A stretch of DNA of 64,000 bases from Alphaproteobacteria bacterium (GTDB taxonomy: Bacteria; Pseudomonadota; Alphaproteobacteria; Rs-D84): the NCBI GenBank assembly GCA_017535105.1, contig JAFXUI010000002.1:109270-173269 (forward strand). Reading direction: 5' to 3'. A model generated the notes under the pieces. The model was given only the letters and a program-made list of their open reading frames with translations, ran no database searches and had not been told where the DNA came from. Both the position numbers and the translations under genes were made by a program. Below, piece after piece: positions 1 through 64,000 of the stretch. The stretch's first letter is position 1; each line of letters begins with the position of its first letter.

Positions 1-394
1 TGCAGATTCTTTTTGGCGCAACATTTTAAGTGATTTGGGCGCAACGGTACTTGACGCGCCGAACTCAACAGATTTGAATTTTGATTCGTTAAATATTGTT
101 ATGCCAATATCGCCATTGCAATTAAAGGCCGCATTGTTGGACGCATCTGATTATTCCAACATTATTCGCAAAATATTTGGTGCGCCGGTGCGGTTATCAA
201 ACCTGCATACGCAAATCGTTGTACATTTATACAAATCGGGTGGTATGACGGCGGGCAACTTGAAATCTGCCCTGGGGTACAGCAGTGATACCGCAACGCA
301 CGCGGTTGATACGGCGATATACCAGTTGCGCAAATTGTACGGACATGAATTTATAATAAATGACGGCGGGGTGTATAAACTTGGCAAATTATAA
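1..394 (+). CDS. Winged-helix DNA-binding protein, C-terminal part (5' end off window)
   Basis: The frame is open to the left edge (first complete codon at base 2), so only the C-terminal part is visible. The last ~70 residues look like a small winged-helix domain of the response-regulator output type: a helix-rich stretch, then an 'AIYQLRKLYG' recognition-helix-like segment and a short beta wing ending 'GGVYKLGKL'. The part before it could be the end of a receiver-like domain, but no phosphoacceptor is visible. The stop overlaps the start of birA, so the two are probably co-transcribed. Family assignment is tentative. Confidence 0.55.
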   Translation, partial: ADSFWRNILSDLGATVLDAPNSTDLNFDSLNIVMPISPLQLKAALLDASDYSNIIRKIFGAPVRLSNLHTQIVVHLYKSGGMTAGNLKSALGYSSDTATHAVDTAIYQLRKLYGHEFIINDGGVYKLGKL

Positions 395-1064
395 GGTTAT
401 ATCTTTTGATAAAATCCCCAGCACGCAGACGTATGCACATAATATGATTGCAGACGGGCGTGGTGCCGATCATATTGCGGTGTTGGCAGACGCACAATCG
501 GCTGGTCGTGGTCGTTATAAACGCACGTGGATTTCACATCACGGTAATTTGTATGTCAGTTTTGTTTACACTTGCGAAGAACGCGATGCACGTTTGGCTT
601 ATTCGGTGGGTGTGGCAATTGCGGAAACATTAATATCTTTTGGTGTGGTGCCGACAATCAAATGGCCAAATGATATTTTAATTGATGGGAAAAAAGTTTC
701 CGGAACGTTAATTGAATATTCGGGACGCTTTGTAATTGTTGGTATTGGTATAAACATAAAAACAAATCCAACGGTCAAGGCTTCGTATTCAACAACCAAG
801 TTAGATAACTATACAAATGTCACGCGTGATGAGTTGTTAAATAAACTTATGCGCAATTTGGATAAATGGCGTAATGCTGAATTTACAGATGTGCGTGCGC
901 GGTGGACAGAATTGGCAAGCGGATTAAATCGTACTGTGAAATATCGTGGTGAAGTTGTAGAACTGATTGGCATAAATGAAAACGGCGCGTTGGTGTTGCG
1001 TCGTGGCACAGAATATTTGCTGGTTTACGGCGATGAAATAACGATGGACACGATTACATCTTGA
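360..1064 (+). CDS. birA: Biotin--[acetyl-CoA-carboxylase] ligase, catalytic type without HTH domain
   Basis: Attaches biotin to the biotin carboxyl carrier protein of acetyl-CoA carboxylase through biotinyl-AMP. Visible family motifs are the biotin/ATP loop 'GRGRYKRTW' near residue 50 and 'KWPNDI' near residue 100, followed by 'GKKVSGTLIE' and a small C-terminal SH3-like domain. At ~234 residues it lacks the N-terminal winged helix of bifunctional E. coli BirA, so it should be a ligase only. It overlaps the preceding gene. The ATG at 360 gives a 35-nt overlap; a TTG at 381 (residue LANYKV) is a reasonable alternative start because conserved sequence begins there. Confidence 0.9.
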   Translation: MTAGCINLANYKVISFDKIPSTQTYAHNMIADGRGADHIAVLADAQSAGRGRYKRTWISHHGNLYVSFVYTCEERDARLAYSVGVAIAETLISFGVVPTIKWPNDILIDGKKVSGTLIEYSGRFVIVGIGINIKTNPTVKASYSTTKLDNYTNVTRDELLNKLMRNLDKWRNAEFTDVRARWTELASGLNRTVKYRGEVVELIGINENGALVLRRGTEYLLVYGDEITMDTITS

Positions 1065-1089
1065 CTTTTATGTCGATTTGTGATATTAT
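1061..1089 (+). promoter_or_regulatory. Strong sigma-70-type promoter of the phage-like cluster
   Basis: -35 TTGACT at 1061-1066, a 17-bp spacer, and -10 TATTAT at 1084-1089 with an upstream TGA giving an extended -10. Transcription should start near 1096. The -35 begins directly at the birA stop codon. The element matches the promoter of the orphan tail-fibre gene (47375-47403, minus) at 24 of 29 positions, including the shared core CGATTTGTGATAT. Confidence 0.75.
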
Positions 1090-1116
1090 ATGATGCATCA
1101 AAGATAGAAAATATGC

Positions 1117-1139
1117 CCACACGTTTGTGTGGTTTTTTT
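1117..1139 (+). terminator. Leader terminator 1 of the phage-like cluster
   Basis: Stem CCACAC / GTGTGG with a 4-nt loop, followed by seven T and a further A/T-rich tract. It lies only ~20 nt after the predicted transcription start and before the first gene, so transcription of the cluster must read through it. Confidence 0.75.
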
Positions 1140-1150
1140 ATTTTTTCACG

Positions 1151-1172
1151 CCCGCATTTGCGGGTCTTTTTT
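1151..1172 (+). terminator. Leader terminator 2 of the phage-like cluster
   Basis: Stem CCCGC / GCGGG followed by TCTTTTTTT, about 20 nt before the start codon of the first gene. With the hairpin at 1117 it forms a tandem barrier inside the leader. No space remains for a promoter between it and the gene. Confidence 0.7.
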
Positions 1173-1193
1173 TATCAAAAAATGGGGGTGAAT

Positions 1194-1607
1194 ATGCAAC
1201 TGGAAATTATAAACAATCCAGACGAATCACAAATCGTGTTATATAAAGTGGCGCGTGTAATATATGCAGAAACATATCCATCATCATTGCCGGCGGTGGA
1301 AGCAGTCGCGTCAATGATTCGCAATATAATGATAAAAACAGAACGCGATTTATCCGATGTGATATCTGATGAAACGATTTTTGATTCGTTAAATGAAAAT
1401 TCACCACGTCATAAATATGTTGATGTTGATATAAAAAATAATCGTGCGTTTCAAATGTGCCTGCGTGTTGTTGAACGTATGGTGCATGGTGGGTTAACTG
1501 ACACGTGTTTCGGTGCAACGCGTTTTCATCGCGCAAATGAGATGCCCGAATGGGCAACGTCACGTGGATATATCGCCGATGTTGATGGTTTGTTGTTTTA
1601 TTTATAA
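1194..1607 (+). CDS. SleB-type cell-wall hydrolase (phage endolysin-like)
   Basis: 137 residues. The N-terminal half carries the pattern of the SleB/Hydrolase_2 family: 'ARVIYAET' with the presumed catalytic glutamate, then 'AVEAVASMIRNIM'. The C-terminal part contains the family-like 'CFGATRFHRA' segment. It would cut the glycan strand of peptidoglycan and serve as the lysis enzyme of the particle cluster. There is no signal peptide, which fits release through the holin-like product of the next gene. The ATG at 1194 has a GGGGGTG ribosome site; an in-frame start at 1080 lies inside the promoter and leader and is rejected. Confidence 0.75.
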   Translation: MQLEIINNPDESQIVLYKVARVIYAETYPSSLPAVEAVASMIRNIMIKTERDLSDVISDETIFDSLNENSPRHKYVDVDIKNNRAFQMCLRVVERMVHGGLTDTCFGATRFHRANEMPEWATSRGYIADVDGLLFYL

Positions 1608-1619
1608 AAAGGTGCGCAC

Positions 1620-1808
1620 ATGTCTTTTATACGTTCTGGTGTGTTGGCGGATAAACGCACGTACATAATGTCGGGTGTTGGTATATTATCCGCCATCGCA
1701 TCATATTTGGTCGGTGATTCGGACGTGTTTGCGTTATGCGAAGCGTTATTCACAATCTGTGGAATTTATTTTATTCGTAAATCTGATAATAAACATAAAG
1801 GAAAATGA
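1620..1808 (+). CDS. Small two-helix membrane protein, holin-like
   Basis: 62 residues with two predicted membrane helices (about residues 15-31 and 36-52), a short turn containing 'VGDSD', and a basic tail 'RKSDNKHKGK'. This size and topology fit a class II holin, and it follows the hydrolase by 12 bp. The function is inferred from topology and position only; there is no sequence motif. The start at 1620 has an AAGGTG-like ribosome site. Confidence 0.5.
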   Translation: MSFIRSGVLADKRTYIMSGVGILSAIASYLVGDSDVFALCEALFTICGIYFIRKSDNKHKGK

Positions 1809-1809
1809 T

Positions 1810-2466
1810 ATGGAAAAGATTCCGGAAAAATTTCTGAATGAAGATGGAACATTAAATTCTGATTCGTTACTTAAATCATATAACGCGTTGGAAAAAAAGA
1901 TTGGTTCAATGGTGTCGGTACCAAATTCCGAATCAGATGAAAGTACGCGCGAACGCTTTAACCGTGCGATTGGTGTGCCCGATGATATATCAAAATATCC
2001 AACGAACGAAATGTTTGATAACGATTCGTTACGACAAAAATTTCACGACATTGGATTAACTTGTGACCAAGTTGCAGAAATTTATTCAATCGCAAATGAA
2101 TTTTTATCACCACTGATTTCAGATTTGTTTACAATGAAAAATGAAACAAGTGCATACCAAGAATTAAAAAATTTCTTTGGTGGTGATGATAAAATGTATG
2201 ATGCATTGCGTGAAATAAATTCGTTTGGTGAAAAGTTTTTACCACACGATGCGTTTGAATCGCTGTGTCGTACACCCCAGGGAATACAAGGCGTGTACAA
2301 GATGATGCAATCAATGGAACCAAAAATTGAAACACAAAAAAATGAATCTGAAAATTTAACTGATGATGATTTGCGGCGTATGATGCGTGATCCAAAGTAC
2401 TGGCGTGACAACGATCCAGAGTATGTTCGTAAAATAGAAAATGGTTTTAAAAAATTATATTCATAA
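1810..2466 (+). CDS. Phage capsid scaffolding/assembly protein
   Basis: 218 residues, acidic and helical. The N-terminus 'IPEKFLNEDGTLNSDSLLKSY' and the C-terminus with 'MMRDPKYWRDNDPEYV' match the usual form of podovirus-type scaffolding proteins, which guide shell assembly and then leave it. It precedes the capsid gene, the classical position. Its ATG lies directly after the stop of the holin-like gene. A longer in-frame extension from 1675 overlaps that gene and is not used. Confidence 0.7.
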   Translation: MEKIPEKFLNEDGTLNSDSLLKSYNALEKKIGSMVSVPNSESDESTRERFNRAIGVPDDISKYPTNEMFDNDSLRQKFHDIGLTCDQVAEIYSIANEFLSPLISDLFTMKNETSAYQELKNFFGGDDKMYDALREINSFGEKFLPHDAFESLCRTPQGIQGVYKMMQSMEPKIETQKNESENLTDDDLRRMMRDPKYWRDNDPEYVRKIENGFKKLYS

Positions 2467-2573
2467 ATTAAAAAATAATTCACTTTCTTCTTTACTATTT
2501 TTTTTGTTTCGTATAAAATTAAATCAAGAACAAAAAAAGTTTGTTCTATCCAAAACCAAAAAAGGAGAGAAGA

Positions 2574-2864
2574 ATGTCAATCTTCAGTAAGAAAAAACCA
2601 GCCGCAAAACCAGCTGCTAAAAAACCGGTTGCAAAAAAACCAGCTGCTAAAAAAGTAGTTGCTAAAAAACCAGCTGCAAAAAAGCCAGTTGCTAAAAAAG
2701 TAGCTGCTAAAAAACCAGCTGCAAAAAAGCCAGTTGCTAAAAAAGTAGTTGCGAAAAAACCAGCTGCAAAAAAGCCAGTTGCTAAAAAAGCTGCGGCAAA
2801 AAAGCCAGTTGCTAAAAAAGCAGTTGCGAAAAAGCCATGTGCTAAATGCGCAAAGAAAAAATAA
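2574..2864 (+). CDS. Lys/Ala/Pro-rich histone H1-like protein
   Basis: 96 residues made almost wholly of repeats of the type AAKKPVAKK, starting MSIFSKKK and ending 'CAKCAKKK'. Such (A/P)KK repeats are found in histone-H1 tails and bacterial H1-like nucleoid proteins and bind DNA without sequence preference. It lies inside the particle cluster between scaffold and capsid, so a role in condensing or tethering packaged DNA is possible (inference). It has a very strong ribosome site (AAAGGAGAG) and its own terminator at 2892, so it may be highly expressed. The DNA repeats follow from the protein repeat. Confidence 0.7.
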   Translation: MSIFSKKKPAAKPAAKKPVAKKPAAKKVVAKKPAAKKPVAKKVAAKKPAAKKPVAKKVVAKKPAAKKPVAKKAAAKKPVAKKAVAKKPCAKCAKKK

Positions 2865-2867
2865 TCT

Positions 2868-2881
2868 ATCACAATTGTGAT
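2868..2881. promoter_or_regulatory. 14-bp perfect palindrome
   Basis: ATCACAATTGTGAT lies directly after the stop codon of the histone-like gene and before its terminator. It could be a protein-binding site or part of the 3' RNA structure; nothing else identifies it. Confidence 0.3.
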
Positions 2882-2891
2882 TATTGTTTTG

Positions 2892-2917
2892 GGGGTCGAA
2901 ATATTCGGCCCCTTTTT
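2892..2917 (+). terminator. Terminator after the histone-like gene
   Basis: Nine-pair stem from GGGGTCGAA to TTCGGCCCC with a 3-nt loop, followed by five T. It separates the first transcription unit (hydrolase to histone-like gene) from the capsid unit. Confidence 0.8.
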
Positions 2918-2927
2918 CGTTGCCTAG

Positions 2928-2961
2928 TATCAGTCGTATAGAAATGTGCGACTGATATTAT
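2928..2961 (+). promoter_or_regulatory. Candidate operator-promoter for the capsid unit
   Basis: Inverted repeat TATCAGTCG (2928-2936) / CGACTGATA (2949-2957) whose right arm overlaps an extended -10, TGATATTAT (2953-2961). The same nine bases form the extended -10 of the promoter at 1061-1089. No good -35 is visible, so an activator bound to the repeat is conceivable. Confidence 0.4.
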
Positions 2962-3045
2962 GCTGGATAATCCCGTTTGGGACCCATACAATTTTTGCTT
3001 TGTGGCGCCGTTCGGCATAACCATAAATCAAAATATTATTTGGTG

Positions 3046-3069
3046 GTGCGATTTTATCGCACTTTTTTT
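3046..3069 (+). terminator. Leader terminator directly before the capsid gene
   Basis: Seven-pair stem GTGCGAT / ATCGCAC with a TTT loop and seven T after it. It ends 25 nt before the capsid start codon, too close for a promoter to fit downstream, so capsid mRNA must pass through it. Confidence 0.75.
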
Positions 3070-3094
3070 AATCAAAACAAATGGAGAAAATTGT

Positions 3095-3910
3095 ATGTCT
3101 GTTTCCATAGATCAGGTCTTCGTAAAACAATTCGAAGCAGATGTTCATTTGGCTTATCAGCAAATGGGCACAAAACTGCGCGGTTCTGTGCGCAGCAAAT
3201 CGGGCGTTATTGGTAAATCAACAACGTTCCAGAAAGTAGGCAAGGGTATTGCCAGCACAAAATCACGTCATGGTATCGTTCCAGTGATGAATTTGGACCA
3301 CGAACCTGTGGAATGCACACTGGTTGATTACTATGCGGGTGATTGGGTTGATGCATTGGATGAATTGAAAACCAATGTTGATGAACGCCGTGTTGTCGCG
3401 GCCGCTGGCGCATACGCGTTGGGTCGCAAAACCGATGAATTGATTATCGGTGCAATGTCCAACACAACAAATAATGTCGGTAATTATTCAAGTGCTTTTT
3501 CTAAAACGATGATTTTAGAAGCAATCGAAGCATTGAACGCAAAAGATGTTCCAGATGATGGCCGACGTTTTGCAGTTGTTGGTGTTAAACAATGGAACGT
3601 ATTGCTGTCTTTGGACGAATTCGTTTCTGCCGACTTTGTTGGCGATACACCGTTAACAACTGGGTTCGAATCGAAAAAGTGGATGGGCATAACTTGGTTG
3701 CTGTATAACGGTTTGCCGTTGTCCAGCACACAGCGCGATTGCTTTTTATATCACGCGTCAAGCATCGGTCATGCATGTGGGCAAGATGTCAAAACAGATA
3801 TTTCTTGGCATGGTGAACGTGCGGCGCACTTTATAAGCAACAGTATGTCCCAAGGCGCAGTGTTGATTGATAACGACGGCATCGTTCGTATCAAGTGTAA
3901 AGAACAATAA
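3095..3910 (+). CDS. Phage major capsid protein, podovirus-like
   Basis: 271 residues. The order and composition ('VFVKQFEADVHLAYQQMG', 'LRGSVRSKSG', 'DLDELKTNVDERRVVAAAGA'-like central helix, C-terminal 'DNDGIVRIKCKE') fit the HK97-fold capsid proteins of short-tailed alphaproteobacterial phages, where 'F...V.L..Q..GS.LR..V' opens the protein. It would form the shell together with the scaffold encoded upstream. No protease gene is nearby. The ATG at 3095 is used; the upstream in-frame extension runs through the leader terminator. A strong 11-pair hairpin follows the next gene. Confidence 0.8.
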   Translation: MSVSIDQVFVKQFEADVHLAYQQMGTKLRGSVRSKSGVIGKSTTFQKVGKGIASTKSRHGIVPVMNLDHEPVECTLVDYYAGDWVDALDELKTNVDERRVVAAAGAYALGRKTDELIIGAMSNTTNNVGNYSSAFSKTMILEAIEALNAKDVPDDGRRFAVVGVKQWNVLLSLDEFVSADFVGDTPLTTGFESKKWMGITWLLYNGLPLSSTQRDCFLYHASSIGHACGQDVKTDISWHGERAAHFISNSMSQGAVLIDNDGIVRIKCKEQ

Positions 3911-3933
3911 ACAATAACCAATGGGGGAAAATT

Positions 3934-4164
3934 ATGGCATTTCAAAATAAAAACTTGTCTGTAATCGCATACGCAAATGGTTTCACATTGTGGCACTATG
4001 CCGCGAATGAAACGTTGGAAGCAATTACAACCGCTGGTTATTTCAACAATGTGAAAACATTGATGAATGTTGGCGATATTGTTCTGGTGAACGCATCTGA
4101 TTACACATCAATCAAAGTTGTTGGTGTGTCGAGCGATAATATCACACTGGGTTCATTATCCTAA
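3934..4164 (+). CDS. Small post-capsid protein, possible capsid decoration protein
   Basis: 76 residues, beta-rich ('NLSVIAYANGFTLWHY', 'VGDIVLVNASDYTSIKVVGV'), with no membrane segment. Short proteins of this form often directly follow the capsid gene in podovirus-like clusters, so a virion-surface or structural role is likely, but this rests on position and general appearance. It lies 23 bp after the capsid stop with a GGGGGAAA ribosome site and is surely co-transcribed with it. Confidence 0.6.
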   Translation: MAFQNKNLSVIAYANGFTLWHYAANETLEAITTAGYFNNVKTLMNVGDIVLVNASDYTSIKVVGVSSDNITLGSLS

Positions 4165-4174
4165 AACTAATCAC

Positions 4175-4200
4175 AAATGGTCGGCAAACGCCGACCATTT
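4175..4200 (+). promoter_or_regulatory. Strong hairpin after the capsid unit, no T-tract
   Basis: Perfect 11-pair stem (AAATGGTCGGC / GCCGACCATTT) with an AAAC loop and no following T-run. It probably protects the 3' end of abundant capsid mRNA or lowers read-through into the tail genes. Confidence 0.6.
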
Positions 4201-4218
4201 GGATATATGGGGGAAAAT

Positions 4219-4737
4219 ATGTTCACGAAAATAGACCTTTGTTCGATGGCATTGTTAAAACTTGGCGAAAAGCCGATACAATCGCTTGTCGAAGACAGTG
4301 CCGGCGCCCAGTTGGCGCGCACTTTGTTTGATCCAATCACAGACGCATTGTTGGCATCGTACCCATGGCGGTTTGCAACGCGTACATACGAATTGACCAA
4401 GACCGATGATGACGATTTTGTTATCCCAAGTGATGTGTTACGCATACTGCAATGTCCAGGCAAAATAGAATCGGGGCGCATAATCGCCGAGCCCGACAAA
4501 ATACAAATTGTGGCATTAGTGCGCGTGTCGCCAGAATCATACCCAAGTTATTTTGTGTCGTTGGTTGCGACAAAGTTGGCGATGGACTTCTGTGTGCCAA
4601 TGACGGCCAATCACAACGTGTTCAGAATGTTGGTGGCATTATACGAAACAGAATATGCTTCGGCAAAGTTTATCGACAGCACAACAACAACGGCCACAAA
4701 TATAGAAAACTTTTCACTTGTCAATGCGCGGTTTTAA
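4219..4737 (+). CDS. Tail tubular protein A-like (gp11-type head-to-tail adaptor)
   Basis: 172 residues beginning 'MFTKIDLCSMALLKLGEKPI' and then 'SLVEDSAGAQLARTLFDPITDALLASYPWRFA'. This is the recurring pattern of T7 gp11-like adaptors, which ring the portal and receive the nozzle. It is followed at once by the gp12-like nozzle gene, the standard order. The ATG at 4219 has a GGGGGAAAAT ribosome site; an in-frame start at 4177 falls in the hairpin and is rejected. Confidence 0.75.
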   Translation: MFTKIDLCSMALLKLGEKPIQSLVEDSAGAQLARTLFDPITDALLASYPWRFATRTYELTKTDDDDFVIPSDVLRILQCPGKIESGRIIAEPDKIQIVALVRVSPESYPSYFVSLVATKLAMDFCVPMTANHNVFRMLVALYETEYASAKFIDSTTTTATNIENFSLVNARF

Positions 4738-4755
4738 TAACAATGGGGAATGACG

Positions 4756-6468
4756 ATGGTTGATTTTATAAAAACACAAAATAATTTTTCGCGTGGCGAA
4801 ATCGCCCCTGAATTTTTTGCGCGTGACGATATTGCGGGTGTTGCTAAACTTGAAAACATGGACGTATTGTCGGGTGGTGGATTGTCGCGGCGTGCGGGCT
4901 TGTCCAGTGTCACAACATTGTCCGATGTGGTGCGTATAATACCGTTTTCGGTGGGCGAAGATGAAAATTATATCCTGGCCATTGGTGATTATCGGGCAAC
5001 GATTATGGGGACCGATGGTTCTGTTGTACAAAGTTTGGTGTCGCCGTGGGCGCGTGCGGATATAAGCAAATTACAATATGCGCAACGTTTTGGAACAATG
5101 ATTTTGGTACACCCAGATTATCAACCGCGTATCATTGCCCAAACAGCCAGTGGATTCGAAATAAAATCGTTCGAATTTTCCAGCAATGATGATATGACGG
5201 TTAATATTCCATTTATGAAATTTGATGATGCGGCGGGAATAACAATAACGGTGACGTCAAATGCGGGCGGTAATAATTATGCGACATTTACAACGAACGA
5301 AAATTTTTGGTCTGCAGATAATGTTGGCGAACGCCTGTATTTAATAAACAAACAATGGGTAATTACATCGTATGTCGATGCCAAGGTGGTTGTAGCATAT
5401 ACTAATTCAACATATACATTACCAGAATCGCCCATTGCCGATTGGTTTGAAGCGGCATTCGGCGCGTATCGTGGTTGGCCGTGCAGTATCACGTTTCACC
5501 AAGACAGATTGGTCTTTGGTGGTTCGCGTAGTCACCCAAGTGGTATTTGGTTGTCCCAGGTTGGAAATCATCATAATTTTTCGGTCGGTACTGGTCTAGA
5601 TGACGAGGCGATATTTTTAACACTTGTTTCCAGTCGCCGTCAGCAAATAGCAACCGTTGTCAGCAGTGACAATTTACAAATTTTAACATCTGTGGGCGAA
5701 TGGGCAATTTCTAATAAGCCACTTACACCATCATCGGTTGATATTAAACAACATACATCGGTTGGAAGTGTTGTGTCGCGATATTTGCCACCGCAAAAGA
5801 TAGAAGGGCAAACCGTATTTGTGTCTGGCAATCTGCGCGATATTCGTGAATTGTGTTTGGACGATTTGGGTGAAAACTATAACGCGAATGATTTGTGCGC
5901 TTTGTCCAAACATTTGATGAATACGCCAGTTGATATTGCGTATAACGCGTCCGAACACAAATTATATGTTGTAATGTCGGACGGCACAATGTCGGTATTG
6001 AACTATCATTCTGGGCTGGGGATTTCAGCGTGGGGAAAATACACAACAAGGGGTGTTTTCAAATCGATTGCGGTTGTTGATAATACAACATACGTTGTTG
6101 TAAAGCGTGGCGATAATTTGAAACTTGAAAAGTTTGACGTGTCCGCAATGGACGATTGTGGTAATAACTTTGATTTTTGTGCGCATGGGTTGCCGTTGCG
6201 TGCATCTGGACATAACGTATCCAGTTTACGTGTGCGCAAGGTTGTGGCGCGTGTGCTGAACACAAAATCATTATTTATAAACGGTAAACGCGCCGTATTG
6301 CCGAACATCGTATATGATAACGATTCACTGGGCTTTTCGGGTGATGTTTCAATCACGCAACTGGGGACAGTAAAAACAACCATTGATTGTCCGTGGCAAA
6401 TTCATGGGTCTGACCCATTGCCCGCCCAGGTCATATCTGTATCAATGTACGGAAATTATGAAATATAA
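4756..6468 (+). CDS. Tail tubular protein B-like (gp12-type tail nozzle)
   Basis: About 570 residues. The start 'FIKTQNNFSRGEIAPEFFARDDIAGVAKLENMDVLSGGGLSRRAGL' in outline (function words: few N-terminal residues, 'ARDD', 'GGLSRRAG') is the hallmark of gp12-like nozzle proteins, and the long beta-rich body with 'CSITFHQDRLVFGG' fits as well. It forms the tail tip through which DNA leaves. Two ATGs (4750, 4756) are possible; the second has better spacing to GGGGA. No frameshift is seen. Confidence 0.75.
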   Translation: MVDFIKTQNNFSRGEIAPEFFARDDIAGVAKLENMDVLSGGGLSRRAGLSSVTTLSDVVRIIPFSVGEDENYILAIGDYRATIMGTDGSVVQSLVSPWARADISKLQYAQRFGTMILVHPDYQPRIIAQTASGFEIKSFEFSSNDDMTVNIPFMKFDDAAGITITVTSNAGGNNYATFTTNENFWSADNVGERLYLINKQWVITSYVDAKVVVAYTNSTYTLPESPIADWFEAAFGAYRGWPCSITFHQDRLVFGGSRSHPSGIWLSQVGNHHNFSVGTGLDDEAIFLTLVSSRRQQIATVVSSDNLQILTSVGEWAISNKPLTPSSVDIKQHTSVGSVVSRYLPPQKIEGQTVFVSGNLRDIRELCLDDLGENYNANDLCALSKHLMNTPVDIAYNASEHKLYVVMSDGTMSVLNYHSGLGISAWGKYTTRGVFKSIAVVDNTTYVVVKRGDNLKLEKFDVSAMDDCGNNFDFCAHGLPLRASGHNVSSLRVRKVVARVLNTKSLFINGKRAVLPNIVYDNDSLGFSGDVSITQLGTVKTTIDCPWQIHGSDPLPAQVISVSMYGNYEI

Positions 6469-6483
6469 CAATGGAGATAACAA

Positions 6484-6834
6484 ATGGGACAAATATTATC
6501 AGATGTTACAGACGTTCTGAATTATCAGGACTCTAAGAAAGAAGTAAATACTAAACGCAAACAAATACTGAAAGAAATTGCCGAAGACAAGGCGACAAAA
6601 ACAAACCTTGTTAAAAAAGCATTGGCGGCGCAACGTGCGAAATATGGCGCGGGTGGTGTGAACGGCGCAAATATGACAACTGGGGCGGTGTTGGAACGCA
6701 TTGAAAAAGAAACCAGTGAACCATACGACAAGAAATACAAGGCGAATTTAAGCAAATTAAAAGCGGTCAAAGAATCAAAACCGACAAACTTATTAAAGAC
6801 ATTGTTAAAACATTTTGATGACTTGGTCGGATAA
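6484..6834 (+). CDS. Small charged coiled-coil protein in the tail module
   Basis: 116 residues, rich in Lys, Glu and Ala, predicted mostly helical with coiled-coil stretches, and a small Gly-rich hinge 'KYGAGGVNGANMTTGAVLE' in the middle. It sits between the nozzle and the tail-fibre anchor, where T7-like phages often carry an internal virion protein. I do not recognise it; an internal or tail-assembly protein is plausible from position. Confidence 0.5.
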   Translation: MGQILSDVTDVLNYQDSKKEVNTKRKQILKEIAEDKATKTNLVKKALAAQRAKYGAGGVNGANMTTGAVLERIEKETSEPYDKKYKANLSKLKAVKESKPTNLLKTLLKHFDDLVG

Positions 6835-6848
6835 CAACGGGGGCGAAT

Positions 6849-7394
6849 ATGTATAAAGTTTCATATACGGGCGATGGGCAAACAACCGAATTTATTTTTT
6901 CTTTTCCGTTTTTCCAAGTTGCCGATGTGCACGTTGCGATTGATGACCAGCCAGTTGATTCGGGTTGTAGTATAATTCCAAATGATAATTTTACGGGTGG
7001 GCGTGTTATTTTTTCAGATGCTCCAGTCGAAAATACACAGATTGATATATTCCGTCAAATTTCACTGTCACGAATCATCGATTATCAACCGACCGACAAA
7101 ATAGATCCCGAAGATTTGAACGATGATTTCAATTTCTTGCTTGCGGCATTCCAAGATTTACGTGCGGTTGATGTTGATTTGTCCGCGTGGAGAAATACGC
7201 ATGACAATGTTGTGAACTTTTTGAACTATACATTGGGCATTGTCGAAGACAAATTGTCGGGCGGTGGTGTGTTGGGCATATACAATAATTTGCTGTCGGT
7301 ATTATCAAGTGCTTTGCCAGAGTTGATAAACGATTATGGTTCAATTACAGAACCGGCACCAACCGAAAACAGAGATGATTACGGCGTTCTTTGA
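6849..7394 (+). CDS. T7-like tail-fibre N-terminal anchor protein
   Basis: 181 residues. The opening 'YTGDGQTTEFIFSFPFF' with the later 'PEDLNDDFNFLLAAF' is the standard N-terminal fibre domain that clips onto the nozzle in T7-like phages. The protein ends after a short helix with no receptor-binding shaft or tip, so the distal fibre must be missing or supplied from elsewhere; the Mtd-N-like protein at 46734-47306 is a candidate. The last 20 nt overlap the terminase ATPase gene. Confidence 0.75.
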   Translation: MYKVSYTGDGQTTEFIFSFPFFQVADVHVAIDDQPVDSGCSIIPNDNFTGGRVIFSDAPVENTQIDIFRQISLSRIIDYQPTDKIDPEDLNDDFNFLLAAFQDLRAVDVDLSAWRNTHDNVVNFLNYTLGIVEDKLSGGGVLGIYNNLLSVLSSALPELINDYGSITEPAPTENRDDYGVL

Positions 7395-7983
7395 TTTTTT
7401 AGATGTGTGGAACGAACATATCGGCATGCCAACGCCAGCACACCATCGGCGAATAATGGAATTTTTAGTTGATGTGTTGGAAAACGAACCGCATCGGGGA
7501 TTGCTAACCGCGTTTCGCCATTCGGGTAAGTCAACAGTTGTCGGGGTGTTTGCCGCATGTGTTTTATATCTGCGACCAAATACACGAATATTGATATTGT
7601 CTGCGGAAAATATGTTGGCTGCGCGTATGGTGAATCATATTCGTAATATTTTGGAAAATCATCCATTGTGTGTGGATATGATTCCGAAAAATAAAAAAGA
7701 GTGGGCAACAAATAAAATCACGATAAATCGCGCGATTGGAATTCGTGAACCATCGGTTATATGCCAGGGTATTCATGGTAATATTACTGGGTCGCGTGCC
7801 GATTTGATAATATGTGATGATGTCGAAGTACCAAATACGTGTAATACGGCACAAAAACGTGAAATGTTACGGGAACGACTGCGAGAGTTAGATTTTATTT
7901 TATCGCCACATGGCGCGATGATTTACATCGGTACGCCACACACGACCGACACAATATATCGAACAACCGATGATGAAAATTAG
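7375..7983 (+). CDS. Terminase large subunit, ATPase half (split gene)
   Basis: About 202 residues covering only the packaging motor ATPase: Walker A 'FRHSGKST' near residue 47, Walker B 'DLIICDDVE' and the coupling motif 'IYIGTPHTTDTIY'. The ORF stops 'TTDDEN' just after the coupling motif, where intact T7 gp19-type proteins continue into the nuclease domain. That half is encoded at 11284-12135. The stop overlaps by 4 nt the end of the convergent gene at 7980. Start chosen at the ATG overlapping the fibre gene; an earlier in-frame start at 7336 is possible. Confidence 0.8.
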   Translation: MITAFFDFLDVWNEHIGMPTPAHHRRIMEFLVDVLENEPHRGLLTAFRHSGKSTVVGVFAACVLYLRPNTRILILSAENMLAARMVNHIRNILENHPLCVDMIPKNKKEWATNKITINRAIGIREPSVICQGIHGNITGSRADLIICDDVEVPNTCNTAQKREMLRERLRELDFILSPHGAMIYIGTPHTTDTIYRTTDDEN

Positions 7984-8633
7984 TTTGCGGAATTGTGTTG
8001 CAGTGAACTAATACTGTTGCGTAATTTTTCCAACAGTTTAGTTCCTTCTTCGCCGAACATTGGCAAATATGTTTCGTATTCCGGCAAGTCCGCTTGAAGT
8101 TGGGCACGGGAACGTTCGGTCAATGGGTTGGCCAACAATTCGTTTGCGGTATTCCAACGCATAAACGCGTTATAGGTTTGTTCAATAATTGTCCAACGTT
8201 CCAACAATTCCGAATGGTGCGCCAGTGCTAAACGAATAGAGTTTGGCCATTCTTCGCCATACGATTTAACAATTGGTAAACTTGTTATTAAATCCAAACC
8301 TTTCTGGTCTGGGGTAAAGGCATTTATCGCGGCAACTAATTTATTCCAATCAGTCTGTTTAATATTGATATCTATGGATGATTCCGCCATCATACCACCA
8401 TATGGTAATAAATCGCGTTCAATGGAATCCATCGGGGTCGCGCCAGATTTAAGGTTTTCGATATGCTTTACCAACATTTTACCCGTTGGCATTTCCGATA
8501 ATTCTGAAAGTACGTCTGGGGTTGCTTCTTCAACAAAAATTGGATTTAACGCGCCCCAGCCACCAATGATAACATGCGCCTGGCGGTAAAGGTTTAATAA
8601 CTTTTGTGCGATAACACTGGCTTTTTGTTTCAT
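7980..8633 (-). CDS. Unrecognised protein between the terminase halves
   Basis: 217 residues, soluble, mostly helical, with no signal peptide, membrane segment or recognised motif. Features seen are an N-terminal helix 'MKQKASVIAQKLLNLYRQA', a Gly-rich 'VIIGGWGALNP' and a leucine-rich C-terminal helix. It is transcribed against the particle genes, downstream of the regulator gene at 8661 (27-bp gap), so the two may share an mRNA. Its last codon overlaps the stop of the terminase ATPase half. A structural or regulatory role cannot be told from sequence. Confidence 0.55.
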   Translation of the reverse strand: MKQKASVIAQKLLNLYRQAHVIIGGWGALNPIFVEEATPDVLSELSEMPTGKMLVKHIENLKSGATPMDSIERDLLPYGGMMAESSIDINIKQTDWNKLVAAINAFTPDQKGLDLITSLPIVKSYGEEWPNSIRLALAHHSELLERWTIIEQTYNAFMRWNTANELLANPLTERSRAQLQADLPEYETYLPMFGEEGTKLLEKLRNSISSLQHNSAN

Positions 8634-8660
8634 GGCTTTCTCTCTCGCTGTGTGAACTGG

Positions 8661-9668
8661 TTATTCCATTACAATCATAATTACCTTGTGCATAGTTTTG
8701 CCGGTAATTTTTTCAGATGCAGATGCACCCTGACCATAAACTTTGCCTTTGGAATCTTGGCGAACCGAAACGATTTGCGCGGTGGCAACGTCCGAAGATT
8801 CCAATTTTGTAAAATCAGAATCGATACAAATTGCCATATCGCCCACAGATACTGGTGCGTTTATATCGGCAAATACATATGATTTTTCAGGTAAAAATCC
8901 GCCCAAATGTTTTGTGTTTGGAATTACGGCATAGATACCCTTGCGTCCTTCAAGATTCATTGGTGCAACAATCATTGTTTCATCAGATTTCTTGAACGAA
9001 ATTGCGCGGCCCGCAGGTGTGCCAAATACTGGTACCAACTTTTTACGCGCGCTGTCATACAATTTTGCGCCATACAAACCGTCATGCATATCGATTCCAG
9101 CAACTGGATTACCCGGCACCAAAACAGATTTAACGCGTTCTTTGACCTTGTTAATTTGTTTGTTCAATTCGCCCGATTTATACAGTTTGGCGATTTTATC
9201 GAACATTCCAGAAACCGACATTGTGAACGATTTTGCCAATGGTTCGATTTCGTTTTCATAGATTTCGCGTTGTCCAACCTCTATCTTATGATACACAGAC
9301 AGTGTCATACCCGCGTCTTTGGCAGCCTGGGCAATGGTTTTGCCAGATTGCTGACGAATCTTGCGCAGGCCAGAACCGAAAACCTTTAACCCGCTGTTTT
9401 CGTTGTCGTTCAAACGGCGTTTGATTTCGCTTTGCCATTGGGTTGCGACATCATCAGATTCTTTGATGAAAATGTCGGACAGTTTACAGCCCAAAATAGT
9501 GCAGATGTTTAACAACTGCTTTTGATTCAAACGGCGAACACCCTTTTCAATTTTGGACACCGCGGACAGCGAAAGTCCCGCACGGCGCGACAATTCGGTC
9601 ATTTTCATACCGCGTGCCAATCGGATGTTGCGAATGTTATTTGGAAAAATGATTTCTTCTTGGGCCAT
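8661..9668 (-). CDS. XRE-family transcriptional regulator with two HTH domains
   Basis: 335 residues. Two XRE-type helix-turn-helix domains stand in tandem: residues ~8-65 ('IRLARGMKMTELSRRAGLSLSAVSKIEKG') and ~100-155 ('GLRKIRQQSGKTIAQAAKDAG'). A C-terminal ~150-residue beta-rich domain follows, with a general likeness to the LexA/S24 fold, but I cannot identify a Ser/Lys dyad. It could be a repressor with a sensing or cleavage domain. Lying inside the split terminase, it is a natural candidate for controlling the particle genes (inference). Good ribosome site (AAGGAG) before ATG. Confidence 0.75.
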   Translation of the reverse strand: MAQEEIIFPNNIRNIRLARGMKMTELSRRAGLSLSAVSKIEKGVRRLNQKQLLNICTILGCKLSDIFIKESDDVATQWQSEIKRRLNDNENSGLKVFGSGLRKIRQQSGKTIAQAAKDAGMTLSVYHKIEVGQREIYENEIEPLAKSFTMSVSGMFDKIAKLYKSGELNKQINKVKERVKSVLVPGNPVAGIDMHDGLYGAKLYDSARKKLVPVFGTPAGRAISFKKSDETMIVAPMNLEGRKGIYAVIPNTKHLGGFLPEKSYVFADINAPVSVGDMAICIDSDFTKLESSDVATAQIVSVRQDSKGKVYGQGASASEKITGKTMHKVIMIVME

Positions 9669-9731
9669 TGTAAACTCCTTGGAATACTTGACAAAATATT
9701 AGTCAATTTTTTCGGCCCGCGCAAGTAAAAA

Positions 9732-11285
9732 TTATAATGGCATATCGTCTGGAATCTCGCCAATATCAACATCAGAAACAGTATCGGCGGTGTTGGGTGT
9801 TGGTGGTACGTCATCAACTGGGATAAAATCAGCCATTGCACGTGCAGCGGCATCGTCCAAATTGTCGAACAAACTGTATTCGCCAAAGAAAGCAGTGTGG
9901 ACAGTTTCGGTACGACCATGACGGTTTTTACCAATGATAATTTCCGCCTTGTTCCGCGCACGTTCCACACGGCGTTTATAACTTTCTTGAATTTTTTCGT
10001 TGACGTTGCCAGACAGTTTGTTTGATGGATCGCGGTTTTCCAGATAGTATTCTTCACGATATGTGAACATAACAATATCGGCATCTTGTTCAATAGAACC
10101 AGATTCACGCAAGTCTGACAGCATTGGGTGTTTGTCATCGCGTTCTTCGACCTTACGCGACAACTGTGACAATGCGATGACTGGAACGTCCATTTCCTTG
10201 GCCAGCATTTTAAGACTACGTGTGATTTCAGATAATTCTTGAACACGGTTATCGGTTCGGCGACCGCCCGGCAATGTCATAAGTTGTAAATAGTCAATTA
10301 CAATCAATGCAATGCCACCACTTTTGCGGGCCAAACGCCGCGCACGTGTACGCATCATTGGAACCGACATACCCGGTGTATCATCAATGTACAATGGAAC
10401 GTGACTTAATGCCGATGCATATTGGGTAAGTTTCAAGAAATCGCTGTCGTTTAATGAACCATCACGTTGCGCAGCAACCGGAATTTTTGCCTGGGACGAA
10501 ACGACACGTGCCGCCAATTGACTTTGCGACATTTCAAGACTGAAAAACACAACAGCGCCCTTGTACCGTTCGTTTGCGCGACCCGACATTATTGCGTTTG
10601 CGGCATTAAAAGCAATGTTCATTGCCAATGTTGTTTTACCCATACCTGGACGACCCGCAATAATGACTAAGTCAGAATGGTGCAGACCACTGATAGATTT
10701 ATCCAAATCGGTCAGCCCAGTTGTCAGACCAGACAATTTGCCATCGGCCTTGTACGCAACTTCGGCCTCGTTCAAAGCCTGTTGTAATGCGGTGGCCAAT
10801 GGGGCAACATCGTGTTCGGACGATCCCGTTGTTGCCATTTCAAATAATTTCTGTTCGGCAACTTCGATTTGGGTTGAAACAGGATTATCTAAATCTTCGG
10901 TGTATGCGGCTTCGGTAATTCCTTGGCCAATATTAATTAATTCGCGGCGCATTGCGTTTTCATATACGATACGTCCATATTGATCAACGTTCACAACCGT
11001 TGCGCCCGCACCCGTCAGTTGGGTCAAATAGTCAACACCGCCAACCGATTCCAATATTCCCTGTTGTTCCAGATAGTTCTTCGCAGTGATAATATCAAAC
11101 GGAATACCAGCCGAAAACTGACGCATGGCAAGTTTGTATATTTCTTGGTGTGCAGGGTGCGAGAAATGTTCGGGTTTTAAAAATTCCGAAATGTGTTCCA
11201 AAGCACGATTGTTCATCAAAACAGCCGCCAAAACCGCCTGTTCTGCTTCTAAATTCGTTGGCAAAGTTTTCGGAGTAAAGTCCAT
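9732..11285 (-). CDS. dnaB: Replicative DNA helicase DnaB
   Basis: 517 residues, full length for bacterial DnaB: N-terminal primase-interacting domain ('LPTNLEAEQAVLAAVLMNN'), linker, then the RecA-like ATPase with Walker A 'GRPGMGKTT' near residue 210, Walker B region 'ALIVIDYLQLM' and 'ALSQLSRKVEERDDKHPMLSDL'. It unwinds DNA at the replication fork. The sequence is of chromosomal rather than phage type. Its ATG (complement of 11283-11285) overlaps the start codon of the divergent terminase nuclease half. There is no Shine-Dalgarno upstream, and a promoter 7 nt before the ATG suggests a leaderless mRNA. Confidence 0.93.
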   Translation of the reverse strand: MDFTPKTLPTNLEAEQAVLAAVLMNNRALEHISEFLKPEHFSHPAHQEIYKLAMRQFSAGIPFDIITAKNYLEQQGILESVGGVDYLTQLTGAGATVVNVDQYGRIVYENAMRRELINIGQGITEAAYTEDLDNPVSTQIEVAEQKLFEMATTGSSEHDVAPLATALQQALNEAEVAYKADGKLSGLTTGLTDLDKSISGLHHSDLVIIAGRPGMGKTTLAMNIAFNAANAIMSGRANERYKGAVVFFSLEMSQSQLAARVVSSQAKIPVAAQRDGSLNDSDFLKLTQYASALSHVPLYIDDTPGMSVPMMRTRARRLARKSGGIALIVIDYLQLMTLPGGRRTDNRVQELSEITRSLKMLAKEMDVPVIALSQLSRKVEERDDKHPMLSDLRESGSIEQDADIVMFTYREEYYLENRDPSNKLSGNVNEKIQESYKRRVERARNKAEIIIGKNRHGRTETVHTAFFGEYSLFDNLDDAAARAMADFIPVDDVPPTPNTADTVSDVDIGEIPDDMPL

Positions 11286-12135
11286 GTCTGATATAGTATA
11301 TAAAAATTTTGCGTTTTCAACGCCTTTTTTACGTGGATATAAAACGCTGGAAATACCGATTGTTGACGGGGACGGACGCCCCGCATGGCCCGAAATGTTC
11401 CCATTGCGCGCGATTGAAACGCTGCGCGACACGGTGGGCGCGCGACACTTTGCGTCCCAAATGTTGTTAAAGCCGGTGCCACCCGACCGAATCAGATTAG
11501 ATCCGGGTGCAATGCACTTTTATTATGACGACTTTAACCCGAATAACGCAAGAATCGGTGACGTAATTATAACGGGTGCGGCAATATACTGGGACCCCAG
11601 TTCCGGTGGGAAAAATACCGATGGCAGTGTATGCGTCATCATATATCGTGATGATAAAAACCATCGTGTGTTTATTCACGATGTTATGTATATGACGGTG
11701 CCAGAACAAGACGAACACCCAATGGCACATCAATGTGATATGGTGCTGGACTTTATGTCGCACCACAGTATGCGCAAGGTGTGTGTTGAAACAAATGGCA
11801 TTGGAAATACGTTGCCTGAAATATTGCGCGATTGTGCGTTGCGGCGTGGATATGACATTATTGTTCAACGTGTTGTAAATAACAAACGTAAATCAGACAG
11901 AATTATCGACACCATTGAACCGTTATTATCAACGGGACGATTGTATTGTGCGGAACGTGTGCGCACGACACTGTTGTTGTCGGAAATGATTGGGTGGTCG
12001 CCCGTGGGATATGCTACGCACGATGACGGAATTGATGCGATCGCGGGTGCGATTATGGCGACACCAATACCAATTCACCCGATGGGGCGGGTGGGCAGAA
12101 TGTATTCTGCAAATACAAAATTCAAAATTTCTTAA
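11284..12135 (+). CDS. Terminase large subunit, nuclease half (split gene)
   Basis: 283 residues corresponding to the C-terminal part of T7 gp19-type terminases. It starts with the linker region 'FLRGYKTLEIPIVDGDGRP' and 'VGARHFASQMLLKPV'. The RNase-H-like nuclease follows, with acidic residues in 'IYWDPSSGG', 'VCVETNGIG' and 'THDDGIDAIAG'. It cuts concatemeric DNA during packaging. It has its own ATG with GGAG 8 nt upstream, so it can be translated separately. The in-frame extension to 11125 is dnaB antisense and is rejected. Portal follows in normal order. Confidence 0.8.
   Translation: MSDIVYKNFAFSTPFLRGYKTLEIPIVDGDGRPAWPEMFPLRAIETLRDTVGARHFASQMLLKPVPPDRIRLDPGAMHFYYDDFNPNNARIGDVIITGAAIYWDPSSGGKNTDGSVCVIIYRDDKNHRVFIHDVMYMTVPEQDEHPMAHQCDMVLDFMSHHSMRKVCVETNGIGNTLPEILRDCALRRGYDIIVQRVVNNKRKSDRIIDTIEPLLSTGRLYCAERVRTTLLLSEMIGWSPVGYATHDDGIDAIAGAIMATPIPIHPMGRVGRMYSANTKFKIS
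11293..11320 (-). promoter_or_regulatory. dnaB promoter inside the terminase nuclease gene
   Basis: On the minus strand: TTGAAA (11315-11320), a 16-bp spacer, TACTAT (11293-11298), then 7 nt and the dnaB ATG. Transcription would start at or next to the A of the ATG. The promoter lies within the first codons of the divergent gene. Confidence 0.55.
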
Positions 12136-12158
12136 GAAACCAAAACAAAGGATACAAA

Positions 12159-13391
12159 ATGTCAACAAACATTAAACAATTACAACAAATGTATGCGCGT
12201 GCGCTGGATATGCGTGCGCCATGGATAAAACGTTGGGACGATGCGCGCAGATATACCACACCCACGTCAGATGAAGATATGGCAACATTATTCGATTCAA
12301 CCGCGTCTGATGCCGCAGATAATTTGGCCGCGTCAATATATTCGCTGATAACACCACCAGAATCGTTATGGATGACACTGGTGCCCGAAAGCGATATGTC
12401 ACCAAACCCAGAAATCGCAACGAATGTTTTTCGTGCGAATCTGAATGATTCTAATTTTTATACAACGATACACCAGTGTTATATGGATTTGGTCGTTATG
12501 GGTACTGCGTGTTTGTTTATGGCGGAAAACCCAATTGGTGCTGCATCGGCATTTTCTTTTACAGCAATTCCAATGTATGATATTGCGATTTTACCAAATG
12601 CGGTATTTCACACAACGTCAATGCACGCGTGTGATGTAGTTGCTCGTTTTCCTCAATGGACACCGCCGACAGACATTCGTGATAAAATGGCACGTGACCC
12701 GGAAATGCCATTAAAGTTGGTTCAAAGTTTGGTGGGTGCCGATTTTGTTGCGTGGTTAGACGTTGGTGGCGATATTGAAAACAATATTGTTTCAACGGGT
12801 ACATTTGAAACCAACCCATATATTATTTTCCGTTGGTCGCTTTCCAGTGGTGAATTATATGGTCGTGGCCCAGTTATGCGTGCGTTGCCCGATATTAAAA
12901 CAGCTAACAAGGTTGTGGAATTAGTATTGAAAAACGCGACAATCGCAGTTTCTGGAATTTGGCAGGCCGATGATGACGGTGTTATCAACCTGGGTAATAT
13001 TAATTTAACACCCGGTGCAATTATACCAAAGGCAGTTGGTTCATCTGGATTAACCCCATTATCATCGGGTGCAAATTTTGATGTTTCACAATTGGTATTA
13101 AAAGATTTGCGCGAACGGATACGTCACGCGTTGTTGGCGGACCGGTTGGGGTTGTTGTCAGACAAAGAAATGACTGCAACAGAAATTATGGCGCGTAATG
13201 CCGACATGATGCGTGTTCTGGGCGCGACATACGGTCGTTTGTTACACGAATTTATACGACCATTGGTGGATCGTGGATTACAGATTTTATCGCGCCGTGG
13301 CGTGATTGATAAAATCGTTCTGAACAGTGACGCAGAATTGAAATATATTGCGCCAATCACACAAATGGCGATTGCCGAAAATATAATATAA
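12159..13391 (+). CDS. Phage portal (head-to-tail connector) protein
   Basis: 410 residues. The opening 'YARALDMRAPWIKRWDDARRYTTP' and 'TASDAADNLAASIYSLITPPESLW' are typical of the T7-like head-to-tail connecting protein family, as is the later 'TATEIMARNADMMRVLGATYGRL'. It forms the ring at one vertex that docks terminase and tail adaptor. It is somewhat shorter than many portals of the family (about 500 residues) but shows no break. It follows the nuclease half of terminase by 23 bp in the same direction. Confidence 0.85.
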   Translation: MSTNIKQLQQMYARALDMRAPWIKRWDDARRYTTPTSDEDMATLFDSTASDAADNLAASIYSLITPPESLWMTLVPESDMSPNPEIATNVFRANLNDSNFYTTIHQCYMDLVVMGTACLFMAENPIGAASAFSFTAIPMYDIAILPNAVFHTTSMHACDVVARFPQWTPPTDIRDKMARDPEMPLKLVQSLVGADFVAWLDVGGDIENNIVSTGTFETNPYIIFRWSLSSGELYGRGPVMRALPDIKTANKVVELVLKNATIAVSGIWQADDDGVINLGNINLTPGAIIPKAVGSSGLTPLSSGANFDVSQLVLKDLRERIRHALLADRLGLLSDKEMTATEIMARNADMMRVLGATYGRLLHEFIRPLVDRGLQILSRRGVIDKIVLNSDAELKYIAPITQMAIAENII

Positions 13392-13404
13392 AAAGGAAAT
13401 AAAA

Positions 13405-13593
13405 ATGACCGATATTGAAAAACATTTTGTGCGTGCTTTTAGTACGCCATCGGGTCGCATTGTGTTGGAACACCTGCGCAAGATAACAATTGAACGTGTT
13501 ATGGGTGCGAATGTGACCAATGATGAATTGCGCTGGGCTGCGGCACAAAGCGCACTTGTTCACCAAATAGAACGTATGGGAACGGACAAATAA
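13405..13593 (+). CDS. Small phage protein after portal, Bbp19-like
   Basis: 62 residues: 'FVRAFSTPSGRIVLEHLRKITIERV' followed by a polar segment and a final helix 'RWAAAQSALVHQIERM'. This form resembles the small Bbp19-type proteins found beside portal genes in short-tailed phages; their role is not established. Ribosome site AAAGGAAA, 13 bp after portal, and 1 bp before the next gene, so the three are one unit. Confidence 0.6.
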   Translation: MTDIEKHFVRAFSTPSGRIVLEHLRKITIERVMGANVTNDELRWAAAQSALVHQIERMGTDK

Positions 13594-13594
13594 A

Positions 13595-13855
13595 ATGTCA
13601 AACAAACAAAACTCTTTATCCAACCTGGTTGATACATTGCGGGGCGGGTGGTTTCTAATCGCCTTTATCGCAGGTATGGTTTACTGGGTCGCACGCCAAG
13701 ATTTTTCGTTGGACGATTTGGCGCGTGCTAACGAACGCATCACTGCATTGGAAAATCGTACGACAATTTTGGAAACAGGTATCGGTCAATTACAAATGAA
13801 AATAGACGGAATCAAAGAAGACGTCACATTAATTAAAAGTGCGGTCATAAAATAA
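13595..13855 (+). CDS. Membrane-anchored coiled-coil protein, possible lysis accessory
   Basis: 86 residues. One membrane helix (about residues 17-34, 'GGWFLIAFIAGMVYWVA') is followed by a regular coiled coil ('LENRTTILETGIGQLQMKIDGI'). This layout is common among small phage proteins of the holin/spanin-like or i-spanin type, but no lipoprotein partner follows, so the function is open. It is the last gene of the cluster before the terminator at 13858. Confidence 0.5.
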   Translation: MSNKQNSLSNLVDTLRGGWFLIAFIAGMVYWVARQDFSLDDLARANERITALENRTTILETGIGQLQMKIDGIKEDVTLIKSAVIK

Positions 13856-13882
13856 AACCCCGCATAACGCGGGGATTTTATT
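13854..13882. terminator. Bidirectional terminator between particle cluster and ppiD
   Basis: Stem CCCCGC / GCGGGG with a 5-nt loop, A-rich on the left and T-rich on the right, serving both convergent units. The stem resembles that at 1151-1164 on the other end of the cluster (both contain CCCGCA...GCGGG). Confidence 0.75.
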
Positions 13883-15299
13883 ATTTGTTGCTGCCCAAGA
13901 ATCGGCGATACACTTTTTCATTTACGCGTACCGGATTTTCACGAATAAGGAACGAGTTATAATCGTCTGTAATTCCACGTGCAGAAATTTTTGCAACTTC
14001 TTTTTCCAAATCTGCTGACTTCTTGGAATCAATCGTTGGTTTTGCGTTCGATTTAACCGTCATAACATAAAACGCGTTTTTACCCGGAACAATCGAATTG
14101 GAACCAATTTCTGATTTAAACGCGGCAACCAAAACATCGTCTGGGGCGCCACTTGTGCGTGAAACGTTTGTAGATTTTTTGTTTGCCATTGGCTTGCCTG
14201 CATTTACATCAACCAAAATGTCGTTGGCACGGACATATGCTTGTTTGCGTTGTTCTTCGCGTGTCCAATCGTCTGCCAATGTCTTTTTCACAGAATCAAA
14301 TTCGGCGGTATGTGCCGGTGTGATTTTATCCAGACGCATAATCACAAAACCAGATTTTGTTTCGATAAGTTCTGATTCTGAACCTTCGTCCATTGTGAAT
14401 AATTTAGAAATCATCGCATCATTCAACACATCATCAGACGGTAAATTTCCCGCAGAGAATGGTTTTAATGAAACAAATTTTGATTTGTGTTTTGATGCGG
14501 CGTCTTTTAATGAATCGCCACCGATAATTGCATCTTCAACCTTTATCGCGGTGTCGTATGCATCGCTGTATTCGTCGGGCTTGCTCATATCCGCCGGAAT
14601 CAAAACATACGATGCACTGCGTGTTTCGGCAACCGTTTGCGGATGTGTCGCATAGAATGTACGCAAATCATCATCGGTTGGTTTGCCAACTTTGAAATCA
14701 TCGAATTTTACAGTTGTATAATCGATGTCGCGTTCGGCATAACGTGCGTTGTACATTGTGCTGGTTGCGAATTTTGGCGTTTTAATCGGTGCAGACATTG
14801 ACCCCAAAACCATTGAACGCAAAACGTTCGCGCGCAAGATTTCGGCAAAGTCCGCCTCGGAATAACCAGAGTTACGCAATACCGTATCAAACTTTAATGT
14901 TGAAAAAGCACCATTGTCTTGGAATTCTGGATATTCACGAATTTCACGCGCAATACGGCGGTCGGAAACAATAAAGCCCAATTCGTGTCCGCGCTTTTCA
15001 ACCATTGTCTGTGTGGTCAATTTAGAAATAATATCATTCTGGAACTTTTCAGCCGCGACCGGATCAATATACACATTACGCATTTCGTCACGTGACATAG
15101 TTGCCAATTCACGCGAACGTTCCATGTTATATTGTTGGACGGTAACCTTGTCCCCACCAACACGTACAAGTGTTGTATCACTCATCACGTTGCCAAAAAT
15201 CCATTCAGCAACACCCCAGCCCACAAAAGAAAAGGCCAATATTGTAATCAAAACTTTCGCAATCGGTTTTTCCGAAGCATTACGTAAATATTCTAGCAT
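13881..15299 (-). CDS. ppiD: Peptidyl-prolyl isomerase/periplasmic chaperone, PpiD/SurA-N type
   Basis: 472 residues. A single N-terminal membrane anchor (about residues 13-33, 'PIAKVLITILAFSFVGWGVAEWIF') is followed by a SurA-N-like chaperone domain ('VRVGGDKVTVQQYNMERSRELA') and a parvulin-like region, as in PpiD of the inner membrane, which helps outer-membrane proteins fold. The parvulin domain is divergent. Start set at MLEYLRN, where the family begins; the preceding in-frame codons overlap the tpiA leader. Divergently transcribed from tpiA. Confidence 0.8.
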   Translation of the reverse strand: MLEYLRNASEKPIAKVLITILAFSFVGWGVAEWIFGNVMSDTTLVRVGGDKVTVQQYNMERSRELATMSRDEMRNVYIDPVAAEKFQNDIISKLTTQTMVEKRGHELGFIVSDRRIAREIREYPEFQDNGAFSTLKFDTVLRNSGYSEADFAEILRANVLRSMVLGSMSAPIKTPKFATSTMYNARYAERDIDYTTVKFDDFKVGKPTDDDLRTFYATHPQTVAETRSASYVLIPADMSKPDEYSDAYDTAIKVEDAIIGGDSLKDAASKHKSKFVSLKPFSAGNLPSDDVLNDAMISKLFTMDEGSESELIETKSGFVIMRLDKITPAHTAEFDSVKKTLADDWTREEQRKQAYVRANDILVDVNAGKPMANKKSTNVSRTSGAPDDVLVAAFKSEIGSNSIVPGKNAFYVMTVKSNAKPTIDSKKSADLEKEVAKISARGITDDYNSFLIRENPVRVNEKVYRRFLGSNK

Positions 15300-15365
15300 T
15301 TGTTCCCCTTTTGCGCTACCATAGCAAAATGAAACGTGAAAAATCAACGAAAAAAAGGGAAAAAG

Positions 15366-16067
15366 ATGAAAATTATTGCGGGAAATTGGAAAATGAACGG
15401 CACGCGGTCGGGTTTAAGTGAAATGCAGACGGCTTTGGCGGGTGTAAATACGGAAAATCGGGTCATTTTGTGCGTTCCATTCACTTTTATTGATGGTACC
15501 ACCGGTCCGGCGGCCATCGGTGCCCAGGACGTATCCGAACACGACCACGGTGCCTTTACAGGCCAGGTTTCCGCGACAATGTTGGCGGAAGCCGGTGCAA
15601 AATATGTAATTGTGGGACACAGCGAACGCCGTATGTACAATGGCGATACAAATGAAATTGTTCGGCACAAGGCTGAAATGGCGCTTTCCGCTGGTATTAC
15701 CCCGATAATTTGCGTTGGTGAAACCGCCGAAGAGCGAGATGCGGGCAAAACGCTTGAAATTATCGAATCTGGGGTGCGGGAATCGGTACCAATGGGTAAT
15801 GGTGATGTAATTGTCGCGTACGAGCCACGTTGGGCGATTGGTGCGGGAATTACTCCGTCAAATGATGATATTGCCACAGCGCATAAAATGATTGCAGATA
15901 TTCTGGAATCAATGGGGCGGGGCGATACACCAATTTTATATGGTGCCAGTGTTAAGGGGGCAAATGCCGCCGAAATTATGTCAATTCCACACGTTGACGG
16001 GGTGTTGGTTGGTGGTGCATCCTTGAAATCTGACGATTTCATACCTATAATAACAGCAATCAAATAA
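15366..16067 (+). CDS. tpiA: Triosephosphate isomerase
   Basis: 233 residues. Interconverts dihydroxyacetone phosphate and glyceraldehyde 3-phosphate in glycolysis. The active-site residues are all visible: Asn and Lys in 'AGNWKMNG', His in 'VGHSERR', Glu in 'VAYEPRWAIG' and the phosphate loop 'GGASLKSDDF'. It is a little shorter than the usual ~250 residues, with no break. The ATG at 15366 follows AAAGGGAAA; the upstream in-frame ATG at 15336 is not supported by the family. Confidence 0.95.
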   Translation: MKIIAGNWKMNGTRSGLSEMQTALAGVNTENRVILCVPFTFIDGTTGPAAIGAQDVSEHDHGAFTGQVSATMLAEAGAKYVIVGHSERRMYNGDTNEIVRHKAEMALSAGITPIICVGETAEERDAGKTLEIIESGVRESVPMGNGDVIVAYEPRWAIGAGITPSNDDIATAHKMIADILESMGRGDTPILYGASVKGANAAEIMSIPHVDGVLVGGASLKSDDFIPIITAIK

Positions 16068-16125
16068 TAATAAGGTAATAAAAGGGGGTGAATCCGCCAC
16101 CCCCCACAAGATATGGACAAGTATT

Positions 16126-16647
16126 ATGGACGATAAAGAAGTACAAGTTGATTCAGTATCTTTGGAAGATGCAAATGTTGAAACACCAACCACAGAGCCA
16201 ACCAATGATGCGGTTGAAAAATCTGAAGTTGATGTGTTAAACGCACAAATCGCCGAATTGAACGACAAATATTTGCGTGTGGCGGCCGAACTGGAAAATA
16301 CACGTCGTCGTGCGGCAATTGACGCAGATGCTGCGGCACGTAATCGTGCGATGTCGGTTGCACGTCACTTTTTGCCAGTGATTGATGCGGTTAATGCCGC
16401 GCTGACACATAACCCAGATGATGAAGGCATTAAATCTATGGTGCGTGCAATCGCGGGTGCGTGTGGAAATATCGGTATGGTGAAAATTGAAAGTGTTGGT
16501 CAAAAATTAAATCCGCAATTTCATAACGCGGTTCAAGTTATCGAAGCGGCGGACGCAGAATCAAATACGATTATTGAAGAAATGCAGGCGGGATATATGT
16601 TTGGTGATACCGTCTTGCGTCCCGCAATGGTAGTTGTTGCGAAATAA
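16126..16647 (+). CDS. grpE: GrpE, nucleotide exchange factor of DnaK
   Basis: 173 residues. An acidic disordered N-terminus is followed by a long helix ('LNDKYLRVAAELENTRRRA') and a C-terminal beta domain ending 'GDTVLRPAMVVVAK', the GrpE signature. It releases ADP from DnaK. Neither dnaK nor hrcA is in the window. It lies 58 bp after tpiA; the gap contains a GGGGGTG...CACCCCCC hairpin. No clear heat-shock promoter was found. Confidence 0.93.
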   Translation: MDDKEVQVDSVSLEDANVETPTTEPTNDAVEKSEVDVLNAQIAELNDKYLRVAAELENTRRRAAIDADAAARNRAMSVARHFLPVIDAVNAALTHNPDDEGIKSMVRAIAGACGNIGMVKIESVGQKLNPQFHNAVQVIEAADAESNTIIEEMQAGYMFGDTVLRPAMVVVAK

Positions 16648-16659
16648 AAAAACAGATAA

Positions 16660-16692
16660 AAAAACACCGCCCAATCGGGCGGCGTTTTTTTA
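16660..16692. terminator. Terminator after grpE, shared with the convergent lipoprotein gene
   Basis: Stem CCGCCC / GGGCGG with loop AATC, A-rich before and T-rich after. The same CACCGCCCAATCGGGCGG core recurs at 28176 and 41438. Confidence 0.85.
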
Positions 16693-16695
16693 TTT

Positions 16696-16845
16696 TTATC
16701 TGCAACCTGTCATGTTACCAATGATTTTCGAAACAGAAATATCTTTGTGTAACAAGAAGTGATATTCACAGTTACCCTGGTGATATGAACCAGTGCATGC
16801 AGCCAATGTCATAACAGCAAACAATGCCAAGATTACTTTTTTCAT
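16696..16845 (-). CDS. Small lipoprotein
   Basis: 49 residues. A signal peptide 'MKKVILALFAVMTLAAC' ends in a lipobox (LAAC), leaving a ~33-residue mature part with one further Cys pair (NCEYHF, TGCR). It resembles other tiny entericidin-like or unknown lipoproteins, with no motif to give a function. The start codon has a GGAGACACC ribosome site, and a promoter (TTGCCA, 16 bp, TATAAT) lies at 16879-16906 on the minus strand. Confidence 0.7.
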   Translation of the reverse strand: MKKVILALFAVMTLAACTGSYHQGNCEYHFLLHKDISVSKIIGNMTGCR

Positions 16846-16878
16846 GGTGTCTCCTTTCTGTTGAAAAAGTACAAGTCG

Positions 16879-16906
16879 ATTATAAAAGAATAGAATCATT
16901 TGGCAA
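16879..16906 (-). promoter_or_regulatory. Promoter of the small lipoprotein gene
   Basis: Minus strand TTGCCA (16901-16906), 16-bp spacer, TATAAT (16879-16884), about 35 nt before the lipoprotein start codon. It overlaps the intergenic space next to yraN. Confidence 0.6.
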
Positions 16907-16913
16907 GTAATTT

Positions 16914-17255
16914 TTACATTGCCCCGCGTGCCCAATATATGCGCAGTCCACACACCATTATCACATCAAAACGTGCGTCACCCGTCCACGCGTTTTTCGC
17001 AATAAAACCTTCGGCGGCACGGCGCAGGCGAACGGCCTGTGCGGGGGTAATTGCGTCCCACGCGGTTTTAACATCGGGACGGCGTTTAACTTCTATAAAA
17101 ACCATTAAATTTTTTCGGCGCGCAATAATATCAATTTCGGCACGACCTGTATTACGCCCAGTGATATACCGTGATTTCACAATATGAAAACCATGAAAAC
17201 GCAAATACATGCGTGCCAAAAACTCTGCGAATAATCCAGATTTATAACTGTTCAT
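16914..17255 (-). CDS. yraN: YraN family (UPF0102) endonuclease-like protein
   Basis: 113 residues. The motif series 'GLFAEFLARMYLRFHGFHI', 'RAEIDIIARR' and 'LMVFIEVKRR' is that of the YraN family, whose D...ExK residues look like a PD-(D/E)XK nuclease core. Its role in the cell is poorly known; links to DNA repair and natural transformation have been proposed for the family. It is the last gene of a minus-strand group starting at 19559. Confidence 0.85.
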   Translation of the reverse strand: MNSYKSGLFAEFLARMYLRFHGFHIVKSRYITGRNTGRAEIDIIARRKNLMVFIEVKRRPDVKTAWDAITPAQAVRLRRAAEGFIAKNAWTGDARFDVIMVCGLRIYWARGAM

Positions 17256-17261
17256 ATCAAA

Positions 17262-18041
17262 TTAAAACGCGTACGGTTTTGCGGGGAAATTCACGCGCGC
17301 ATCGGTCACGTTTTGTGCCGAATCGGCCGCATAACGTCCGTTATCAATCAATTCCAATGCACCATAATATGCCTTCATCATCGGGTCATAAGCATTGTTT
17401 GACGAAAGCCATTTATCCGATCCAGAATTTGGTGTGCCATATTTATCCAACACACCCGCCCAGAACGACAAAATCTTTTTCTGGCGTTGGTCCTCGAACT
17501 TTTCATTATCGCCATCGACATCGTCAACATCGTTATTATATTCAACGCGCCAAACAACATTGTTGGTGGTGTTGCTTGTAAAATACACATCGATTGTTTC
17601 GCCCGTCAATTCACGAACCAAGTGATATTCAGATGCATACATCAAACCACGATTTTTTGCCAATGTACGAATACACTGTTCCAATTGGTCGGGAACGAAA
17701 ATACCCTGTTGCGTACATTCATAGTCCAGATTATATCGCCAATCTGGTGAAATAGTGTAAACAACCGCATTGTTTTGACGTGGCGCATACAAACCACCAT
17801 CGGCAAAAATCGTCATAACATCATCAAATGTCATTCCCAACATAATGCCCGCAATATCAAAGTTGGATACGTTTGCCGGCATTGCACCCGGATTTAATGA
17901 AATTGCATCGGTCGTTATGTCGGCATCTTCACTTTCTTCGATTGCAAAGTTATCAAAATCAAAATCATCATCAATGGCGGCAAAAGCATTTGCGCCAAAC
18001 GCACAGATTGCCAACAATAAAAAACCAAACCGTTTAATCAT
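17262..18041 (-). CDS. Secreted protein of unknown function in a VirB8-like operon
   Basis: 259 residues with an N-terminal signal peptide ('FLLLAICAFGANAFA', cleavage after about residue 21) and an acidic stretch after it. The region 'FDIAGIMLGMTFDDVMTIF' is of a kind seen in several periplasmic proteins, and two Cys ('YECTQQG', 'EQCIRTL') may form a disulfide. It overlaps the gene at 18034 by 8 nt, so it is translationally coupled to it. I do not recognise the family. Confidence 0.6.
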   Translation of the reverse strand: MIKRFGFLLLAICAFGANAFAAIDDDFDFDNFAIEESEDADITTDAISLNPGAMPANVSNFDIAGIMLGMTFDDVMTIFADGGLYAPRQNNAVVYTISPDWRYNLDYECTQQGIFVPDQLEQCIRTLAKNRGLMYASEYHLVRELTGETIDVYFTSNTTNNVVWRVEYNNDVDDVDGDNEKFEDQRQKKILSFWAGVLDKYGTPNSGSDKWLSSNNAYDPMMKAYYGALELIDNGRYAADSAQNVTDARVNFPAKPYAF

Positions 18042-18699
18042 TTGTTACTTGTTCCAAATTACGCACACCAAACCGGAATATTGTTGCCGGATCACGTCCA
18101 GGTTCAAACCTATTATAATCATGTTTAAGATAATTGCCAACATCAAATTTATCGGTTATGCCGGGTGCAAAAAACACATCCAAAAGCAATGTGCCATGCG
18201 TGACAATCGGGTTGGTGTCCATATCGTTTGGTGTTTCCCATGTGTATAAAACATATGGCACAATCCAAAAATCGCTGTCGGCGGGTTTATAAATTTCACC
18301 GTCGATTTCAACCATGCGCATCATTTTTTTGTCGGTTAGTGCCTGAATCTCAATCGCTTCGGAATCCAGCCAATCGTTAAATACCGCCGGTGTGGACATC
18401 CATGCCAATGTAGATGCGCGGGTCATACGACGCGCAATGTTTTCAATGTCTGGAATTGCATAAAAATATTCAGTCACATATTTTTTAATAAGCATTTCGC
18501 GCATTGCGGTCTCGCCCAGTTCCGCCGGCGTCACCGGTGCACCCGGCCGCATTTCAGATAAACGATTTGTTTGAAAGAAATATGTATCAACCGAACTTTT
18601 CTTTGCCGAATCGTAAATCGCAGACGCCAAAAACAACATCGCAATCGTCAGTGCGATTAAAACCAGACTTGCTAAAAATGTTATCAGTTTCCGTATCAT
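18034..18699 (-). CDS. VirB8-like inner-membrane protein (second copy type)
   Basis: 221 residues: one N-terminal membrane helix (about residues 5-27), then a periplasmic domain of ~190 residues with alternating helices and strands, compatible with the NTF2-like fold of VirB8. Together with the neighbour at 18696, with which it shares a 4-nt start/stop overlap, it gives two related single-pass proteins in tandem. No ATPase or coupling protein of a type IV secretion system is in the window, so the assignment is structural in kind and moderate. Confidence 0.5.
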   Translation of the reverse strand: MIRKLITFLASLVLIALTIAMLFLASAIYDSAKKSSVDTYFFQTNRLSEMRPGAPVTPAELGETAMREMLIKKYVTEYFYAIPDIENIARRMTRASTLAWMSTPAVFNDWLDSEAIEIQALTDKKMMRMVEIDGEIYKPADSDFWIVPYVLYTWETPNDMDTNPIVTHGTLLLDVFFAPGITDKFDVGNYLKHDYNRFEPGRDPATIFRFGVRNLEQVTND

Positions 18700-19382
18700 T
18701 TCATTCGATATGCGTTAAAGTCTGCTATATAGTACCCCATCGTTTTTGGATATGACTTTTTGTTTTGCGCCACCTTGGCATAGGCCATAATGGACATATT
18801 TTCGTTGCCCGCGGTCACCGTCATTTGAACACGCCAAGTACCACCCGCGGCGATTATATTGTCAACCGGTGTAATGCGGATTGAATCGACAACCGGTGCC
18901 CAATCACCGCCGTCATCTGCGATTTTTTCATATGTTGGCAAAACTTGTTCTTGGAATCGTATGAATAAATTGTCGCTTGTTTCGCATTGTATTTTACATG
19001 GCGTACTGGCGTCCATCGTGTCACAGTCGGCGCGACTGCATGACGCGTCCCATAAATTTTCGTTTATATCATTGTCGGTTGATATCGTGAACCAGTCTTG
19101 AACAAAATTCCAAACCACAGATTGTTGTAATGCCTGTTCCGCGGTCATTTGAATTTCGGGACGTTCGCCACCGGGCGCAATTATTTGCCATTCATCATTT
19201 ATGCCACCGGTTGATAAAATATACGGGTCAACACGTACCGAACGAATTGTCCAAATTAAAAGCCCACATAAAAAAATGATAAGTAAAAACCCAGACATTA
19301 TTCCAATGCCCATAGCGCGGGAAACAGCAATGCTTTTTCCCGCCGCAAAAGTCGGTACATTAAAATCGTCTGGATAATTCAA
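18696..19382 (-). CDS. VirB8-like inner-membrane protein
   Basis: 228 residues. A short cytoplasmic N-terminus, a membrane helix at about residues 28-47 ('MSGFLLIIFLCGLLIWTI'), the 'RVDPYIL' linker typical of VirB8-like proteins, and an NTF2-like periplasmic domain. Cys residues cluster in the middle ('ASCSRADCDTMD', 'PCKIQC'), which is unusual for VirB8. First large gene of the envelope operon 19559-16914. Could be a scaffold of a type IV secretion-like or other envelope machine; partners are not seen here. Confidence 0.55.
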   Translation of the reverse strand: MNYPDDFNVPTFAAGKSIAVSRAMGIGIMSGFLLIIFLCGLLIWTIRSVRVDPYILSTGGINDEWQIIAPGGERPEIQMTAEQALQQSVVWNFVQDWFTISTDNDINENLWDASCSRADCDTMDASTPCKIQCETSDNLFIRFQEQVLPTYEKIADDGGDWAPVVDSIRITPVDNIIAAGGTWRVQMTVTAGNENMSIMAYAKVAQNKKSYPKTMGYYIADFNAYRMK

Positions 19383-19412
19383 TGTCGTCCCCCCGGCAAC
19401 ACCAATGCGTTA

Positions 19413-19559
19413 TTACGCCTGGAACACCATGATACAGGCGCACGGACTTAATTTCATTTCGTTGTTGTCATAGCCAACGCCAACAGGTTCGCGGTCATAT
19501 ACCTGACCACAGCCGGCCAACGCCAACGCGACAAACAGCCCCAAAATTGCTTTTTTCAT
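19413..19559 (-). CDS. Small lipoprotein preceding the VirB8-like genes
   Basis: 48 residues, too short for most gene callers. Signal 'MKKAILGLFVALALAGC' with a clear lipobox (LAGC), then a ~31-residue mature part with two Cys close to the end ('SPCAC'). In type IV secretion operons a VirB7-like lipoprotein precedes VirB8, so this may be its counterpart (inference). Ribosome site AAAGGAAT. Promoter at 19585-19614. Confidence 0.65.
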   Translation of the reverse strand: MKKAILGLFVALALAGCGQVYDREPVGVGYDNNEMKLSPCACIMVFQA

Positions 19560-19584
19560 AATTCCTTTCCCCCTTAATAATTCG

Positions 19585-19614
19585 ATTATAGAAAAATTAC
19601 GAATATCAGGTCAA
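19585..19614 (-). promoter_or_regulatory. Promoter of the lipoprotein/VirB8-like operon
   Basis: Minus strand TTGACC (19609-19614), 18-bp spacer, TATAAT (19585-19590), ~25 nt before the lipoprotein ATG. Confidence 0.65.
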
Positions 19615-19621
19615 CAGTATT

Positions 19622-21013
19622 TTATTGTTCGCCAATGTGTATTTCTTTATCTATTTTGATGTTTTTTACAAACATTTCGTCGTGTGATACAAGCAGTATT
19701 GCACCAGTATATTGGTTCAACGCGTCTTCCAGTATTGATATGCTTTTTATTTCCAAATTGTTTGTTGGTTCGTCCAAAATTAAAAGGTCGGGTTGGTTCA
19801 CGTTGCCCAGAATCGCCGCCAATGTTGCCTTTAATAATTCGCCACCAGATAAAGTGCCGACAATTTGTGTTGATGCATCGCCACGAAAACCAAAGTTTGC
19901 AGCAATCGCGTGCGCATCGTGTTTAAGACAACCCGATGTTTCCATTATGTTTTCTACAATAGTTTTATTTTTGTTCAATACAGATAAATCTTGATTGATA
20001 TATGCGATTTTACCAAATGTTTTAATTGTTCCAGTTTGCGCTTGTAATTCGCCACATATTATTTTTATCAATGTCGTTTTTCCAGAACCGTTTTTACCAG
20101 TTAAACGAATACGTGACTTGCCATACATTACAAAATCAAAATCATTAAAGATTTGTTTGTCGCCGTATGAAAAGGTTAGGGCAGATATGTTCACCAATTC
20201 TTTGCTGTAAAATGGCTTGTTCGGCATTGGTATTTTGATTGTGTCATTACGCATTTGTTCGGCCAGCGTTTGTTGCTCCAGCAACTGTTTATCCATCTTT
20301 TTCTGAATGATGGCACGCTTTTTTGCTTCGGTTTCTTGAGATTTACCCTTTAATGCGTTTGCCGCCATTCTGCTGCGTTTAGAATTATTCAGGTCTTTTT
20401 GTTGCTTTGATTCGTGATGTTGGCGTGTATTTTGCGCAATGTTGATTGTATCGTTTAATCGGGCAATAGATTTTTGAGTGTCAACATACTTGGAATAAAT
20501 ACTGTCTGCCTCTATTTGTTTTTGTGTTTGGTAAAAGTCATAGTTTCCGCCATAGACGCGAATTTGCCCATTGGAAAGTTCAATAATTTTATCAACGTGC
20601 TGTAATAATTCGCGGTCATGCGACACAACGACAATGCCGTTTGGATATGTTCGCATACGGTTGAAAAACAATCGTTTGGCATCCGCGTCCAGATTATTTG
20701 TCGGTTCATCCAGTAATAAAATGTCGGGTGCGCTATCAAATGCACGCATAAGCGCGAACATTTGCTGTTCGCCACCACTTTTAGAATCAGAAACATTGGT
20801 TTGATTCAGCATAAATACGGACGCGTTGCGGTTAATGTTGCCCGAATTTGGCAATATTTCCCCCGTCAGCAACCGTAAAAGAGTTGTTTTTCCACATCCA
20901 TTATCGCCAATAATTGCAACATGGTCGTTGTCGTTAAATGCGATTGACACACCATCCAACAAATTATTGTCGGAATACCCAAAATATACATTAGATAAAG
21001 AAATGAAAGCCAT
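19622..21013 (-). CDS. ABC-F family ATPase
   Basis: 463 residues with two nucleotide-binding domains and no membrane segments: Walker A 'GDNGCGKTT' and 'GKNGSGKTT', signatures 'SGGEQQ' and 'SGGELLK', Walker B 'ILLLDEPTNNLD' and 'LLILDEPTNNLE'. A charged linker of ~80 residues (Lys/Gln-rich) joins them. ABC-F proteins act on ribosomes, either in translation control or in antibiotic protection. The short overall length is more like accessory/resistance ABC-Fs than housekeeping EttA or Uup, but the class cannot be fixed by eye. Confidence 0.85.
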   Translation of the reverse strand: MAFISLSNVYFGYSDNNLLDGVSIAFNDNDHVAIIGDNGCGKTTLLRLLTGEILPNSGNINRNASVFMLNQTNVSDSKSGGEQQMFALMRAFDSAPDILLLDEPTNNLDADAKRLFFNRMRTYPNGIVVVSHDRELLQHVDKIIELSNGQIRVYGGNYDFYQTQKQIEADSIYSKYVDTQKSIARLNDTINIAQNTRQHHESKQQKDLNNSKRSRMAANALKGKSQETEAKKRAIIQKKMDKQLLEQQTLAEQMRNDTIKIPMPNKPFYSKELVNISALTFSYGDKQIFNDFDFVMYGKSRIRLTGKNGSGKTTLIKIICGELQAQTGTIKTFGKIAYINQDLSVLNKNKTIVENIMETSGCLKHDAHAIAANFGFRGDASTQIVGTLSGGELLKATLAAILGNVNQPDLLILDEPTNNLEIKSISILEDALNQYTGAILLVSHDEMFVKNIKIDKEIHIGEQ

Positions 21014-21168
21014 GATAAAACCCCGTTATATTGTAATGGACACAGCACATATTTCTATGTGCGATTTATAAGAAAATTACAATATTACATGCGCATCGGG
21101 TTCTATCCTTTGTTGGTGTTATATACGGTTATTATAGTATAGCGTTCCGAAAAATCAATACGAAAACA

Positions 21169-21195
21169 AAAAAGACACCAAACGGTGTCTTTTTC
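21169..21195. terminator. Terminator hairpin near tRNA-Leu
   Basis: Stem AAAGACACC / GGTGTCTTT with loop AAAC, A-tract and T-tract on either side, so it can act both ways. It ends the minus-strand tRNA-Leu transcript. Confidence 0.75.
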
Positions 21196-21202
21196 TTTAT
21201 CC

Positions 21203-21287
21203 TGGTGGCCCTGATCGGACTTGAACCGATACTCCTTGCGGAACTTGATTTTGAGTCAAGCGCGTCTACCAATTCCACCACAGGGCC
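21203..21287 (-). tRNA. tRNA-Leu (anticodon CAA)
   Basis: On the minus strand the acceptor GGCCCTG pairs with CAGGGCC, followed by A and an encoded CCA. The D arm, a long variable arm, and T arm 'GGTTCAAGTCC' are all present. The anticodon stem CTTGA/TCAAG encloses loop CTCAAAA, giving anticodon CAA. It lies just downstream of rpmB on the same strand. Confidence 0.93.
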
Positions 21288-21306
21288 AGAACCGTAAAAG
21301 GTGCGA

Positions 21307-21678
21307 TTATTTCGCCGCCTTTTTCGTTTCAACCTTTTTCACCAAACGGGCGCTGCGATTTGCCTTGTGCGCTGGCTTTTTTGCAGGCTTTTCAGCCGCA
21401 CCAGTTTTTTTCACAATTGCTTTCTTAATCGCCGCCATTTCTGGTGTTAAACGCGATACTGGCTTTGCCATAACATAGCCATCCAAGCCGCCATGCTTTG
21501 TCAAAGTGCGCAAACCCGCCGTTGACAAGCGCAACGAAAAGTCGCGGTTCAAAATATCGCTGTGAAACTTTAATTTTTGCAAATTTGGCAAAAATGTACG
21601 TTTCGTATGACGTTCAGAGTGGGACACATTCATCCCAACTTCTGTCTTTTTACCTGTTACATTACATACACGTGGCAT
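21307..21678 (-). CDS. rpmB: 50S ribosomal protein L28 with basic C-terminal extension
   Basis: 123 residues. The first ~80 follow the L28 pattern ('MPRVCNVTGKKTEVGMNVSHS', 'TKRTFLPNLQ', 'LRLSTAGLRTL'). The last ~35 residues are a Lys/Ala-rich tail ('AAEKPAKKPAHKANRS') that ordinary L28 lacks; alphaproteobacterial L28 is often somewhat extended. The tail is similar in composition to the H1-like protein at 2574. Divergent from clpB. Confidence 0.92.
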   Translation of the reverse strand: MPRVCNVTGKKTEVGMNVSHSERHTKRTFLPNLQKLKFHSDILNRDFSLRLSTAGLRTLTKHGGLDGYVMAKPVSRLTPEMAAIKKAIVKKTGAAEKPAKKPAHKANRSARLVKKVETKKAAK

Positions 21679-21785
21679 AACTTAAATCCTTTATAACTGC
21701 GCCCCAATTTATAACAAAAATTCAAGAAAGTCAAGAAATGTTTTTATTTTTGGGTGTTTTTATTCTGTGGCTTTGATTCCCATAT

Positions 21786-21813
21786 CTTGAAAGACCAAAA
21801 AATGAAACTATAT
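21786..21813 (+). promoter_or_regulatory. Heat-shock (RpoH-type) promoter of clpB
   Basis: CTTGAAA (21786-21792), 15 bp, then CTATAT (21808-21813), matching the alphaproteobacterial RpoH form (CTTG... with a C-T-A-T -10), ~33 nt before the clpB ATG. The downstream gene is a classic heat-shock gene. Confidence 0.6.
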
Positions 21814-21846
21814 AAAAGGATAACAAAACAAATGGGGGCATAAGTT

Positions 21847-23904
21847 ATGAATCCAGAAGAAATGAGTGAGACACCGCAACAGGCGATTGAAAAATACACC
21901 ACCGATTTTACGAAATTGGCGGCTGATGGCAAATTGGACCCGGTTATCGGGCGTGATGAAGAAATCCGCAGAACTATCCAGGTTCTGTCGCGTCGTACCA
22001 AGAATAATCCGGTTTTAATTGGAAATCCGGGTGTTGGTAAGACCGCGATAGTGGAAGGCTTGGCGGAACGCATAATTTCGCGCGATATTCCGGAAAACCT
22101 GATGAACAAGAAATTATTGTCGCTGGACTTGGGTGCGATGATGGCGGGCGCAATGTTCCGCGGTCAGTTTGAAGGTCGCTTAAAGGCGATATTAAAGGCG
22201 GTCAAAGAAGCCAATGGCGAAATCATTTTGTTCATTGACGAATTGCACAATATGGTTGGCGCAGGCAAGGGTGAAGGTTCCATGGACGCGGGCAACTTGT
22301 TAAAACCAATGTTGGCGCGTGGTGAATTACACTGTTTGGGTGCGACGACATTGGACGAATATCGCCAATATATTGAAAAAGACCCAGCACTTGCGCGTCG
22401 TTTTCAACCGGTTTATATCGAAGAACCGTCCGTTGACGACACAATTTCTATTTTGCGTGGCTTGAAAGAGAAGTACGAGGGTCACCATGGTGTGCGTATT
22501 TCCGACAGCGCGCTTGTTTCGGCGGTAAAATTATCAAATCGTTATATTACCGACCGTTTCTTGCCGGATAAGGCGATTGATTTGATTGACGAAGCAGCGG
22601 CACGTGTGCGGATTGAGGTTTCGTCAAAACCAGATGCCTTGGACGAAGTCGACCACCGTTTGATGCAGTTGAAAATCGAACAACAGGCATTAAAGAAAGA
22701 AAAAGACGAAGATTCCAAAAAGCGCCTTGCGGAACTGGAAAAGCAAATTGCAACCGTTTCGGCGGAATCAGAAAAAATGACGGCGGAATGGAAAGCCGAA
22801 CAGGAAAAAATGCATGGGCTTTCGGATGCTATGGCGGCACTGGACGCGGCCAAGGCAGAGGTTGCGTCGGCAATGCGTGCTGGTGACTATGAAAAAGCAT
22901 CGGCTTTGCAATATGGCAAGATTCCAGAACTGGAAGAAAAAATAAAGACAATGAACGCGGAATCGAAAGAATATAAAACGGTTCTGCCGGAACATATTGC
23001 GGCGGTGGTCAGTAAATGGACCGGTGTTCCAGCCGAACGTTTGACCATCGAAGAACAATCGAAACTGTTGAATATCGAAGACGAATTGCGCAAACGTGTT
23101 GTGGGCCAAGATAACGCGCTGTCCATTGTTGCACGTGCAATTCGCCGTAGTCGCGCGGGCTTGTCTGATCCACATCGTCCAATGGGTTCGTTTATGTTCC
23201 TGGGACCGACCGGTGTTGGTAAAACCGAAGTTGCGAAAGCATTGGCAGAATATCTGTTTAATGACGATACCGCGATGACGCGTATTGATATGAGCGAATT
23301 TATGGAACCACATTCTGTTGCGCGTTTAATCGGTGCACCTCCGGGATATGTCGGCTATGACGCGGGTGGTGTTTTGACCGAAAGTGTTCGCCGCCGTCCG
23401 TACCAGGTGTTGCTGTTCGATGAAATTGAAAAGGCGCACCCGGACGTATTCAATGTGTTTTTACAAGTCTTGGACGATGGCAGACTTACCGATGGCCAAG
23501 GGCACGTTGTGAACTTTACAAACACGATTATCATAATGACAAGTAATTTGCCAGATATGGACGCGGTGCGTAAACACTTCCGCCCAGAATTTATAAATCG
23601 TGTTGATGAAATTGTGTTCTTTAATGCACTTGGGCGTGACGTTATGGCAAACATCGTTAAAATCCAGATTCGCAATTTGGAAAAAAGGTTGGCCGAACGT
23701 CGTATATCGTTGGACGTCAGCGATAACGCAATTAAGTGGTTGGCGGAAAACGGATATGATTCTGTGTTCGGTGCGCGACCGTTAAAGCGCCTTATTATGT
23801 CGGCGGTCGAAGATAAAATTGCTGATTTGATTTTGTCGGGGGCGGTAACGGACGGAGGCACCGTTGTTGTCGATACCCATGGCAAAGAATTGACGGTTAA
23901 ATAA
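21847..23904 (+). CDS. clpB: ClpB disaggregase lacking the N-terminal substrate domain
   Basis: 685 residues against ~860 for full ClpB. It starts directly in the pre-ATPase linker ('[21 protein letters not shown]'), with no Clp-N domain. Both AAA+ domains are complete: Walker A 'GNPGVGKTA' and 'GPTGVGKTE', Walker B '[10 protein letters not shown]' and 'VLLFDEIEK'. The middle coiled-coil domain that docks DnaK is present ('[15 protein letters not shown]'). No Clp-N coding sequence exists upstream, so this is a real short form like the internal-start isoform of E. coli ClpB. It should resolubilise aggregates together with DnaK/GrpE. Confidence 0.92.
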
Positions 23905-23908
23905 AAAG

Positions 23909-23932
23909 CGGGGCAAACGCCCCGTTTTTTTT
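23909..23932 (+). terminator. Terminator after clpB
   Basis: Stem CGGGGC / GCCCCG with loop AAAC, followed by eight T. The T-tract overlaps the end of the convergent ACP gene. Confidence 0.85.
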
Positions 23933-24305
23933 ATCTTGTTTTGGTTTGCAACGATTGTACACCAGCCAAGTGATTGTATTGCGTGTTAATAAGCATTTCT
24001 TCGTATTGTGTTAAACGTTTGTCTTTTGTTAATTGACGTGCACACGCATTCAAGATGTTGATAATCGGTAGGTTGATCAATGCAACTTCTATTGAATCTG
24101 GAAATCTTATTGCAAATTTGTTTTGCAATGTAACTAGCGCTTCAAGTGTGTCCAATGAATCCATACCGACTTGTGATGGTGTGGTGTTGTACAAATCAAG
24201 TGTTGATGGCCGAATGTCGTACACAGAAGCAAAAACATTTTCAAATGTTTTTGCAACTGACAACGGACTCCATTTTAGTTTTTTATATGATACACGACGC
24301 CGCAT
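23931..24305 (-). CDS. Extended acyl carrier protein 1
   Basis: 124 residues. The ACP core carries the phosphopantetheine attachment motif 'VGMDSLDTLEALV' (Ser near residue 52). It has a basic N-terminus (MRRRVSYKKLKW) and a C-terminal extension of ~30 residues not found in AcpP (~78). Together with the second ACP at 24322, msbA and an acyltransferase it forms one minus-strand group. A dedicated carrier for an unusual lipid A or other acyl chain is likely, as for AcpXL in rhizobia (inference). Confidence 0.7.
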   Translation of the reverse strand: MRRRVSYKKLKWSPLSVAKTFENVFASVYDIRPSTLDLYNTTPSQVGMDSLDTLEALVTLQNKFAIRFPDSIEVALINLPIINILNACARQLTKDKRLTQYEEMLINTQYNHLAGVQSLQTKTR

Positions 24306-24321
24306 TTTTACACCTTAACCT

Positions 24322-24720
24322 TTATTTTGTATGAACCTTGGCTTGCGCAGTGGCAACTTTGATAGGTGCGGCCGCTTCAATATCTTTCAACACGGTTTGT
24401 AATTTTTTATATCTTTCCAAAACCACGTTTTCTTCGATTGGTGTTAAACGTTTCTGGGCAATCAATTTTTGTGTGCATGTGCGCAACAATTTTTCAACCT
24501 TGCAATCACCAATCAGCCCGGTTACATCGGCCAATTGTATATGAAAGTTTCTTTCCAATTGGACAATAACGTCCATCCAATCTAATGAACCCATACCCAA
24601 ATCATCAGCGGTTGCCGATAATTTCAGTTGGTTTCTATTTAATTTTGGTTCGATTTCTATAAAACTGTCTGTAAAAGTTTTTATAACCGAATTAGCTTTA
24701 TCCATACTTGTCTTTGTCAT
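24322..24720 (-). CDS. Extended acyl carrier protein 2, altered attachment motif
   Basis: 132 residues. The ACP core has 'LGMGSLDWMDVIVQLE', in which the attachment Ser is kept but the Asp before it, normally invariant (DSL), is Gly. There is an extra C-terminal helix and a Lys/Ala tail. Its ATG overlaps the end of msbA by 4 nt (24717-24720), so the two are translationally coupled. Whether the holo-ACP synthase accepts the GSL site is unclear; it could also work in the apo form. Confidence 0.65.
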   Translation of the reverse strand: MTKTSMDKANSVIKTFTDSFIEIEPKLNRNQLKLSATADDLGMGSLDWMDVIVQLERNFHIQLADVTGLIGDCKVEKLLRTCTQKLIAQKRLTPIEENVVLERYKKLQTVLKDIEAAAPIKVATAQAKVHTK

Positions 24721-26537
24721 TTTGTACCTTTTTTAGTTTTTGTTTTAAATTGGATATCACGCAGACGCTTGTATTCGCCCCCCAATTCACACAATTCTGT
24801 GTCGGTACCCTGTTCAATAATTTGTCCGTTTTTAACAACACAAATCATATCCGCATCTAAAATAGTCGACAGACGGTGCGCAATAACAAATGTCGTGCGT
24901 CCGACCATCAAGTCTTTCAGTGCGGCCTGAATCAACTTTTCGCTTTGCGTATCCAGTGCGGACGTTGCTTCGTCCAGCAGCAAGATAGGCGCGTCTTTCA
25001 ATATTGCACGCGCAATAGCGATACGTTGTTTTTGCCCCCCAGATAACAATCCGCCCGCTTCACCAACCGGGGAATCGTATCCGTTTGGAAACTCCATAAT
25101 AAAATCATGTGCGTTTGCCGCGCGTGCCGCTGCAACAACTTCGTCATGTGTTGCATCTGGTCGTGCGTACTTAATGTTTGCCTCAATCGTGTCGTTAAAC
25201 AAGAACACGTCTTGGGAAACTTCTGAAATCTTTTCACGCAATGATTTTAATGTAAACTTGTTTATGTTGGTACGATTAATCGTGATTTTACCAAATTGTG
25301 GTTCGTAAAAACGCTGAATCAAATTAAACATAGTCGTTTTACCGCCACCCGATTCACCGACAAACGCACACACTGTTCCCGCCGGTACGTGAAACGAAAC
25401 GTTACGCAATACGGGTTCGCCAGCAACATATTCAAACGAAACGTCGTCAAAATCGACCGACAGTTTTTTCGATGTCAATTCTTTGGCATCTGGGGCATCA
25501 ACAATGTCGGGCTTGCTGTCCAAGAAATCAAACAATATTTCTGCTGCCAAAATACCATGTTGCATTGATTCACCCGTGCCGGTAATACTTTTTGCCGGTT
25601 TGTATGCCGCGGTCAATGCCAACAAGAACGCTGTGAAATCACCGGTTGTAATTGCACCGCTGGTGATAAAGTGTCCGCCCATAATCATTGCGATACATAA
25701 ACCAATTGAAATCATAAATTCCATCAGCGGTGAACGTAGTGCACTTGCCTGGGTTCCTTTGTACGAGTTGATGTTGGCTTGTTCCAGAACGTGCGCAAAG
25801 TTTTTCTGTTCGCGTTCTTCGGTTGCAAAAGATTGAATTGTCTTTATGCCACGCAATGTTTGGTTCAAACACTGTGATACTTCGTTTGCAATCTTGAATC
25901 CACGACGTGAAAGTTTGCGTTTGCGGCGCATAATGAACACCATTGGCAACAACAATGCTGGTACCAAGAATAATAGCACAACGCACATTTGTGGCGCATA
26001 GTACACCATCAAAACCAATGTCATAGCCAGTGTTGCAACGTTTTGTATGAATTGGACAACCGCGGTTGTGACCAACGACAACACTGCGCCCGCCTGGACC
26101 GAAAAGTAATTCAGGTTTTTACCGAACCCGTCGCCATAAAACCGCGCAAGGTTCATATGTACCATATGTTTATAAATGCGCTTTTGCAGACGCGCGTATG
26201 CCAACAAACCACCCTTAGACATAATCAATGATTTAGAATATGTAAACGCGCCCTTTAATCCATAGGCGATGATTATTTGTACGCCCAAGAAATAAATTGC
26301 CGCCATTGATTTTTCGATAAATGCTTTATCAACAACCTGTTGTACCAGGGTGATTGTGTAAGCTTCGGCCGATGCGGCAAGTACCGTTGCGACAATACCG
26401 GCAATCAACCACTTTAATTGTGGCAGTCCGATTTCACGCCAAACACGCCAGTACAGCGACCATTTTACACGGCCTTCTTCGTCATCATTTTTGTTGCCGA
26501 ACAAAATGCGTTTAATTTTTTCTTTCAGTTTTGACAT
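24717..26537 (-). CDS. msbA: MsbA-type lipid A flippase (ABC exporter)
   Basis: 606 residues: six membrane helices in the first ~330 residues, then an ATPase domain with Walker A 'GESGGGKTT', signature 'LSGGQKQR', Walker B 'ILLLDEATS' and H-loop 'IAHRLS'. Half-transporter of the MsbA/LmrA class. Next to an LpxL-like acyltransferase and two ACPs, transport of lipid A or a related lipid across the inner membrane is the likely role. ABC exporters with this layout also serve other lipids or peptides. Confidence 0.78.
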   Translation of the reverse strand: MSKLKEKIKRILFGNKNDDEEGRVKWSLYWRVWREIGLPQLKWLIAGIVATVLAASAEAYTITLVQQVVDKAFIEKSMAAIYFLGVQIIIAYGLKGAFTYSKSLIMSKGGLLAYARLQKRIYKHMVHMNLARFYGDGFGKNLNYFSVQAGAVLSLVTTAVVQFIQNVATLAMTLVLMVYYAPQMCVVLLFLVPALLLPMVFIMRRKRKLSRRGFKIANEVSQCLNQTLRGIKTIQSFATEEREQKNFAHVLEQANINSYKGTQASALRSPLMEFMISIGLCIAMIMGGHFITSGAITTGDFTAFLLALTAAYKPAKSITGTGESMQHGILAAEILFDFLDSKPDIVDAPDAKELTSKKLSVDFDDVSFEYVAGEPVLRNVSFHVPAGTVCAFVGESGGGKTTMFNLIQRFYEPQFGKITINRTNINKFTLKSLREKISEVSQDVFLFNDTIEANIKYARPDATHDEVVAAARAANAHDFIMEFPNGYDSPVGEAGGLLSGGQKQRIAIARAILKDAPILLLDEATSALDTQSEKLIQAALKDLMVGRTTFVIAHRLSTILDADMICVVKNGQIIEQGTDTELCELGGEYKRLRDIQFKTKTKKGTK

Positions 26538-26552
26538 CGTTTATCACTCTTT

Positions 26553-27632
26553 TTAACGCCAGCGTTTATGTATCCACAAATATTCATCGGGTTTTGTACG
26601 AATTATACGAGCCATCGCTTCATTTACAATCTTCATACCATTTATTTCGTCTGCGTCTGTATCACCCGTATTAGAAATCTCTAAAAATTCATCAAAAACG
26701 ATTTTATGGTGTGCGCCATGTGTGCGTTCAACGTGTGCCATTAAAACAGGCAGGTTGAATTTAATTGCCAACTGGGCCAAACCCGTTGATGTGCGTGCCG
26801 GTACCCCCATAAAGTCAATATATGGCGCACCACGAAAACGTTGATCTGAATTGATATTTAATATTTCACCATTACGCAGTGCGCGTACCATTGGGATCGC
26901 GTTGCCAACCGGTAAAAAGTGCGTTTCCGGAACCAACTTTTCGCCATAGTTAGCCAAAACAATGTCGTTGGTCAGTGGGTTTCGTGCCTGTTTATATGTG
27001 ACCGCGATGGTCAAACCACTGTTCAAAAATGCGGTGGACAACAACCCCATATAACCAAAATGTGGCATCGCCAACAAAAATTGTGGGCGGGCATATAACA
27101 GGTTTTTATTCTGAAACTCGATATACTTGCTCATTTTCGTTATGTATGTCGAAAACTTTAACCCTTCAACAAAAGTGCGCCCCCAGTTATTCCAAACGCG
27201 GCGTGCAAATTCGTCATTTGCGTATTCAGGCATCGTCATTTCCAGGTTTTTTATCATTGTGCGCTGGCGCTTTTTAATCATCGGGCCAACGGTTTCCAAT
27301 GTTTTTCCGCCCAACCAAGAAAGCGCGTCCAGTGGCACAAGATAGAACAGTGCCTGCATAATGCGAAAACCAAACAATTCGCGTGGGTGATTCCACCAAC
27401 GTTTTATTTCAGTGCGCGGTTTTTCTGGGTTGTATTCGGGCCATGGCAAAAACACCGCCCAAATCGCGAAAAGCGCGTAAACGGCGGCAACCGGCAACAA
27501 ATACATCGCGTCAATGCGGAATATTGCCGTCAGTATCAAAAACGCAAAAAATGCATATGTCATGGGGCCAGACAGCCGAAAACCTTTGGCAGTACAAACC
27601 CACACGCATGCAAATAAAAACAGCGTTATCAT
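26553..27632 (-). CDS. LpxL/HtrB-like lysophospholipid/lipid A acyltransferase
   Basis: 359 residues. Two or three hydrophobic segments lie in the first ~80 residues, then a domain of the LpxL/HtrB family ('LLAMPHFGYMGLL', 'NINSDQRF', 'GVPARTSTGLAQLAIKFNLPVL'). The usual HX4(D/E) catalytic pair reads HFGYMG here, so the acidic residue is replaced by Gly. The enzyme may use another base or be changed in activity. Downstream of the degenerate tRNA region and in the same direction as msbA. The longer start at 27722 is unsupported. Confidence 0.7.
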   Translation of the reverse strand: MITLFLFACVWVCTAKGFRLSGPMTYAFFAFLILTAIFRIDAMYLLPVAAVYALFAIWAVFLPWPEYNPEKPRTEIKRWWNHPRELFGFRIMQALFYLVPLDALSWLGGKTLETVGPMIKKRQRTMIKNLEMTMPEYANDEFARRVWNNWGRTFVEGLKFSTYITKMSKYIEFQNKNLLYARPQFLLAMPHFGYMGLLSTAFLNSGLTIAVTYKQARNPLTNDIVLANYGEKLVPETHFLPVGNAIPMVRALRNGEILNINSDQRFRGAPYIDFMGVPARTSTGLAQLAIKFNLPVLMAHVERTHGAHHKIVFDEFLEISNTGDTDADEINGMKIVNEAMARIIRTKPDEYLWIHKRWR

Positions 27633-27701
27633 ATATACCCTTTGTCTTAAGACCCAGAAATCATAGCCCACAAGCTTTACAAAATCAAGTGTACAAAATA
27701 T

Positions 27702-27729
27702 TTGACATTTTCCCGAATTCAATATAAGA
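27702..27729 (+). promoter_or_regulatory. Promoter of the tRNA-Ala region
   Basis: TTGACA (27702-27707), a 17-bp spacer, then TAAGAT (27725-27730 region, read within TATAAGAT). It precedes the degenerate and the intact tRNA-Ala copies. Confidence 0.65.
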
Positions 27730-27752
27730 TATGGGGGCTTTCAAAGAGTTTT

Positions 27753-27830
27753 GGGGTTGTAGCTCAGTTGGTAGAGGGCGGGTTGCTTTGCAACGTAGGG
27801 GTCGTCGCCAACGGGAACAAAACCATAAAA
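27753..27830 (+). pseudogene. Degenerate tRNA-Ala copy
   Basis: The 5' half (GGGGTTGTAGCTCAGTTGG through the D arm) and the loop TTTGCAA are the same as in the intact tRNA-Ala 88 bp downstream. The anticodon stem no longer pairs and the T arm and acceptor 3' strand are replaced by unrelated sequence. It follows the promoter directly, so it is probably still transcribed as the leader of the true tRNA. Confidence 0.7.
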
Positions 27831-27840
27831 GCAAAGTTTT

Positions 27841-27916
27841 GGGGTTGTAGCTCAGTTGGTAGAGCACCTGCTTTGCAAGCAGGGGGTCGTCGGTTCGAGT
27901 CCGATCAGCTCCACCA
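27841..27916 (+). tRNA. tRNA-Ala (anticodon TGC)
   Basis: Acceptor GGGGTTG pairs with CAGCTCC including the G3-U70 pair that marks alanine tRNA; discriminator A and an encoded CCA follow. Anticodon stem CCTGC/GCAGG encloses TTTGCAA, giving TGC. T arm 'GGTTCGAGTCC' is intact. Confidence 0.95.
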
Positions 27917-27962
27917 AAACATTATATAGAAATACAAGTTCGCCAAAGGGGGTGAATCATAT

Positions 27963-28169
27963 ATGGTAAAAGTTCTGGTTCGCGATAATAACGTAGAACA
28001 GGCATTGCGCGTTGCAAAACGTAAATCACAGAAAGAAGGCCTGTACCGCGAAATGAAAGAACGTCAGCGTTATGAAAAACCAACAACAAAACGCAAACGT
28101 TTAAAAGAAGAAGCCGTTCGCAACGAAAAGAAACGTCAATCAAAACAGCGTATGGTTTTCGGATTCTAA
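27963..28169 (+). CDS. rpsU: 30S ribosomal protein S21
   Basis: 68 residues, strongly basic, with the S21 pattern: '[37 protein letters not shown]' read across the first half (quoted parts: '[10 protein letters not shown]', '[11 protein letters not shown]'). Helps 16S rRNA pair with mRNA at initiation. The ribosome site is AAGGGGGTGA. It follows tRNA-Ala and may be on the same transcript; a terminator follows at 28176. Confidence 0.93.
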
Positions 28170-28175
28170 AATTCA

Positions 28176-28203
28176 CACCGCCCAATCGGGCGGTTTGTTT
28201 TTA
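28176..28203 (+). terminator. Terminator after rpsU
   Basis: Stem CCGCCC / GGGCGG with loop AATC and a T-rich tail; the same core as the terminators at 16667 and 41440. Confidence 0.85.
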
Positions 28204-28222
28204 CTCTATTTTGTGATATAAT
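28195..28222 (+). promoter_or_regulatory. Promoter of the coiled-coil gene at 28254
   Basis: TTGTTT (28195-28200, inside the T-tract of the rpsU terminator), 16-bp spacer, then TATAAT (28217-28222) preceded by TGA as an extended -10. Confidence 0.6.
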
Positions 28223-28253
28223 AGCAACATATATTGGAAATAGGGGTGAAATT

Positions 28254-28565
28254 ATGAAAGCACAACGAACAATTTATGACGAAGGTATAGATAATATCCA
28301 GGCGCAAATAAACAAATTACAAAAAAACATAGATAAATTGCGTCGTGAAAACGATGGTTACGAAAAAGACCGTGCTGCCACGGCTAAACATTTGGAAGAT
28401 GCGCAATGGACCGATAAAAACGAAGACGAAACGGACATTCGTTTTTACGAAGGCGCAATCAGGGCGAATAATAAACAAATAGAAGCGGACCTTGCCAAAA
28501 TTGAAAAATTAAAGGCAGACCTGCAAGATATGATGAATCTTAAAAATCCGGGTAAAAACCGTTAA
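28254..28565 (+). CDS. Small coiled-coil protein of unknown function
   Basis: 103 residues, highly charged, almost fully helical ('AQINKLQKNIDKLRRENDGYEKD', then a short polar hinge and 'NNKQIEADLAKIEKLKADL'). There is no signal or membrane segment. It has its own promoter and a terminator on both sides, so it is a single-gene unit. No function can be proposed. Confidence 0.6.
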   Translation: MKAQRTIYDEGIDNIQAQINKLQKNIDKLRRENDGYEKDRAATAKHLEDAQWTDKNEDETDIRFYEGAIRANNKQIEADLAKIEKLKADLQDMMNLKNPGKNR

Positions 28566-28573
28566 ACATTATT

Positions 28574-28598
28574 AAAACCGCCATTTTGGCGGTTTTAT
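28574..28598. terminator. Terminator between the coiled-coil gene and bamA
   Basis: Stem AAAACCGCC / GGCGGTTTT with a short loop; serves the + gene and the convergent bamA operon. Confidence 0.8.
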
Positions 28599-28601
28599 TT
28601 T

Positions 28602-30866
28602 TTAGAATTGGGTTTCAAACGACAGCAAGAATCTGCGTTCGCGGTCGTATTTGTTCATCTTTAATGGCCAGCCCCAACTGAAATTCATTGGCCCCATTGG
28701 TGTGTTCCAATAAACACCGACACCGGCCGATGTTCGCCAATCAGAGTCTATAAGGTTATCGATTCCTTGGAACTTGTCTTCACGTGCCGGTGGTTTGCCC
28801 AAAACACCATAGTCGGCGAATACGAAACCTTTTACCTGGTATTCATCGGGGATAAATATTGGGAAGTTTAACTGGGTCGAACCATTGACTTTCCACAAGC
28901 CCCCCAATGCGTATGAACGATAGTACCAATTACGTGAACCAACGCCGGCAATATCAAAGCCACGCAAACTTTCGCCACCCAAGAAATAGCGATACACACG
29001 TGAGATATAGTCGTCACTGCCAAGCGGTTGCAGGTATCCAAAGTCCATAGATGTGCGCAGTTGCCAACGGTCGTCCAAGAATTTCACCATTGCTGTAATG
29101 TCGCCAGAATAACGCATATATGTTTCGGTTCCGCCAAAGCCCGTATATGCGATTCCTAAATTACCAACAATTCCGGTGTGGGTGTTTTGTTGGAAGTTGG
29201 TGTTCAAATTATAATACTTGAAATTCGTTCCCAGTGTGTACAGGTTGGCATCACTCCAACCACCGTCTTGTAAATCATAGTTTTGGTCAAATGATGCGGA
29301 TAAACGTACCGTTTGTGACCAATGATCCGTCAATTTCCAACCCAAACGACCCGATATGGTAAGTGAGTCGCGGTCATAGCCATAAGACCCCAATGATGAA
29401 TAGTCATATTTGGTATATGAAATATCAAAACCGGCGGATAATTGGCGACCAAAAAGGAATGGTTCGGTGAAACTGAACAATGCCTGCTTTTGATATTCGG
29501 CGATTGAACCACGTAGTTGGACAATTTGACCACGTCCCATAAAGTTGCTTTCGGTGACACCCAAATCAACCATAAAACCGTTTATATTTGACCAACCAAA
29601 CCCGCCCGACAATTCGCCGGTTGGTTGTTCTTCAACCCGAATGTCCAGGTTCATCATATTTGCATCTGCAATACGACTGGGCACCATTTGGACATCTTTG
29701 AAATAGCGGGTTCGCATAAGGCTTTGGCGACCTTCTTCGATTGTTTGTAATGAGAACGGATCGCCCTCACGCATTGGCAACAACTGTTCAATCACAGAAT
29801 CAAACGTACGCACATTTCCCAATATGTTAATAGAGTTCAGATAAATACGATTTGTTTTCTGAATCTGGTACACCAAATCAATGGTGTGTTCTGTATCGTT
29901 TTTCTTGGGTACTGGTTCAACATTTATGAACGCATAGCCATAATCGGCAACCACACCACGCAACGCGGATACCGATGATTCAATTTCCGATGCGTTATAT
30001 ATTGATCCCGATTTTGTTTTCAGTGCGCGTTTCAATTCGCGGTCGGGAACGTCTGGGAATGGATTATCGATTTTCACATCGCCGAATTTGTATTTTTCCC
30101 CTTCGTCCACATCAAATGTGACAGAATAGTATTCGCGGTCGGGGGTAAATGTGCCATTGATGTTTTTTACCATAAAGTCCGCATAGCCATTGTCGGCATA
30201 AAACTGGCGCAACAACTGGCCGTCATATTGTATGCGGTCTTCGTCAAACACATCGAATTGCGTAAGGAAACGCCACCACGCGTGTTCGCGGGATAAAATC
30301 TGGCCACGTAATGTGCGGTCGCTGAAAACCTTGTTTCCCTTAAACTCAATATCGGTAATATATGTCGGGTGACCTTCGCTTATTTCATAAACAACATTGA
30401 CACGATTGTCCGACAGTTCAATTTTTTTCGGGTCAATCTTGGTTCCGAAAAAGCCTTTGCGCTGGTATATTGTCAGCATGCGCTGGACATCGGCACCAAT
30501 GGTTGATTCATCGTACGATGCGCGTTCTTTTAACCGAATTTCTTTCTTCAGGTCATCGGTGGAAACTTCGTCATTACCCTCAATCGTGACCATATTTACA
30601 ATCGGTGATTCAGAAACATTGATTTTCAAAACGTTGCCCGACATTTGTACATCAACGCGACCGAAATAACCACTTTCTTGTAATTGTTTTGCAATTTGAT
30701 TTGTGCGTGTAGTTGTTATGTTTTCGCCCAGTTTAACGCCCGCCAAAATACGTACCGATTCCGCGTCCATACGTTTGTTGCCGTTCACATCAACGCGTGC
30801 GACCGTTGCCGCATTTATAACATTCGGCACCAACACAACAAATAAAGCCAACAACAATTTCTTCAT
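28602..30866 (-). CDS. bamA: Outer-membrane protein assembly factor BamA
   Basis: 754 residues: signal peptide ('LLLALFVVLVPNVINA'), five POTRA repeats (to about residue 400) and a 16-strand beta-barrel ending in the aromatic signature 'FLLSFETQF'. The barrel contains the conserved 'RGF' element ('GGESLRGFDIAG') and 'TSAGVGVYWNTPMGPMNFSWGWPL'-like end (core 'GPMNFSWGWPL'). It inserts beta-barrel proteins in the outer membrane. It is the last gene of the frr-uppS-cdsA-rseP-bamA operon, one base after rseP. Confidence 0.95.
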   Translation of the reverse strand: MKKLLLALFVVLVPNVINAATVARVDVNGNKRMDAESVRILAGVKLGENITTTRTNQIAKQLQESGYFGRVDVQMSGNVLKINVSESPIVNMVTIEGNDEVSTDDLKKEIRLKERASYDESTIGADVQRMLTIYQRKGFFGTKIDPKKIELSDNRVNVVYEISEGHPTYITDIEFKGNKVFSDRTLRGQILSREHAWWRFLTQFDVFDEDRIQYDGQLLRQFYADNGYADFMVKNINGTFTPDREYYSVTFDVDEGEKYKFGDVKIDNPFPDVPDRELKRALKTKSGSIYNASEIESSVSALRGVVADYGYAFINVEPVPKKNDTEHTIDLVYQIQKTNRIYLNSINILGNVRTFDSVIEQLLPMREGDPFSLQTIEEGRQSLMRTRYFKDVQMVPSRIADANMMNLDIRVEEQPTGELSGGFGWSNINGFMVDLGVTESNFMGRGQIVQLRGSIAEYQKQALFSFTEPFLFGRQLSAGFDISYTKYDYSSLGSYGYDRDSLTISGRLGWKLTDHWSQTVRLSASFDQNYDLQDGGWSDANLYTLGTNFKYYNLNTNFQQNTHTGIVGNLGIAYTGFGGTETYMRYSGDITAMVKFLDDRWQLRTSMDFGYLQPLGSDDYISRVYRYFLGGESLRGFDIAGVGSRNWYYRSYALGGLWKVNGSTQLNFPIFIPDEYQVKGFVFADYGVLGKPPAREDKFQGIDNLIDSDWRTSAGVGVYWNTPMGPMNFSWGWPLKMNKYDRERRFLLSFETQF

Positions 30867-30867
30867 A

Positions 30868-31926
30868 CTACATCAACCCAAACACGCGTGCCAAGTCGTT
30901 CCACATAGTCAGCAAGAATAATGACAATATCAGCACCCAGCCAAACGTAATTGCCCATTCCATACCCTTGCCACCAAGTTTGCGACCGATAATCGCCTCT
31001 ATAATCAAAATCAACAAATAGCCACCGTCCAACACTGGTAATGGCAAAAGGTTGATAATCGCCAAATTCACGGACAACAGCGCGATAATGGACAACAGCG
31101 CAAAGAATCCCGCAGCCATTGCGTTTCCGGAAACCTGGGCAATTGTGATAAACGACCCCAACTGTTTTGTTGAACGTTCGCCCAATACCATTTGCTTTAA
31201 TACCGTCAGCAACGTTTTTGATTGGTAATATGTTTCACGTGCGCCGGAATAAATCGCACCAAAGAATCCTTTTTTGCGTAATTCGGTTTTGCTGCCATCG
31301 GCAACCAGTCCCCAACGTTCCGCCGGCGCCAACTTTACACGAACAATGTTTTCACCACGTACAACTAAAACATTTGCTTCGCGTGATGATGCCAATTCTT
31401 TTGCGATAATCAGTTCGCCCCAGTTTGTAATATTGCTGTTATCGATACGCAATACGGTGTCGCCCGGTTTAATGCCCGCCTTGAACGCAACACTGTCGCG
31501 GATAACCTGACCAATTACGGGTAATTGTACTTCGCGCGGGTGGAACATAAATGTCGCCGAATAAATCGCCCATGCCAGCAAGAAATTCATCGTGACACCG
31601 GCGGCGATAATGATAAATTGCTTCCACGATTTTACTGACAAATAATGACCGCGCTTTTTTTCGCGGGACAGGGAATCGTATTTTTTACGGTTGAACATAT
31701 CTTCTTGGCCATAAATGGAAACATAGCCCCCCAGTGGGACACACGCCAATTGCCATTGTGTGCCACGCTTATCATGCCATTTGACAATTGCCGGACCAAA
31801 ACCAATTGAAAAAGTATTGACCCGAACGCCCGCCCAACGCGCCGCCAAAAAATGCCCCAGTTCGTGAATGAATACCACGACCCCCAGTACAATCAACAGC
31901 GCAACAATTGTCCAAATAACATGCAT
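30868..31926 (-). CDS. rseP: Site-2 membrane metalloprotease RseP
   Basis: 352 residues. HELGH zinc motif near residue 22 in the first membrane helix, a PDZ domain in the middle ('VAFKAGIKPGDTVLRIDN') and 'NLLPLPVLDGGYL' with the third metal ligand near the C-terminus. It cleaves membrane anchors such as anti-sigma factors and signal-peptide remnants. One PDZ domain is seen where E. coli has two. Standard position between cdsA and bamA. Confidence 0.93.
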   Translation of the reverse strand: MHVIWTIVALLIVLGVVVFIHELGHFLAARWAGVRVNTFSIGFGPAIVKWHDKRGTQWQLACVPLGGYVSIYGQEDMFNRKKYDSLSREKKRGHYLSVKSWKQFIIIAAGVTMNFLLAWAIYSATFMFHPREVQLPVIGQVIRDSVAFKAGIKPGDTVLRIDNSNITNWGELIIAKELASSREANVLVVRGENIVRVKLAPAERWGLVADGSKTELRKKGFFGAIYSGARETYYQSKTLLTVLKQMVLGERSTKQLGSFITIAQVSGNAMAAGFFALLSIIALLSVNLAIINLLPLPVLDGGYLLILIIEAIIGRKLGGKGMEWAITFGWVLILSLFLLTMWNDLARVFGLM

Positions 31927-31941
31927 GCTTTTATCCCCCCA

Positions 31942-32592
31942 TTAATGCATCAAGATAAACCAAACAACCGGCAACGCATAAATCCAACCGTCAAAGCGAT
32001 CCAAGAAACCGCCATGACCCGGAATTATATTGCCAAAATCTTTTAATCCCAAACGGCGTTTTATCCAACTGGCCGTTAAGTCGCCATATTGTGATAATAA
32101 CGAAACACTGATGCCAATCCACAATAATTGTGGTAAAAATGTGTCTGTGCCCAACATTCCGTACATGATGGACGCAAATGTTCCGCATACAATACCGGCA
32201 ATTTGACCCGACCAAGTTTTATGTGGCGACAGGCGTTCCCACATTTTATCGCCACCCAGAATTTTGCCAAAAAACCACGCGCCAATGTCTGCACAGCATA
32301 TAATCATAAGCAACAGCAACATCATCCACGGACGTGCGCCAACATAATATGCCGAAAACAGCACGACAATCAACCAAGCCAAGAATCCCAAAAACACAAA
32401 CAAGCTACGACCAGATTTAATTTTAGTGTCTGCGCGTTTGATTGCCAAAATCATTTCAGTAATCATACCCAATGTGGCAATTACAGCAATCCAGCGTACC
32501 GCGTGAAAACCCCAATTTTCCAACAATGCCGCGACAACAATAATCGCCGCCAGTATTGCACCACCAATAATACGTTTTAATGTGTTTGACAT
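31942..32592 (-). CDS. cdsA: Phosphatidate cytidylyltransferase
   Basis: 216 residues, several membrane helices. The C-terminal signature 'LGLKDFGNIIPGHGGFLDRFDG' region is clear (GLKD, PGHGG, DRFDG), which makes CDP-diacylglycerol for phospholipid synthesis. It is shorter than E. coli CdsA (285) mainly at the N-terminus. The start MSNTLKR directly follows uppS; an upstream in-frame extension overlaps uppS and is rejected. The dxr gene often found next to it is absent. Confidence 0.9.
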   Translation of the reverse strand: MSNTLKRIIGGAILAAIIVVAALLENWGFHAVRWIAVIATLGMITEMILAIKRADTKIKSGRSLFVFLGFLAWLIVVLFSAYYVGARPWMMLLLLMIICCADIGAWFFGKILGGDKMWERLSPHKTWSGQIAGIVCGTFASIMYGMLGTDTFLPQLLWIGISVSLLSQYGDLTASWIKRRLGLKDFGNIIPGHGGFLDRFDGWIYALPVVWFILMH

Positions 32593-32603
32593 TTTTCCCC
32601 CGT

Positions 32604-33362
32604 TTATTTTTTCTTTTTCCCAGAATAGTCGGCTTTCTTGCCACCACCAAAGCGGCGATTGCGGCGCGCAAATTCGTCCAAAGTGCGTTGCCAAATCTTT
32701 GGTGATTTTACCAATTCTGGCCAGTGTTCCGGCACAAACATCAATTCGGCATATGCCAATTTCCATAACAAGAAATTAGAAATGCGGATTTCGTTACTTG
32801 TACGAACCATTAAATCAACCGGTAACAAATCGCCCGTATCCATAAATGTTTCAAATGTTTCGCGTGTGACCGGCTTGCCCGCGGCAATTGCGGCATTTGC
32901 GGCATCAACAATTTCATCAATTCCGCCATAGTTCAACGCAAACGCAACCGTTCCACCGGTGTTTTCCGCCGATGATTCTTCCAATTCATCGCACATTTTT
33001 GCCAATTTCTTGGGCAATCTGTCACGTGACCCAACAACGCGATAGCGCAGATTTTTTTCCAACGCATTTTTCTTGTTCTTTTTCAATTCGGTATAGAACA
33101 AGTCCATCAAGAAATCGACTTCTTCTTTTGACCGATTCCAGTTTTCAGTAGAGAAAATAAAGAACGTGATTGTTGTTACACCGCGCTTGAAATACCAATC
33201 GACCAAGTTTTCGAAATTCGCGATACCGGCCTTGTGTCCCATAAGTGGTGGTAAACCGCGTGCTTCGGCCCAGCGGCGATTTCCATCGCAAATAAACGCA
33301 ATATGTTTTGGCACCGCATTTGGTGCGATTGTTTTTTCTTTTTTCTTGAACAGTTTTAACAT
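32604..33362 (-). CDS. uppS: Undecaprenyl diphosphate synthase
   Basis: 252 residues. The catalytic start 'IAFICDGNRRWAEARGLP' (Asp of the DGN motif), 'GHKAGI' and later 'DLMVRTSNEIRISNFLLW' are diagnostic of cis-prenyl transferases. It makes the lipid carrier for peptidoglycan and other glycans. The family usually has 'RTSGE..R.SNFLLWQ'; here 'SGE' reads 'SNE', a mild variation. The C-terminal tail is Lys-rich. Confidence 0.93.
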   Translation of the reverse strand: MLKLFKKKEKTIAPNAVPKHIAFICDGNRRWAEARGLPPLMGHKAGIANFENLVDWYFKRGVTTITFFIFSTENWNRSKEEVDFLMDLFYTELKKNKKNALEKNLRYRVVGSRDRLPKKLAKMCDELEESSAENTGGTVAFALNYGGIDEIVDAANAAIAAGKPVTRETFETFMDTGDLLPVDLMVRTSNEIRISNFLLWKLAYAELMFVPEHWPELVKSPKIWQRTLDEFARRNRRFGGGKKADYSGKKKK

Positions 33363-33414
33363 AGATTCTTCTTTTGTTGGGTTATTTTTTCAGAAATTCG
33401 CAATTTGGCATTGG

Positions 33415-33975
33415 TTACACCGACATAATATCGGCTTCTTTTTGCTTTGCAATTGCGTCAACCTCAGACGTGCGGGAATCAAAGACTTTTTGGATGTCGT
33501 CTTCATACTTACGCTGGTCATCTTCGGAAATTTCTTTATCGGTAACGGCGCGTTTAATTTTGCCCATCGCATCTTGGCGAATATTGCGGATAGAAATCTT
33601 GGCTTCTTCGGCATATTTGCCCGAAACGCGTGTCAATTCTTTGCGGCGTTCTTCGGTAAGTGGTGGCAAGTTCAAGCGAATTACACCACCCGCGGTCATT
33701 GGGTTTAATCCCAATCCAGAATCACGAATTGCCTTTTCCACAACGCCGGCATTGTTGATGTCCCAAACGGTGACGGAAAGTGATTGATTGTCGGGGGTTG
33801 AAACGGTTGCCAATTGTGAAATTGGCATGTCGGAACCGTACGCCGGCACACGTACACCGTCAAGCAAGTGAATTGACGCACGTCCGGTGCGCAAACCCGC
33901 ATATTCATTACGTAAAACTTCGATTGTTTGAGCCGTTTTTTGTTCAACTTCGGCCTTTAAAGCGTTATAATCCAT
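33415..33975 (-). CDS. frr: Ribosome recycling factor
   Basis: 186 residues, the standard length. 'LRTGRASIHLLDGVRVPAYGS' and 'LPPLTEERRKEL' are RRF signatures. Together with EF-G it splits the post-termination ribosome. First gene of the leftward envelope operon; the ATG has a GGAGTA ribosome site. Start set at MDYNALK; the extension to 34008 has no support. Confidence 0.95.
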   Translation of the reverse strand: MDYNALKAEVEQKTAQTIEVLRNEYAGLRTGRASIHLLDGVRVPAYGSDMPISQLATVSTPDNQSLSVTVWDINNAGVVEKAIRDSGLGLNPMTAGGVIRLNLPPLTEERRKELTRVSGKYAEEAKISIRNIRQDAMGKIKRAVTDKEISEDDQRKYEDDIQKVFDSRTSEVDAIAKQKEADIMSV

Positions 33976-34014
33976 GATAATACTCCTTGTATTTTTCAAG
34001 ATTAGCAAAATAAA

Positions 34015-34043
34015 TTGACATTTAGCAAGAAGAAATATAGAAT
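34015..34043 (+). promoter_or_regulatory. Promoter of the tRNA-Ala/tRNA-His pair
   Basis: TTGACA (34015-34020), 17-bp spacer, TAGAAT (34038-34043), 13 nt before the first tRNA. Near-consensus. Confidence 0.8.
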
Positions 34044-34055
34044 ATCACGCTGCAT

Positions 34056-34131
34056 GGGGTTGTAGCTCAGTTGGTAGAGCACTTGCATGGCATGCAAGGG
34101 GTCGTCGGTTCGAGTCCGATCAGCTCCACCA
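34056..34131 (+). tRNA. tRNA-Ala (anticodon GGC)
   Basis: Same acceptor, D and T arms as the TGC isoacceptor at 27841 (including G3-U70 and encoded CCA). Anticodon stem CTTGC/GCAAG encloses ATGGCAT, giving GGC. Confidence 0.95.
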
Positions 34132-34166
34132 TATCAAGTCAAGTGGGATTATCCCACACGGGTTAT

Positions 34167-34244
34167 GGCGGGTGTAGCTCAGTTGGTTAGAGCACTGGTT
34201 TGTGGTACCAGGTGTCGCCAGTTCGAATCTGGTCACCCGCCCCA
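34167..34244 (+). tRNA. tRNA-His (anticodon GTG)
   Basis: Acceptor GCGGGTG / CACCCGC with an extra 5' G facing discriminator C, the identity mark of histidine tRNA, and an encoded CCA. The loop TTGTGGT-type sequence gives anticodon GTG. Fragments of its 3' end recur downstream at 34408-34424 and 34529-34540. Confidence 0.93.
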
Positions 34245-34247
34245 TGA

Positions 34248-34282
34248 ATAAAAAAATGGCCCAAATGGGCTATTTTTTTATT
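34248..34282. terminator. Terminator after tRNA-His
   Basis: AAAAAAATGGCCCA / TGGGCTATTTTTTT with a short A-loop, an intrinsic terminator reading both ways. Confidence 0.8.
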
Positions 34283-34560
34283 CATCCGGAAGGGTCAGAT
34301 GAGAACTGGAAGTTCGACAAAATAGCAGGCGAGAACGAGAGAAACGAAGTTCAAGCCGTTGCGATTTGGAAAGGGGCCCACAAACGAAGTGCAGTGGGAA
34401 TACACAATCTGGTCACCCGATGCCGATTTTCACCGCAGCGAAGCAAGGTATGAAAATCGAGCATACAAAGTTCGTGCTTGAACAGAGCCAAGCGTAGCGC
34501 AGGCGATTTATTATTGCGTATCGAGGAAAGGTCACCCGCCTAATAAGAACTTAAAATCCA
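34283..34560 (+). repeat. Non-coding stretch with repeated tRNA-His 3' fragments
   Basis: No believable gene. 'AATCTGGTCACCCG' (from the T arm and acceptor of tRNA-His) recurs near 34409, and 'GGTCACCCGCC' recurs near 34531, just before a new promoter. Such copies are what remains when mobile elements insert at a tRNA 3' end, each insertion restoring the tRNA and leaving a fragment downstream. The interval also holds several GAAGTTC-type short repeats. Confidence 0.6.
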
Positions 34561-34567
34561 AAAATAT

Positions 34568-34596
34568 TTGACATTATAATAGTGGACCTATAACAT
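34568..34596 (+). promoter_or_regulatory. Promoter of the orphan gene group 34661-35928
   Basis: TTGACA (34568-34573), 17-bp spacer, then TAACAT (34591-34596; TATAAC two bases earlier is an alternative). Confidence 0.6.
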
Positions 34597-34602
34597 AGTT
34601 GT

Positions 34603-34636
34603 ATCGGTGGGGGGATTTTCCGCCGATTTTTTATTT
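34603..34636 (+). terminator. Leader terminator before the gene at 34661
   Basis: Stem ATCGGTGG / CCGCCGAT (one G-U pair) followed by six T, A and three T. It starts ~7 nt after the -10 and ends ~25 nt before the start codon, the same arrangement as at 1117-1172 and 3046-3069. Confidence 0.7.
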
Positions 34637-34660
34637 GTGTAAAGATAAAAAGGACGTCCC

Positions 34661-34954
34661 ATGATGAAAAGATTTTTGAAATTCAAATTCCAGGAACCTG
34701 GGTTTAAACACTATACGATTGGGACAACACCCGCTACTATGTGCACGAAAGCATTAACAGAATGTCCTGTGTACAAAGCATTGTTAGAAGACAAAATTTT
34801 CCAAGGTGTTGAAAATCCCGATAAAGTTTTTGCAGGACAACTGCAACGTAATTATGCAGTAATAGTGGAAATTCCATCAAGGTATAGTTCCGTAATGCAA
34901 GAACTGTGTGACAAGTATTGTAAGATATGCAGTAACTGCGAAAAACAAAGATAA
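34661..34954 (+). CDS. Unrecognised small protein with C-terminal cysteines
   Basis: 97 residues, no membrane segment. The C-terminus 'LCDKYCKICSNCEKQR' has four Cys in CX3CX2CX2C spacing, which could bind a metal; two more Cys occur in the middle ('MCTKALTECPVYKALLED'). No family recognised. First gene of a three-gene group behind tRNA-His, probably brought in by transfer. Start could be 34661 or 34664 (adjacent ATGs) with an AGGACG ribosome site. Confidence 0.55.
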   Translation: MMKRFLKFKFQEPGFKHYTIGTTPATMCTKALTECPVYKALLEDKIFQGVENPDKVFAGQLQRNYAVIVEIPSRYSSVMQELCDKYCKICSNCEKQR

Positions 34955-34967
34955 AAAGGCTAAATAT

Positions 34968-35489
34968 ATGCAAAAAAAGTTGTTGTTCAGATTATATACT
35001 GCACTGGAAACCAAGGATATAAAAATATCGTACCCAAAGGGGCAACCAACAAAGCCAAATGATACCAGTGATGATAAAGCATGGGCGGCTTATAACAATT
35101 ATGTGCGCGATCATGATTTTTATACGTATTACCATTTTGGGCAATATGTGTTGGCACATAAAAAAATAGCAACGCGTCATATTGGCGTTGGCGGCAGTGC
35201 AAGTTTCAGCAGTGGCGGTTATACATTGTGCATTTATCCGAATTCTAAAAAGTGGAGTGAATTTTCGGGCAAATGGCAACCCAATAAAGACGTGGAAAAT
35301 TTTTACAATGCGCTTACGCACAAGGTTCATGGCGAACCATACGACAACCCATTTGTTGAAAGGGTTGAAAGAAGCACAGAAGAATTGAAAAAATATGCCG
35401 AAACAGCGGGTTTGGGTAAACAAATGCTGAAAGAAATAGAAGCGCTTAAACAAAAATTACTGACCAAGCAGAATCAAAAACAAAAATAA
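34968..35489 (+). CDS. Unrecognised soluble protein
   Basis: 173 residues. A polar N-terminal part with many Tyr ('NYVRDHDFYTYYHFGQYVL'), a Gly/Ser-rich 'IGVGGSASFSSGGYTLCIYP', and a C-terminal Lys/Gln coiled coil. No signal peptide or known motif. It follows the preceding gene by 13 bp and precedes 35500 by 10 bp, so the three form one unit. The in-frame start at 34908 overlaps the previous gene and is not used. Confidence 0.55.
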   Translation: MQKKLLFRLYTALETKDIKISYPKGQPTKPNDTSDDKAWAAYNNYVRDHDFYTYYHFGQYVLAHKKIATRHIGVGGSASFSSGGYTLCIYPNSKKWSEFSGKWQPNKDVENFYNALTHKVHGEPYDNPFVERVERSTEELKKYAETAGLGKQMLKEIEALKQKLLTKQNQKQK

Positions 35490-35499
35490 GGAAACAGTT

Positions 35500-35928
35500 A
35501 TGGGAAAAACAGTATCGGGCAATTTAAGAGTTGTCTTTGGCTCCGAAGAATTCAGAAAATCGGCAATTGATACAATGCAAAAAATTGCCGCAGACAACAG
35601 CAGTACAATAATCGAAAAAGGAAGAATGTATCGCGACCGCAGTTTGATGGTTGCAGATGATATTTGTACTTCTGTAAAGTACATAGTAAAGGCACAAAAT
35701 GGTAAAAGGATATTTTGTATCAGCAAAATCTATAAACAAGGACTTGGTACCTATGAATTTGCGTTGAAAATAAAGGGACAAAATCAAGCAGACAAATTTA
35801 CGTATGGCGATTTAGAGAAATTGTATAACTCGATTGAAGCTATAAATAATACACGCAAAACACGTGAAACGGTTTACAGCGCAAAGGAAAGAAAGATTGT
35901 ACATTTCCTGTCCGGATTTGTTCGTTAA
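35500..35928 (+). CDS. Unrecognised small protein
   Basis: 142 residues, mixed alpha/beta, no membrane segment. A central 'YIVKAQNGKRIFCISKIYKQGLGTYEFALKIKG' stretch (strands) is followed by helices. No motif found. Last gene of the group; a terminator follows at 35935. Confidence 0.55.
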   Translation: MGKTVSGNLRVVFGSEEFRKSAIDTMQKIAADNSSTIIEKGRMYRDRSLMVADDICTSVKYIVKAQNGKRIFCISKIYKQGLGTYEFALKIKGQNQADKFTYGDLEKLYNSIEAINNTRKTRETVYSAKERKIVHFLSGFVR

Positions 35929-35934
35929 ATAAAA

Positions 35935-35957
35935 CGCACCAAACGGTGCGCTTTTTT
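35935..35957. terminator. Terminator between the orphan group and the YjbR gene
   Basis: Stem CGCACC / GGTGCG with loop AAAC and a T-tract; convergent genes share it. Confidence 0.8.
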
Positions 35958-36300
35958 ATTTGGTTAATTCGTACGACGCTTCTATTAAATGTTGAATGTT
36001 TTTTAATGGCAATGTGCCATCTAATAATACCGTAATCCAATGATTTTTGTTCATATGATATGCCGGTAAAATACCCCGTACACCACGAAAGAATTCGGTA
36101 TCATTTGTTTTCAAGTTTATAATATCAACATCGCCATCGCCCGACAGTTTTAATACACTGCGTGGAACAGTGCCAATCAACGCAAACCATTTATTATTGT
36201 GGTGGTGCCGAAATATGCAATATGTTGGATAACGCCTCCACAGATATTCTGGGGAAGCGTTATATTTTTTTGTGATGGATTTAATGATTTCCTGTTTCAT
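35956..36300 (-). CDS. MmcQ/YjbR family protein
   Basis: 114 residues with the family's pattern: 'SPEYLWRRYPTYCIFRHHHNNKWFALIG' (quoted parts 'YCIFRH', 'KWFALIG'), and 'AYHMNKNHWITVLLDG' near the C-terminus. YjbR folds like MotA-type double-psi domains and may bind DNA; the role is unknown. It is 8 bp from the flavoprotein gene at 36308 and likely in one unit with it. Confidence 0.75.
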   Translation of the reverse strand: MKQEIIKSITKKYNASPEYLWRRYPTYCIFRHHHNNKWFALIGTVPRSVLKLSGDGDVDIINLKTNDTEFFRGVRGILPAYHMNKNHWITVLLDGTLPLKNIQHLIEASYELTK

Positions 36301-36307
36301 CGTATAT

Positions 36308-36823
36308 TTATAAACTTTCGCCTAAGGCACGTGCCTCGGCCAGTTTTGATGGCGTTTTATTCGTTGAATTGTCCGCCGTTATAATACCTTTATCGGTCAA
36401 GCCCATATATGCAATCATATCTTTGTATTGCGATGTTGCACCGGTATAAACATTTGGCGAATAAGACGACAGCAACAATGCACTGTATTTTGCTTTTGCT
36501 GGGGCATTAATTGCATAGAAACGATGTATGACAGATTCTAATTGTGCAGACATAATGAAATAATAAATAGGGGACGCAAACACAATCATGTCCGCATCTT
36601 GAATTTGTGGATAAATTTCTTGCATATCATCTTGCTGGACACAATGGCCATTTCCGGCATTTTTGCAATAATTACAAGCCATACAGCCCCTGATATTTTT
36701 GTGTGCAACATTTACAACATTGACTTCGTGTCCCTTGGATTCTGCCCCATCTTTGAAAGCGTTTACCAGTGCAACAGTGTTGCCGTTGGGGGTTGGACTG
36801 CCGTTTAATACTAATATTTTCAT
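36308..36823 (-). CDS. Flavodoxin-like NADPH-dependent FMN reductase with Cys cluster
   Basis: 171 residues. 'LNGSPTPNGNTVALV' is the flavodoxin-fold FMN phosphate loop, and 'MIVFASPIYYF' lines the flavin. A Cys group 'GCMACNYCKNAGNGHC' is typical of the iron-sulfur flavoprotein/multimeric reductase subgroup common in gut bacteria. It probably reduces quinones, nitro compounds or iron centres; the substrate is unknown. Adjacent to a DUF362 protein. Confidence 0.78.
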   Translation of the reverse strand: MKILVLNGSPTPNGNTVALVNAFKDGAESKGHEVNVVNVAHKNIRGCMACNYCKNAGNGHCVQQDDMQEIYPQIQDADMIVFASPIYYFIMSAQLESVIHRFYAINAPAKAKYSALLLSSYSPNVYTGATSQYKDMIAYMGLTDKGIITADNSTNKTPSKLAEARALGESL

Positions 36824-36836
36824 AATTTGTCCTTTT

Positions 36837-37790
36837 TTATTCTTTATCTAAATCAACCAATTTATATTTTCGAGAACCAACACCGATTTTTTCGGCGGCT
36901 TCTAAGATATGCAGACCGTTTTGTTCGGCAATACGGTTCATCAGTGCTTCATTCCCATCGGCAACCGATACCATATCAATTCCCGCCTGGTCAATGGCAA
37001 CCGGGTCGCGTGATACCAAAATACCAATGTCGTGAATGTCTGGTTCTGCCGGGTCGCCATTACAGTCGCAATCAATACTGATTCTGTTTAACACGTTGAT
37101 ATAGACCATATTGTCATGACCAACGTAATCGGTGACCGCCTTGGACGCGTCTGCCATAGATTCCAAAAATGCGGTTTGTTCGCCACCCCACATAGATTCT
37201 TTGGATGTTCCGCCACTGTGAATCCATTTTTTACCCATAGATGACGCGAAACCAATAGAAATGTTTTTCAATGCGCCACCGAATCCCGCCATTTGATGAC
37301 CCTTGAAATGCGACAAGACGATATATGACGGATAGTTTGCGAAATGTGTTCCAACATAGTTTTCAGATAACACGTTGCCTCCATTGACCGTCAGTGTCAT
37401 TGAACCTTCTTCGTCCATAATATCAACTGGGGCGACATCTAAAAATCCACGTTCGCGTATCGCCGCCCAATGTGATTCAGAATCACTGCGATTGCCACCG
37501 TATGCGGTGTTGCATTCAACAATTGTTCCGTCCACAATGCCAACTAAATCTTTTATCAGTTCTGGACGCAGATAATTTGTTTTGGCAGATTCGCCGGTAC
37601 TCATTTTAATGCCAACCCGACCATTTGGCTTCCAATTCAATGCGTTATATGCACGAACCAAACCCGCCGCCGATATGTCGCGTGTAAAATACACAACTGG
37701 GATATTGTCTGTTTTTGTGACGCTGTGTGCGGCAATTGTTCCGGCGACAACCCCAGCCGCGGCAATGCCGATAATTGTTTGCTTTTTCAT
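36837..37790 (-). CDS. DUF362 domain protein with N-terminal signal/anchor
   Basis: 317 residues. N-terminal hydrophobic segment 'IIGIAAAGVVAGTIAA', then the DUF362 pattern ('VGIKMSTGESAKTNYLRPELIKDLV', 'VLSHFKGHQMAGFGGALKNISIG', 'DIGILVSRDPVAIDQAGIDMV'; each seen in part). Family members often carry a ferredoxin domain, and a short Cys pair 'CDCNGDP' is present here. The molecular role of DUF362 is not settled. Next to a flavoprotein, so a redox role is possible. Confidence 0.72.
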   Translation of the reverse strand: MKKQTIIGIAAAGVVAGTIAAHSVTKTDNIPVVYFTRDISAAGLVRAYNALNWKPNGRVGIKMSTGESAKTNYLRPELIKDLVGIVDGTIVECNTAYGGNRSDSESHWAAIRERGFLDVAPVDIMDEEGSMTLTVNGGNVLSENYVGTHFANYPSYIVLSHFKGHQMAGFGGALKNISIGFASSMGKKWIHSGGTSKESMWGGEQTAFLESMADASKAVTDYVGHDNMVYINVLNRISIDCDCNGDPAEPDIHDIGILVSRDPVAIDQAGIDMVSVADGNEALMNRIAEQNGLHILEAAEKIGVGSRKYKLVDLDKE

Positions 37791-37805
37791 TTTTTCTCCT
37801 TTGCT

Positions 37806-38033
37806 CTATCTGCTTTTCTGATGTAAAACGGTGGCGATATAGGATCGACCAAATGGGGTAAGGGCATATGTTTGTCCGCCCTGGGCATGACCGTTTCTTA
37901 ATATGCCAATTGTTTTCAATTCTTCAACTACCTTGGGCTTTTTCAGGTGAGTCAACGCGCCCATATACCCGTATGGATACTTTTTAATGTGTTCCAAAAC
38001 AGCGATAACATCTTGTTCGTGTTGTGTGGTCAT
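37806..38033 (-). CDS. Small winged-helix-like protein
   Basis: 75 residues: 'VIAVLEHIKKYPYGYMGALTHLKKPKVVEELKTIGIL' (helices) then 'GQTYALTPFGRSYIATVL', the appearance of a MarR/PadR-like minimal winged helix with its wing. It may be a small regulator. It overlaps the M48 protease gene by 4 nt and precedes the DUF362 gene on the same strand. Confidence 0.55.
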   Translation of the reverse strand: MTTQHEQDVIAVLEHIKKYPYGYMGALTHLKKPKVVEELKTIGILRNGHAQGGQTYALTPFGRSYIATVLHQKSR

Positions 38034-39349
38034 TTTTCACTCCATTTTTTATCCAGAATATCACCAGATTTGATGTATTCGGGGGTGGTTGATTTCAATT
38101 TTTTGCGTGCGCGTTTTGCGTATGTCTTGGCGTTCTTTTCGTCGTTGTTCAAATTATAGTATTCCGCCATCGCCCAATCGGCGCGACCATCGTTCGCATC
38201 AAACGTTTGCGACAATACCCAATATGCCAATGGCGTTGGTTCGCGCAAAATTGCGGTACGGGCCAATTCGGCGGCGCGTTCTTTGTCATCCGGTTTATTA
38301 CGTTCGTTTAACACCAGTGCCAACGCCGTCTGAATTTGTGGTGCATCGGGTAAAAGTTCCAATGATTTTTCGTATGCAACAACACTGTCGTCATAATGCC
38401 CAAATTGAAATTCGATGTCGCCCAATAATTCATAGAAATAGGGGTCGCTTGGGTTGCGCGATATTAATGTTTCGGTGCCCATACGTGCCGCGTCCAAATT
38501 GCCGGTGCGCATATTCGCAATCGCACGCGCATAAATTGCTGCGTCGCTTTTGTCGGAATAGGGGTACAATGTCAAAACGCGTGCTGATGTGTCCAAGTAT
38601 CCAATCAATTTTGCTCGCACCAGTTCGTATTTTTCAGTTTGTTTTGCGATTGCTTTTTTATCCTGTTTTGCGATTTTTGTTTTATCAATTTTTTCACGCA
38701 CATTTTTAAGGCGTTCCGCGGTCAATGGGTGATTTATACGATTTGGATTTACGCGCGATTCAATCGCATCAGACATTTCACGCATTTGCTCAAACACAAC
38801 GGTAAATGCGTTCGGGTCCAAGCCCGCGCGCGCCATTAAATCAACCCCCATATCATCGGCAATTCGTTCTTCGTCACGTGAAAAAGCCAACATTGATTGT
38901 TGGGCAACACCACCGGCACCCGCCAAAACACCCGTGCCAAGACTGGGGTTGCCACCCGCGACCATAAGTCCAATACCCAGGGCCTGAATCATTACGGCGC
39001 GTTTCATTTCACTTTCCATACGTGCCGACATTTGTGCCATGTGTCCACCAATCGTATGCCCCAATTCGTGCGCAATAACGGCCTGGAGCGCGGTGGGTGT
39101 TTTAATTTGGGTTAGCAAGCCCGTATAAACATAAACGTCATCACCACCCATTACAAAGGCGTTAAAATCGTCATCGTTCACAATGTGTATGCGCAAACGA
39201 CCGTCCGGAATATCCGCCGCGGTTGCCAATGGGGATATAAGTTCGGCAAGCAACTTTTCCACCTGGGTATCGTTTATAAGCGATGCTGCGTTTGCTGGAA
39301 TCGCAATAAATAAAGCGGTAAAAATCGCAATAATCTTACGCACCGACAT
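38030..39349 (-). CDS. M48 family metalloprotease with TPR repeats, BepA/YfgC-like
   Basis: 439 residues. Signal peptide ('IIAIFTALFIAIPANA'), the zinc-binding 'VIAHELGHTIGGH' near residue 95, then 'ERIADDMGVDLMARAG' with the third ligand, and a C-terminal TPR-like region of ~180 residues. This is the layout of BepA, which degrades or assists misfolded outer-membrane proteins such as LptD in the periplasm. The start overlaps the end of recG by 14 nt. Confidence 0.87.
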   Translation of the reverse strand: MSVRKIIAIFTALFIAIPANAASLINDTQVEKLLAELISPLATAADIPDGRLRIHIVNDDDFNAFVMGGDDVYVYTGLLTQIKTPTALQAVIAHELGHTIGGHMAQMSARMESEMKRAVMIQALGIGLMVAGGNPSLGTGVLAGAGGVAQQSMLAFSRDEERIADDMGVDLMARAGLDPNAFTVVFEQMREMSDAIESRVNPNRINHPLTAERLKNVREKIDKTKIAKQDKKAIAKQTEKYELVRAKLIGYLDTSARVLTLYPYSDKSDAAIYARAIANMRTGNLDAARMGTETLISRNPSDPYFYELLGDIEFQFGHYDDSVVAYEKSLELLPDAPQIQTALALVLNERNKPDDKERAAELARTAILREPTPLAYWVLSQTFDANDGRADWAMAEYYNLNNDEKNAKTYAKRARKKLKSTTPEYIKSGDILDKKWSEK

Positions 39350-41390
39350 TCACCCCACAGTCAAAAATATACATTAAATCGCGTGTCCACGTGTCGGGTT
39401 CTCCGTCACGTGCCGCACGTGACGCCAGACGGAACAAATCGCGATGTTCACGATAGTCCACGAAATGATATTGTATCCAACCCGACTGTTTTGTTCCCAA
39501 CAGTTCGCCAACACCACGCATCATTAAATCTTGTTCGGCAATTGCAAAACCGTCATCAGTTTCACACAAAACATTCAAACGCTTTAACCCATCTGGTGAT
39601 ATGTTATCGCCATATATCAATACACAATACGATTGTGTATTGCCGCGTCCAACACGCCCACGCAGTTGGTGCAGTGCCGCCAAACCAAACCGTTCTGCAT
39701 TTTCAATGACAATGATTGTGGCGCGTGGAACGTCAATTCCAACCTCTATCACAGTGGTCGCGACCAAAATGTTCATACCGGAATTATCGTCGGCAAATTG
39801 TGCCATTACCGCGTCGCGCGATTTTTTATCCATTTGACCGTGAACCAGCCCGACATTTGTGAATACTTTTTTCAGTGCGTCAAACCGCGTTTGCACCGCC
39901 GTCATATCAGACACTTCGGATTCATCAACCAATGGGCAAACCCAGAATACTTTTGCGCCGGACTCTATTTGTGGACGGATATGCGCAACCAAATCACCCA
40001 CGCGCGCCATTGGTATTTTTGTCGTTTTAATGGGTAAGCGGCCCGCGGGCTTTTCATTTATAATTGAAACATCCATATCGCCGTAAATTGTCATGGACAG
40101 TGTGCGCGGAATTGGTGTCGCCGACAGAGCCAATAAATCGGGGTTGTTTCCCTTTGCCCGCAATGCTTCGCGTTGGACAACACCGAAACGGTGCTGTTCG
40201 TCAATGATAACCAATCCCAAATCGCGATATTCAACGTCCACGGAAAATAATGCGTGTGTTCCCACGACCAAGCGGGTACGTCCCGAACGCAGTGATGTCA
40301 GTTTTTCACGACGTGCGACCCCTTTATCCCGACCGGTTAAAATATCACACACGATTCCGATTTTGTCGCACATTGGCTTTAATTTCGCGAAATGCTGAAC
40401 CGCCAAAGTGTCTGTTGGGGCAAGCAGGGCGGTTTGTGCACCACTTTCCGCCATTTTAACCGCCGCCGCCAATGCGACAATCGTTTTTCCAGAACCCACG
40501 TCCCCTTGGACAAGGCGCATCATTGGTGTATCCGCCGCCATATCGGCAAAGATTTCATTAATTGTGCGGTTTTGTGCACCGGTCAATTCAAATGGCAACG
40601 TTTCGCGGAACTTTTGTAATAAATCATATTTTTTTGGACGTACGACGCGACGATTTTTTTCATCCATACGTTGCTTGCGACTGATTGCGATTGCCGATTG
40701 GTGCGCCAATAATTCCCAGTAAGCCAATTTCGCAATATATGCTGCATTTGGCGATAAATCGTCATTGCTTTCGGGAAAATGCACCCGGCGCAACGCGTCA
40801 AAGAATTCGCGCGTTTGGTTGTCCACACCGTTCAGTTTTTCCGGCAATGCGACAAAAATTTGATCACGAACGTTCGCAAATGTTTTCTGGGTTAACCCTT
40901 CGCCCGACGGGTAAATTGCCTGATTGGTTGGAATCTTGTCCGCGTTTTCCATTTCTTCGATAAAGTCGGGGTGACTCATTGTTGGGCGACCCGTCACCAT
41001 TTCAATTTTGCCACTGACAATGCGCCACGCGCCAATCGGCAACTTTTTTAACCAATAGTCCAAATATGTCGAATTAAAGAATTGAATAACGACCAACTGG
41101 CCTGTTTTATCGGCGCACGTAATCTGTGTCGGGCGGCGGCGCCCACGACCAAATGTTCCGCCAACCTTGTGCGATTTTACCAGTAATGGAATTGTGATTG
41201 TGTCGCCATACATCGCGTCCATAACGCATTCGGTAATTCCGCGATTGCGTACCGAGTGGGGAATATGTAACAGAAAGTCCAACACGCGCCGTCCCCCCAG
41301 CACGTCGTTAAAACGTGTGGCCAGTACCGGACCAACCCCACGAATGAATTGCAGGTCGGTATTTATAAAATCGAACAATTCACGCTTCAT
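39336..41390 (-). CDS. recG: ATP-dependent DNA helicase RecG
   Basis: 684 residues, full length. An N-terminal wedge/OB domain ('IPHSVRNRG', 'GTFGRGRRRPTQI') is followed by a helicase core with Walker A 'QGDVGSGKT', 'LAPTDTLAVQH', 'VGTHALF', DEQH box 'VIIDEQHRFGV', 'LSATPIPRTL' and 'IVIENAERFGLAALHQLRGRVGR' (core read in part). It remodels stalled replication forks and Holliday junctions. Confidence 0.96.
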   Translation of the reverse strand: MKRELFDFINTDLQFIRGVGPVLATRFNDVLGGRRVLDFLLHIPHSVRNRGITECVMDAMYGDTITIPLLVKSHKVGGTFGRGRRRPTQITCADKTGQLVVIQFFNSTYLDYWLKKLPIGAWRIVSGKIEMVTGRPTMSHPDFIEEMENADKIPTNQAIYPSGEGLTQKTFANVRDQIFVALPEKLNGVDNQTREFFDALRRVHFPESNDDLSPNAAYIAKLAYWELLAHQSAIAISRKQRMDEKNRRVVRPKKYDLLQKFRETLPFELTGAQNRTINEIFADMAADTPMMRLVQGDVGSGKTIVALAAAVKMAESGAQTALLAPTDTLAVQHFAKLKPMCDKIGIVCDILTGRDKGVARREKLTSLRSGRTRLVVGTHALFSVDVEYRDLGLVIIDEQHRFGVVQREALRAKGNNPDLLALSATPIPRTLSMTIYGDMDVSIINEKPAGRLPIKTTKIPMARVGDLVAHIRPQIESGAKVFWVCPLVDESEVSDMTAVQTRFDALKKVFTNVGLVHGQMDKKSRDAVMAQFADDNSGMNILVATTVIEVGIDVPRATIIVIENAERFGLAALHQLRGRVGRGNTQSYCVLIYGDNISPDGLKRLNVLCETDDGFAIAEQDLMMRGVGELLGTKQSGWIQYHFVDYREHRDLFRLASRAARDGEPDTWTRDLMYIFDCGVNVGA

Positions 41391-41435
41391 ATACTTAAAA
41401 TGTACTTGATTTTGTCCGTCTGTTCAATAAAAAAG

Positions 41436-41464
41436 AACACCGCCCAATCGGGCGGCGTTTTTGT
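41436..41464 (-). terminator. Terminator after rng
   Basis: Minus-strand stem CCGCCC / GGGCGG followed by a T-rich tail; the third copy of the CCGCCCAATCGGGCGG core. Confidence 0.8.
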
Positions 41465-43261
41465 TTATCCAACCAATTTTTGCCAAATTGATTGTTTTTT
41501 GTTTTGCTGTTGCTTACGCTTGCGACGTGGCGCGTTCATTGTTGTCTTTTTCGCATCCACGTGTTGTGCGTTTTTCTTTTTTGCATCCGTTGATGGCGCG
41601 TGTGCTTCCAACAAATCATCAGTTTTGTTTTGTTCTGGGGCGACACGTTGAATTGAATATTGATCAATATTCATCATGCTATCGTCACCAACAATGACGA
41701 TTTCTGTTTCGAATTCACGTTCCATATCTGCCAATTCGGCGCGCTTGTTATTCAGCAAATAAATCGCCACATCGGTCGGAACCGTCATAATGATTTTCTG
41801 GGCCGCTTTGGCCAACAGTTTTTCTTGTAAATGACGGAACATGATAATTGACGCGGTCTGGATAGACGGCACAACACCGGCACCCATACAGTGCGGACAT
41901 GCGATGTACGATGATTCAATGAAACTGCTGCGCAGGCGTTGGCGCGACAACATCAGCACACCAAAAGCATTGATTTTTGCGACCTGGGTGCGGGCGCGGT
42001 CACGTTTCATAACTTCGCGCATTTTCATTTCCAATTTGCGATTATTGCGTTCTTCTTCCATATCGATAAAGTCAATCGCAACAATACCCGCCAAATCGCG
42101 CAAACGAAGTTGCAGGGCAATTTCTTCAGCAGCTTCCAGATTGGTGTTCAATGCCGTTTGTTCGATGTCTTTTTCCTTTATCGCGCGGGAAGAGTTCACG
42201 TCAATCGTGACCATTGCTTCGGTCTGGTTGATAACAATTGAACCGCCCGACGGCAACACAACGTATGGACCATGCAACCCTTCCAGTTGTTTTTCAACGC
42301 CCGCTTTGACCATAATTGGAACGGCGGGGTCGTTGTATTTCACCAACTGTTTACGTGGTGCGCGACCGTACATTTGCTGGAAATATGTTTTTGCGGCATC
42401 AAAGGCCTCGTCACCTTGAATAGTCAAGATGTCTTCTTTGTCCGACAAGAAATCACGAACGACACGGCGAAGCAGTGAATCTTCGGTATGAATTGTCACC
42501 GGCGCGACCGATTCCAGTGTAGTCTTGCGAATTTCGTTCCACAAGTTCACCAGGTAATCATAGTCCGCAGCGATATCTTCGGCGCGTGCGTCCATTGCGG
42601 CGGTACGCAAAACAACCGTCATACCACGTGGTATTTTCAACGCGTGTAATATGCTGCGCAGACGGCCACGTTCCGCTTTGTCTGAAATCTTTTTGGAAAT
42701 GCCATAACTGTTACGTTTGCGGGAATTAGGCATCAAAACCGCGAACCGACCCGCCAACGACAGATATGTCGTCATTGACGCGCCTTTTTGTCCACGTTCT
42801 TCTTTGACACCTTGGACCAGCAAGATTTGCTTTGGCTTTATAACATCTTGAATTTTGAATTCGTGTGCGCGCTTGGTGAATTCTTTGTTATCTTCACCCG
42901 CAGACGCGTCATCATATTCGGCGACTTCGTCATTTTCATCGTCTGGATCATCATCATCGTCAACGATGTTGGCGTGCGCCAATTCAATCAGTTTTTTCTT
43001 TTGATCGGCAGTTATTTGATAGTAATCCGGGTGAATTTCAGAAAACGGTAAAAAACCGTTCTTGCCCGTTCCATAGTCAACAAATGCCGCTTGTAATGAG
43101 GGTTCGACGCGAATAACCTTGGCCAGATAAATGTTCCCTTTTATCTGAGGCTTAGTGGTTGTTTCAACGTCAAAATCAGAAACCCGGTTCGTTGCCGCAT
43201 CCACGACAACAACACGTGTTTCCTCCGGGTGGACTGCGTCCACATATATCTTTTTTGACAT
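41465..43261 (-). CDS. rng: Ribonuclease G/E family endoribonuclease
   Basis: 598 residues. An S1 RNA-binding domain at the N-terminus ('GNIYLAKVIRVEPSLQAAFVDYG', in part) has an acidic insert at residues ~95-125. The catalytic region has 'VTIDVNSSRA' and 'AGIVAIDFIDME' (Mg-binding Asp residues), and the Zn-link 'CPHCMGAG' is present. Only a short basic C-terminal tail follows, so it lacks a large degradosome scaffold and is closer to RNase G in length. It processes rRNA and starts mRNA decay. Confidence 0.9.
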   Translation of the reverse strand: MSKKIYVDAVHPEETRVVVVDAATNRVSDFDVETTTKPQIKGNIYLAKVIRVEPSLQAAFVDYGTGKNGFLPFSEIHPDYYQITADQKKKLIELAHANIVDDDDDPDDENDEVAEYDDASAGEDNKEFTKRAHEFKIQDVIKPKQILLVQGVKEERGQKGASMTTYLSLAGRFAVLMPNSRKRNSYGISKKISDKAERGRLRSILHALKIPRGMTVVLRTAAMDARAEDIAADYDYLVNLWNEIRKTTLESVAPVTIHTEDSLLRRVVRDFLSDKEDILTIQGDEAFDAAKTYFQQMYGRAPRKQLVKYNDPAVPIMVKAGVEKQLEGLHGPYVVLPSGGSIVINQTEAMVTIDVNSSRAIKEKDIEQTALNTNLEAAEEIALQLRLRDLAGIVAIDFIDMEEERNNRKLEMKMREVMKRDRARTQVAKINAFGVLMLSRQRLRSSFIESSYIACPHCMGAGVVPSIQTASIIMFRHLQEKLLAKAAQKIIMTVPTDVAIYLLNNKRAELADMEREFETEIVIVGDDSMMNIDQYSIQRVAPEQNKTDDLLEAHAPSTDAKKKNAQHVDAKKTTMNAPRRKRKQQQNKKQSIWQKLVG

Positions 43262-43464
43262 TTTGTAATCCTTTTATTTGGGGGTCGTACGCAACGATAA
43301 TCCGTCCCCATGGGGCGTCCAAGCCCATGCCAAGGGATTGCGCCACGATAACCATCAGCGTCATTCGGATTTCGGAAAATAGCGATAACAAATACACTTT
43401 TATTAACCCTATATCATACGACAAGGGCTATCATAGCACGACATAAACCAAATTTTCAAGGTAA

Positions 43465-44514
43465 TTATTTTTTTTCGCGCCGGTGGGGCAGGTGCGGGCG
43501 GGGCATATGTTCAATTTTTTCTTTGACATTACCCATTTTTTCTTTGGCTTCGGCCAAAATGCGTTTAATGTGCGCACGCAACCAACGTTCATAGATGAAA
43601 AACAGACCGCCAATGCCAATAAGTGGCAAAACATAGTAAATTATACGGTATGCTAACAATGCACCAAACACCGCGGCTTTATCCACATTGTCAGGTAGGG
43701 CAATAAGGAATATGCTTTCGAAGACGCCGATACCACCGGGAACCTGGGTAAACACGCCAGTATTCTGGGCAATAATAAACAGCCCGATATACATACCAAA
43801 CGGAATGTCCCAGAACGGTTTAAGGCACGCGTACAGCACCAATCCTGCCAACATACCGTCAACAATGCCCAAAATCATCTGTAATACAGCCATTTTGGTT
43901 GTTGGTATTTGGAATTCTAAGCTCCCGATTTTAACGCTTTTCTTGTGGAAAATGATGGTTGCAGCGAAATATGCCAAAATCGCGGTCAAACACCCGATGA
44001 ACAAAGTGTGAATACCAATGCTTGCGCCGGTTGATTGTTCAAAAAAGTCCGCCGGAATCAAAAAATAGCCCATAACAACAATCGCGGCACAACCCAAAGT
44101 GTATGTGATGCCCGAAAGAGTCAGCATCTTTACAATGTCGCCACCACGAATACGCCAACGGGTGTACAAACGGTACCGAATCGCGCCACCAGATACAACC
44201 GCGCTGCCGGCATTATTGCTTATTGCGAAACCCAACATGCCCGCCAGCATCCATTTCCACCATGTGACCTTTTTCGCCTCACCCACATAGTGTAATGCCA
44301 AAAAGTCGTACAGCGACAGTGCAAAATATCCCGCCAAACACGCGCAACACGCCATAATCAGATTGAATAATGGAATGTTCATCATCGTATGTGCGATGTC
44401 ATATAAACTGTAATTGCGCAGTTGGTACCACAGCATCGCAACCGCAAGTACAAAAAAGAAAAGCCCAGCGTAACTTATAATTCGCTTAAACAGGCGTTTT
44501 GCTCTGATTGACAT
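43465..44514 (-). CDS. YbhN/LPG synthase-transmembrane family membrane protein
   Basis: 349 residues, about eight membrane helices. 'SNNAGSAVVSGGAIRYRLY', 'VPGGIGVFESIFL' and 'AYRIIYYVLPL' are the conserved elements of the UPF0104/LPG_synthase_TM family (flippase-like). The C-terminal soluble lysyl-transferase domain of MprF is missing, so it may handle a lipid without aminoacylating it. C-terminal tail is His/Lys/Arg-rich ('RPHLPHRREKK'). Confidence 0.8.
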   Translation of the reverse strand: MSIRAKRLFKRIISYAGLFFFVLAVAMLWYQLRNYSLYDIAHTMMNIPLFNLIMACCACLAGYFALSLYDFLALHYVGEAKKVTWWKWMLAGMLGFAISNNAGSAVVSGGAIRYRLYTRWRIRGGDIVKMLTLSGITYTLGCAAIVVMGYFLIPADFFEQSTGASIGIHTLFIGCLTAILAYFAATIIFHKKSVKIGSLEFQIPTTKMAVLQMILGIVDGMLAGLVLYACLKPFWDIPFGMYIGLFIIAQNTGVFTQVPGGIGVFESIFLIALPDNVDKAAVFGALLAYRIIYYVLPLIGIGGLFFIYERWLRAHIKRILAEAKEKMGNVKEKIEHMPRPHLPHRREKK

Positions 44515-44579
44515 AAAGTTCCTTTGTTCAGGGTGTAAAGAATACCAACATAAAAAAGAAAAATCAAATTGAAAAAAAA

Positions 44580-44607
44580 TTGCAATCGGGCGGGGGGCAT
44601 ATATAAT
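44580..44607 (+). promoter_or_regulatory. Promoter of rph
   Basis: TTGCAA (44580-44585), 16-bp G-rich spacer, TATAAT (44602-44607), 30 nt before the rph start codon. Confidence 0.65.
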
Positions 44608-44637
44608 GGGGGTACAATTAAATAAAAGGGAATAAAA

Positions 44638-45354
44638 ATGATGCGTCCGTCAATGCGTAAACCCGACCAAATGCGTCCGGTATCAATGGAAACAAAAGTC
44701 AATAAATGGGCCGAGGGATCCTGTTTAATAAAGGTTGGGGGAACAACAGTACTGTGTACAGCATCGGTTGATTTGAACCAGCCATTGTGGAAAAGATTAC
44801 AGAATAAAACGGGTGGCTGGGTAACGGCGGAATATTCAATGTTGCCACGCGCCAATGGCACACGTAAAGCGCGCGAAGCAATGTTGCGCGACAATCGTAC
44901 TGCGGAAATTTCACGCCTTATCGGGCGCAGTTTGCGCAGTGTGGTTGACCTGGAAGCGTTGGGCAAACACACAATCACAATCGATTGTGATGTAATCCAG
45001 GCGGATGGCGGAACGCGTTGTGCATCTATTACGGGTGGTTTTGTGGCGCTTAGTTTGGCAGTGCGCTGGCTGATTGAAAATGGGCGCATAACCGAAAATC
45101 CAATTCGTGACTATGTGGCGGCGGTTTCGGCGGGACTGTGGAATAACGAACTGATTTTAGATTTGGAATATGACGAAGATTGTGTCGCGGAAACAGACGC
45201 GAACTTTGTTGTTTCTGGTTCGGGCAAATTTGTTGAAATCCAGGCGACCGGTGAAGCACACCCATTTGACCGCGAACAGTTATCCGAGCTTATGAATATG
45301 GCGGCGGCGGGTTGTAAAAAACTTATCGATTTACAGCACCAAGTACTTGATTAA
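44638..45354 (+). CDS. rph: Ribonuclease PH
   Basis: 238 residues, the usual length. 'MRPSMRKPDQMRPVSMET' start, 'GWVTAEYSMLPRA' with the phosphate-binding region 'RLIGRSLR', and 'DADGGTRCASITGG'-like active-site motif (seen as 'QADGGTRCASITGG'). It trims tRNA 3' ends by phosphorolysis. Convergent with ackA. Confidence 0.95.
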   Translation: MMRPSMRKPDQMRPVSMETKVNKWAEGSCLIKVGGTTVLCTASVDLNQPLWKRLQNKTGGWVTAEYSMLPRANGTRKAREAMLRDNRTAEISRLIGRSLRSVVDLEALGKHTITIDCDVIQADGGTRCASITGGFVALSLAVRWLIENGRITENPIRDYVAAVSAGLWNNELILDLEYDEDCVAETDANFVVSGSGKFVEIQATGEAHPFDREQLSELMNMAAAGCKKLIDLQHQVLD

Positions 45355-45368
45355 TTGCCATAAATAAA

Positions 45369-45400
45369 AAAAACACCCGCGGTTGCGGGCGTTTTTTATT
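45369..45400. terminator. Bidirectional terminator between rph and ackA
   Basis: Stem ACACCCGC / GCGGGCGT-type with loop GGTT, flanked by A and T tracts. Confidence 0.8.
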
Positions 45401-45411
45401 CATTAAAATCA

Positions 45412-46674
45412 TTATCTTTGTTTTGCGATTTGCGCAAACGAATAATTCATTTTAAGGTGGTCTGGATTATATGTTCCGTTCATAATTGCCAAAGTATCTT
45501 CGACAATCACCAATTCTTCGTTTGTTGGAATCATAAAGATTTTAATTTTGCTGTCGGGCGTGCTGAGCACTGTTTCGCCATATCCCTTACGCGCAAGGGT
45601 GACGCGGTTGACTTCTTTATCCAACTTGATGCCCAATTCTTCCAGCCCGTCACAGAACATTTCGCGCAAGATTTCGTCGTTTTCACCAACACCTGCGGTG
45701 AATACAATTGCGTCAACGTGTCCCAGTTCCGCCATGTATGAACCAATGTATTTTTTAACATTGTGAACTTCGATATCCATGGCCAAGCGGCACTTGTCGT
45801 TTGTTTCGCGGTTGTCTTCGATATCGCGACGATCTGAAAAACATTCGGTAATGGCCTTCAGCCCCGAATCCTTGTTCAAATGTGTTTGTACCTGGTCCGC
45901 GTTTATGCCCAAACGTTTCATAACATAGACAACGATTGCTGGGTCAATGTCGCCACAGCGTGTACCCATGGTTAAGCCCGGTGTTGGGGTCATTCCCATT
46001 GATGTGTCAACACTGCGTCCGCCACGAATTGCGGTTGCAGATGCACCCGAACCAATGTGTAATGTAATCAAATTACACTGGTCCGCTGGTTTACCCAACA
46101 TGGCCGCCGCACGTTTAGAAACGTACAGATGTGATGTTCCGTGAAAACCATAACGACGAACACCCAATTCGGTGCGCCATGCCTTTGGCACTGGGTATGA
46201 ATATGCGACTTCTGGCATTGTTTGATGAAATGCCGTATCAAAAACCGCAACTTGTTTTGCGTTTGGTAATAACTGTCTTGCCGCGTTGATTCCCGCAATA
46301 CCCGCCGGATTGTGCAACGGTGCCAATGGGGATAATTCGGTCAGTGTTCTGATTACATCATCGGTGATTTCCACAGAAGACGCGAATTTATCGCCACCCA
46401 TAACGACACGATGTCCAACACCGCCAATTTCATTCATATCAATCGATGCACCGCGCAACATATTAAATACAACGCCCAATGCTTCGTCATGATTTTGCAT
46501 TGGAACAACTTTAACTTCTTTTTCTTTTTTTCCGTCTGGATATTTTTGAGTTACGAAAGAATCTTGTTGTCCGATTTTTTCAACTAATCCGCCAACGACT
46601 GGCTGTTTTGTTTCCGCATTATAAACCTGATATTTCAGGGAAGAAGAACCGCAATTCAACGCGAGTATATACAT
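45412..46674 (-). CDS. ackA: Acetate kinase
   Basis: 420 residues. 'ILALNCGSSSLKYQVY' (phosphate 1), 'VFDTAFHQTMPEVAYSYPVP', 'RRYGFHGTSHLYV', 'THIGSGASATAI'-type motif (seen as 'TLHIGSGAS') and 'DAIVFTAGVGEN' are all present. It makes ATP from acetyl phosphate in fermentative growth. No pta is adjacent. It indicates substrate-level energy conservation in this organism. Confidence 0.96.
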   Translation of the reverse strand: MYILALNCGSSSLKYQVYNAETKQPVVGGLVEKIGQQDSFVTQKYPDGKKEKEVKVVPMQNHDEALGVVFNMLRGASIDMNEIGGVGHRVVMGGDKFASSVEITDDVIRTLTELSPLAPLHNPAGIAGINAARQLLPNAKQVAVFDTAFHQTMPEVAYSYPVPKAWRTELGVRRYGFHGTSHLYVSKRAAAMLGKPADQCNLITLHIGSGASATAIRGGRSVDTSMGMTPTPGLTMGTRCGDIDPAIVVYVMKRLGINADQVQTHLNKDSGLKAITECFSDRRDIEDNRETNDKCRLAMDIEVHNVKKYIGSYMAELGHVDAIVFTAGVGENDEILREMFCDGLEELGIKLDKEVNRVTLARKGYGETVLSTPDSKIKIFMIPTNEELVIVEDTLAIMNGTYNPDHLKMNYSFAQIAKQR

Positions 46675-46733
46675 TTATTTTATCCTTTTATCTCTATTTT
46701 GTTCGCGGAATATTAGCATATCTGTAAAACATT

Positions 46734-47306
46734 TCAACAATAAATATGGAACTTTAATTTCCATTCGCTGTTCACGATGTCGGTTTTTGCGCCTGTTGTC
46801 TTGTGTGCGACCCAAAATGCCTGGTTCCCGACCAGTAATTGAACGTTTAATCCATATTCATCGGTATATGTATTAAACATCGGGGTCGTGTATGTGCCAA
46901 TGCCAAACGCAAACGTTTCATCGCCCACCGCATAGCCCGCCGCCGCGGTTTGGCACACGATTGACGCGCGAATATCGTATGGTGTGGCCGTAACGCCGGT
47001 AAAAAGGTATTCGATAATTGTGGCGTTGGATACGGTGATTGGGGTGCTGGACGTGATTGTAATTGGCGCGGGCATAACACGCGTGACAATTTCGGTCCAT
47101 TTGGTGTCTGGGACGGTGTCTATGTCAAATTCGGTTGCTGGGTCCGGTATTTCATCGGCACGCGCCAGCGCAAATCCGCCAAGTGTTGTGCCATCGTGAA
47201 CGCGAAGAGTGTTGGCGGTCGTATCAAATGTGATTTCGCCGGCAAGTCCCGTAAAGTTATCATTTTGTGCGGTTGTTCCGCGCCGAATTTGTAAAACTCG
47301 TGTCAT
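46734..47306 (-). CDS. Orphan tail-fibre protein with Mtd-N-like start
   Basis: 190 residues. The N-terminus 'LQIRRGTTAQNDNFTGLAGE' plus 'TLRVHDGTTLGGF' is the collar/fibre domain known from the N-terminus of the major tropism determinant and many phage fibres. The rest is beta-rich with no recognised tip; there is no C-type lectin signature or diversity-generating cassette nearby. It lies alone among host genes, 33 kb from the portal gene, but its promoter matches that of the particle cluster (24 of 29 positions). Probable receptor-binding fibre of that particle (inference). Confidence 0.72.
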   Translation of the reverse strand: MTRVLQIRRGTTAQNDNFTGLAGEITFDTTANTLRVHDGTTLGGFALARADEIPDPATEFDIDTVPDTKWTEIVTRVMPAPITITSSTPITVSNATIIEYLFTGVTATPYDIRASIVCQTAAAGYAVGDETFAFGIGTYTTPMFNTYTDEYGLNVQLLVGNQAFWVAHKTTGAKTDIVNSEWKLKFHIYC

Positions 47307-47334
47307 ATATTTATCCTTTTGTTAAAAATTGGGA

Positions 47335-47361
47335 AATAAAAAAACACCGATATTTCGGTGT
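47335..47361 (-). terminator. Leader terminator before the orphan fibre gene
   Basis: Minus-strand stem ACACCGA / TCGGTGT with a 4-nt loop and TTTTTTTATTT. It ends about 28 nt before the fibre start codon and follows its promoter, as in the particle cluster. Confidence 0.75.
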
Positions 47362-47374
47362 CAGATTGGTTACA

Positions 47375-47403
47375 ATTATATCACAAATCGCAACAAAAAT
47401 CAA
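47375..47403 (-). promoter_or_regulatory. Promoter of the orphan fibre gene, near-copy of the cluster promoter
   Basis: Minus-strand TTGATT (47398-47403), 17-bp spacer, TATAAT (47375-47380) with extended -10 TGA. The -35 overlaps the stop codon of the 833-residue gene. Compared with 1061-1089, only five of 29 positions differ; the block CGATTTGTGATAT is identical. Confidence 0.7.
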
Positions 47404-49901
47404 GCAACATGACCATAGTTGCTGATAAAGTTGGTAATATACGTATTCGCATTTGCCGAAAATGCCTTTTGTTTCGCTTTTTTAGAACCCATCGCCCAAC
47501 TGTACATTTTTCCGCTGTGTGAATCACGGCCGGTTTCCAGCATGTCCCAATATGCAATCAGTTCTTCGTATTTGTTTTTGTGGTCTTTATCCCACTCATC
47601 GAATTTCTTTTGCCGTTTTTTCAGCGCATCGTCCAAGTTTTTAATTTCGGCTTCGGCTTTGCGGAATTGGTCGATAGCATTTTCTTGCTTATATATCTCG
47701 GCTTCGGCATTGTCATAGTCATCACGTGCGGCGGTATATGCGGGGTCGGCCTCTAGTGTCGTGACAAGGTTATCAATATCTGTTTCTGATAATGTTTGTA
47801 AACCCACCAATTCCGGATAGATTCCGTCATAACTGGCGATTTGCTGTTTGTTTTTGCGAATATCTTCGGAAAGCAATTTGATTTCTTGCTTGATTTCTTC
47901 TTCTTCGGCTGGATCAGTTGCCGCCGCCAATTCCGTTTGCAGTGTTGCAAGTTCGTTTTGGTTTCTGGTTCTGGATTCAAACAGTGTACGTACAGATTCA
48001 TATATGTCCAATTTTTCAGTGTACGGTTGTAATACTGTTTGTTTGTTCGCAAGTTCCGGTTTCAGATTATCGCGAATATTTCTTTCTGCCTGGTCGACTT
48101 TATCCTTGGCGTCTGGGTCGGTTCGTCCCAGTCCCAAATCAGCCAGCGCATCGCCACGGTCGGTTTCTTTCGCCACCTTTCTTGCGTTATCTGCCGCGTC
48201 CGCCGCCGTTTTGTTTGCGTTAAATATCGCACGTTCATTTGCCGCGTTTGCATCATGTGCGTTGGACATTGTGCGCAATTTGCCGCCAGTTTTATCTTTT
48301 TTGCCGTGCTGGAACTGTTTGTTATACTTGCTGCCGGTTAAACGAATTTCGTTGCCAATCATCGTTATACCGTACCCAATACCCATAAATGCTGTTTTAA
48401 TGCTTTTGTCCAATGCCTTGGTAACAAACTGGACACCCTGGTTTTTATTCCACGACAAATTTTTATCGGAAAATACAGAAAATTCTTCCTTTTTCAGCGC
48501 GTCCATAACCTTGCTTGTTGTCATGCCGTATTTCATTACAGACAAAACTTCCATCGCGATTTTCGCCTGGTCGACTTTGTTATCATCAACGGCCTTGATA
48601 ATTAGTTCGGAAATCAAATTGCGCATTTGACGACCGTTTTTCAGTGCACCTTCCATTGTGCGCTTTAAATTTGGGTCGTTGCTGAATTCTTCCAATGTTT
48701 TGGACATCCAGTCAAAAGCCTCAGACGCTTTTGGTGACGATTTTAATGCGCCCGCAATTTTAGATTTGTTGTCCAATAACCCCTTGAAACCATCGGTCGG
48801 TTTTACGTTGTTTTTATCCAGTGCCTTGGCTATTTTTTGGGAGTATTCGGAAAAGAATAACCGGTCGCCCCTTAATTTCATGTATTTTTCAAGACAATTT
48901 TCGTATGTATCATCGGCCCATTTCTGTAATTGCTGGAACGGGGTTAATAAATCATCACGCTTTGGCGATACATAGTTTTTGGAATTGACGTCATCGTAAT
49001 TAATACCTTTTTTGGCACCTTCAACCGATGCGGAAATACGATTATCGCTGCCTTCTTTGGACCTGAACGCGTCCAGCACCTTGTCTTCTTTGTACAGGGT
49101 ATAAAACAAGGATTGGTATTGTTCTTTGAATACGGCCAGTTTTGCCACGTCAACACTTGGTTGTGTCCAACCAGGCGCATAAATGTCATAAATAAGGCGC
49201 AGATTTGGTCGCGTCCCACCAATGTTGGAAATAAATCTGTTATATCCGGTTGGGTTCGTGTATGGGTCACACGCATTGTTTATTTTTCCGGCAAGAGTTT
49301 GAATCTTTTCGCGAAATTTATCGTCTTTGTTATACTTTTTGCTGGCAAGTCCGCTTATCAAACTTTCGTATGAAGTGTTGCTGTCTAAAATGCCCGCCCA
49401 ATCAGAATCTCTTTCCAGTTTATCTTTCAGAAAATCTTTATTACTTGTAAGTAATGCCTGTAATTGTGCACATTGTGCCTCAGTCGCGGCGGTCGCGACA
49501 ACTTCTGATTGGTTTGCACCGGTAAAGACGTGTTGCCATTCGTTTAAAAATTCCAGTACTTTGTCATTGCCGGCAAATGATGCGCGGTCGCGCGACATGT
49601 TATAAAACACACCCTGGCATATGCGGAAAAGTGTTTCCCAATCGGCGTCGTCCAGTTCATCGTGTGTGCCCGTTGGGTCGGGCAGGGGCTTTATCTGGTA
49701 TTCGCCATTCACACGAATAAAATTACCAGCAAGGTCTTTTTGGAATAGTTTGTCCGCCCATTTCTTTTGATCCTTGGTCATATCGCCCGATGTAACCAAA
49801 TCTTCGAAATGAGCCCATTGTTCAGTATGGTTGTCGCGCATGTCAACCATGCGTACCAACTTGAAATATTCAATTAAAAATTCGTTTAACGGTTGTGCCA
49901 T
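47400..49901 (-). CDS. Large helical/coiled-coil protein of unknown function
   Basis: 833 residues with no signal peptide and no clear membrane segment except a weakly hydrophobic stretch near 'AFMGIGYGITMIGNEI'. The first ~500 residues are mixed helical; residues ~560-790 form long charged coiled coils ('LATLQTELAAATDPAEEEEI', 'QFRKAEAEIKNLDDALKKRQ'). I do not recognise it. It ends just before the orphan fibre gene on the same strand. Large internal virion proteins of T7-like phages are of this general kind, but an effector or cytoskeletal protein fits equally. It has its own promoter. Confidence 0.6.
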   Translation of the reverse strand: MAQPLNEFLIEYFKLVRMVDMRDNHTEQWAHFEDLVTSGDMTKDQKKWADKLFQKDLAGNFIRVNGEYQIKPLPDPTGTHDELDDADWETLFRICQGVFYNMSRDRASFAGNDKVLEFLNEWQHVFTGANQSEVVATAATEAQCAQLQALLTSNKDFLKDKLERDSDWAGILDSNTSYESLISGLASKKYNKDDKFREKIQTLAGKINNACDPYTNPTGYNRFISNIGGTRPNLRLIYDIYAPGWTQPSVDVAKLAVFKEQYQSLFYTLYKEDKVLDAFRSKEGSDNRISASVEGAKKGINYDDVNSKNYVSPKRDDLLTPFQQLQKWADDTYENCLEKYMKLRGDRLFFSEYSQKIAKALDKNNVKPTDGFKGLLDNKSKIAGALKSSPKASEAFDWMSKTLEEFSNDPNLKRTMEGALKNGRQMRNLISELIIKAVDDNKVDQAKIAMEVLSVMKYGMTTSKVMDALKKEEFSVFSDKNLSWNKNQGVQFVTKALDKSIKTAFMGIGYGITMIGNEIRLTGSKYNKQFQHGKKDKTGGKLRTMSNAHDANAANERAIFNANKTAADAADNARKVAKETDRGDALADLGLGRTDPDAKDKVDQAERNIRDNLKPELANKQTVLQPYTEKLDIYESVRTLFESRTRNQNELATLQTELAAATDPAEEEEIKQEIKLLSEDIRKNKQQIASYDGIYPELVGLQTLSETDIDNLVTTLEADPAYTAARDDYDNAEAEIYKQENAIDQFRKAEAEIKNLDDALKKRQKKFDEWDKDHKNKYEELIAYWDMLETGRDSHSGKMYSWAMGSKKAKQKAFSANANTYITNFISNYGHVA

Positions 49902-49926
49902 ACTATTTTATTCCAATGACTATGTA

Positions 49927-49955
49927 ATTATAACTCATTTTTGGTATTTTTTCAA
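49927..49955 (-). promoter_or_regulatory. Promoter of the 833-residue protein gene
   Basis: Minus-strand TTGAAA (49950-49955), 17-bp spacer, TATAAT (49927-49932). The 16-bp sequence TTTTTGGTATTTTTTC overlaps it (49938-49953) and is repeated at 49979-49994, possibly a binding site. Confidence 0.6.
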
Positions 49956-50074
49956 CTTTAGTAATGATAAAAAGCGAATTTTTGGTATTTTTTCTTGATT
50001 TTTCGTTTTTATTATGTCAGAATTTGCCCCGAACCGCCGAAACGATGTGTTTACACCTTGATTTCGGGGTCCAT

Positions 50075-50150
50075 GGGAACATAGCTCAGTTGGTAGAGCA
50101 AATGACTTTTAATCATTGGGTCCAGGGTTCGAGTCCCTGTGTTCCCACCA
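50075..50150 (+). tRNA. tRNA-Lys (anticodon TTT)
   Basis: Acceptor GGGAACA / TGTTCCC, discriminator A, encoded CCA; anticodon stem AATGA/TCATT encloses CTTTTAA, giving TTT; T arm 'GGTTCGAGTCC'. Confidence 0.95.
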
Positions 50151-50156
50151 CTATTT

Positions 50157-50183
50157 ACCCGCCACATCGGCGGGTTTTCTTTT
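50157..50183 (+). terminator. Terminator after tRNA-Lys
   Basis: Stem CCCGCC / GGCGGG followed by TTTTCTTTTT. Confidence 0.8.
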
Positions 50184-50217
50184 TGCTTTTTTGTATTTGG
50201 TGGTTTATGATTTACGT

Positions 50218-50937
50218 ATGCCTGCAATCAGAGACGCACATTGTCATATCTTTTCTAGAGATCAAATGGAAGCCATACATAGTTTTGGTGTTGGGTTTTT
50301 TGTCGTAAATGCCACGCAAATTTCTGAATGGGGGCGTGTCGCAGAATTGGCGAAAGAAAGCTGGCTTGTTCATGGCGCAATTGGTGTGCACCCGTGGTAT
50401 GTGTCGGGACTGCCGGCTGATTGGGACGTTGCTTTGACTTGTTGGCTGGAGCAACATCCGGAATTGTCGGTTGGTGAAATTGGGTTGGATAAAAATTACC
50501 CTGATTTAGATATCCAGGAATCAGTTTTTCGTCGTGAGTTACAAATCGCGCATGATATGAAACGGGTTGTGCATATTCATTGTGTTGGTGCGTGGGGAAA
50601 AATGATGGAGATTTTGCGCGGGTGTAAATTACCACCGGCAATGATTTTTCATGCTTTTTCGGGGTCGGCAGATTTAGTGCCGGAATTAGTAAGAAAACGT
50701 GGATATTTTTCATTCGGTCGCGCGGTATGTGATAATCGGCGTGTCAAACTGCATGACGCAGTGCGCGCGGTACCCAACCGGCGCCTTTTGGTGGAAAGTG
50801 ATGCATCTTTTGTTGATGACTATGAAGATTTGGATAACACTATCCATGCAATCGCAGATATCAGAAACGATTCTTACGGGGATATAGTGGAATTAAGTTG
50901 TACTGTTGAGGATGTGTTAAATGACAGAAAGATTTAA
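50218..50937 (+). CDS. TatD family metal-dependent hydrolase
   Basis: 239 residues. 'IRDAHCHIF' at the N-terminus, 'LSVGEIGLDKNY' with the metal Glu, 'RVVHIHCVGAWG', 'IFHAFSG' and 'LLVESDASF' give the full set of TatD metal ligands. These enzymes are 3'-5' DNases or hydrolases acting in DNA repair and quality control. The start MPAIRDAH is used; the longer frame runs back into tRNA-Lys. A promoter (TTGCTT, 17 bp, TATGAT) ends 6 nt before the ATG, so the mRNA may be leaderless. Confidence 0.85.
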   Translation: MPAIRDAHCHIFSRDQMEAIHSFGVGFFVVNATQISEWGRVAELAKESWLVHGAIGVHPWYVSGLPADWDVALTCWLEQHPELSVGEIGLDKNYPDLDIQESVFRRELQIAHDMKRVVHIHCVGAWGKMMEILRGCKLPPAMIFHAFSGSADLVPELVRKRGYFSFGRAVCDNRRVKLHDAVRAVPNRRLLVESDASFVDDYEDLDNTIHAIADIRNDSYGDIVELSCTVEDVLNDRKI

Positions 50938-51613
50938 GCGAATAACAGCATTGTTGGGATACAACGCGGTAAAGAAATTATCGGATGCAACTGTTATGGT
51001 TGTGGGCTGTGGTGCGGTTGGTTCTTTTGCGGTTGAAGCATTGGCGCGCAGTGGTGTTGGGCAAATTATCTTGGTTGATTTTGATGTGGTCGAAGAATCA
51101 AATATCAATCGCCAATTGTTCGCGCTGTCGTCCACGGTTGGTCAGGCCAAGGTTGATGTTGCCGCGGCGCGTGTTCGCGATATAAACCCAGACGCGATTG
51201 TTGTTCCGCTGAAAATGTTTTGGGACGCTGCGTCCGATGTCGCAGTTCGTCCCGACTTTGTGATTGATGCGATTGACACGGTGGAATCCAAGGTTGCACT
51301 GTATAAATGGTGTGCAGGGCGTGGCGTTCCATTTGCCGCCAGTATGGGCGCGGCTTTAAAGTCCGACCCCGCACAAATTCGCGTGGCGCGCATATCAAAA
51401 ACGTCAGTATGTCCATTGGCGGCACGAGTGCGCAAATTGGTGCGCGATGAAAACTTGCCCGATTTTCCGGTTGTGTATTCGGTTGAATCTCCAAACAAGT
51501 CTGCGGCAACGTCGGGGCGTGTTTTTGGTTCAATGATAACGGTGACGGGTGCGTTTGGACTGCGACTGGCGGATATTGCCATTAAAACGATTACCGGTTT
51601 ATCGAACGACTAA
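50921..51613 (+). CDS. tcdA: tRNA threonylcarbamoyladenosine dehydratase (TcdA/CsdL type)
   Basis: 230 residues. 'RFKRITALLG' start, the nucleotide-binding 'VMVVGCGAVGSFAVEALARSGVG', 'DFDVVEESNINRQLFAL' and 'DFVIDAIDTVESKVAL' are the TcdA branch of the ThiF/E1 family, which cyclises t6A37 in tRNAs. The end part 'GSMITVTGAFGLRLADIAI' also fits. It overlaps tatD by 17 nt (translational coupling). Confidence 0.88.
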   Translation: MTERFKRITALLGYNAVKKLSDATVMVVGCGAVGSFAVEALARSGVGQIILVDFDVVEESNINRQLFALSSTVGQAKVDVAAARVRDINPDAIVVPLKMFWDAASDVAVRPDFVIDAIDTVESKVALYKWCAGRGVPFAASMGAALKSDPAQIRVARISKTSVCPLAARVRKLVRDENLPDFPVVYSVESPNKSAATSGRVFGSMITVTGAFGLRLADIAIKTITGLSND

Positions 51614-51616
51614 AAT

Positions 51617-51633
51617 GTGGTATAATACATCAC
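51617..51633 (+). promoter_or_regulatory. Extended -10 promoter of the exchanger gene, leaderless arrangement
   Basis: TGG TATAAT (51618-51626) followed by 7 nt and ATG at 51634; no Shine-Dalgarno can fit between transcription start and the ATG. Same spacing as at dnaB. Confidence 0.5.
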
Positions 51634-52560
51634 ATGTTTTTGAATGTTTTACTGTTGGTTTTTGGTTTTATTTTTCTGGTGCGTGGCGCCGATGTTTTTG
51701 TTGATGGATCGGTGGCAATTGCGCGTCGCTGGCATATTCCGGAAATTGTTATCGGTCTGACCATTGTTGCCATGGGGACCAGTGCACCCGAAGCCGCGGT
51801 TTCTATTGCTTCGGCATTTCATGGCGCAAACGGTGTCGCAATTGGTAATATATTTGGGTCAAATATTGCGAACATATTGTTGATACTGGGGGTGACGGCG
51901 ACAATATCAACACTTACAGTTGCGCGCAACACAACGCACTATGAAATACCGTTTGTTGGGTTTATAACGCTTTTGCTTATGTGGTTGGGCTGGAAATATG
52001 GTGTGATTTCGCACGTTGGCGCGGCGATTTTGTTTGGTCTGTTTTTGTTGTTTTTGGGATATCTGTTTTTTGTATCCAAAGAAATGCATACGGACGATTT
52101 GTCACCCGAAAAGCATATGTCTTGGGCGAAAATAGTTTTGTTTGTTGTCGGGGGTATAATTGCGCTGGTCTTGGGCAGTAATATGACGGTGAACAGTGCG
52201 GTTGCAATCGCCCACGCGTTAAATGTGTCGGACAGAATCATCGGTTTAACAATTGTTGCGGTCGGTACCAGTTTGCCCGAATTGGTGACGTGTGTTGTTG
52301 CTGCGACCAAGGGGCAATCGGATATCGCGATTGGCAATATTGTCGGGTCAAATATATTTAATATCTTGTTCGTGTTGGGTATTGCGGGACTTATTCATAC
52401 CATACCATTTGAAAGCGCGTTTTTGATTGATGGTGCGGTTGCAACTATATCGGTCGTGTTGTTATTTGCGGCCACCGCACGCAGTGGTAAATTGACGCGC
52501 GCCATTGGTATTTTGTTTGTGTTATTGTACGCGCTTTATATCGCTTATACAATTGTATAA
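51634..52560 (+). CDS. Calcium/sodium antiporter, YrbG family
   Basis: 308 residues with about ten membrane helices in two homologous halves. Each half has the CaCA signature: 'MGTSAPEAAVS' with 'GNIFGSNIANILLILG' and 'VGTSLPELVT' with 'GNIVGSNIFNILFVLG'. It moves Ca2+ against Na+ (or K+) across the inner membrane. Directly follows tcdA (20 bp) but has its own promoter. Confidence 0.88.
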   Translation: MFLNVLLLVFGFIFLVRGADVFVDGSVAIARRWHIPEIVIGLTIVAMGTSAPEAAVSIASAFHGANGVAIGNIFGSNIANILLILGVTATISTLTVARNTTHYEIPFVGFITLLLMWLGWKYGVISHVGAAILFGLFLLFLGYLFFVSKEMHTDDLSPEKHMSWAKIVLFVVGGIIALVLGSNMTVNSAVAIAHALNVSDRIIGLTIVAVGTSLPELVTCVVAATKGQSDIAIGNIVGSNIFNILFVLGIAGLIHTIPFESAFLIDGAVATISVVLLFAATARSGKLTRAIGILFVLLYALYIAYTIV

Positions 52561-52643
52561 GTGTGGCAATTTGTTCCGGTATGATTTTATGAAAGGCTTG
52601 TGTTTGTTGGTTTAGGAACGTTTCCCTAATTAACGTATTGTGT

Positions 52644-52672
52644 TTGCGCGCGTGATTAAAAGTGGTTATAAT
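52644..52672 (+). promoter_or_regulatory. Promoter of the DUF378 gene with adjacent palindrome
   Basis: TTGCGC (52644-52649), 17-bp spacer, TATAAT (52667-52672). A perfect palindrome GTCTGAA-G-TTCAGAC sits at 52679-52693, at the expected transcription start; it may be an operator or form a 5' hairpin. Confidence 0.65.
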
Positions 52673-52723
52673 ACCCGTGTCTGAAGTTCAGACAAAACAA
52701 ACGTTGAAAAGGAGAAAAAACAG

Positions 52724-52933
52724 ATGAGAGGACTAAATCATTACCTGCTTGTTCCATTGATGTTCATCGGTGCCTTGAACTGGGGCTTGATTGGAATCTT
52801 TGGATTTGACTTGGTAGCGTTTTTATTCGGCCCAGCAACATTGTTGACCAACATTGTGTACAGTTTGGTCGGAATTGCCGCGGTTGTATGGTTGATAATT
52901 GTTTTAATTGACCGTCCAGAAAACGCACGTTAA
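52724..52933 (+). CDS. DUF378 small membrane protein
   Basis: 69 residues with two membrane helices and the family pattern 'IGALNWGLIGIFGFDLVAFLFG' (core ALNWGL.G). Widespread in bacteria, function unknown; sometimes stress-induced. Single-gene unit with a strong AAAAGGAGA ribosome site, its own promoter with a palindrome, and a terminator after it. Confidence 0.85.
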   Translation: MRGLNHYLLVPLMFIGALNWGLIGIFGFDLVAFLFGPATLLTNIVYSLVGIAAVVWLIIVLIDRPENAR

Positions 52934-52961
52934 AAAAATAAAACAAAAGTTTTCATGTCAA

Positions 52962-52988
52962 TCGCCCCAAGTGCTTGGGGCGTTTTTT
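52962..52988 (+). terminator. Terminator after the DUF378 gene
   Basis: Stem CGCCCCAAG / CTTGGGGCG followed by six T. Confidence 0.88.
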
Positions 52989-53068
52989 ATGGGGTAAATA
53001 ACAGATTGACTTTTAATCAGACAAAATTCTAGAATGAAATGTATGAGTAATACCAAAGGGGAAAAGAA

Positions 53069-53881
53069 ATGAAAAAGTATATAGATAGGGGTCTGGATTT
53101 CCTGCGCAAACACACATATCTGAACTATTTGGATATAAGTGAAAAATGGCTTGTTAAAATCGGGCTTTCGTGCCTGTATTTTGTATTTCCAGTAATCGCA
53201 ATCATCTTTATCGCAAGATATCATCGTCCAATTACTGCACTTTGTGGCAGTGCGATTTTGGTCGCGTTTGGTGTTGTCTTGGCAAGTATTTTTGCCGGCT
53301 ATATCGCCGATAAGATGTTGGAATATGTAAAGCCAAACATTGAACACTCACAAACAAAAATCGTAAATGGCGCACTGATGGACGTGTTGGCAACAATAAT
53401 GGTACTGGTGTCGGTTGGCATATTCTTTGGCGCGGTGATTTCAGCAATTAAAACAGGCAGTTTGGAAACTCTGTTTGGCGGATTGTTGGCGACACTGGTT
53501 TGCAGTTTCTTTGTTTCAATGTTGCTGGAACCCGAAAAGACATTGAATATTCGTGTTCATGATTCTGCAACACCGGCGCAAAGTTTAATTGCAATATGTT
53601 CATTCTTGGTCAAGGCTTCGTATCGCTTGGTTCCAATCGCATTTGGTTCGTTGGTGATTGTTGCGTTGATTTGCGGAATAGATTTATTGTTCAGTAATGG
53701 CAGCATAAGTTTAATAACCACATTTGCACGTCTGGGGCTGGGGGGTGCAATGTTGCCGTTGGTTGGGTATTTCTTGTTCTTAATCTATTACTTTGTGTTG
53801 GACTTTTTGGAATCGTTTTTCCGTATGTCGAATGATGTGCGGGCAATCGCAGAATCAAAAGACGGCCACAAAGCAAAATAA
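53069..53881 (+). CDS. Membrane protein of unknown function
   Basis: 270 residues with about six membrane helices (near residues 25-50, 55-80, 105-130, 135-155, 190-210, 220-250) and a short cytoplasmic tail. No family recognised; a Yip1-like or generic integral membrane protein layout. It has a strong ribosome site (AAAGGGGAAAAGAA) and a terminator after it. First gene of the accessory stretch 53-58.8 kb. Confidence 0.6.
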   Translation: MKKYIDRGLDFLRKHTYLNYLDISEKWLVKIGLSCLYFVFPVIAIIFIARYHRPITALCGSAILVAFGVVLASIFAGYIADKMLEYVKPNIEHSQTKIVNGALMDVLATIMVLVSVGIFFGAVISAIKTGSLETLFGGLLATLVCSFFVSMLLEPEKTLNIRVHDSATPAQSLIAICSFLVKASYRLVPIAFGSLVIVALICGIDLLFSNGSISLITTFARLGLGGAMLPLVGYFLFLIYYFVLDFLESFFRMSNDVRAIAESKDGHKAK

Positions 53882-53902
53882 AAAGAATATCGTAATAAAT
53901 AA

Positions 53903-53928
53903 CCCCACCCAAACGGGTGGGGTTTTGA
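53903..53928 (+). terminator. Terminator after the membrane protein gene
   Basis: Stem CCCCACCC / GGGTGGGG with loop AAAC, followed by TTTTGATT. Confidence 0.8.
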
Positions 53929-53970
53929 TTCCTGTATAAATACGGTGTTATGGTGTGTACAATTATCGGT

Positions 53971-54597
53971 ATGCATCTTGGCAACATATTCTTGAAATCT
54001 ATTCCGTACGTATTGTCCATCGCCGGTGGCGTATTCGTTTTTGATTTTTCCCAAGACTATCTGCACGACCCAAACTGGATAGATTTAATGAATAATGTTT
54101 CGGCATCATTGCTGGCAATCCCACTGGTGTTTTTGTTCTATGACTATTCCAATTACCTTATAACGCGGCGCATGCACAAACACCAAAATATGAAAGTGAT
54201 AAATATGCTGGACGGATATTTGTTGAAAGTACTGTCGCAGATGAAAAATATTATTGGCCTGAAACGCATAGAGGTTCCGATGCAGGATATAAACCTGAAC
54301 TATAAAAAACTGAATCTGGACGGGAAATATTTGCGCGCCATTGGCAACGAATTAAATAAATTGGAAAACTTGCTCTATAAATCGGATAAAATAGAAGTCT
54401 TGGATCCACAACACACCCAAATATTGTCGTTCATTGCCCAAGAAATAAACCAGATTTTGAATGAATGCAAATATCACAATTCCCCGCGGGAAATCGCGCG
54501 ATATATTGAAACGACATTGTCCATGATTGACGATTGGTTTTTTGCAACAGGCTATGCGGTGCGCAAAAAAGCACATGCCCATATCGCGAAAAAATAG
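53971..54597 (+). CDS. Two-helix membrane protein with cytoplasmic helical domain
   Basis: 208 residues. Two hydrophobic segments at the N-terminus ('SIPYVLSIAGGVFVF' and 'ASLLAIPLVFLFYDYSNYL') are followed by a ~145-residue cytoplasmic helical domain. It has no recognised motif. Proteins with two helices and a soluble tail occur among phage-defence effectors, but nothing specific supports that here. Start taken at ATG 53971; ATG 53950 is possible. Confidence 0.5.
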   Translation: MHLGNIFLKSIPYVLSIAGGVFVFDFSQDYLHDPNWIDLMNNVSASLLAIPLVFLFYDYSNYLITRRMHKHQNMKVINMLDGYLLKVLSQMKNIIGLKRIEVPMQDINLNYKKLNLDGKYLRAIGNELNKLENLLYKSDKIEVLDPQHTQILSFIAQEINQILNECKYHNSPREIARYIETTLSMIDDWFFATGYAVRKKAHAHIAKK

Positions 54598-54728
54598 GGC
54601 GCAAAATGGTATTGCTTTTTTTGTAGATGGGTGCTAGTATAAACAATGAAACAAGCATGGTGCGTGTTTCAGGGCGGATTTACATCCTAACTTGTCCTGC
54701 CCAAAATGGACTAAATAAGGAGCCTAAA

Positions 54729-55187
54729 ATGATATACTCTTATGTGGAGGCACCAGCCATTGACTTTGGTGCAATAAATCACTTGTTTGAAAATCTGGAC
54801 TTGATACTTGCCAACCGGCGAAAGATTATGTTTCACCGTAAGTATCGCACTATCAAAATATCTGGAATTTTTGCTGGTGGATTGTATGTCGGTATGCACA
54901 GAATGACACTGGGCAATCTTTTGCATCTGTGGAAGCATACCGAATGGCATACTGGGACGCGGTATTACTTCAATATTATCGGCACCCCATTAAGTGGTTC
55001 GAACCATTCGTGGTGGTATGATACTGCAACGAAAAAGTGCGATTGTGGAAAGTATTACAATGGCAAATATCATTTTCTGGGGCTGGCAAAGCCAGCATTG
55101 GACTACCTTAAATGGCACGAATTGTATAGGGAACCATCAAAACTGACAATCTTTGACCTGGTCAAACAGTTGCAGCGTTCTAAATAA
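54729..55187 (+). CDS. Unrecognised soluble protein
   Basis: 152 residues, rich in His, Trp and Tyr ('HTEWHTGTRYYFNIIG', 'SGSNHSWWYD'), with a CDC pair ('KKCDCGKYY'). No membrane segment. Function unknown. The start has a good AAGGAGCC ribosome site. The gene at 55200 follows 12 bp later. Confidence 0.55.
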   Translation: MIYSYVEAPAIDFGAINHLFENLDLILANRRKIMFHRKYRTIKISGIFAGGLYVGMHRMTLGNLLHLWKHTEWHTGTRYYFNIIGTPLSGSNHSWWYDTATKKCDCGKYYNGKYHFLGLAKPALDYLKWHELYREPSKLTIFDLVKQLQRSK

Positions 55188-55199
55188 AAGGGGGCAACA

Positions 55200-55406
55200 A
55201 TGTCAGAATTGGTAAAAAAATATAATGAATTGTCTTTAAGATTGGGTGATGAGGATTTGTATGAAAAAGAAGAATCTAAAATCGTAAAGCAGATGGCTGA
55301 GTTGAAGAAGCAATTCAAAGAATCTGATTGGAACGAACTGATACATTCGGTTCCGATATTTATGCGCCCAATGGTTCAGAAACAAAAGGAAAAATACTTA
55401 CAATAA
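55200..55406 (+). CDS. Small charged helical protein
   Basis: 68 residues, mostly helical and charged ('MSELVKKYNELSLRLGDEDLYEKEES', in part), no motif. Co-transcribed with the preceding gene; a terminator follows at 55412. Confidence 0.5.
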   Translation: MSELVKKYNELSLRLGDEDLYEKEESKIVKQMAELKKQFKESDWNELIHSVPIFMRPMVQKQKEKYLQ

Positions 55407-55411
55407 CAAAC

Positions 55412-55438
55412 AAAGGTGCCACCCGGCACCTTTTTTAA
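55412..55438. terminator. Terminator before the ADP-ribosylglycohydrolase gene
   Basis: Stem AAAGGTGCC / GGCACCTTT with loop ACCC; the T-tract runs into the convergent gene. Confidence 0.85.
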
Positions 55439-56223
55439 TTCACGGTTTTTTCTAATTCCGTAACAATTTTTAACAATTCTTCTGGAATATATGTTTTTGC
55501 CTTTTCTTTGATTTCGTCTGGAATACCATAAAACGCTTCGGCGATTGAACCCGTTATCGCGCCGATTGTATCGGAATCGCCACCAATGGAAATTGCGTTA
55601 CGGATTGCATCTTCGAAATCTTTTGATTCCAAAAAGCATTGTATCGCCGGTGGAACGGTACCCTGGCACGATGCGTCCCAATCGTAGTGTTTTTGTAAAT
55701 GTTTTACACTGTCATCTAAATCATAATAGTTGTCTTGGATATAATCTGTGATTTCGTCTTTGGAACACCCATTGCGCGCCGCCCATATTGCAACTGCGGT
55801 TGCTTCGGCTCCTTTGATACCCTCGATATTATCATGTGTAACCGATGTCACCATATACGACAGGCGTTTTACTTCGGTGACGTCACGACCGTACCAGCCC
55901 GCCGCCGATATACGCATCGCGGCACCATTTCCCCAAGAATTGTACGGGCCCTTGTCATTATGCACCAACCATTGCCAAAATTGTGAGCCATATCCCATGT
56001 TTGGGTATTTGTTTCCGATTTTCCGCATGTGTTTCGTGGCCAATTCTGACAAGTCGCCACCGTGTTGCTTCCATTCATTTATCGCGCGTGCAACGGCAAT
56101 AGTCATACAAGAATCATCGGTTATAAAACCACGTTCGCTGAACAGTGGAAAATCTTTCGTCTTGATATTATGAAATTCATAAACAGACCCAACAATATCA
56201 CCAATAATCGCACCATATAACAT
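55435..56223 (-). CDS. ADP-ribosylglycohydrolase family protein
   Basis: 262 residues. 'YGAIIGDIVGSVYEF' with 'FITDDSCMTIAVA' (first metal site) and 'ISIGGDSDTIGAITGSIAEA' (second metal site) are the DraG/ARH signatures, with the two Asp-rich loops intact. It removes ADP-ribose from proteins, nucleic acids or small molecules. Near an Mrr nuclease and a Nudix-ASCH protein, it may belong to a defence or nucleotide-metabolism island (inference). Confidence 0.88.
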   Translation of the reverse strand: MLYGAIIGDIVGSVYEFHNIKTKDFPLFSERGFITDDSCMTIAVARAINEWKQHGGDLSELATKHMRKIGNKYPNMGYGSQFWQWLVHNDKGPYNSWGNGAAMRISAAGWYGRDVTEVKRLSYMVTSVTHDNIEGIKGAEATAVAIWAARNGCSKDEITDYIQDNYYDLDDSVKHLQKHYDWDASCQGTVPPAIQCFLESKDFEDAIRNAISIGGDSDTIGAITGSIAEAFYGIPDEIKEKAKTYIPEELLKIVTELEKTVN

Positions 56224-56457
56224 CTCTTATCCTTATTCTAAGTATTCTTCCTCTGCGCATTCATTTGCTTCATTGCAGTAAGATTTTTCCCATGCATCTA
56301 CCAACAATTTTCTTTGTTCTGTGCGTGTTTTTAGCTTGTTTGTGCGTGTTTTAAACAATATTTTTACCTATAGGAACCATTTGGGGATAAAATACTATAA
56401 ACTATACGATTTAAACAGTTTATTATTTACTGTTTGAATCAAATAGTAATCAAATAT
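56224..56457. other. AT-rich intergenic stretch between ARH and mrr-like genes
   Basis: No gene seen. It contains an inverted repeat AAACAGT (56413-56419) / ACTGTTT (56429-56435) near the end of the mrr-like gene, a possible weak terminator, and two direct TGTGCGTGTTTT repeats near 56320-56350. Confidence 0.5.
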
Positions 56458-57441
56458 TTAATCTTGGCTTTCTTCAAAGTATGATGTGTCTAATTCTTTA
56501 ATATCATAATTTTTCTTGTTTCTTGCACCAAGATTATATTTACGCATTAATTGAGCTAATTTATGACCGTCAACCAATACTACAGAACAATTATTATTGC
56601 TTGCTTTTTCAGCTGATTTTATTGCCTTATCATCAAAAGAACTTGTCGTTAGAAAAACTCCTTTTGAAACTCCAGTATATTTTGTAGTTAATGCACCTAC
56701 AAAAGCACGCATTTCTGTATCATGAACCTTGTTGTTAGAAGCATACCGTTTAGCTTGTAAATATATTTTTGAAAGTCCCAATTCATCTTCGTTTATTATA
56801 CCATCTATTCCACCATCTCCAACATATTGAGTTGGTGTTCCATGACCGTATCCCATTGCTTCCATAAGGTCTATAACTATAAATTCAAAACGCCGCGGAC
56901 TTGCATTTTGTACAGATTCAAGAATATCCTGCTCTAATTTTGCATTTATGGTACCAATTGCATTATCTATCATTGTTTCTGGGTCATCTTGTGAAATAGT
57001 TATTGCAGTATTTTGTTGAGTATTTCCATTACCGGATAAATTCATTTTTACCTGATTAGATTTTACTTGTCTGTTTTCTTTGGTTTTATCAAGCCACTCC
57101 TGAACAGAAGGATAATGTTGCAGTAAGTAATTTGTATTTATATCAACATTTAAAGATAATAACTTTTTGCCTTCGTCGGTTATTTTATACGCACCACTTT
57201 TTAACATTTGGCCTTCGCGCGCAAGTAAACCCGCAACATACAAATAATATGCAGCCCAATAAATTCTTGAATTTATAATAGTTTCTCGACCATTTCCCAT
57301 CATTGCAGACCTGTCTTCAGTGGAAAGTTGCATTATGTCTGCTATTCTATCTACTAAATCCTGGCGTTTTACTAATCCACCATTTTCTGCAAATGCTTGT
57401 AATGTCGCATTCATAAAACCTTCATAGTTTGGGATACTCAT
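56458..57441 (-). CDS. Mrr-type restriction endonuclease
   Basis: 327 residues: an N-terminal winged-helix Mrr_N-like domain (residues ~1-100, 'ITDEGKKLL' wing), a spacer and a C-terminal nuclease with 'FEFIVIDLMEAMGYG', 'GDGGIDGII' and 'IYLQAKRY' (D...QxK active site of Mrr). Type IV restriction enzymes of this kind cut modified DNA. Codon use and base composition look more AT-rich than the host genes around, so it was probably acquired. TTGACA promoter upstream on the minus strand near 57477-57482. Confidence 0.85.
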   Translation of the reverse strand: MSIPNYEGFMNATLQAFAENGGLVKRQDLVDRIADIMQLSTEDRSAMMGNGRETIINSRIYWAAYYLYVAGLLAREGQMLKSGAYKITDEGKKLLSLNVDINTNYLLQHYPSVQEWLDKTKENRQVKSNQVKMNLSGNGNTQQNTAITISQDDPETMIDNAIGTINAKLEQDILESVQNASPRRFEFIVIDLMEAMGYGHGTPTQYVGDGGIDGIINEDELGLSKIYLQAKRYASNNKVHDTEMRAFVGALTTKYTGVSKGVFLTTSSFDDKAIKSAEKASNNNCSVVLVDGHKLAQLMRKYNLGARNKKNYDIKELDTSYFEESQD

Positions 57442-57511
57442 TTTTTCACCTTTTTATTCAATGTTATTATTCCTAACTATATCATAAATATGTCAACGCG
57501 TGAACGTAAAT

Positions 57512-58309
57512 TCACTTTGCTGGTTTTATTTCTATGCCGACAACTTGTTCGTGAGTTAATTTCTCGGGCGAAATGAATTTCGTAATCGTGTCCATCAAAT
57601 CGTACAAATTGTCAAAACCCGTACGCCGAATATCAATTTTCTGGAACAAAGACGCAAAATCGGGCGCAATATGTAGCCCTAATACCTCACAAACAATATA
57701 GTCTGTCGGGTTTTCAGCATCGGATAATATAAATCTATCGCCAACTTTGATTTTCTTGCGTTTGTCGTCATATGCGCGCAATTCAATGTCTTTTTGTCCA
57801 GACTTTATCATCTCAAAATACTTATTTCGTACACTCATCGAAAAACGACAGTTGATATTCGGAACGATATGATTTGTGAAAAAATCGCGCATGCTGTCTA
57901 TCTGTATAATTTTGGGGTTAGTCACGTCGTTAATGTCTAACCAAGTTACAGAGATTTTTTCATCGCGTTCTTCACAAAATCTTAAATTCACATTGTTCGT
58001 TTCATTCGTAATAAAGTAGTGGTGTTCTTCGGCCCATGCACCACGTTTTTCTGCACGTTCCAGTGTCGTGTGCCGAAAAGAATAGGGTGCTGGAACCTCT
58101 GCGATTAAATCTAAAATACCCAATGCGTCTTCGCCCAATTCTTCGGTCAATTCACGTTTTAGTGCGGTTTCGAAATCTTCGCCATCGTCCAATCGACCAC
58201 CAATTGGGCCATAATTGTTTGCGCCATAATTTAACAACGCAATTTGTGTTTTGTCACCTTGGGTACGAACAGGAATGATATACGCAGAATAACTTTTGTC
58301 TTTTATCAT
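57512..58309 (-). CDS. Nudix hydrolase fused to an ASCH domain
   Basis: 265 residues. A Nudix box 'GGRLDDGEDFETALKRELTE' continuing 'ELGED' lies near residues 37-60. A C-terminal ASCH-like domain ('MSVRNKYFEMIKSGQKDIELRAYD', in part; 'KVGDRFIL', 'CEVLGLH') starts near residue 155. ASCH domains bind RNA or hydrolyse N4-acetylcytidine; Nudix enzymes clear or process nucleotide derivatives. The fusion suggests action on a modified nucleotide or RNA end. Substrate unknown. Next to Mrr on the same strand. Confidence 0.8.
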   Translation of the reverse strand: MIKDKSYSAYIIPVRTQGDKTQIALLNYGANNYGPIGGRLDDGEDFETALKRELTEELGEDALGILDLIAEVPAPYSFRHTTLERAEKRGAWAEEHHYFITNETNNVNLRFCEERDEKISVTWLDINDVTNPKIIQIDSMRDFFTNHIVPNINCRFSMSVRNKYFEMIKSGQKDIELRAYDDKRKKIKVGDRFILSDAENPTDYIVCEVLGLHIAPDFASLFQKIDIRRTGFDNLYDLMDTITKFISPEKLTHEQVVGIEIKPAK

Positions 58310-58579
58310 CGTGGCACCTTTTATTCATATTGTTGCACATCGTATTTGGTTTGCAAGTCCTTTAACCCTGTGTTTTTTGTGTAAAAGTGCAACAAATACG
58401 CCTCAAAAATCATAAAATTTGTTTTGTAAAAACGGGTCTTGGTGCCTTGTAAATTCGTGTGTGTTTTCTTGTATAACGCGAATCGCTTGTGTGATTCTAT
58501 AAAAATTAGTTAAATGTTTCTGTAAGTATATTTATTGCGGGTTTTTGCTTTGCAACAAATTCAGGCAAAAGGAGAAATT

Positions 58580-58762
58580 ATGATAAAAGCGGATTATGCC
58601 GAAAAGTGCGAATTTATTATAACTGTGTTAAAGAAAATTATGAAAGGGGTGGATGTGCCGCTGTCGGAACGTATTTCCGCATGTGAAAAAGCCATAGAGA
58701 TTTTATGCACTCCCGATTTCACCCCTCAGGATGAATCTAAAAATTCTTGTGCTAAAAAGTAA
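58580..58762 (+). CDS. Small unrecognised protein
   Basis: 60 residues: 'YAEKCEFIITVLKKIMKGVDVPLSE' (partly quoted as 'FIITVLKKIM'), with 'ACEKAIEILC' and a Lys tail. Cys at three places. Has a very good ribosome site (AAAAGGAGAAA) before ATG 58580. No function can be given. Confidence 0.5.
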   Translation: MIKADYAEKCEFIITVLKKIMKGVDVPLSERISACEKAIEILCTPDFTPQDESKNSCAKK

Positions 58763-59332
58763 TCGTCGAAAGCACAAAATTCATCTTGTTCAATCAGAGA
58801 TCAAATGGGCTTTTCCCAATTCTCGTGCCTCTCGTATCATGTGCTTCGTCAGCACACGGATAAAATGTGTTGATTTTATGCATGTTTTAAAAGATTGTTT
58901 GGGTGAAAAACGGATTGGTCCGTGTGTCTGGGCGAGTTTTACATCAAATTTACATGTGTGTGGGCCCTAAAAATGTCCACTATTAGTACGTTTTTGAGCA
59001 AATTTTTGCGGAATTTGTCTTGTCGTCCCCAGAAGTAAATGCGACCCACGGATTAACAGTAATTCATCAATAAAGATTTATTTAAATGTGTTTCAGTGTA
59101 AACCTGGCCTCCTGTGTTCCGCAGAAATCTGGGGTGTTTTGAGGTTTGGCCTTAGTGCAAAAACACCCGAAAATACACCAAGACGTTTTCCATTGTTGTC
59201 CCAAAATATACACTCAGTATAATCTTTTTTTTGCTAGTCAAAAAAGCTTTACAAAGTGCGAAATTATTGGATATTTCTGCAATGACTTTTGCTCTTTATT
59301 TGGTTAAATGCAAGTATAAAAAGGAGCAAAAA
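58763..59332. other. Long non-coding stretch, probable end of the integrative element
   Basis: About 570 bp without a believable gene. Some short direct repeats (GTGTGTCTGGGC..., GTGTGGGCCC) and a promoter-like TTGTCC-16-TATAAT (59196-59223) before the excisionase-like gene. It may hold the left attachment site of the element; no tRNA or second copy is visible in the window. Confidence 0.5.
59196..59223 (+). promoter_or_regulatory. Promoter of the excisionase-like gene
   Basis: TTGTCC (59196-59201), 16-bp spacer, TATAAT (59218-59223). Confidence 0.55.
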
Positions 59333-59521
59333 ATGACAGATAAATTATTATCACCAAAACAGCTTGCCAACTACCTTGGCGTGGGGCTTACTACACTTGC
59401 ATCATATAGAAAAGATGGGATCGGGCCTGAATACCTAAAAATAGGACATTTGGTTAGATATCGATTTTCTGATGTAGAAAATTGGTTAAAAACTAAAGAA
59501 AAACAGCTTTTGGAAAAATAG
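59333..59521 (+). CDS. HTH_17/AlpA-type excisionase-like protein
   Basis: 62 residues: 'LLSPKQLANYLGVGLTTLASYRKDGIGPEYLKIGHLVRYRFSDVENWL' in outline (MerR-like helix-turn-helix of the HTH_17 family with the 'VRYR..DVE.WL' wing). Directly before the integrase gene, so it probably directs integrase towards excision or regulates the element. Ribosome site AAAGGAGC. Confidence 0.8.
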   Translation: MTDKLLSPKQLANYLGVGLTTLASYRKDGIGPEYLKIGHLVRYRFSDVENWLKTKEKQLLEK

Positions 59522-59523
59522 TT

Positions 59524-59589
59524 CATTTTTCACTGGACTTGTTGATTTGTTCGGGTATGTGTTGTGTCGTAAACTAAGAGGTGACACAT
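59524..59589 (+). repeat. Leader repeat copy A
   Basis: About 65 bp before the integrase start codon, starting CACTGGACTTGTTGATTTG and ending AGAGGTGACAC. It is ~80% identical to 60809-60874 upstream of the next gene. Probably a shared promoter/operator and ribosome site. Confidence 0.7.
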
Positions 59590-60805
59590 GAAATGGCAGT
59601 GTTCAACAAAAGCATTTAGAGATGTCTGGATCAAGAATTTGACCAGTGACTGTAATTTGCAAATTACGGACGGAACTATCCCAGGTTTAATATTAAGGTA
59701 TTCGACAAATACCCATAAGATAAGTTTTTATTTAGCTTATAGGAGCAAGGTAACAAAAAAGCGCAGGGTAATGCTTGTTGGTAAGTACGAAGATTTCAAA
59801 TTGTCTGAAATTAAGGAACGTGCTCACGATCTCCGAAAAATGATATTCCTTGGACAAGACCCAATGGAGGAACAAGCAAAAGAAATTAAACAAAAACTGC
59901 AAGAACAGGAAGAACAAAAACCGGTGGATGAGGTCTTTGCAGAATATCATGAAAAATATTCAAAAGTTTATAAGAAACCATCTACCCAACGTTCCGATAT
60001 CAATGAGTACAACTATTATATTAAGAAACGATTTGGGGCAAGACCAATCAGAAGTATCGAAGAAAAAGACATTGCAGATGCATATACTGACTGGGCTAAA
60101 GCAACATCGTTTTCAACAGCAAACAAGATTATGTCGCTGTTCTCGAGTATGTGGGAATGGGCTGTAACGTACAAATACGTCCCACGAGGCAGCAACCCTT
60201 GTCAATATATAAAGAAAGGTTCAAACGAGAAATTCAAACCAACAGTATTAGACATAGATGGGTATCAGCGATTGTTTAAATCATTAGACAAGGGTATGAG
60301 AGAAACAAGAATGCACAAACGGTTCTTCAGAGCGTTAAAGCTGTTGGCCTTAACCGGATGCCGTTGTTCAGAAATAACAGAACTTGAATTAGATGAAGTA
60401 GATCTAGAGAAAAAGATGATACGTTTGAATGATAGTAAAACTGGGGCCAGAAACGTAAAACTATCAGATGCTGCAGTAACAGAATTATCAAAGGCTGTTG
60501 CAGAGGCACAAAAAATGAAGAGTACAAGATTTGTATTCCCTGGGGTGCTTGACAAAAATAAGCCGATATCAAACGTAACAAAACCATTTGATTGGGCATT
60601 AAAAGATGCCGGACTACCCCACATGCGAATACACGATCTGCGACATTCGTTCATCACCATGGGGGCAACCATGGGCGAAAATATGAATGCACTGAAAGAT
60701 GCGGCCGGACATACCAAAATCACAACAACGGAAATGTACACGCACGTAGGCGATGCCTGCACATTTAATGCTGTAAATCACATCGCTGATGCTATTTACA
60801 AATAA
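59588..60805 (+). CDS. Tyrosine recombinase/integrase
   Basis: 405 residues: an N-terminal DUF4102-like arm-binding part ('LILRYSTNTHKISFYLAYR', 'GKYEDFKLSEIKERAHDL'), a SAM-like core-binding part, and a catalytic domain with Arg in 'TGCRCSEI', 'HDLRHSF' and 'AGHTKITTTEMYTHV' with the nucleophile Tyr. It should integrate and excise the element occupying the right end. No tRNA is directly next to it. Confidence 0.93.
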   Translation: MKWQCSTKAFRDVWIKNLTSDCNLQITDGTIPGLILRYSTNTHKISFYLAYRSKVTKKRRVMLVGKYEDFKLSEIKERAHDLRKMIFLGQDPMEEQAKEIKQKLQEQEEQKPVDEVFAEYHEKYSKVYKKPSTQRSDINEYNYYIKKRFGARPIRSIEEKDIADAYTDWAKATSFSTANKIMSLFSSMWEWAVTYKYVPRGSNPCQYIKKGSNEKFKPTVLDIDGYQRLFKSLDKGMRETRMHKRFFRALKLLALTGCRCSEITELELDEVDLEKKMIRLNDSKTGARNVKLSDAAVTELSKAVAEAQKMKSTRFVFPGVLDKNKPISNVTKPFDWALKDAGLPHMRIHDLRHSFITMGATMGENMNALKDAAGHTKITTTEMYTHVGDACTFNAVNHIADAIYK

Positions 60806-60808
60806 GTG

Positions 60809-60874
60809 TCTTATTCGCTGGACTTGTTGATTTCTTTGGGTATGTTGTGTGTCGAAAAAAAGAGGTAACACTAT
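60809..60874 (+). repeat. Leader repeat copy B
   Basis: Starts CGCTGGACTTGTTGATTTC, ends AGAGGTAACACT; copy of 59524-59589. The next gene starts immediately after it. Confidence 0.7.
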
Positions 60875-61121
60875 GAAACGCAATAAAAACATATACTTAG
60901 CAGCACTGGCACATGCAATAAATACTAATGTCGGTCTGGAAAATATTTGCTTTGCGCTGGGCTGTGAATACGTAAGCGAAAGTAACGCATATTGTTGGCT
61001 AGAAGAGGGGCGTACCGAAAGAGAAATTATAACCATGCTACGTAAGATTGGGTACGAAATACCTAAATATATAAAAGGGTCGACAGAGATCAAGTTTGAC
61101 ACCACAGTACAAGAGGAATAA
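60873..61121 (+). CDS. Element protein with a small paralogous domain (copy 1)
   Basis: 82 residues. 'IYLAALAHAINTNVGLENICFALGCEYV', 'AYCWLEEGRTEREIITMLRKIGYEI' (each read in part) aligns with residues ~3-60 of the protein at 62172: the common pattern is Y.AAL, C, A-aromatic-x-W, R/H-T-x-x-E-I and L.K.GY.I. Not a known domain to me. Its leader copies that of the integrase. Confidence 0.6.
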   Translation: MKRNKNIYLAALAHAINTNVGLENICFALGCEYVSESNAYCWLEEGRTEREIITMLRKIGYEIPKYIKGSTEIKFDTTVQEE

Positions 61122-61123
61122 CT

Positions 61124-61684
61124 ATGTTAGAGATCAACAAGCAATTTGGTTATTACGGTACAATGAAGAACCAATACAACGATAAAAAGCAGTTGGGAAT
61201 TATTTGGGAAACAACAGTGAAACGTTTCCAAATAATATACCCAGAAAAAAGCAAATCAGAAATATATGAATTCTTGAATGCAAAGACGGGACGACATTTC
61301 GCGGATGAAATTCTGGACGGTATCGGATCGTTAACATATGCAGTTGTACTGATGAGGATAGCACTGTTGGACAAATTAAGGCTGGATAAGTGGTGGGCAT
61401 ATCATCATGGATGCTCACCGATTCCGGTGCCGATAGATAAAAAGTTGCTTTATAAAACAGCAATTAAAAGCAAAATGAAAAAAGCATGGGTGCAAAAACT
61501 GATGAAGAGAGTGCTTGGCTGCGAACATGATGTGGTATGGTATCACCCAGATCTTTGGTTAGACGCAGATAGTACAGATGAGCAAGAGTTAGAAATGATG
61601 TGGGCATATATACAGGTAGAACTAAACAAAAGGACCAAACATGGAAACAATACAGAGCATAGAAAGGAAACTGGCTCGTGCTAA
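61124..61684 (+). CDS. Unrecognised element protein
   Basis: 186 residues, soluble, basic, Trp-rich ('KWWAYHHGCSP', 'VWYHPDLWLD'). No motif. Overlaps the start of the next gene by 44 nt, so coupled. The first start at 61124 follows the previous gene by 2 bp; ATG 61163 is an alternative. Confidence 0.5.
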   Translation: MLEINKQFGYYGTMKNQYNDKKQLGIIWETTVKRFQIIYPEKSKSEIYEFLNAKTGRHFADEILDGIGSLTYAVVLMRIALLDKLRLDKWWAYHHGCSPIPVPIDKKLLYKTAIKSKMKKAWVQKLMKRVLGCEHDVVWYHPDLWLDADSTDEQELEMMWAYIQVELNKRTKHGNNTEHRKETGSC

Positions 61685-61919
61685 ACAACACGAGCCTGTG
61701 GAGGCCAAATACCCGACAGGTCTTGTAATAGACCTAAGGGGACCACAGGGCAATATATTTTATCTGTTCGGTGTGGCAAAGAATTTGCTAAGAGATCTTG
61801 CTGTGCCGGATAAAGAAAAAACAGAATTCAAACGAGAACAAGATGCACAGACATCGTATCAAGGCCACCTGGACTTGCTACGTAAATGGTTTGGAATAGT
61901 ATTTATAAATAACGAATAA
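61641..61919 (+). CDS. Unrecognised element protein
   Basis: 92 residues with a beta-hairpin-like 'YPTGLVIDLRGPQGNIFYLFGVAKNLL' in the middle (read in part) and a charged C-terminus. Starts inside the preceding gene. Function unknown. Confidence 0.5.
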   Translation: METIQSIERKLARAKQHEPVEAKYPTGLVIDLRGPQGNIFYLFGVAKNLLRDLAVPDKEKTEFKREQDAQTSYQGHLDLLRKWFGIVFINNE

Positions 61920-61933
61920 AAAAGGAAAAAGTT

Positions 61934-62158
61934 ATGCACGAAGATGTATGGAAAACCAGAACAAGACTCACAGAACAGGAACTTGCTGATTATTGGGGTA
62001 TGAAAATAAATACGTTACGCAAATGGCGATCTAATGGTGTTGGACCTACATATATAAAAATAGGCGGACATGTTATCTATACCAAGGAAGATATCGAAAA
62101 GTATGAGCAGGCAAGAAAATATCGCGCACCAAATCATCGTATCTTGCCACCAGTTTAA
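61934..62158 (+). CDS. HTH_17 DNA-binding protein
   Basis: 74 residues: 'LTEQELADYWGMKINTLRKWRSNGVGPTYIKIGGHVIYTKEDIEKYE' in outline, a helix-turn-helix of the HTH_17/excisionase family. Second such protein of the element. Possibly regulator or second excisionase. Confidence 0.75.
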   Translation: MHEDVWKTRTRLTEQELADYWGMKINTLRKWRSNGVGPTYIKIGGHVIYTKEDIEKYEQARKYRAPNHRILPPV

Positions 62159-62171
62159 AAGGACAAACAAC

Positions 62172-62603
62172 ATGAAAACTAAAAGTTTATATGCTGCTGC
62201 ATTATACAGCGAACTTCATCATAATGATAGTATGGACAGATTTTGTAAATTATTTGATAACATATCTGATGCGTTTGCATGGACCCAGAAAGAGCATACG
62301 GATGAAGAAATAGCAGAGATATTGTCAAAACTTGGATATAAAATAGAGGTAAAAAAAACAATGGATAAGACAGTCAAACCAAAAGAAACTAATGTGTCAA
62401 AAAAGGTATCAAAAACCACACAACGGTTAATGACACCCAAAGAGGCAGCTGCATATTTAGGAACAACAATAAGTTCGTTATGTAATTGGCGGCATCTTGG
62501 CAGACATGATCTGCCATTCGTGCGCTGGGGACGATGTGTTCGTTATCGCAGAGAAGATCTGGATGCTTGGATTCAATCACATGTCGTTGCAAAACAGGAT
62601 TAA
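62172..62603 (+). CDS. Fusion of the paralogous element domain with HTH_17 (copy 2)
   Basis: 143 residues. Residues ~1-60 match the protein at 60873 ('SLYAAALYSELHHNDSM', 'AFAWTQKEHTDEEIAEILSKLGYKI'). After a Lys/Thr linker, residues ~85-137 are an HTH_17 domain ('LMTPKEAAAYLGTTISSLCNWR', 'CVRYRREDLDAWI'). The fusion suggests that the small domain works with DNA-binding partners. Start at MKTKSLY; the longer frame overlaps the previous gene. Confidence 0.68.
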   Translation: MKTKSLYAAALYSELHHNDSMDRFCKLFDNISDAFAWTQKEHTDEEIAEILSKLGYKIEVKKTMDKTVKPKETNVSKKVSKTTQRLMTPKEAAAYLGTTISSLCNWRHLGRHDLPFVRWGRCVRYRREDLDAWIQSHVVAKQD

Positions 62604-62605
62604 AA

Positions 62606-62914
62606 ATGAACTACAGAAAAACATTAGAGGAAGAACTGAAAGCTTGCGAAGAAAATCTTGACCTTTTTGAGGAACAAATCAGAAAAACAAACGAGAGTTT
62701 CGACAGACAAGATATTCAGCCATGTATAGAACACGAGCAGGGTTATTACGATGGTTTGACATTTGCCTTACGTGAATCTAAAAAGCGTATTGAACCAAAA
62801 ACAATTATAAGAATTATCAGAATATTTGTACGAAAAAAGTATGGCGAGAGTGAGCTAAATAATCAGTCTTGGAATATCAAGGCACTTGCCATTGAAATTG
62901 CGAACAAGTTATAA
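62606..62914 (+). CDS. Unrecognised helical element protein
   Basis: 102 residues, mostly helical ('KTLEEELKACEENLDLFEEQI', 'GYYDGLTFALRESKKRI'), no motif. Its ATG lies 2 bp after the stop of the preceding gene. Confidence 0.5.
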   Translation: MNYRKTLEEELKACEENLDLFEEQIRKTNESFDRQDIQPCIEHEQGYYDGLTFALRESKKRIEPKTIIRIIRIFVRKKYGESELNNQSWNIKALAIEIANKL

Positions 62915-63146
62915 AACAACCCAGAGGAAAAGTTGCCCAGGACAAAAATCTTATTGGGAGGGAAAGCAGGACTATTATAACATATGCAATGTAAAAATCA
63001 ACCAGTCCAAATTTTATTTTTTACAGGTATTCTTTCCTGTTGAAAAGAATAAAAACTTATTGTAATTATAAAAATATAAGGAAAGGAGTTGCCCTTTGTG
63101 GCGACCCCTTTTTCTTTTGAGAGAATAACACAAAGAAAGGACGTTC
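62915..63146 (+). other. Intergenic leader of the gene at 63147 with terminator-like hairpin
   Basis: 230 bp without a gene. A stem GTTGCC (63088-63093) / GGCGAC (63100-63105) followed by CCCCTTTTTCTTTT ends about 30 nt before the start codon, again a terminator in a leader. A TATTATAAC near 62973 may be part of a promoter. Confidence 0.55.
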
Positions 63147-63827
63147 ATGACTGGGTTGGACATCCCAATAGAGTTCTTGGATATCGAGGACTTAGCACAT
63201 CGTTGGCAATGTAGAGTTTCTACAATAGAGGCATTAGTAGAAACGGATAAACTGCACCTTTGTTTGCGACCCGCAGCATTAGAGGTTGCGCTGGCACAAA
63301 CCCAACCAGAAAAGAATAGTCAAATCGTCCAAAAATTATCAACCCTGCCAATAGACCATAGATATGTATATTTGATGTTCAAAGATAAAGAACACAAAAT
63401 TGAAATAACTCATGTCGGTAACTGCGATATGAAAGAAATCCTAACAGGTCCACTTCGCGTGGACTTTTTTGATCTTGTAATTCCAATGGAACAAATCGAA
63501 GAATTCGAATTTGTGTATGGTAATATGACAGATAAAGACAATGAATTTAAATTGTTATCAGATGACTTTACCTGTTTTATATGGTGTGGCAAAGAATATC
63601 AATTCGGGGAACAGCAAGCTAAGGTTATAAAACGTTTATGGCAAGCACGTGAAGATGGTACTCCCTGGATATATGGAAAGCGAATTCTAAGAGATATTGA
63701 TTCAAACGCAGACAGGATCAAAGACCTTTTCAGTCATAATAAATATTGGCGCAGAATTATAAAATCTGATCAGAACGGAAAATACAAATTAAATCTGCCA
63801 CCCAAACAATTGACGTTATTTAGTTAA
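63147..63827 (+). CDS. Unrecognised element protein with HTH-like start
   Basis: 226 residues. The start 'LDIPIEFLDIEDLAHRWQCRVSTIEALVETD' resembles an HTH_17-like reader head (DLA..W.....TIE.L), followed by a mixed domain and a C-terminal region that looks like a short winged-helix part ('GKRILRDIDSNADRIKDLF'). No known family. It overlaps the convergent gene at the right edge by 12 nt. Confidence 0.55.
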   Translation: MTGLDIPIEFLDIEDLAHRWQCRVSTIEALVETDKLHLCLRPAALEVALAQTQPEKNSQIVQKLSTLPIDHRYVYLMFKDKEHKIEITHVGNCDMKEILTGPLRVDFFDLVIPMEQIEEFEFVYGNMTDKDNEFKLLSDDFTCFIWCGKEYQFGEQQAKVIKRLWQAREDGTPWIYGKRILRDIDSNADRIKDLFSHNKYWRRIIKSDQNGKYKLNLPPKQLTLFS

Positions 63828-64000
63828 AATATCAGCCAGGCTGATAGGTTTGCGTTTGTGGCCATGTTGCATAATAACACCACTAACAGTGCGATCCACT
63901 GTATCATAAGAAATCATGTACGTGTAATATTCTCCGGCAATAGAAATGTTTAAAGCACGAACCCCTGGATTTCGTTGAATTGCTTCATCAATTTTTGCCC
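63816..64000 (-). CDS. Partial gene at the right edge, 5' end off window
   Basis: Sixty C-terminal residues on the minus strand, ending 'HGHKRKPISLADILTK'. The frame is open to the edge. The visible part ('SIAGEYYTYMISYDTVDRTV') is beta-rich. No family recognised. It belongs to the integrative element or its right neighbour. Confidence 0.5.
   Translation of the reverse strand, partial: AKIDEAIQRNPGVRALNISIAGEYYTYMISYDTVDRTVSGVIMQHGHKRKPISLADILTK

Follow-up and report, generated by a model that had tools for sequence, protein, structure and literature searches.

A promoter and tandem intrinsic terminators upstream of a podovirus-like particle cluster in Enterousia-like Alphaproteobacteria: a candidate antitermination-gated regulon

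In this study, we have analyzed a 64,000-nucleotide stretch of DNA (the window) from an 870-kb genome and have found that a promoter followed by two tandem intrinsic terminators stands before the first gene of a phage-like particle cluster. This architecture, its conservation across the family and its recurrence at unlinked particle genes are well established. We consider it probable, at roughly two chances in three, that the site acts as a master switch for the particle cluster and that the regulon is gated by processive antitermination loaded at the promoter. Among the relatives of the host, those with names are Candidatus Enterousia and gut Alphaproteobacteria related to it; Enterousia, with its reduced genomes, has been assigned to the order Rs-D84 (PMC12306168).

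Promoter and terminators upstream of the endolysin gene

The initial annotation of this DNA had described a near-consensus promoter and two tandem intrinsic terminators before the first particle gene, and our analysis confirmed their presence at positions 1061 to 1173 (Table 1) and showed that they are retained in relatives. With 10 of 12 matches, the promoter is the top scorer within the first 4 kb, and an RNA terminated at T1 is predicted to be approximately 45 nt long, counting from the start near 1096. The tail of T2 at this locus consists of a C and then seven Ts, and T2 ends approximately 20 nt 5' of the endolysin ATG. The accompanying claim that no promoter lies downstream of the terminators also held: none fits in the remaining 20 nt or so before the ATG, and of 83 related loci, only 1 has a further promoter-like site in the interval from +1 to the ATG.

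Table 1. Coordinates of the regulatory elements and particle genes in the window
Feature	Position	Strand	Details
Extended -10 promoter	1061..1089	+	TTGACT-17-TATTAT, TG before -10; predicted start near 1096
Short leader	1096..1116	+	CATCAA/CATAAACAG-like in relatives; without conserved start codon
Intrinsic terminator T1	1117..1139/1140	+	Stem 1117-1132 (CCACACG..TGTGTGG), -7.8 kcal/mol, then TTTTTTT
Intrinsic terminator T2	1150..1173	+	Stem 1150-1165, core CCCGCATTTGCGGG, -8.3 kcal/mol, then CTTTTTTT
Endolysin (Hydrolase_2-like), first cluster gene	1194..1607	+	phrog_938 E 6.5e-8; PF07486 E 0.0026, under Pfam cut-off
T7-like capsid assembly (scaffold) protein	1810..2466	+	PF05396
Major capsid protein	3095..3910	+	PF19821
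Tail proteins, main cluster	4219..7394	+	phrog_394, phrog_376, phrog_1640
Large terminase, ATPase half	7336..7983	+	Match just under Pfam cut-off; conserved place
Large terminase, nuclease half	11284..12135	+	Split from ATPase half by opposite-strand genes
Portal / head-tail connector	12159..13391	+	PF12236
Tail fibre protein, Mtd_N domain	46734..47306	-	PF18454
Second module terminator	47338..47360	-	CACCGAAATATCGGTG-TTTTTTT
Second module promoter before tail fibre gene	47375..47403	-	TTGATT-17-TATAAT

We compared the DNA upstream of the endolysin gene at 83 Enterousia-like loci (order Rs-D84). The promoter is kept at all 83, as is at least one terminator, and both terminators are present by a strict rule at 71; the remaining 12 have one terminator by this rule, and most of them show a mispaired second hairpin. 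Two terminators appeared in 1 of 1,660 dinucleotide-shuffled controls. TTGAC occurs at all 83 loci and, like the TG of the -10, is 100% conserved in the alignment; the spacer is 17 nt long at 82 loci and 18 nt long at 1, and nearly all loci have the extended -10. In these endolysin-class loci T1 begins at about +20, with RNA release predicted at about +46. The 71 two-terminator loci carry 31 distinct 6-base arms for T1 and 54 for T2, their mean hairpin energies are -8.3 (T1) and -12.9 (T2) kcal/mol, and their terminator tails average 7.7 to 7.8 Ts per 9 nt. Furthermore, covariation analysis showed that the T1 stem pairs vary on both sides. Since the hairpin arms diverge while their pairing stays, selection acts on the structures and not on the sequence. 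A covariance model of the promoter, leader and T1 matched 175 of the 183 family genomes and all 13 genera; in the genera g2, g3, g8 and g12, where the loci were read directly, the tandem arrangement was again located 5' of the endolysin gene.

The birA gene (360 to 1064) lies near the start of the window, and its stop codon overlaps the -35 element. As birA thus lacks a dedicated terminator 5' of the promoter, T1 and T2 would stop birA transcripts too, and it can be envisioned that the terminators merely keep transcripts from birA or other upstream genes out of the lysis genes, the promoter being incidental. The lack of another terminator after birA is consistent with such insulation; however, conservation is highest in the promoter, which always stands 5' of the terminators, and no promoter follows T2. 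In addition, a gene other than birA lies upstream at 6 of the 83 loci, where the promoter-terminator module is still found, and the satellite modules described below follow unrelated genes. Insulation as the sole function is therefore quite improbable.

The leader of the endolysin class is moderately conserved (CAT[A/C]AA.AG..A), and this raises the question of whether the terminated RNA of about 45 nt is the product itself, acting in trans as a small regulatory RNA. We regard this as very unlikely, since the leaders of the tail-fibre class are different and shorter and their predicted RNA of about 34 nt is mostly hairpin, which makes a common small-RNA function hard to envision. A cis-acting RNA device that sets readthrough, be it a put-type antiterminator, a leader peptide or a riboswitch, is hardly credible. 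Such leaders commonly control terminators, and one structured RNA with a terminator behind it is indeed found further downstream, 5' of the capsid gene; however, there are some 20 nt or fewer 5' of T1, T1 alone emerged from the covariation analysis as a conserved structure, and the leader has no match in Rfam. A leader peptide encoded between the promoter and T1 was also considered and rejected, as an ATG is present in just 25 of the 83 leaders and is not conserved.

Particle cluster and satellite modules

The genes downstream of the terminators encode proteins for lysis, assembly, packaging and tails (Table 1), and we saw no replication or integration genes of the element's own in the main cluster. 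The capsid gene is present in 162 of the 183 family genomes and in 111 of the 115 good genomes, and the gene order around the host dnaB gene is the same in most of 19 fetched relatives; the dnaB gene inside the cluster matches the host replicative helicase model. The dnaB row of the comparison of relatives, for which a wrong reading frame had been taken, was left out. The element's genes are dispersed over several host loci. Such prevalence of the capsid gene and such constancy of gene order are typical of a particle that has been domesticated and is passed on vertically. The cluster is a podovirus-like, domesticated and vertically kept element that resembles a gene transfer agent (GTA), and packaging of host DNA is putative.

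Several other features of the region were observed. Three opposite-strand genes lie between the two terminase halves: host dnaB, the gene for an XRE regulator and one that encodes 217 amino acids. The start codons of the C-terminal terminase half and dnaB overlap head to head, and members of the genus and of one further genus share the split. The XRE regulator (8661 to 9668) has two helix-turn-helix motifs and is 75 to 94% identical in the genus, which few other proteins encoded here match; it is possibly a repressor of the element, or else a host regulator. A small, repetitive, Lys/Ala/Pro-rich protein resembling histone H1 is encoded in the cluster at 2574 to 2864 and may condense DNA. Near the far end of the window, a tyrosine integrase gene (59588 to 60805) and the small genes that come after it, as far as the last position, probably form an integrated island of their own.

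The cluster also has internal terminators: the stretch from the Lys/Ala/Pro-rich gene to the capsid gene carries them at 68 of 74 and 46 of 74 loci. The capsid leader also contains a conserved structured RNA (2925 to 3065; 190 nt 5' of the capsid gene in L219 to L297), which was found at 74 of 77 loci and shows two-sided changes in 10 of 11 consensus pairs. It consists of a GGAYAATCC..GGACCC hairpin and then a GGCGC..GCATAACC hairpin with an AUAA bulge. A comparison with Rfam gave no convincing match. The RNA is often followed by a terminator-like hairpin (46 of 74 loci), as in a riboswitch-like or packaging-RNA-like leader. Within the same region (2930 to 2965), the inverted repeat CAGTCAGA..TCTGACTG is kept in relatives, here as CAGTCGTA..TGCGACTG; a T run often comes after it, suggesting a terminator and perhaps an operator too.

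The arrangement recurs elsewhere in the genome. A second module precedes a tail fibre gene in the window, another promoter-terminator unit lies 5' of a second tail fibre gene on a different contig, and a phage lysozyme gene (PF00959) of this genome is preceded by a promoter and two terminators. Of the tail-fibre loci that we fetched, 30 in number, 25 have the promoter, in every case with one or more terminators after it; two of the five loci that lack the promoter (L135 and L138) immediately follow the final gene of the main cluster. The satellite modules stand after unrelated genes. One genome (G109) lacks, in its main cluster, the tail gene equivalent to 6849 to 7394; a 49% identical homologue is located elsewhere, behind its own promoter and two terminators.

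The promoter string by itself is generic: it is widespread in unrelated viral contigs, and of the 82 copies there, none had a terminator after it. It is the combination of the promoter and an immediate terminator that therefore marks the particle genes. Two further matches to the promoter pattern (C2:1606 and C2:166081) were tried as modules and rejected, since they have no hairpin and are ordinary promoters. In the distant phages L322 to L329, we detected neither a covariance-model match nor a promoter-terminator pair.

In G000 and its relatives, several tail-fibre paralogues are scattered in each genome; they have the Mtd_N start in common, and their C-terminal parts are variable. It is possible that these paralogues represent a variable receptor-binding repertoire of the particles.

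Candidate antitermination factors and the proposed mechanism

The initial annotation had suggested a search for a Q-like or NusG-like protein. Profile searches for the Q family (PF06530 and PF03589) gave no match, and a single NusG gene was found, with no extra copy. DUF6456, a GafA-type domain, likewise gave no match, and the Caulobacter control was positive in the same search. A 217-amino-acid protein encoded beside dnaB (p217) was examined as a candidate antiterminator and rejected, because its gene is also present in good genomes that have no capsid gene (G178 and G122); this distribution, together with a predicted all-helical model that matches nothing, indicates that it is probably a host gene.

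The results of these searches, and the fact that T1 is short (mean, -8.3 kcal/mol), are compatible with leaky attenuation that needs no dedicated factor: two imperfect terminators would set a steady low level of expression, and general changes in termination under stress would raise it. Given the leakiness of intrinsic terminators, a low constitutive level of expression may occur. As a full explanation we nevertheless consider leaky attenuation unlikely, since a weak promoter would achieve the same with less machinery, and dosage by itself hardly accounts for the retention of the two strong elements in 13 genera and at four particle genes that are unlinked.

Regulated readthrough best accounts for a strong promoter that points at one or two terminators before each of four unlinked assembly or lysis genes. 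From module to module, the leaders vary in length and sequence, and the hairpin begins at about +20 in the endolysin class and at +1 to +12 in the tail-fibre class, which argues against a common RNA structure as the signal. The promoter is the part that the modules have in common, and this points to a factor that is loaded there. The initial annotation had named lambda Q-like and put-type systems as models; the former, being promoter loaded, fits better, whereas the differences in leader and in T1 position count against the latter. The very early hairpin of the tail-fibre class would, at the same time, count against a Q-like loading pause. Some spacer bases are common to the modules, but a spacer motif between -35 and -10 was rejected as a diagnostic binding element, since the rho promoter has a similar spacer and no terminator at all.

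We postulate that the strong sigma70-type promoter fires and that T1 (at about +45) or T2 then halts transcription, which would leave the endolysin, capsid, packaging and tail genes almost silent. During particle production, an antiterminator that binds both DNA and RNA polymerase would be loaded at the promoter and would take the polymerase past T1, T2 and the terminators internal to the cluster; a processive modification of the polymerase would be useful given the additional terminators before the capsid gene. The same factor would also open the satellite modules for tail fibres and phage lysozyme, so that assembly and lysis would be switched on together. The earlier proposal that the operon is silent unless an antiterminator acts thus gains support from the family-wide selection on the promoter and terminators and from the recurrence of the unit at dispersed particle genes, whereas termination in vivo, readthrough and a promoter-loaded protein factor are what we infer from that pattern. 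More tentatively, and at slightly less than even odds, the dispersed GTA regulon may be controlled family-wide by a novel family of processive antiterminators that has no sequence relationship to Q, the GafA/GafZ-type proteins or NusG paralogues and that acts on terminators 34 to 46 nt from the start.

Comparison with known systems

The arrangement is reminiscent of bacteriophage lambda, in which the late lysis and structural genes are silent behind a terminator (tR') until the antiterminator Q loads at pR'. In lambda, tR' lies approximately 190 nt downstream; the end of T1 in the present modules is at about +45 or +34, and no protein of the Q family was found. The closely comparable AlpA system of Pseudomonas aeruginosa has predicted intrinsic terminators between the promoter and the first gene, one for alpB and two for PA0807 (PMC7969949, PMC9371919). 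As in the present case, lysis genes lie behind promoter-proximal terminators. One promoter-loaded antiterminator serves two unlinked targets in P. aeruginosa, alpBCDE and PA0807 (PMC7969949, PMC9371919), much as we propose for the modules described here; however, P. aeruginosa belongs to a different bacterial class, and the regulon described here makes a particle.

The Caulobacter GTA, like the element studied here, is an alphaproteobacterial particle cluster with a promoter and terminators, and its control by GafY/GafZ involves an antiterminator that binds between -35 and -10 and is needed for full transcription (PMC11150451). Its terminator, terGTA, sits after the first gene (PMC11150451), whereas the terminators of the Enterousia family sit before it. 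Furthermore, the element described here has a podovirus-like particle, repeats its modules at satellites and lacks DUF6456. Another podovirus-like, GTA-like element of gut bacteria that occupies more than one locus is FpGTA of Faecalibacterium, as described in the accessible part of its published account (PMC12946183). Its host belongs to the Bacillota, and that part of the account makes no mention of terminator-gated promoters; it does report DNA packaging, which is putative for the element described here.

The kind of control proposed here is therefore already known; what is new is that no Q-family, GafA-type or extra NusG factor is recognizable, that the terminators are unusually near the start, that the unit is repeated at satellites and that the element is podovirus-like and apparently independent. 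The promoter with its immediate terminator provides a sequence signature for members of the particle regulon in uncultured bacteria, including genes that would not otherwise be assigned to it, and the hunt for the antitermination factor becomes a defined problem. If the proposed mechanism is correct, antitermination control would reach beyond RcGTA-type elements to one that is podovirus-like and apparently independent, which suggests that domesticated particles have repeatedly retained the late-gene antitermination of phages as a safety lock.
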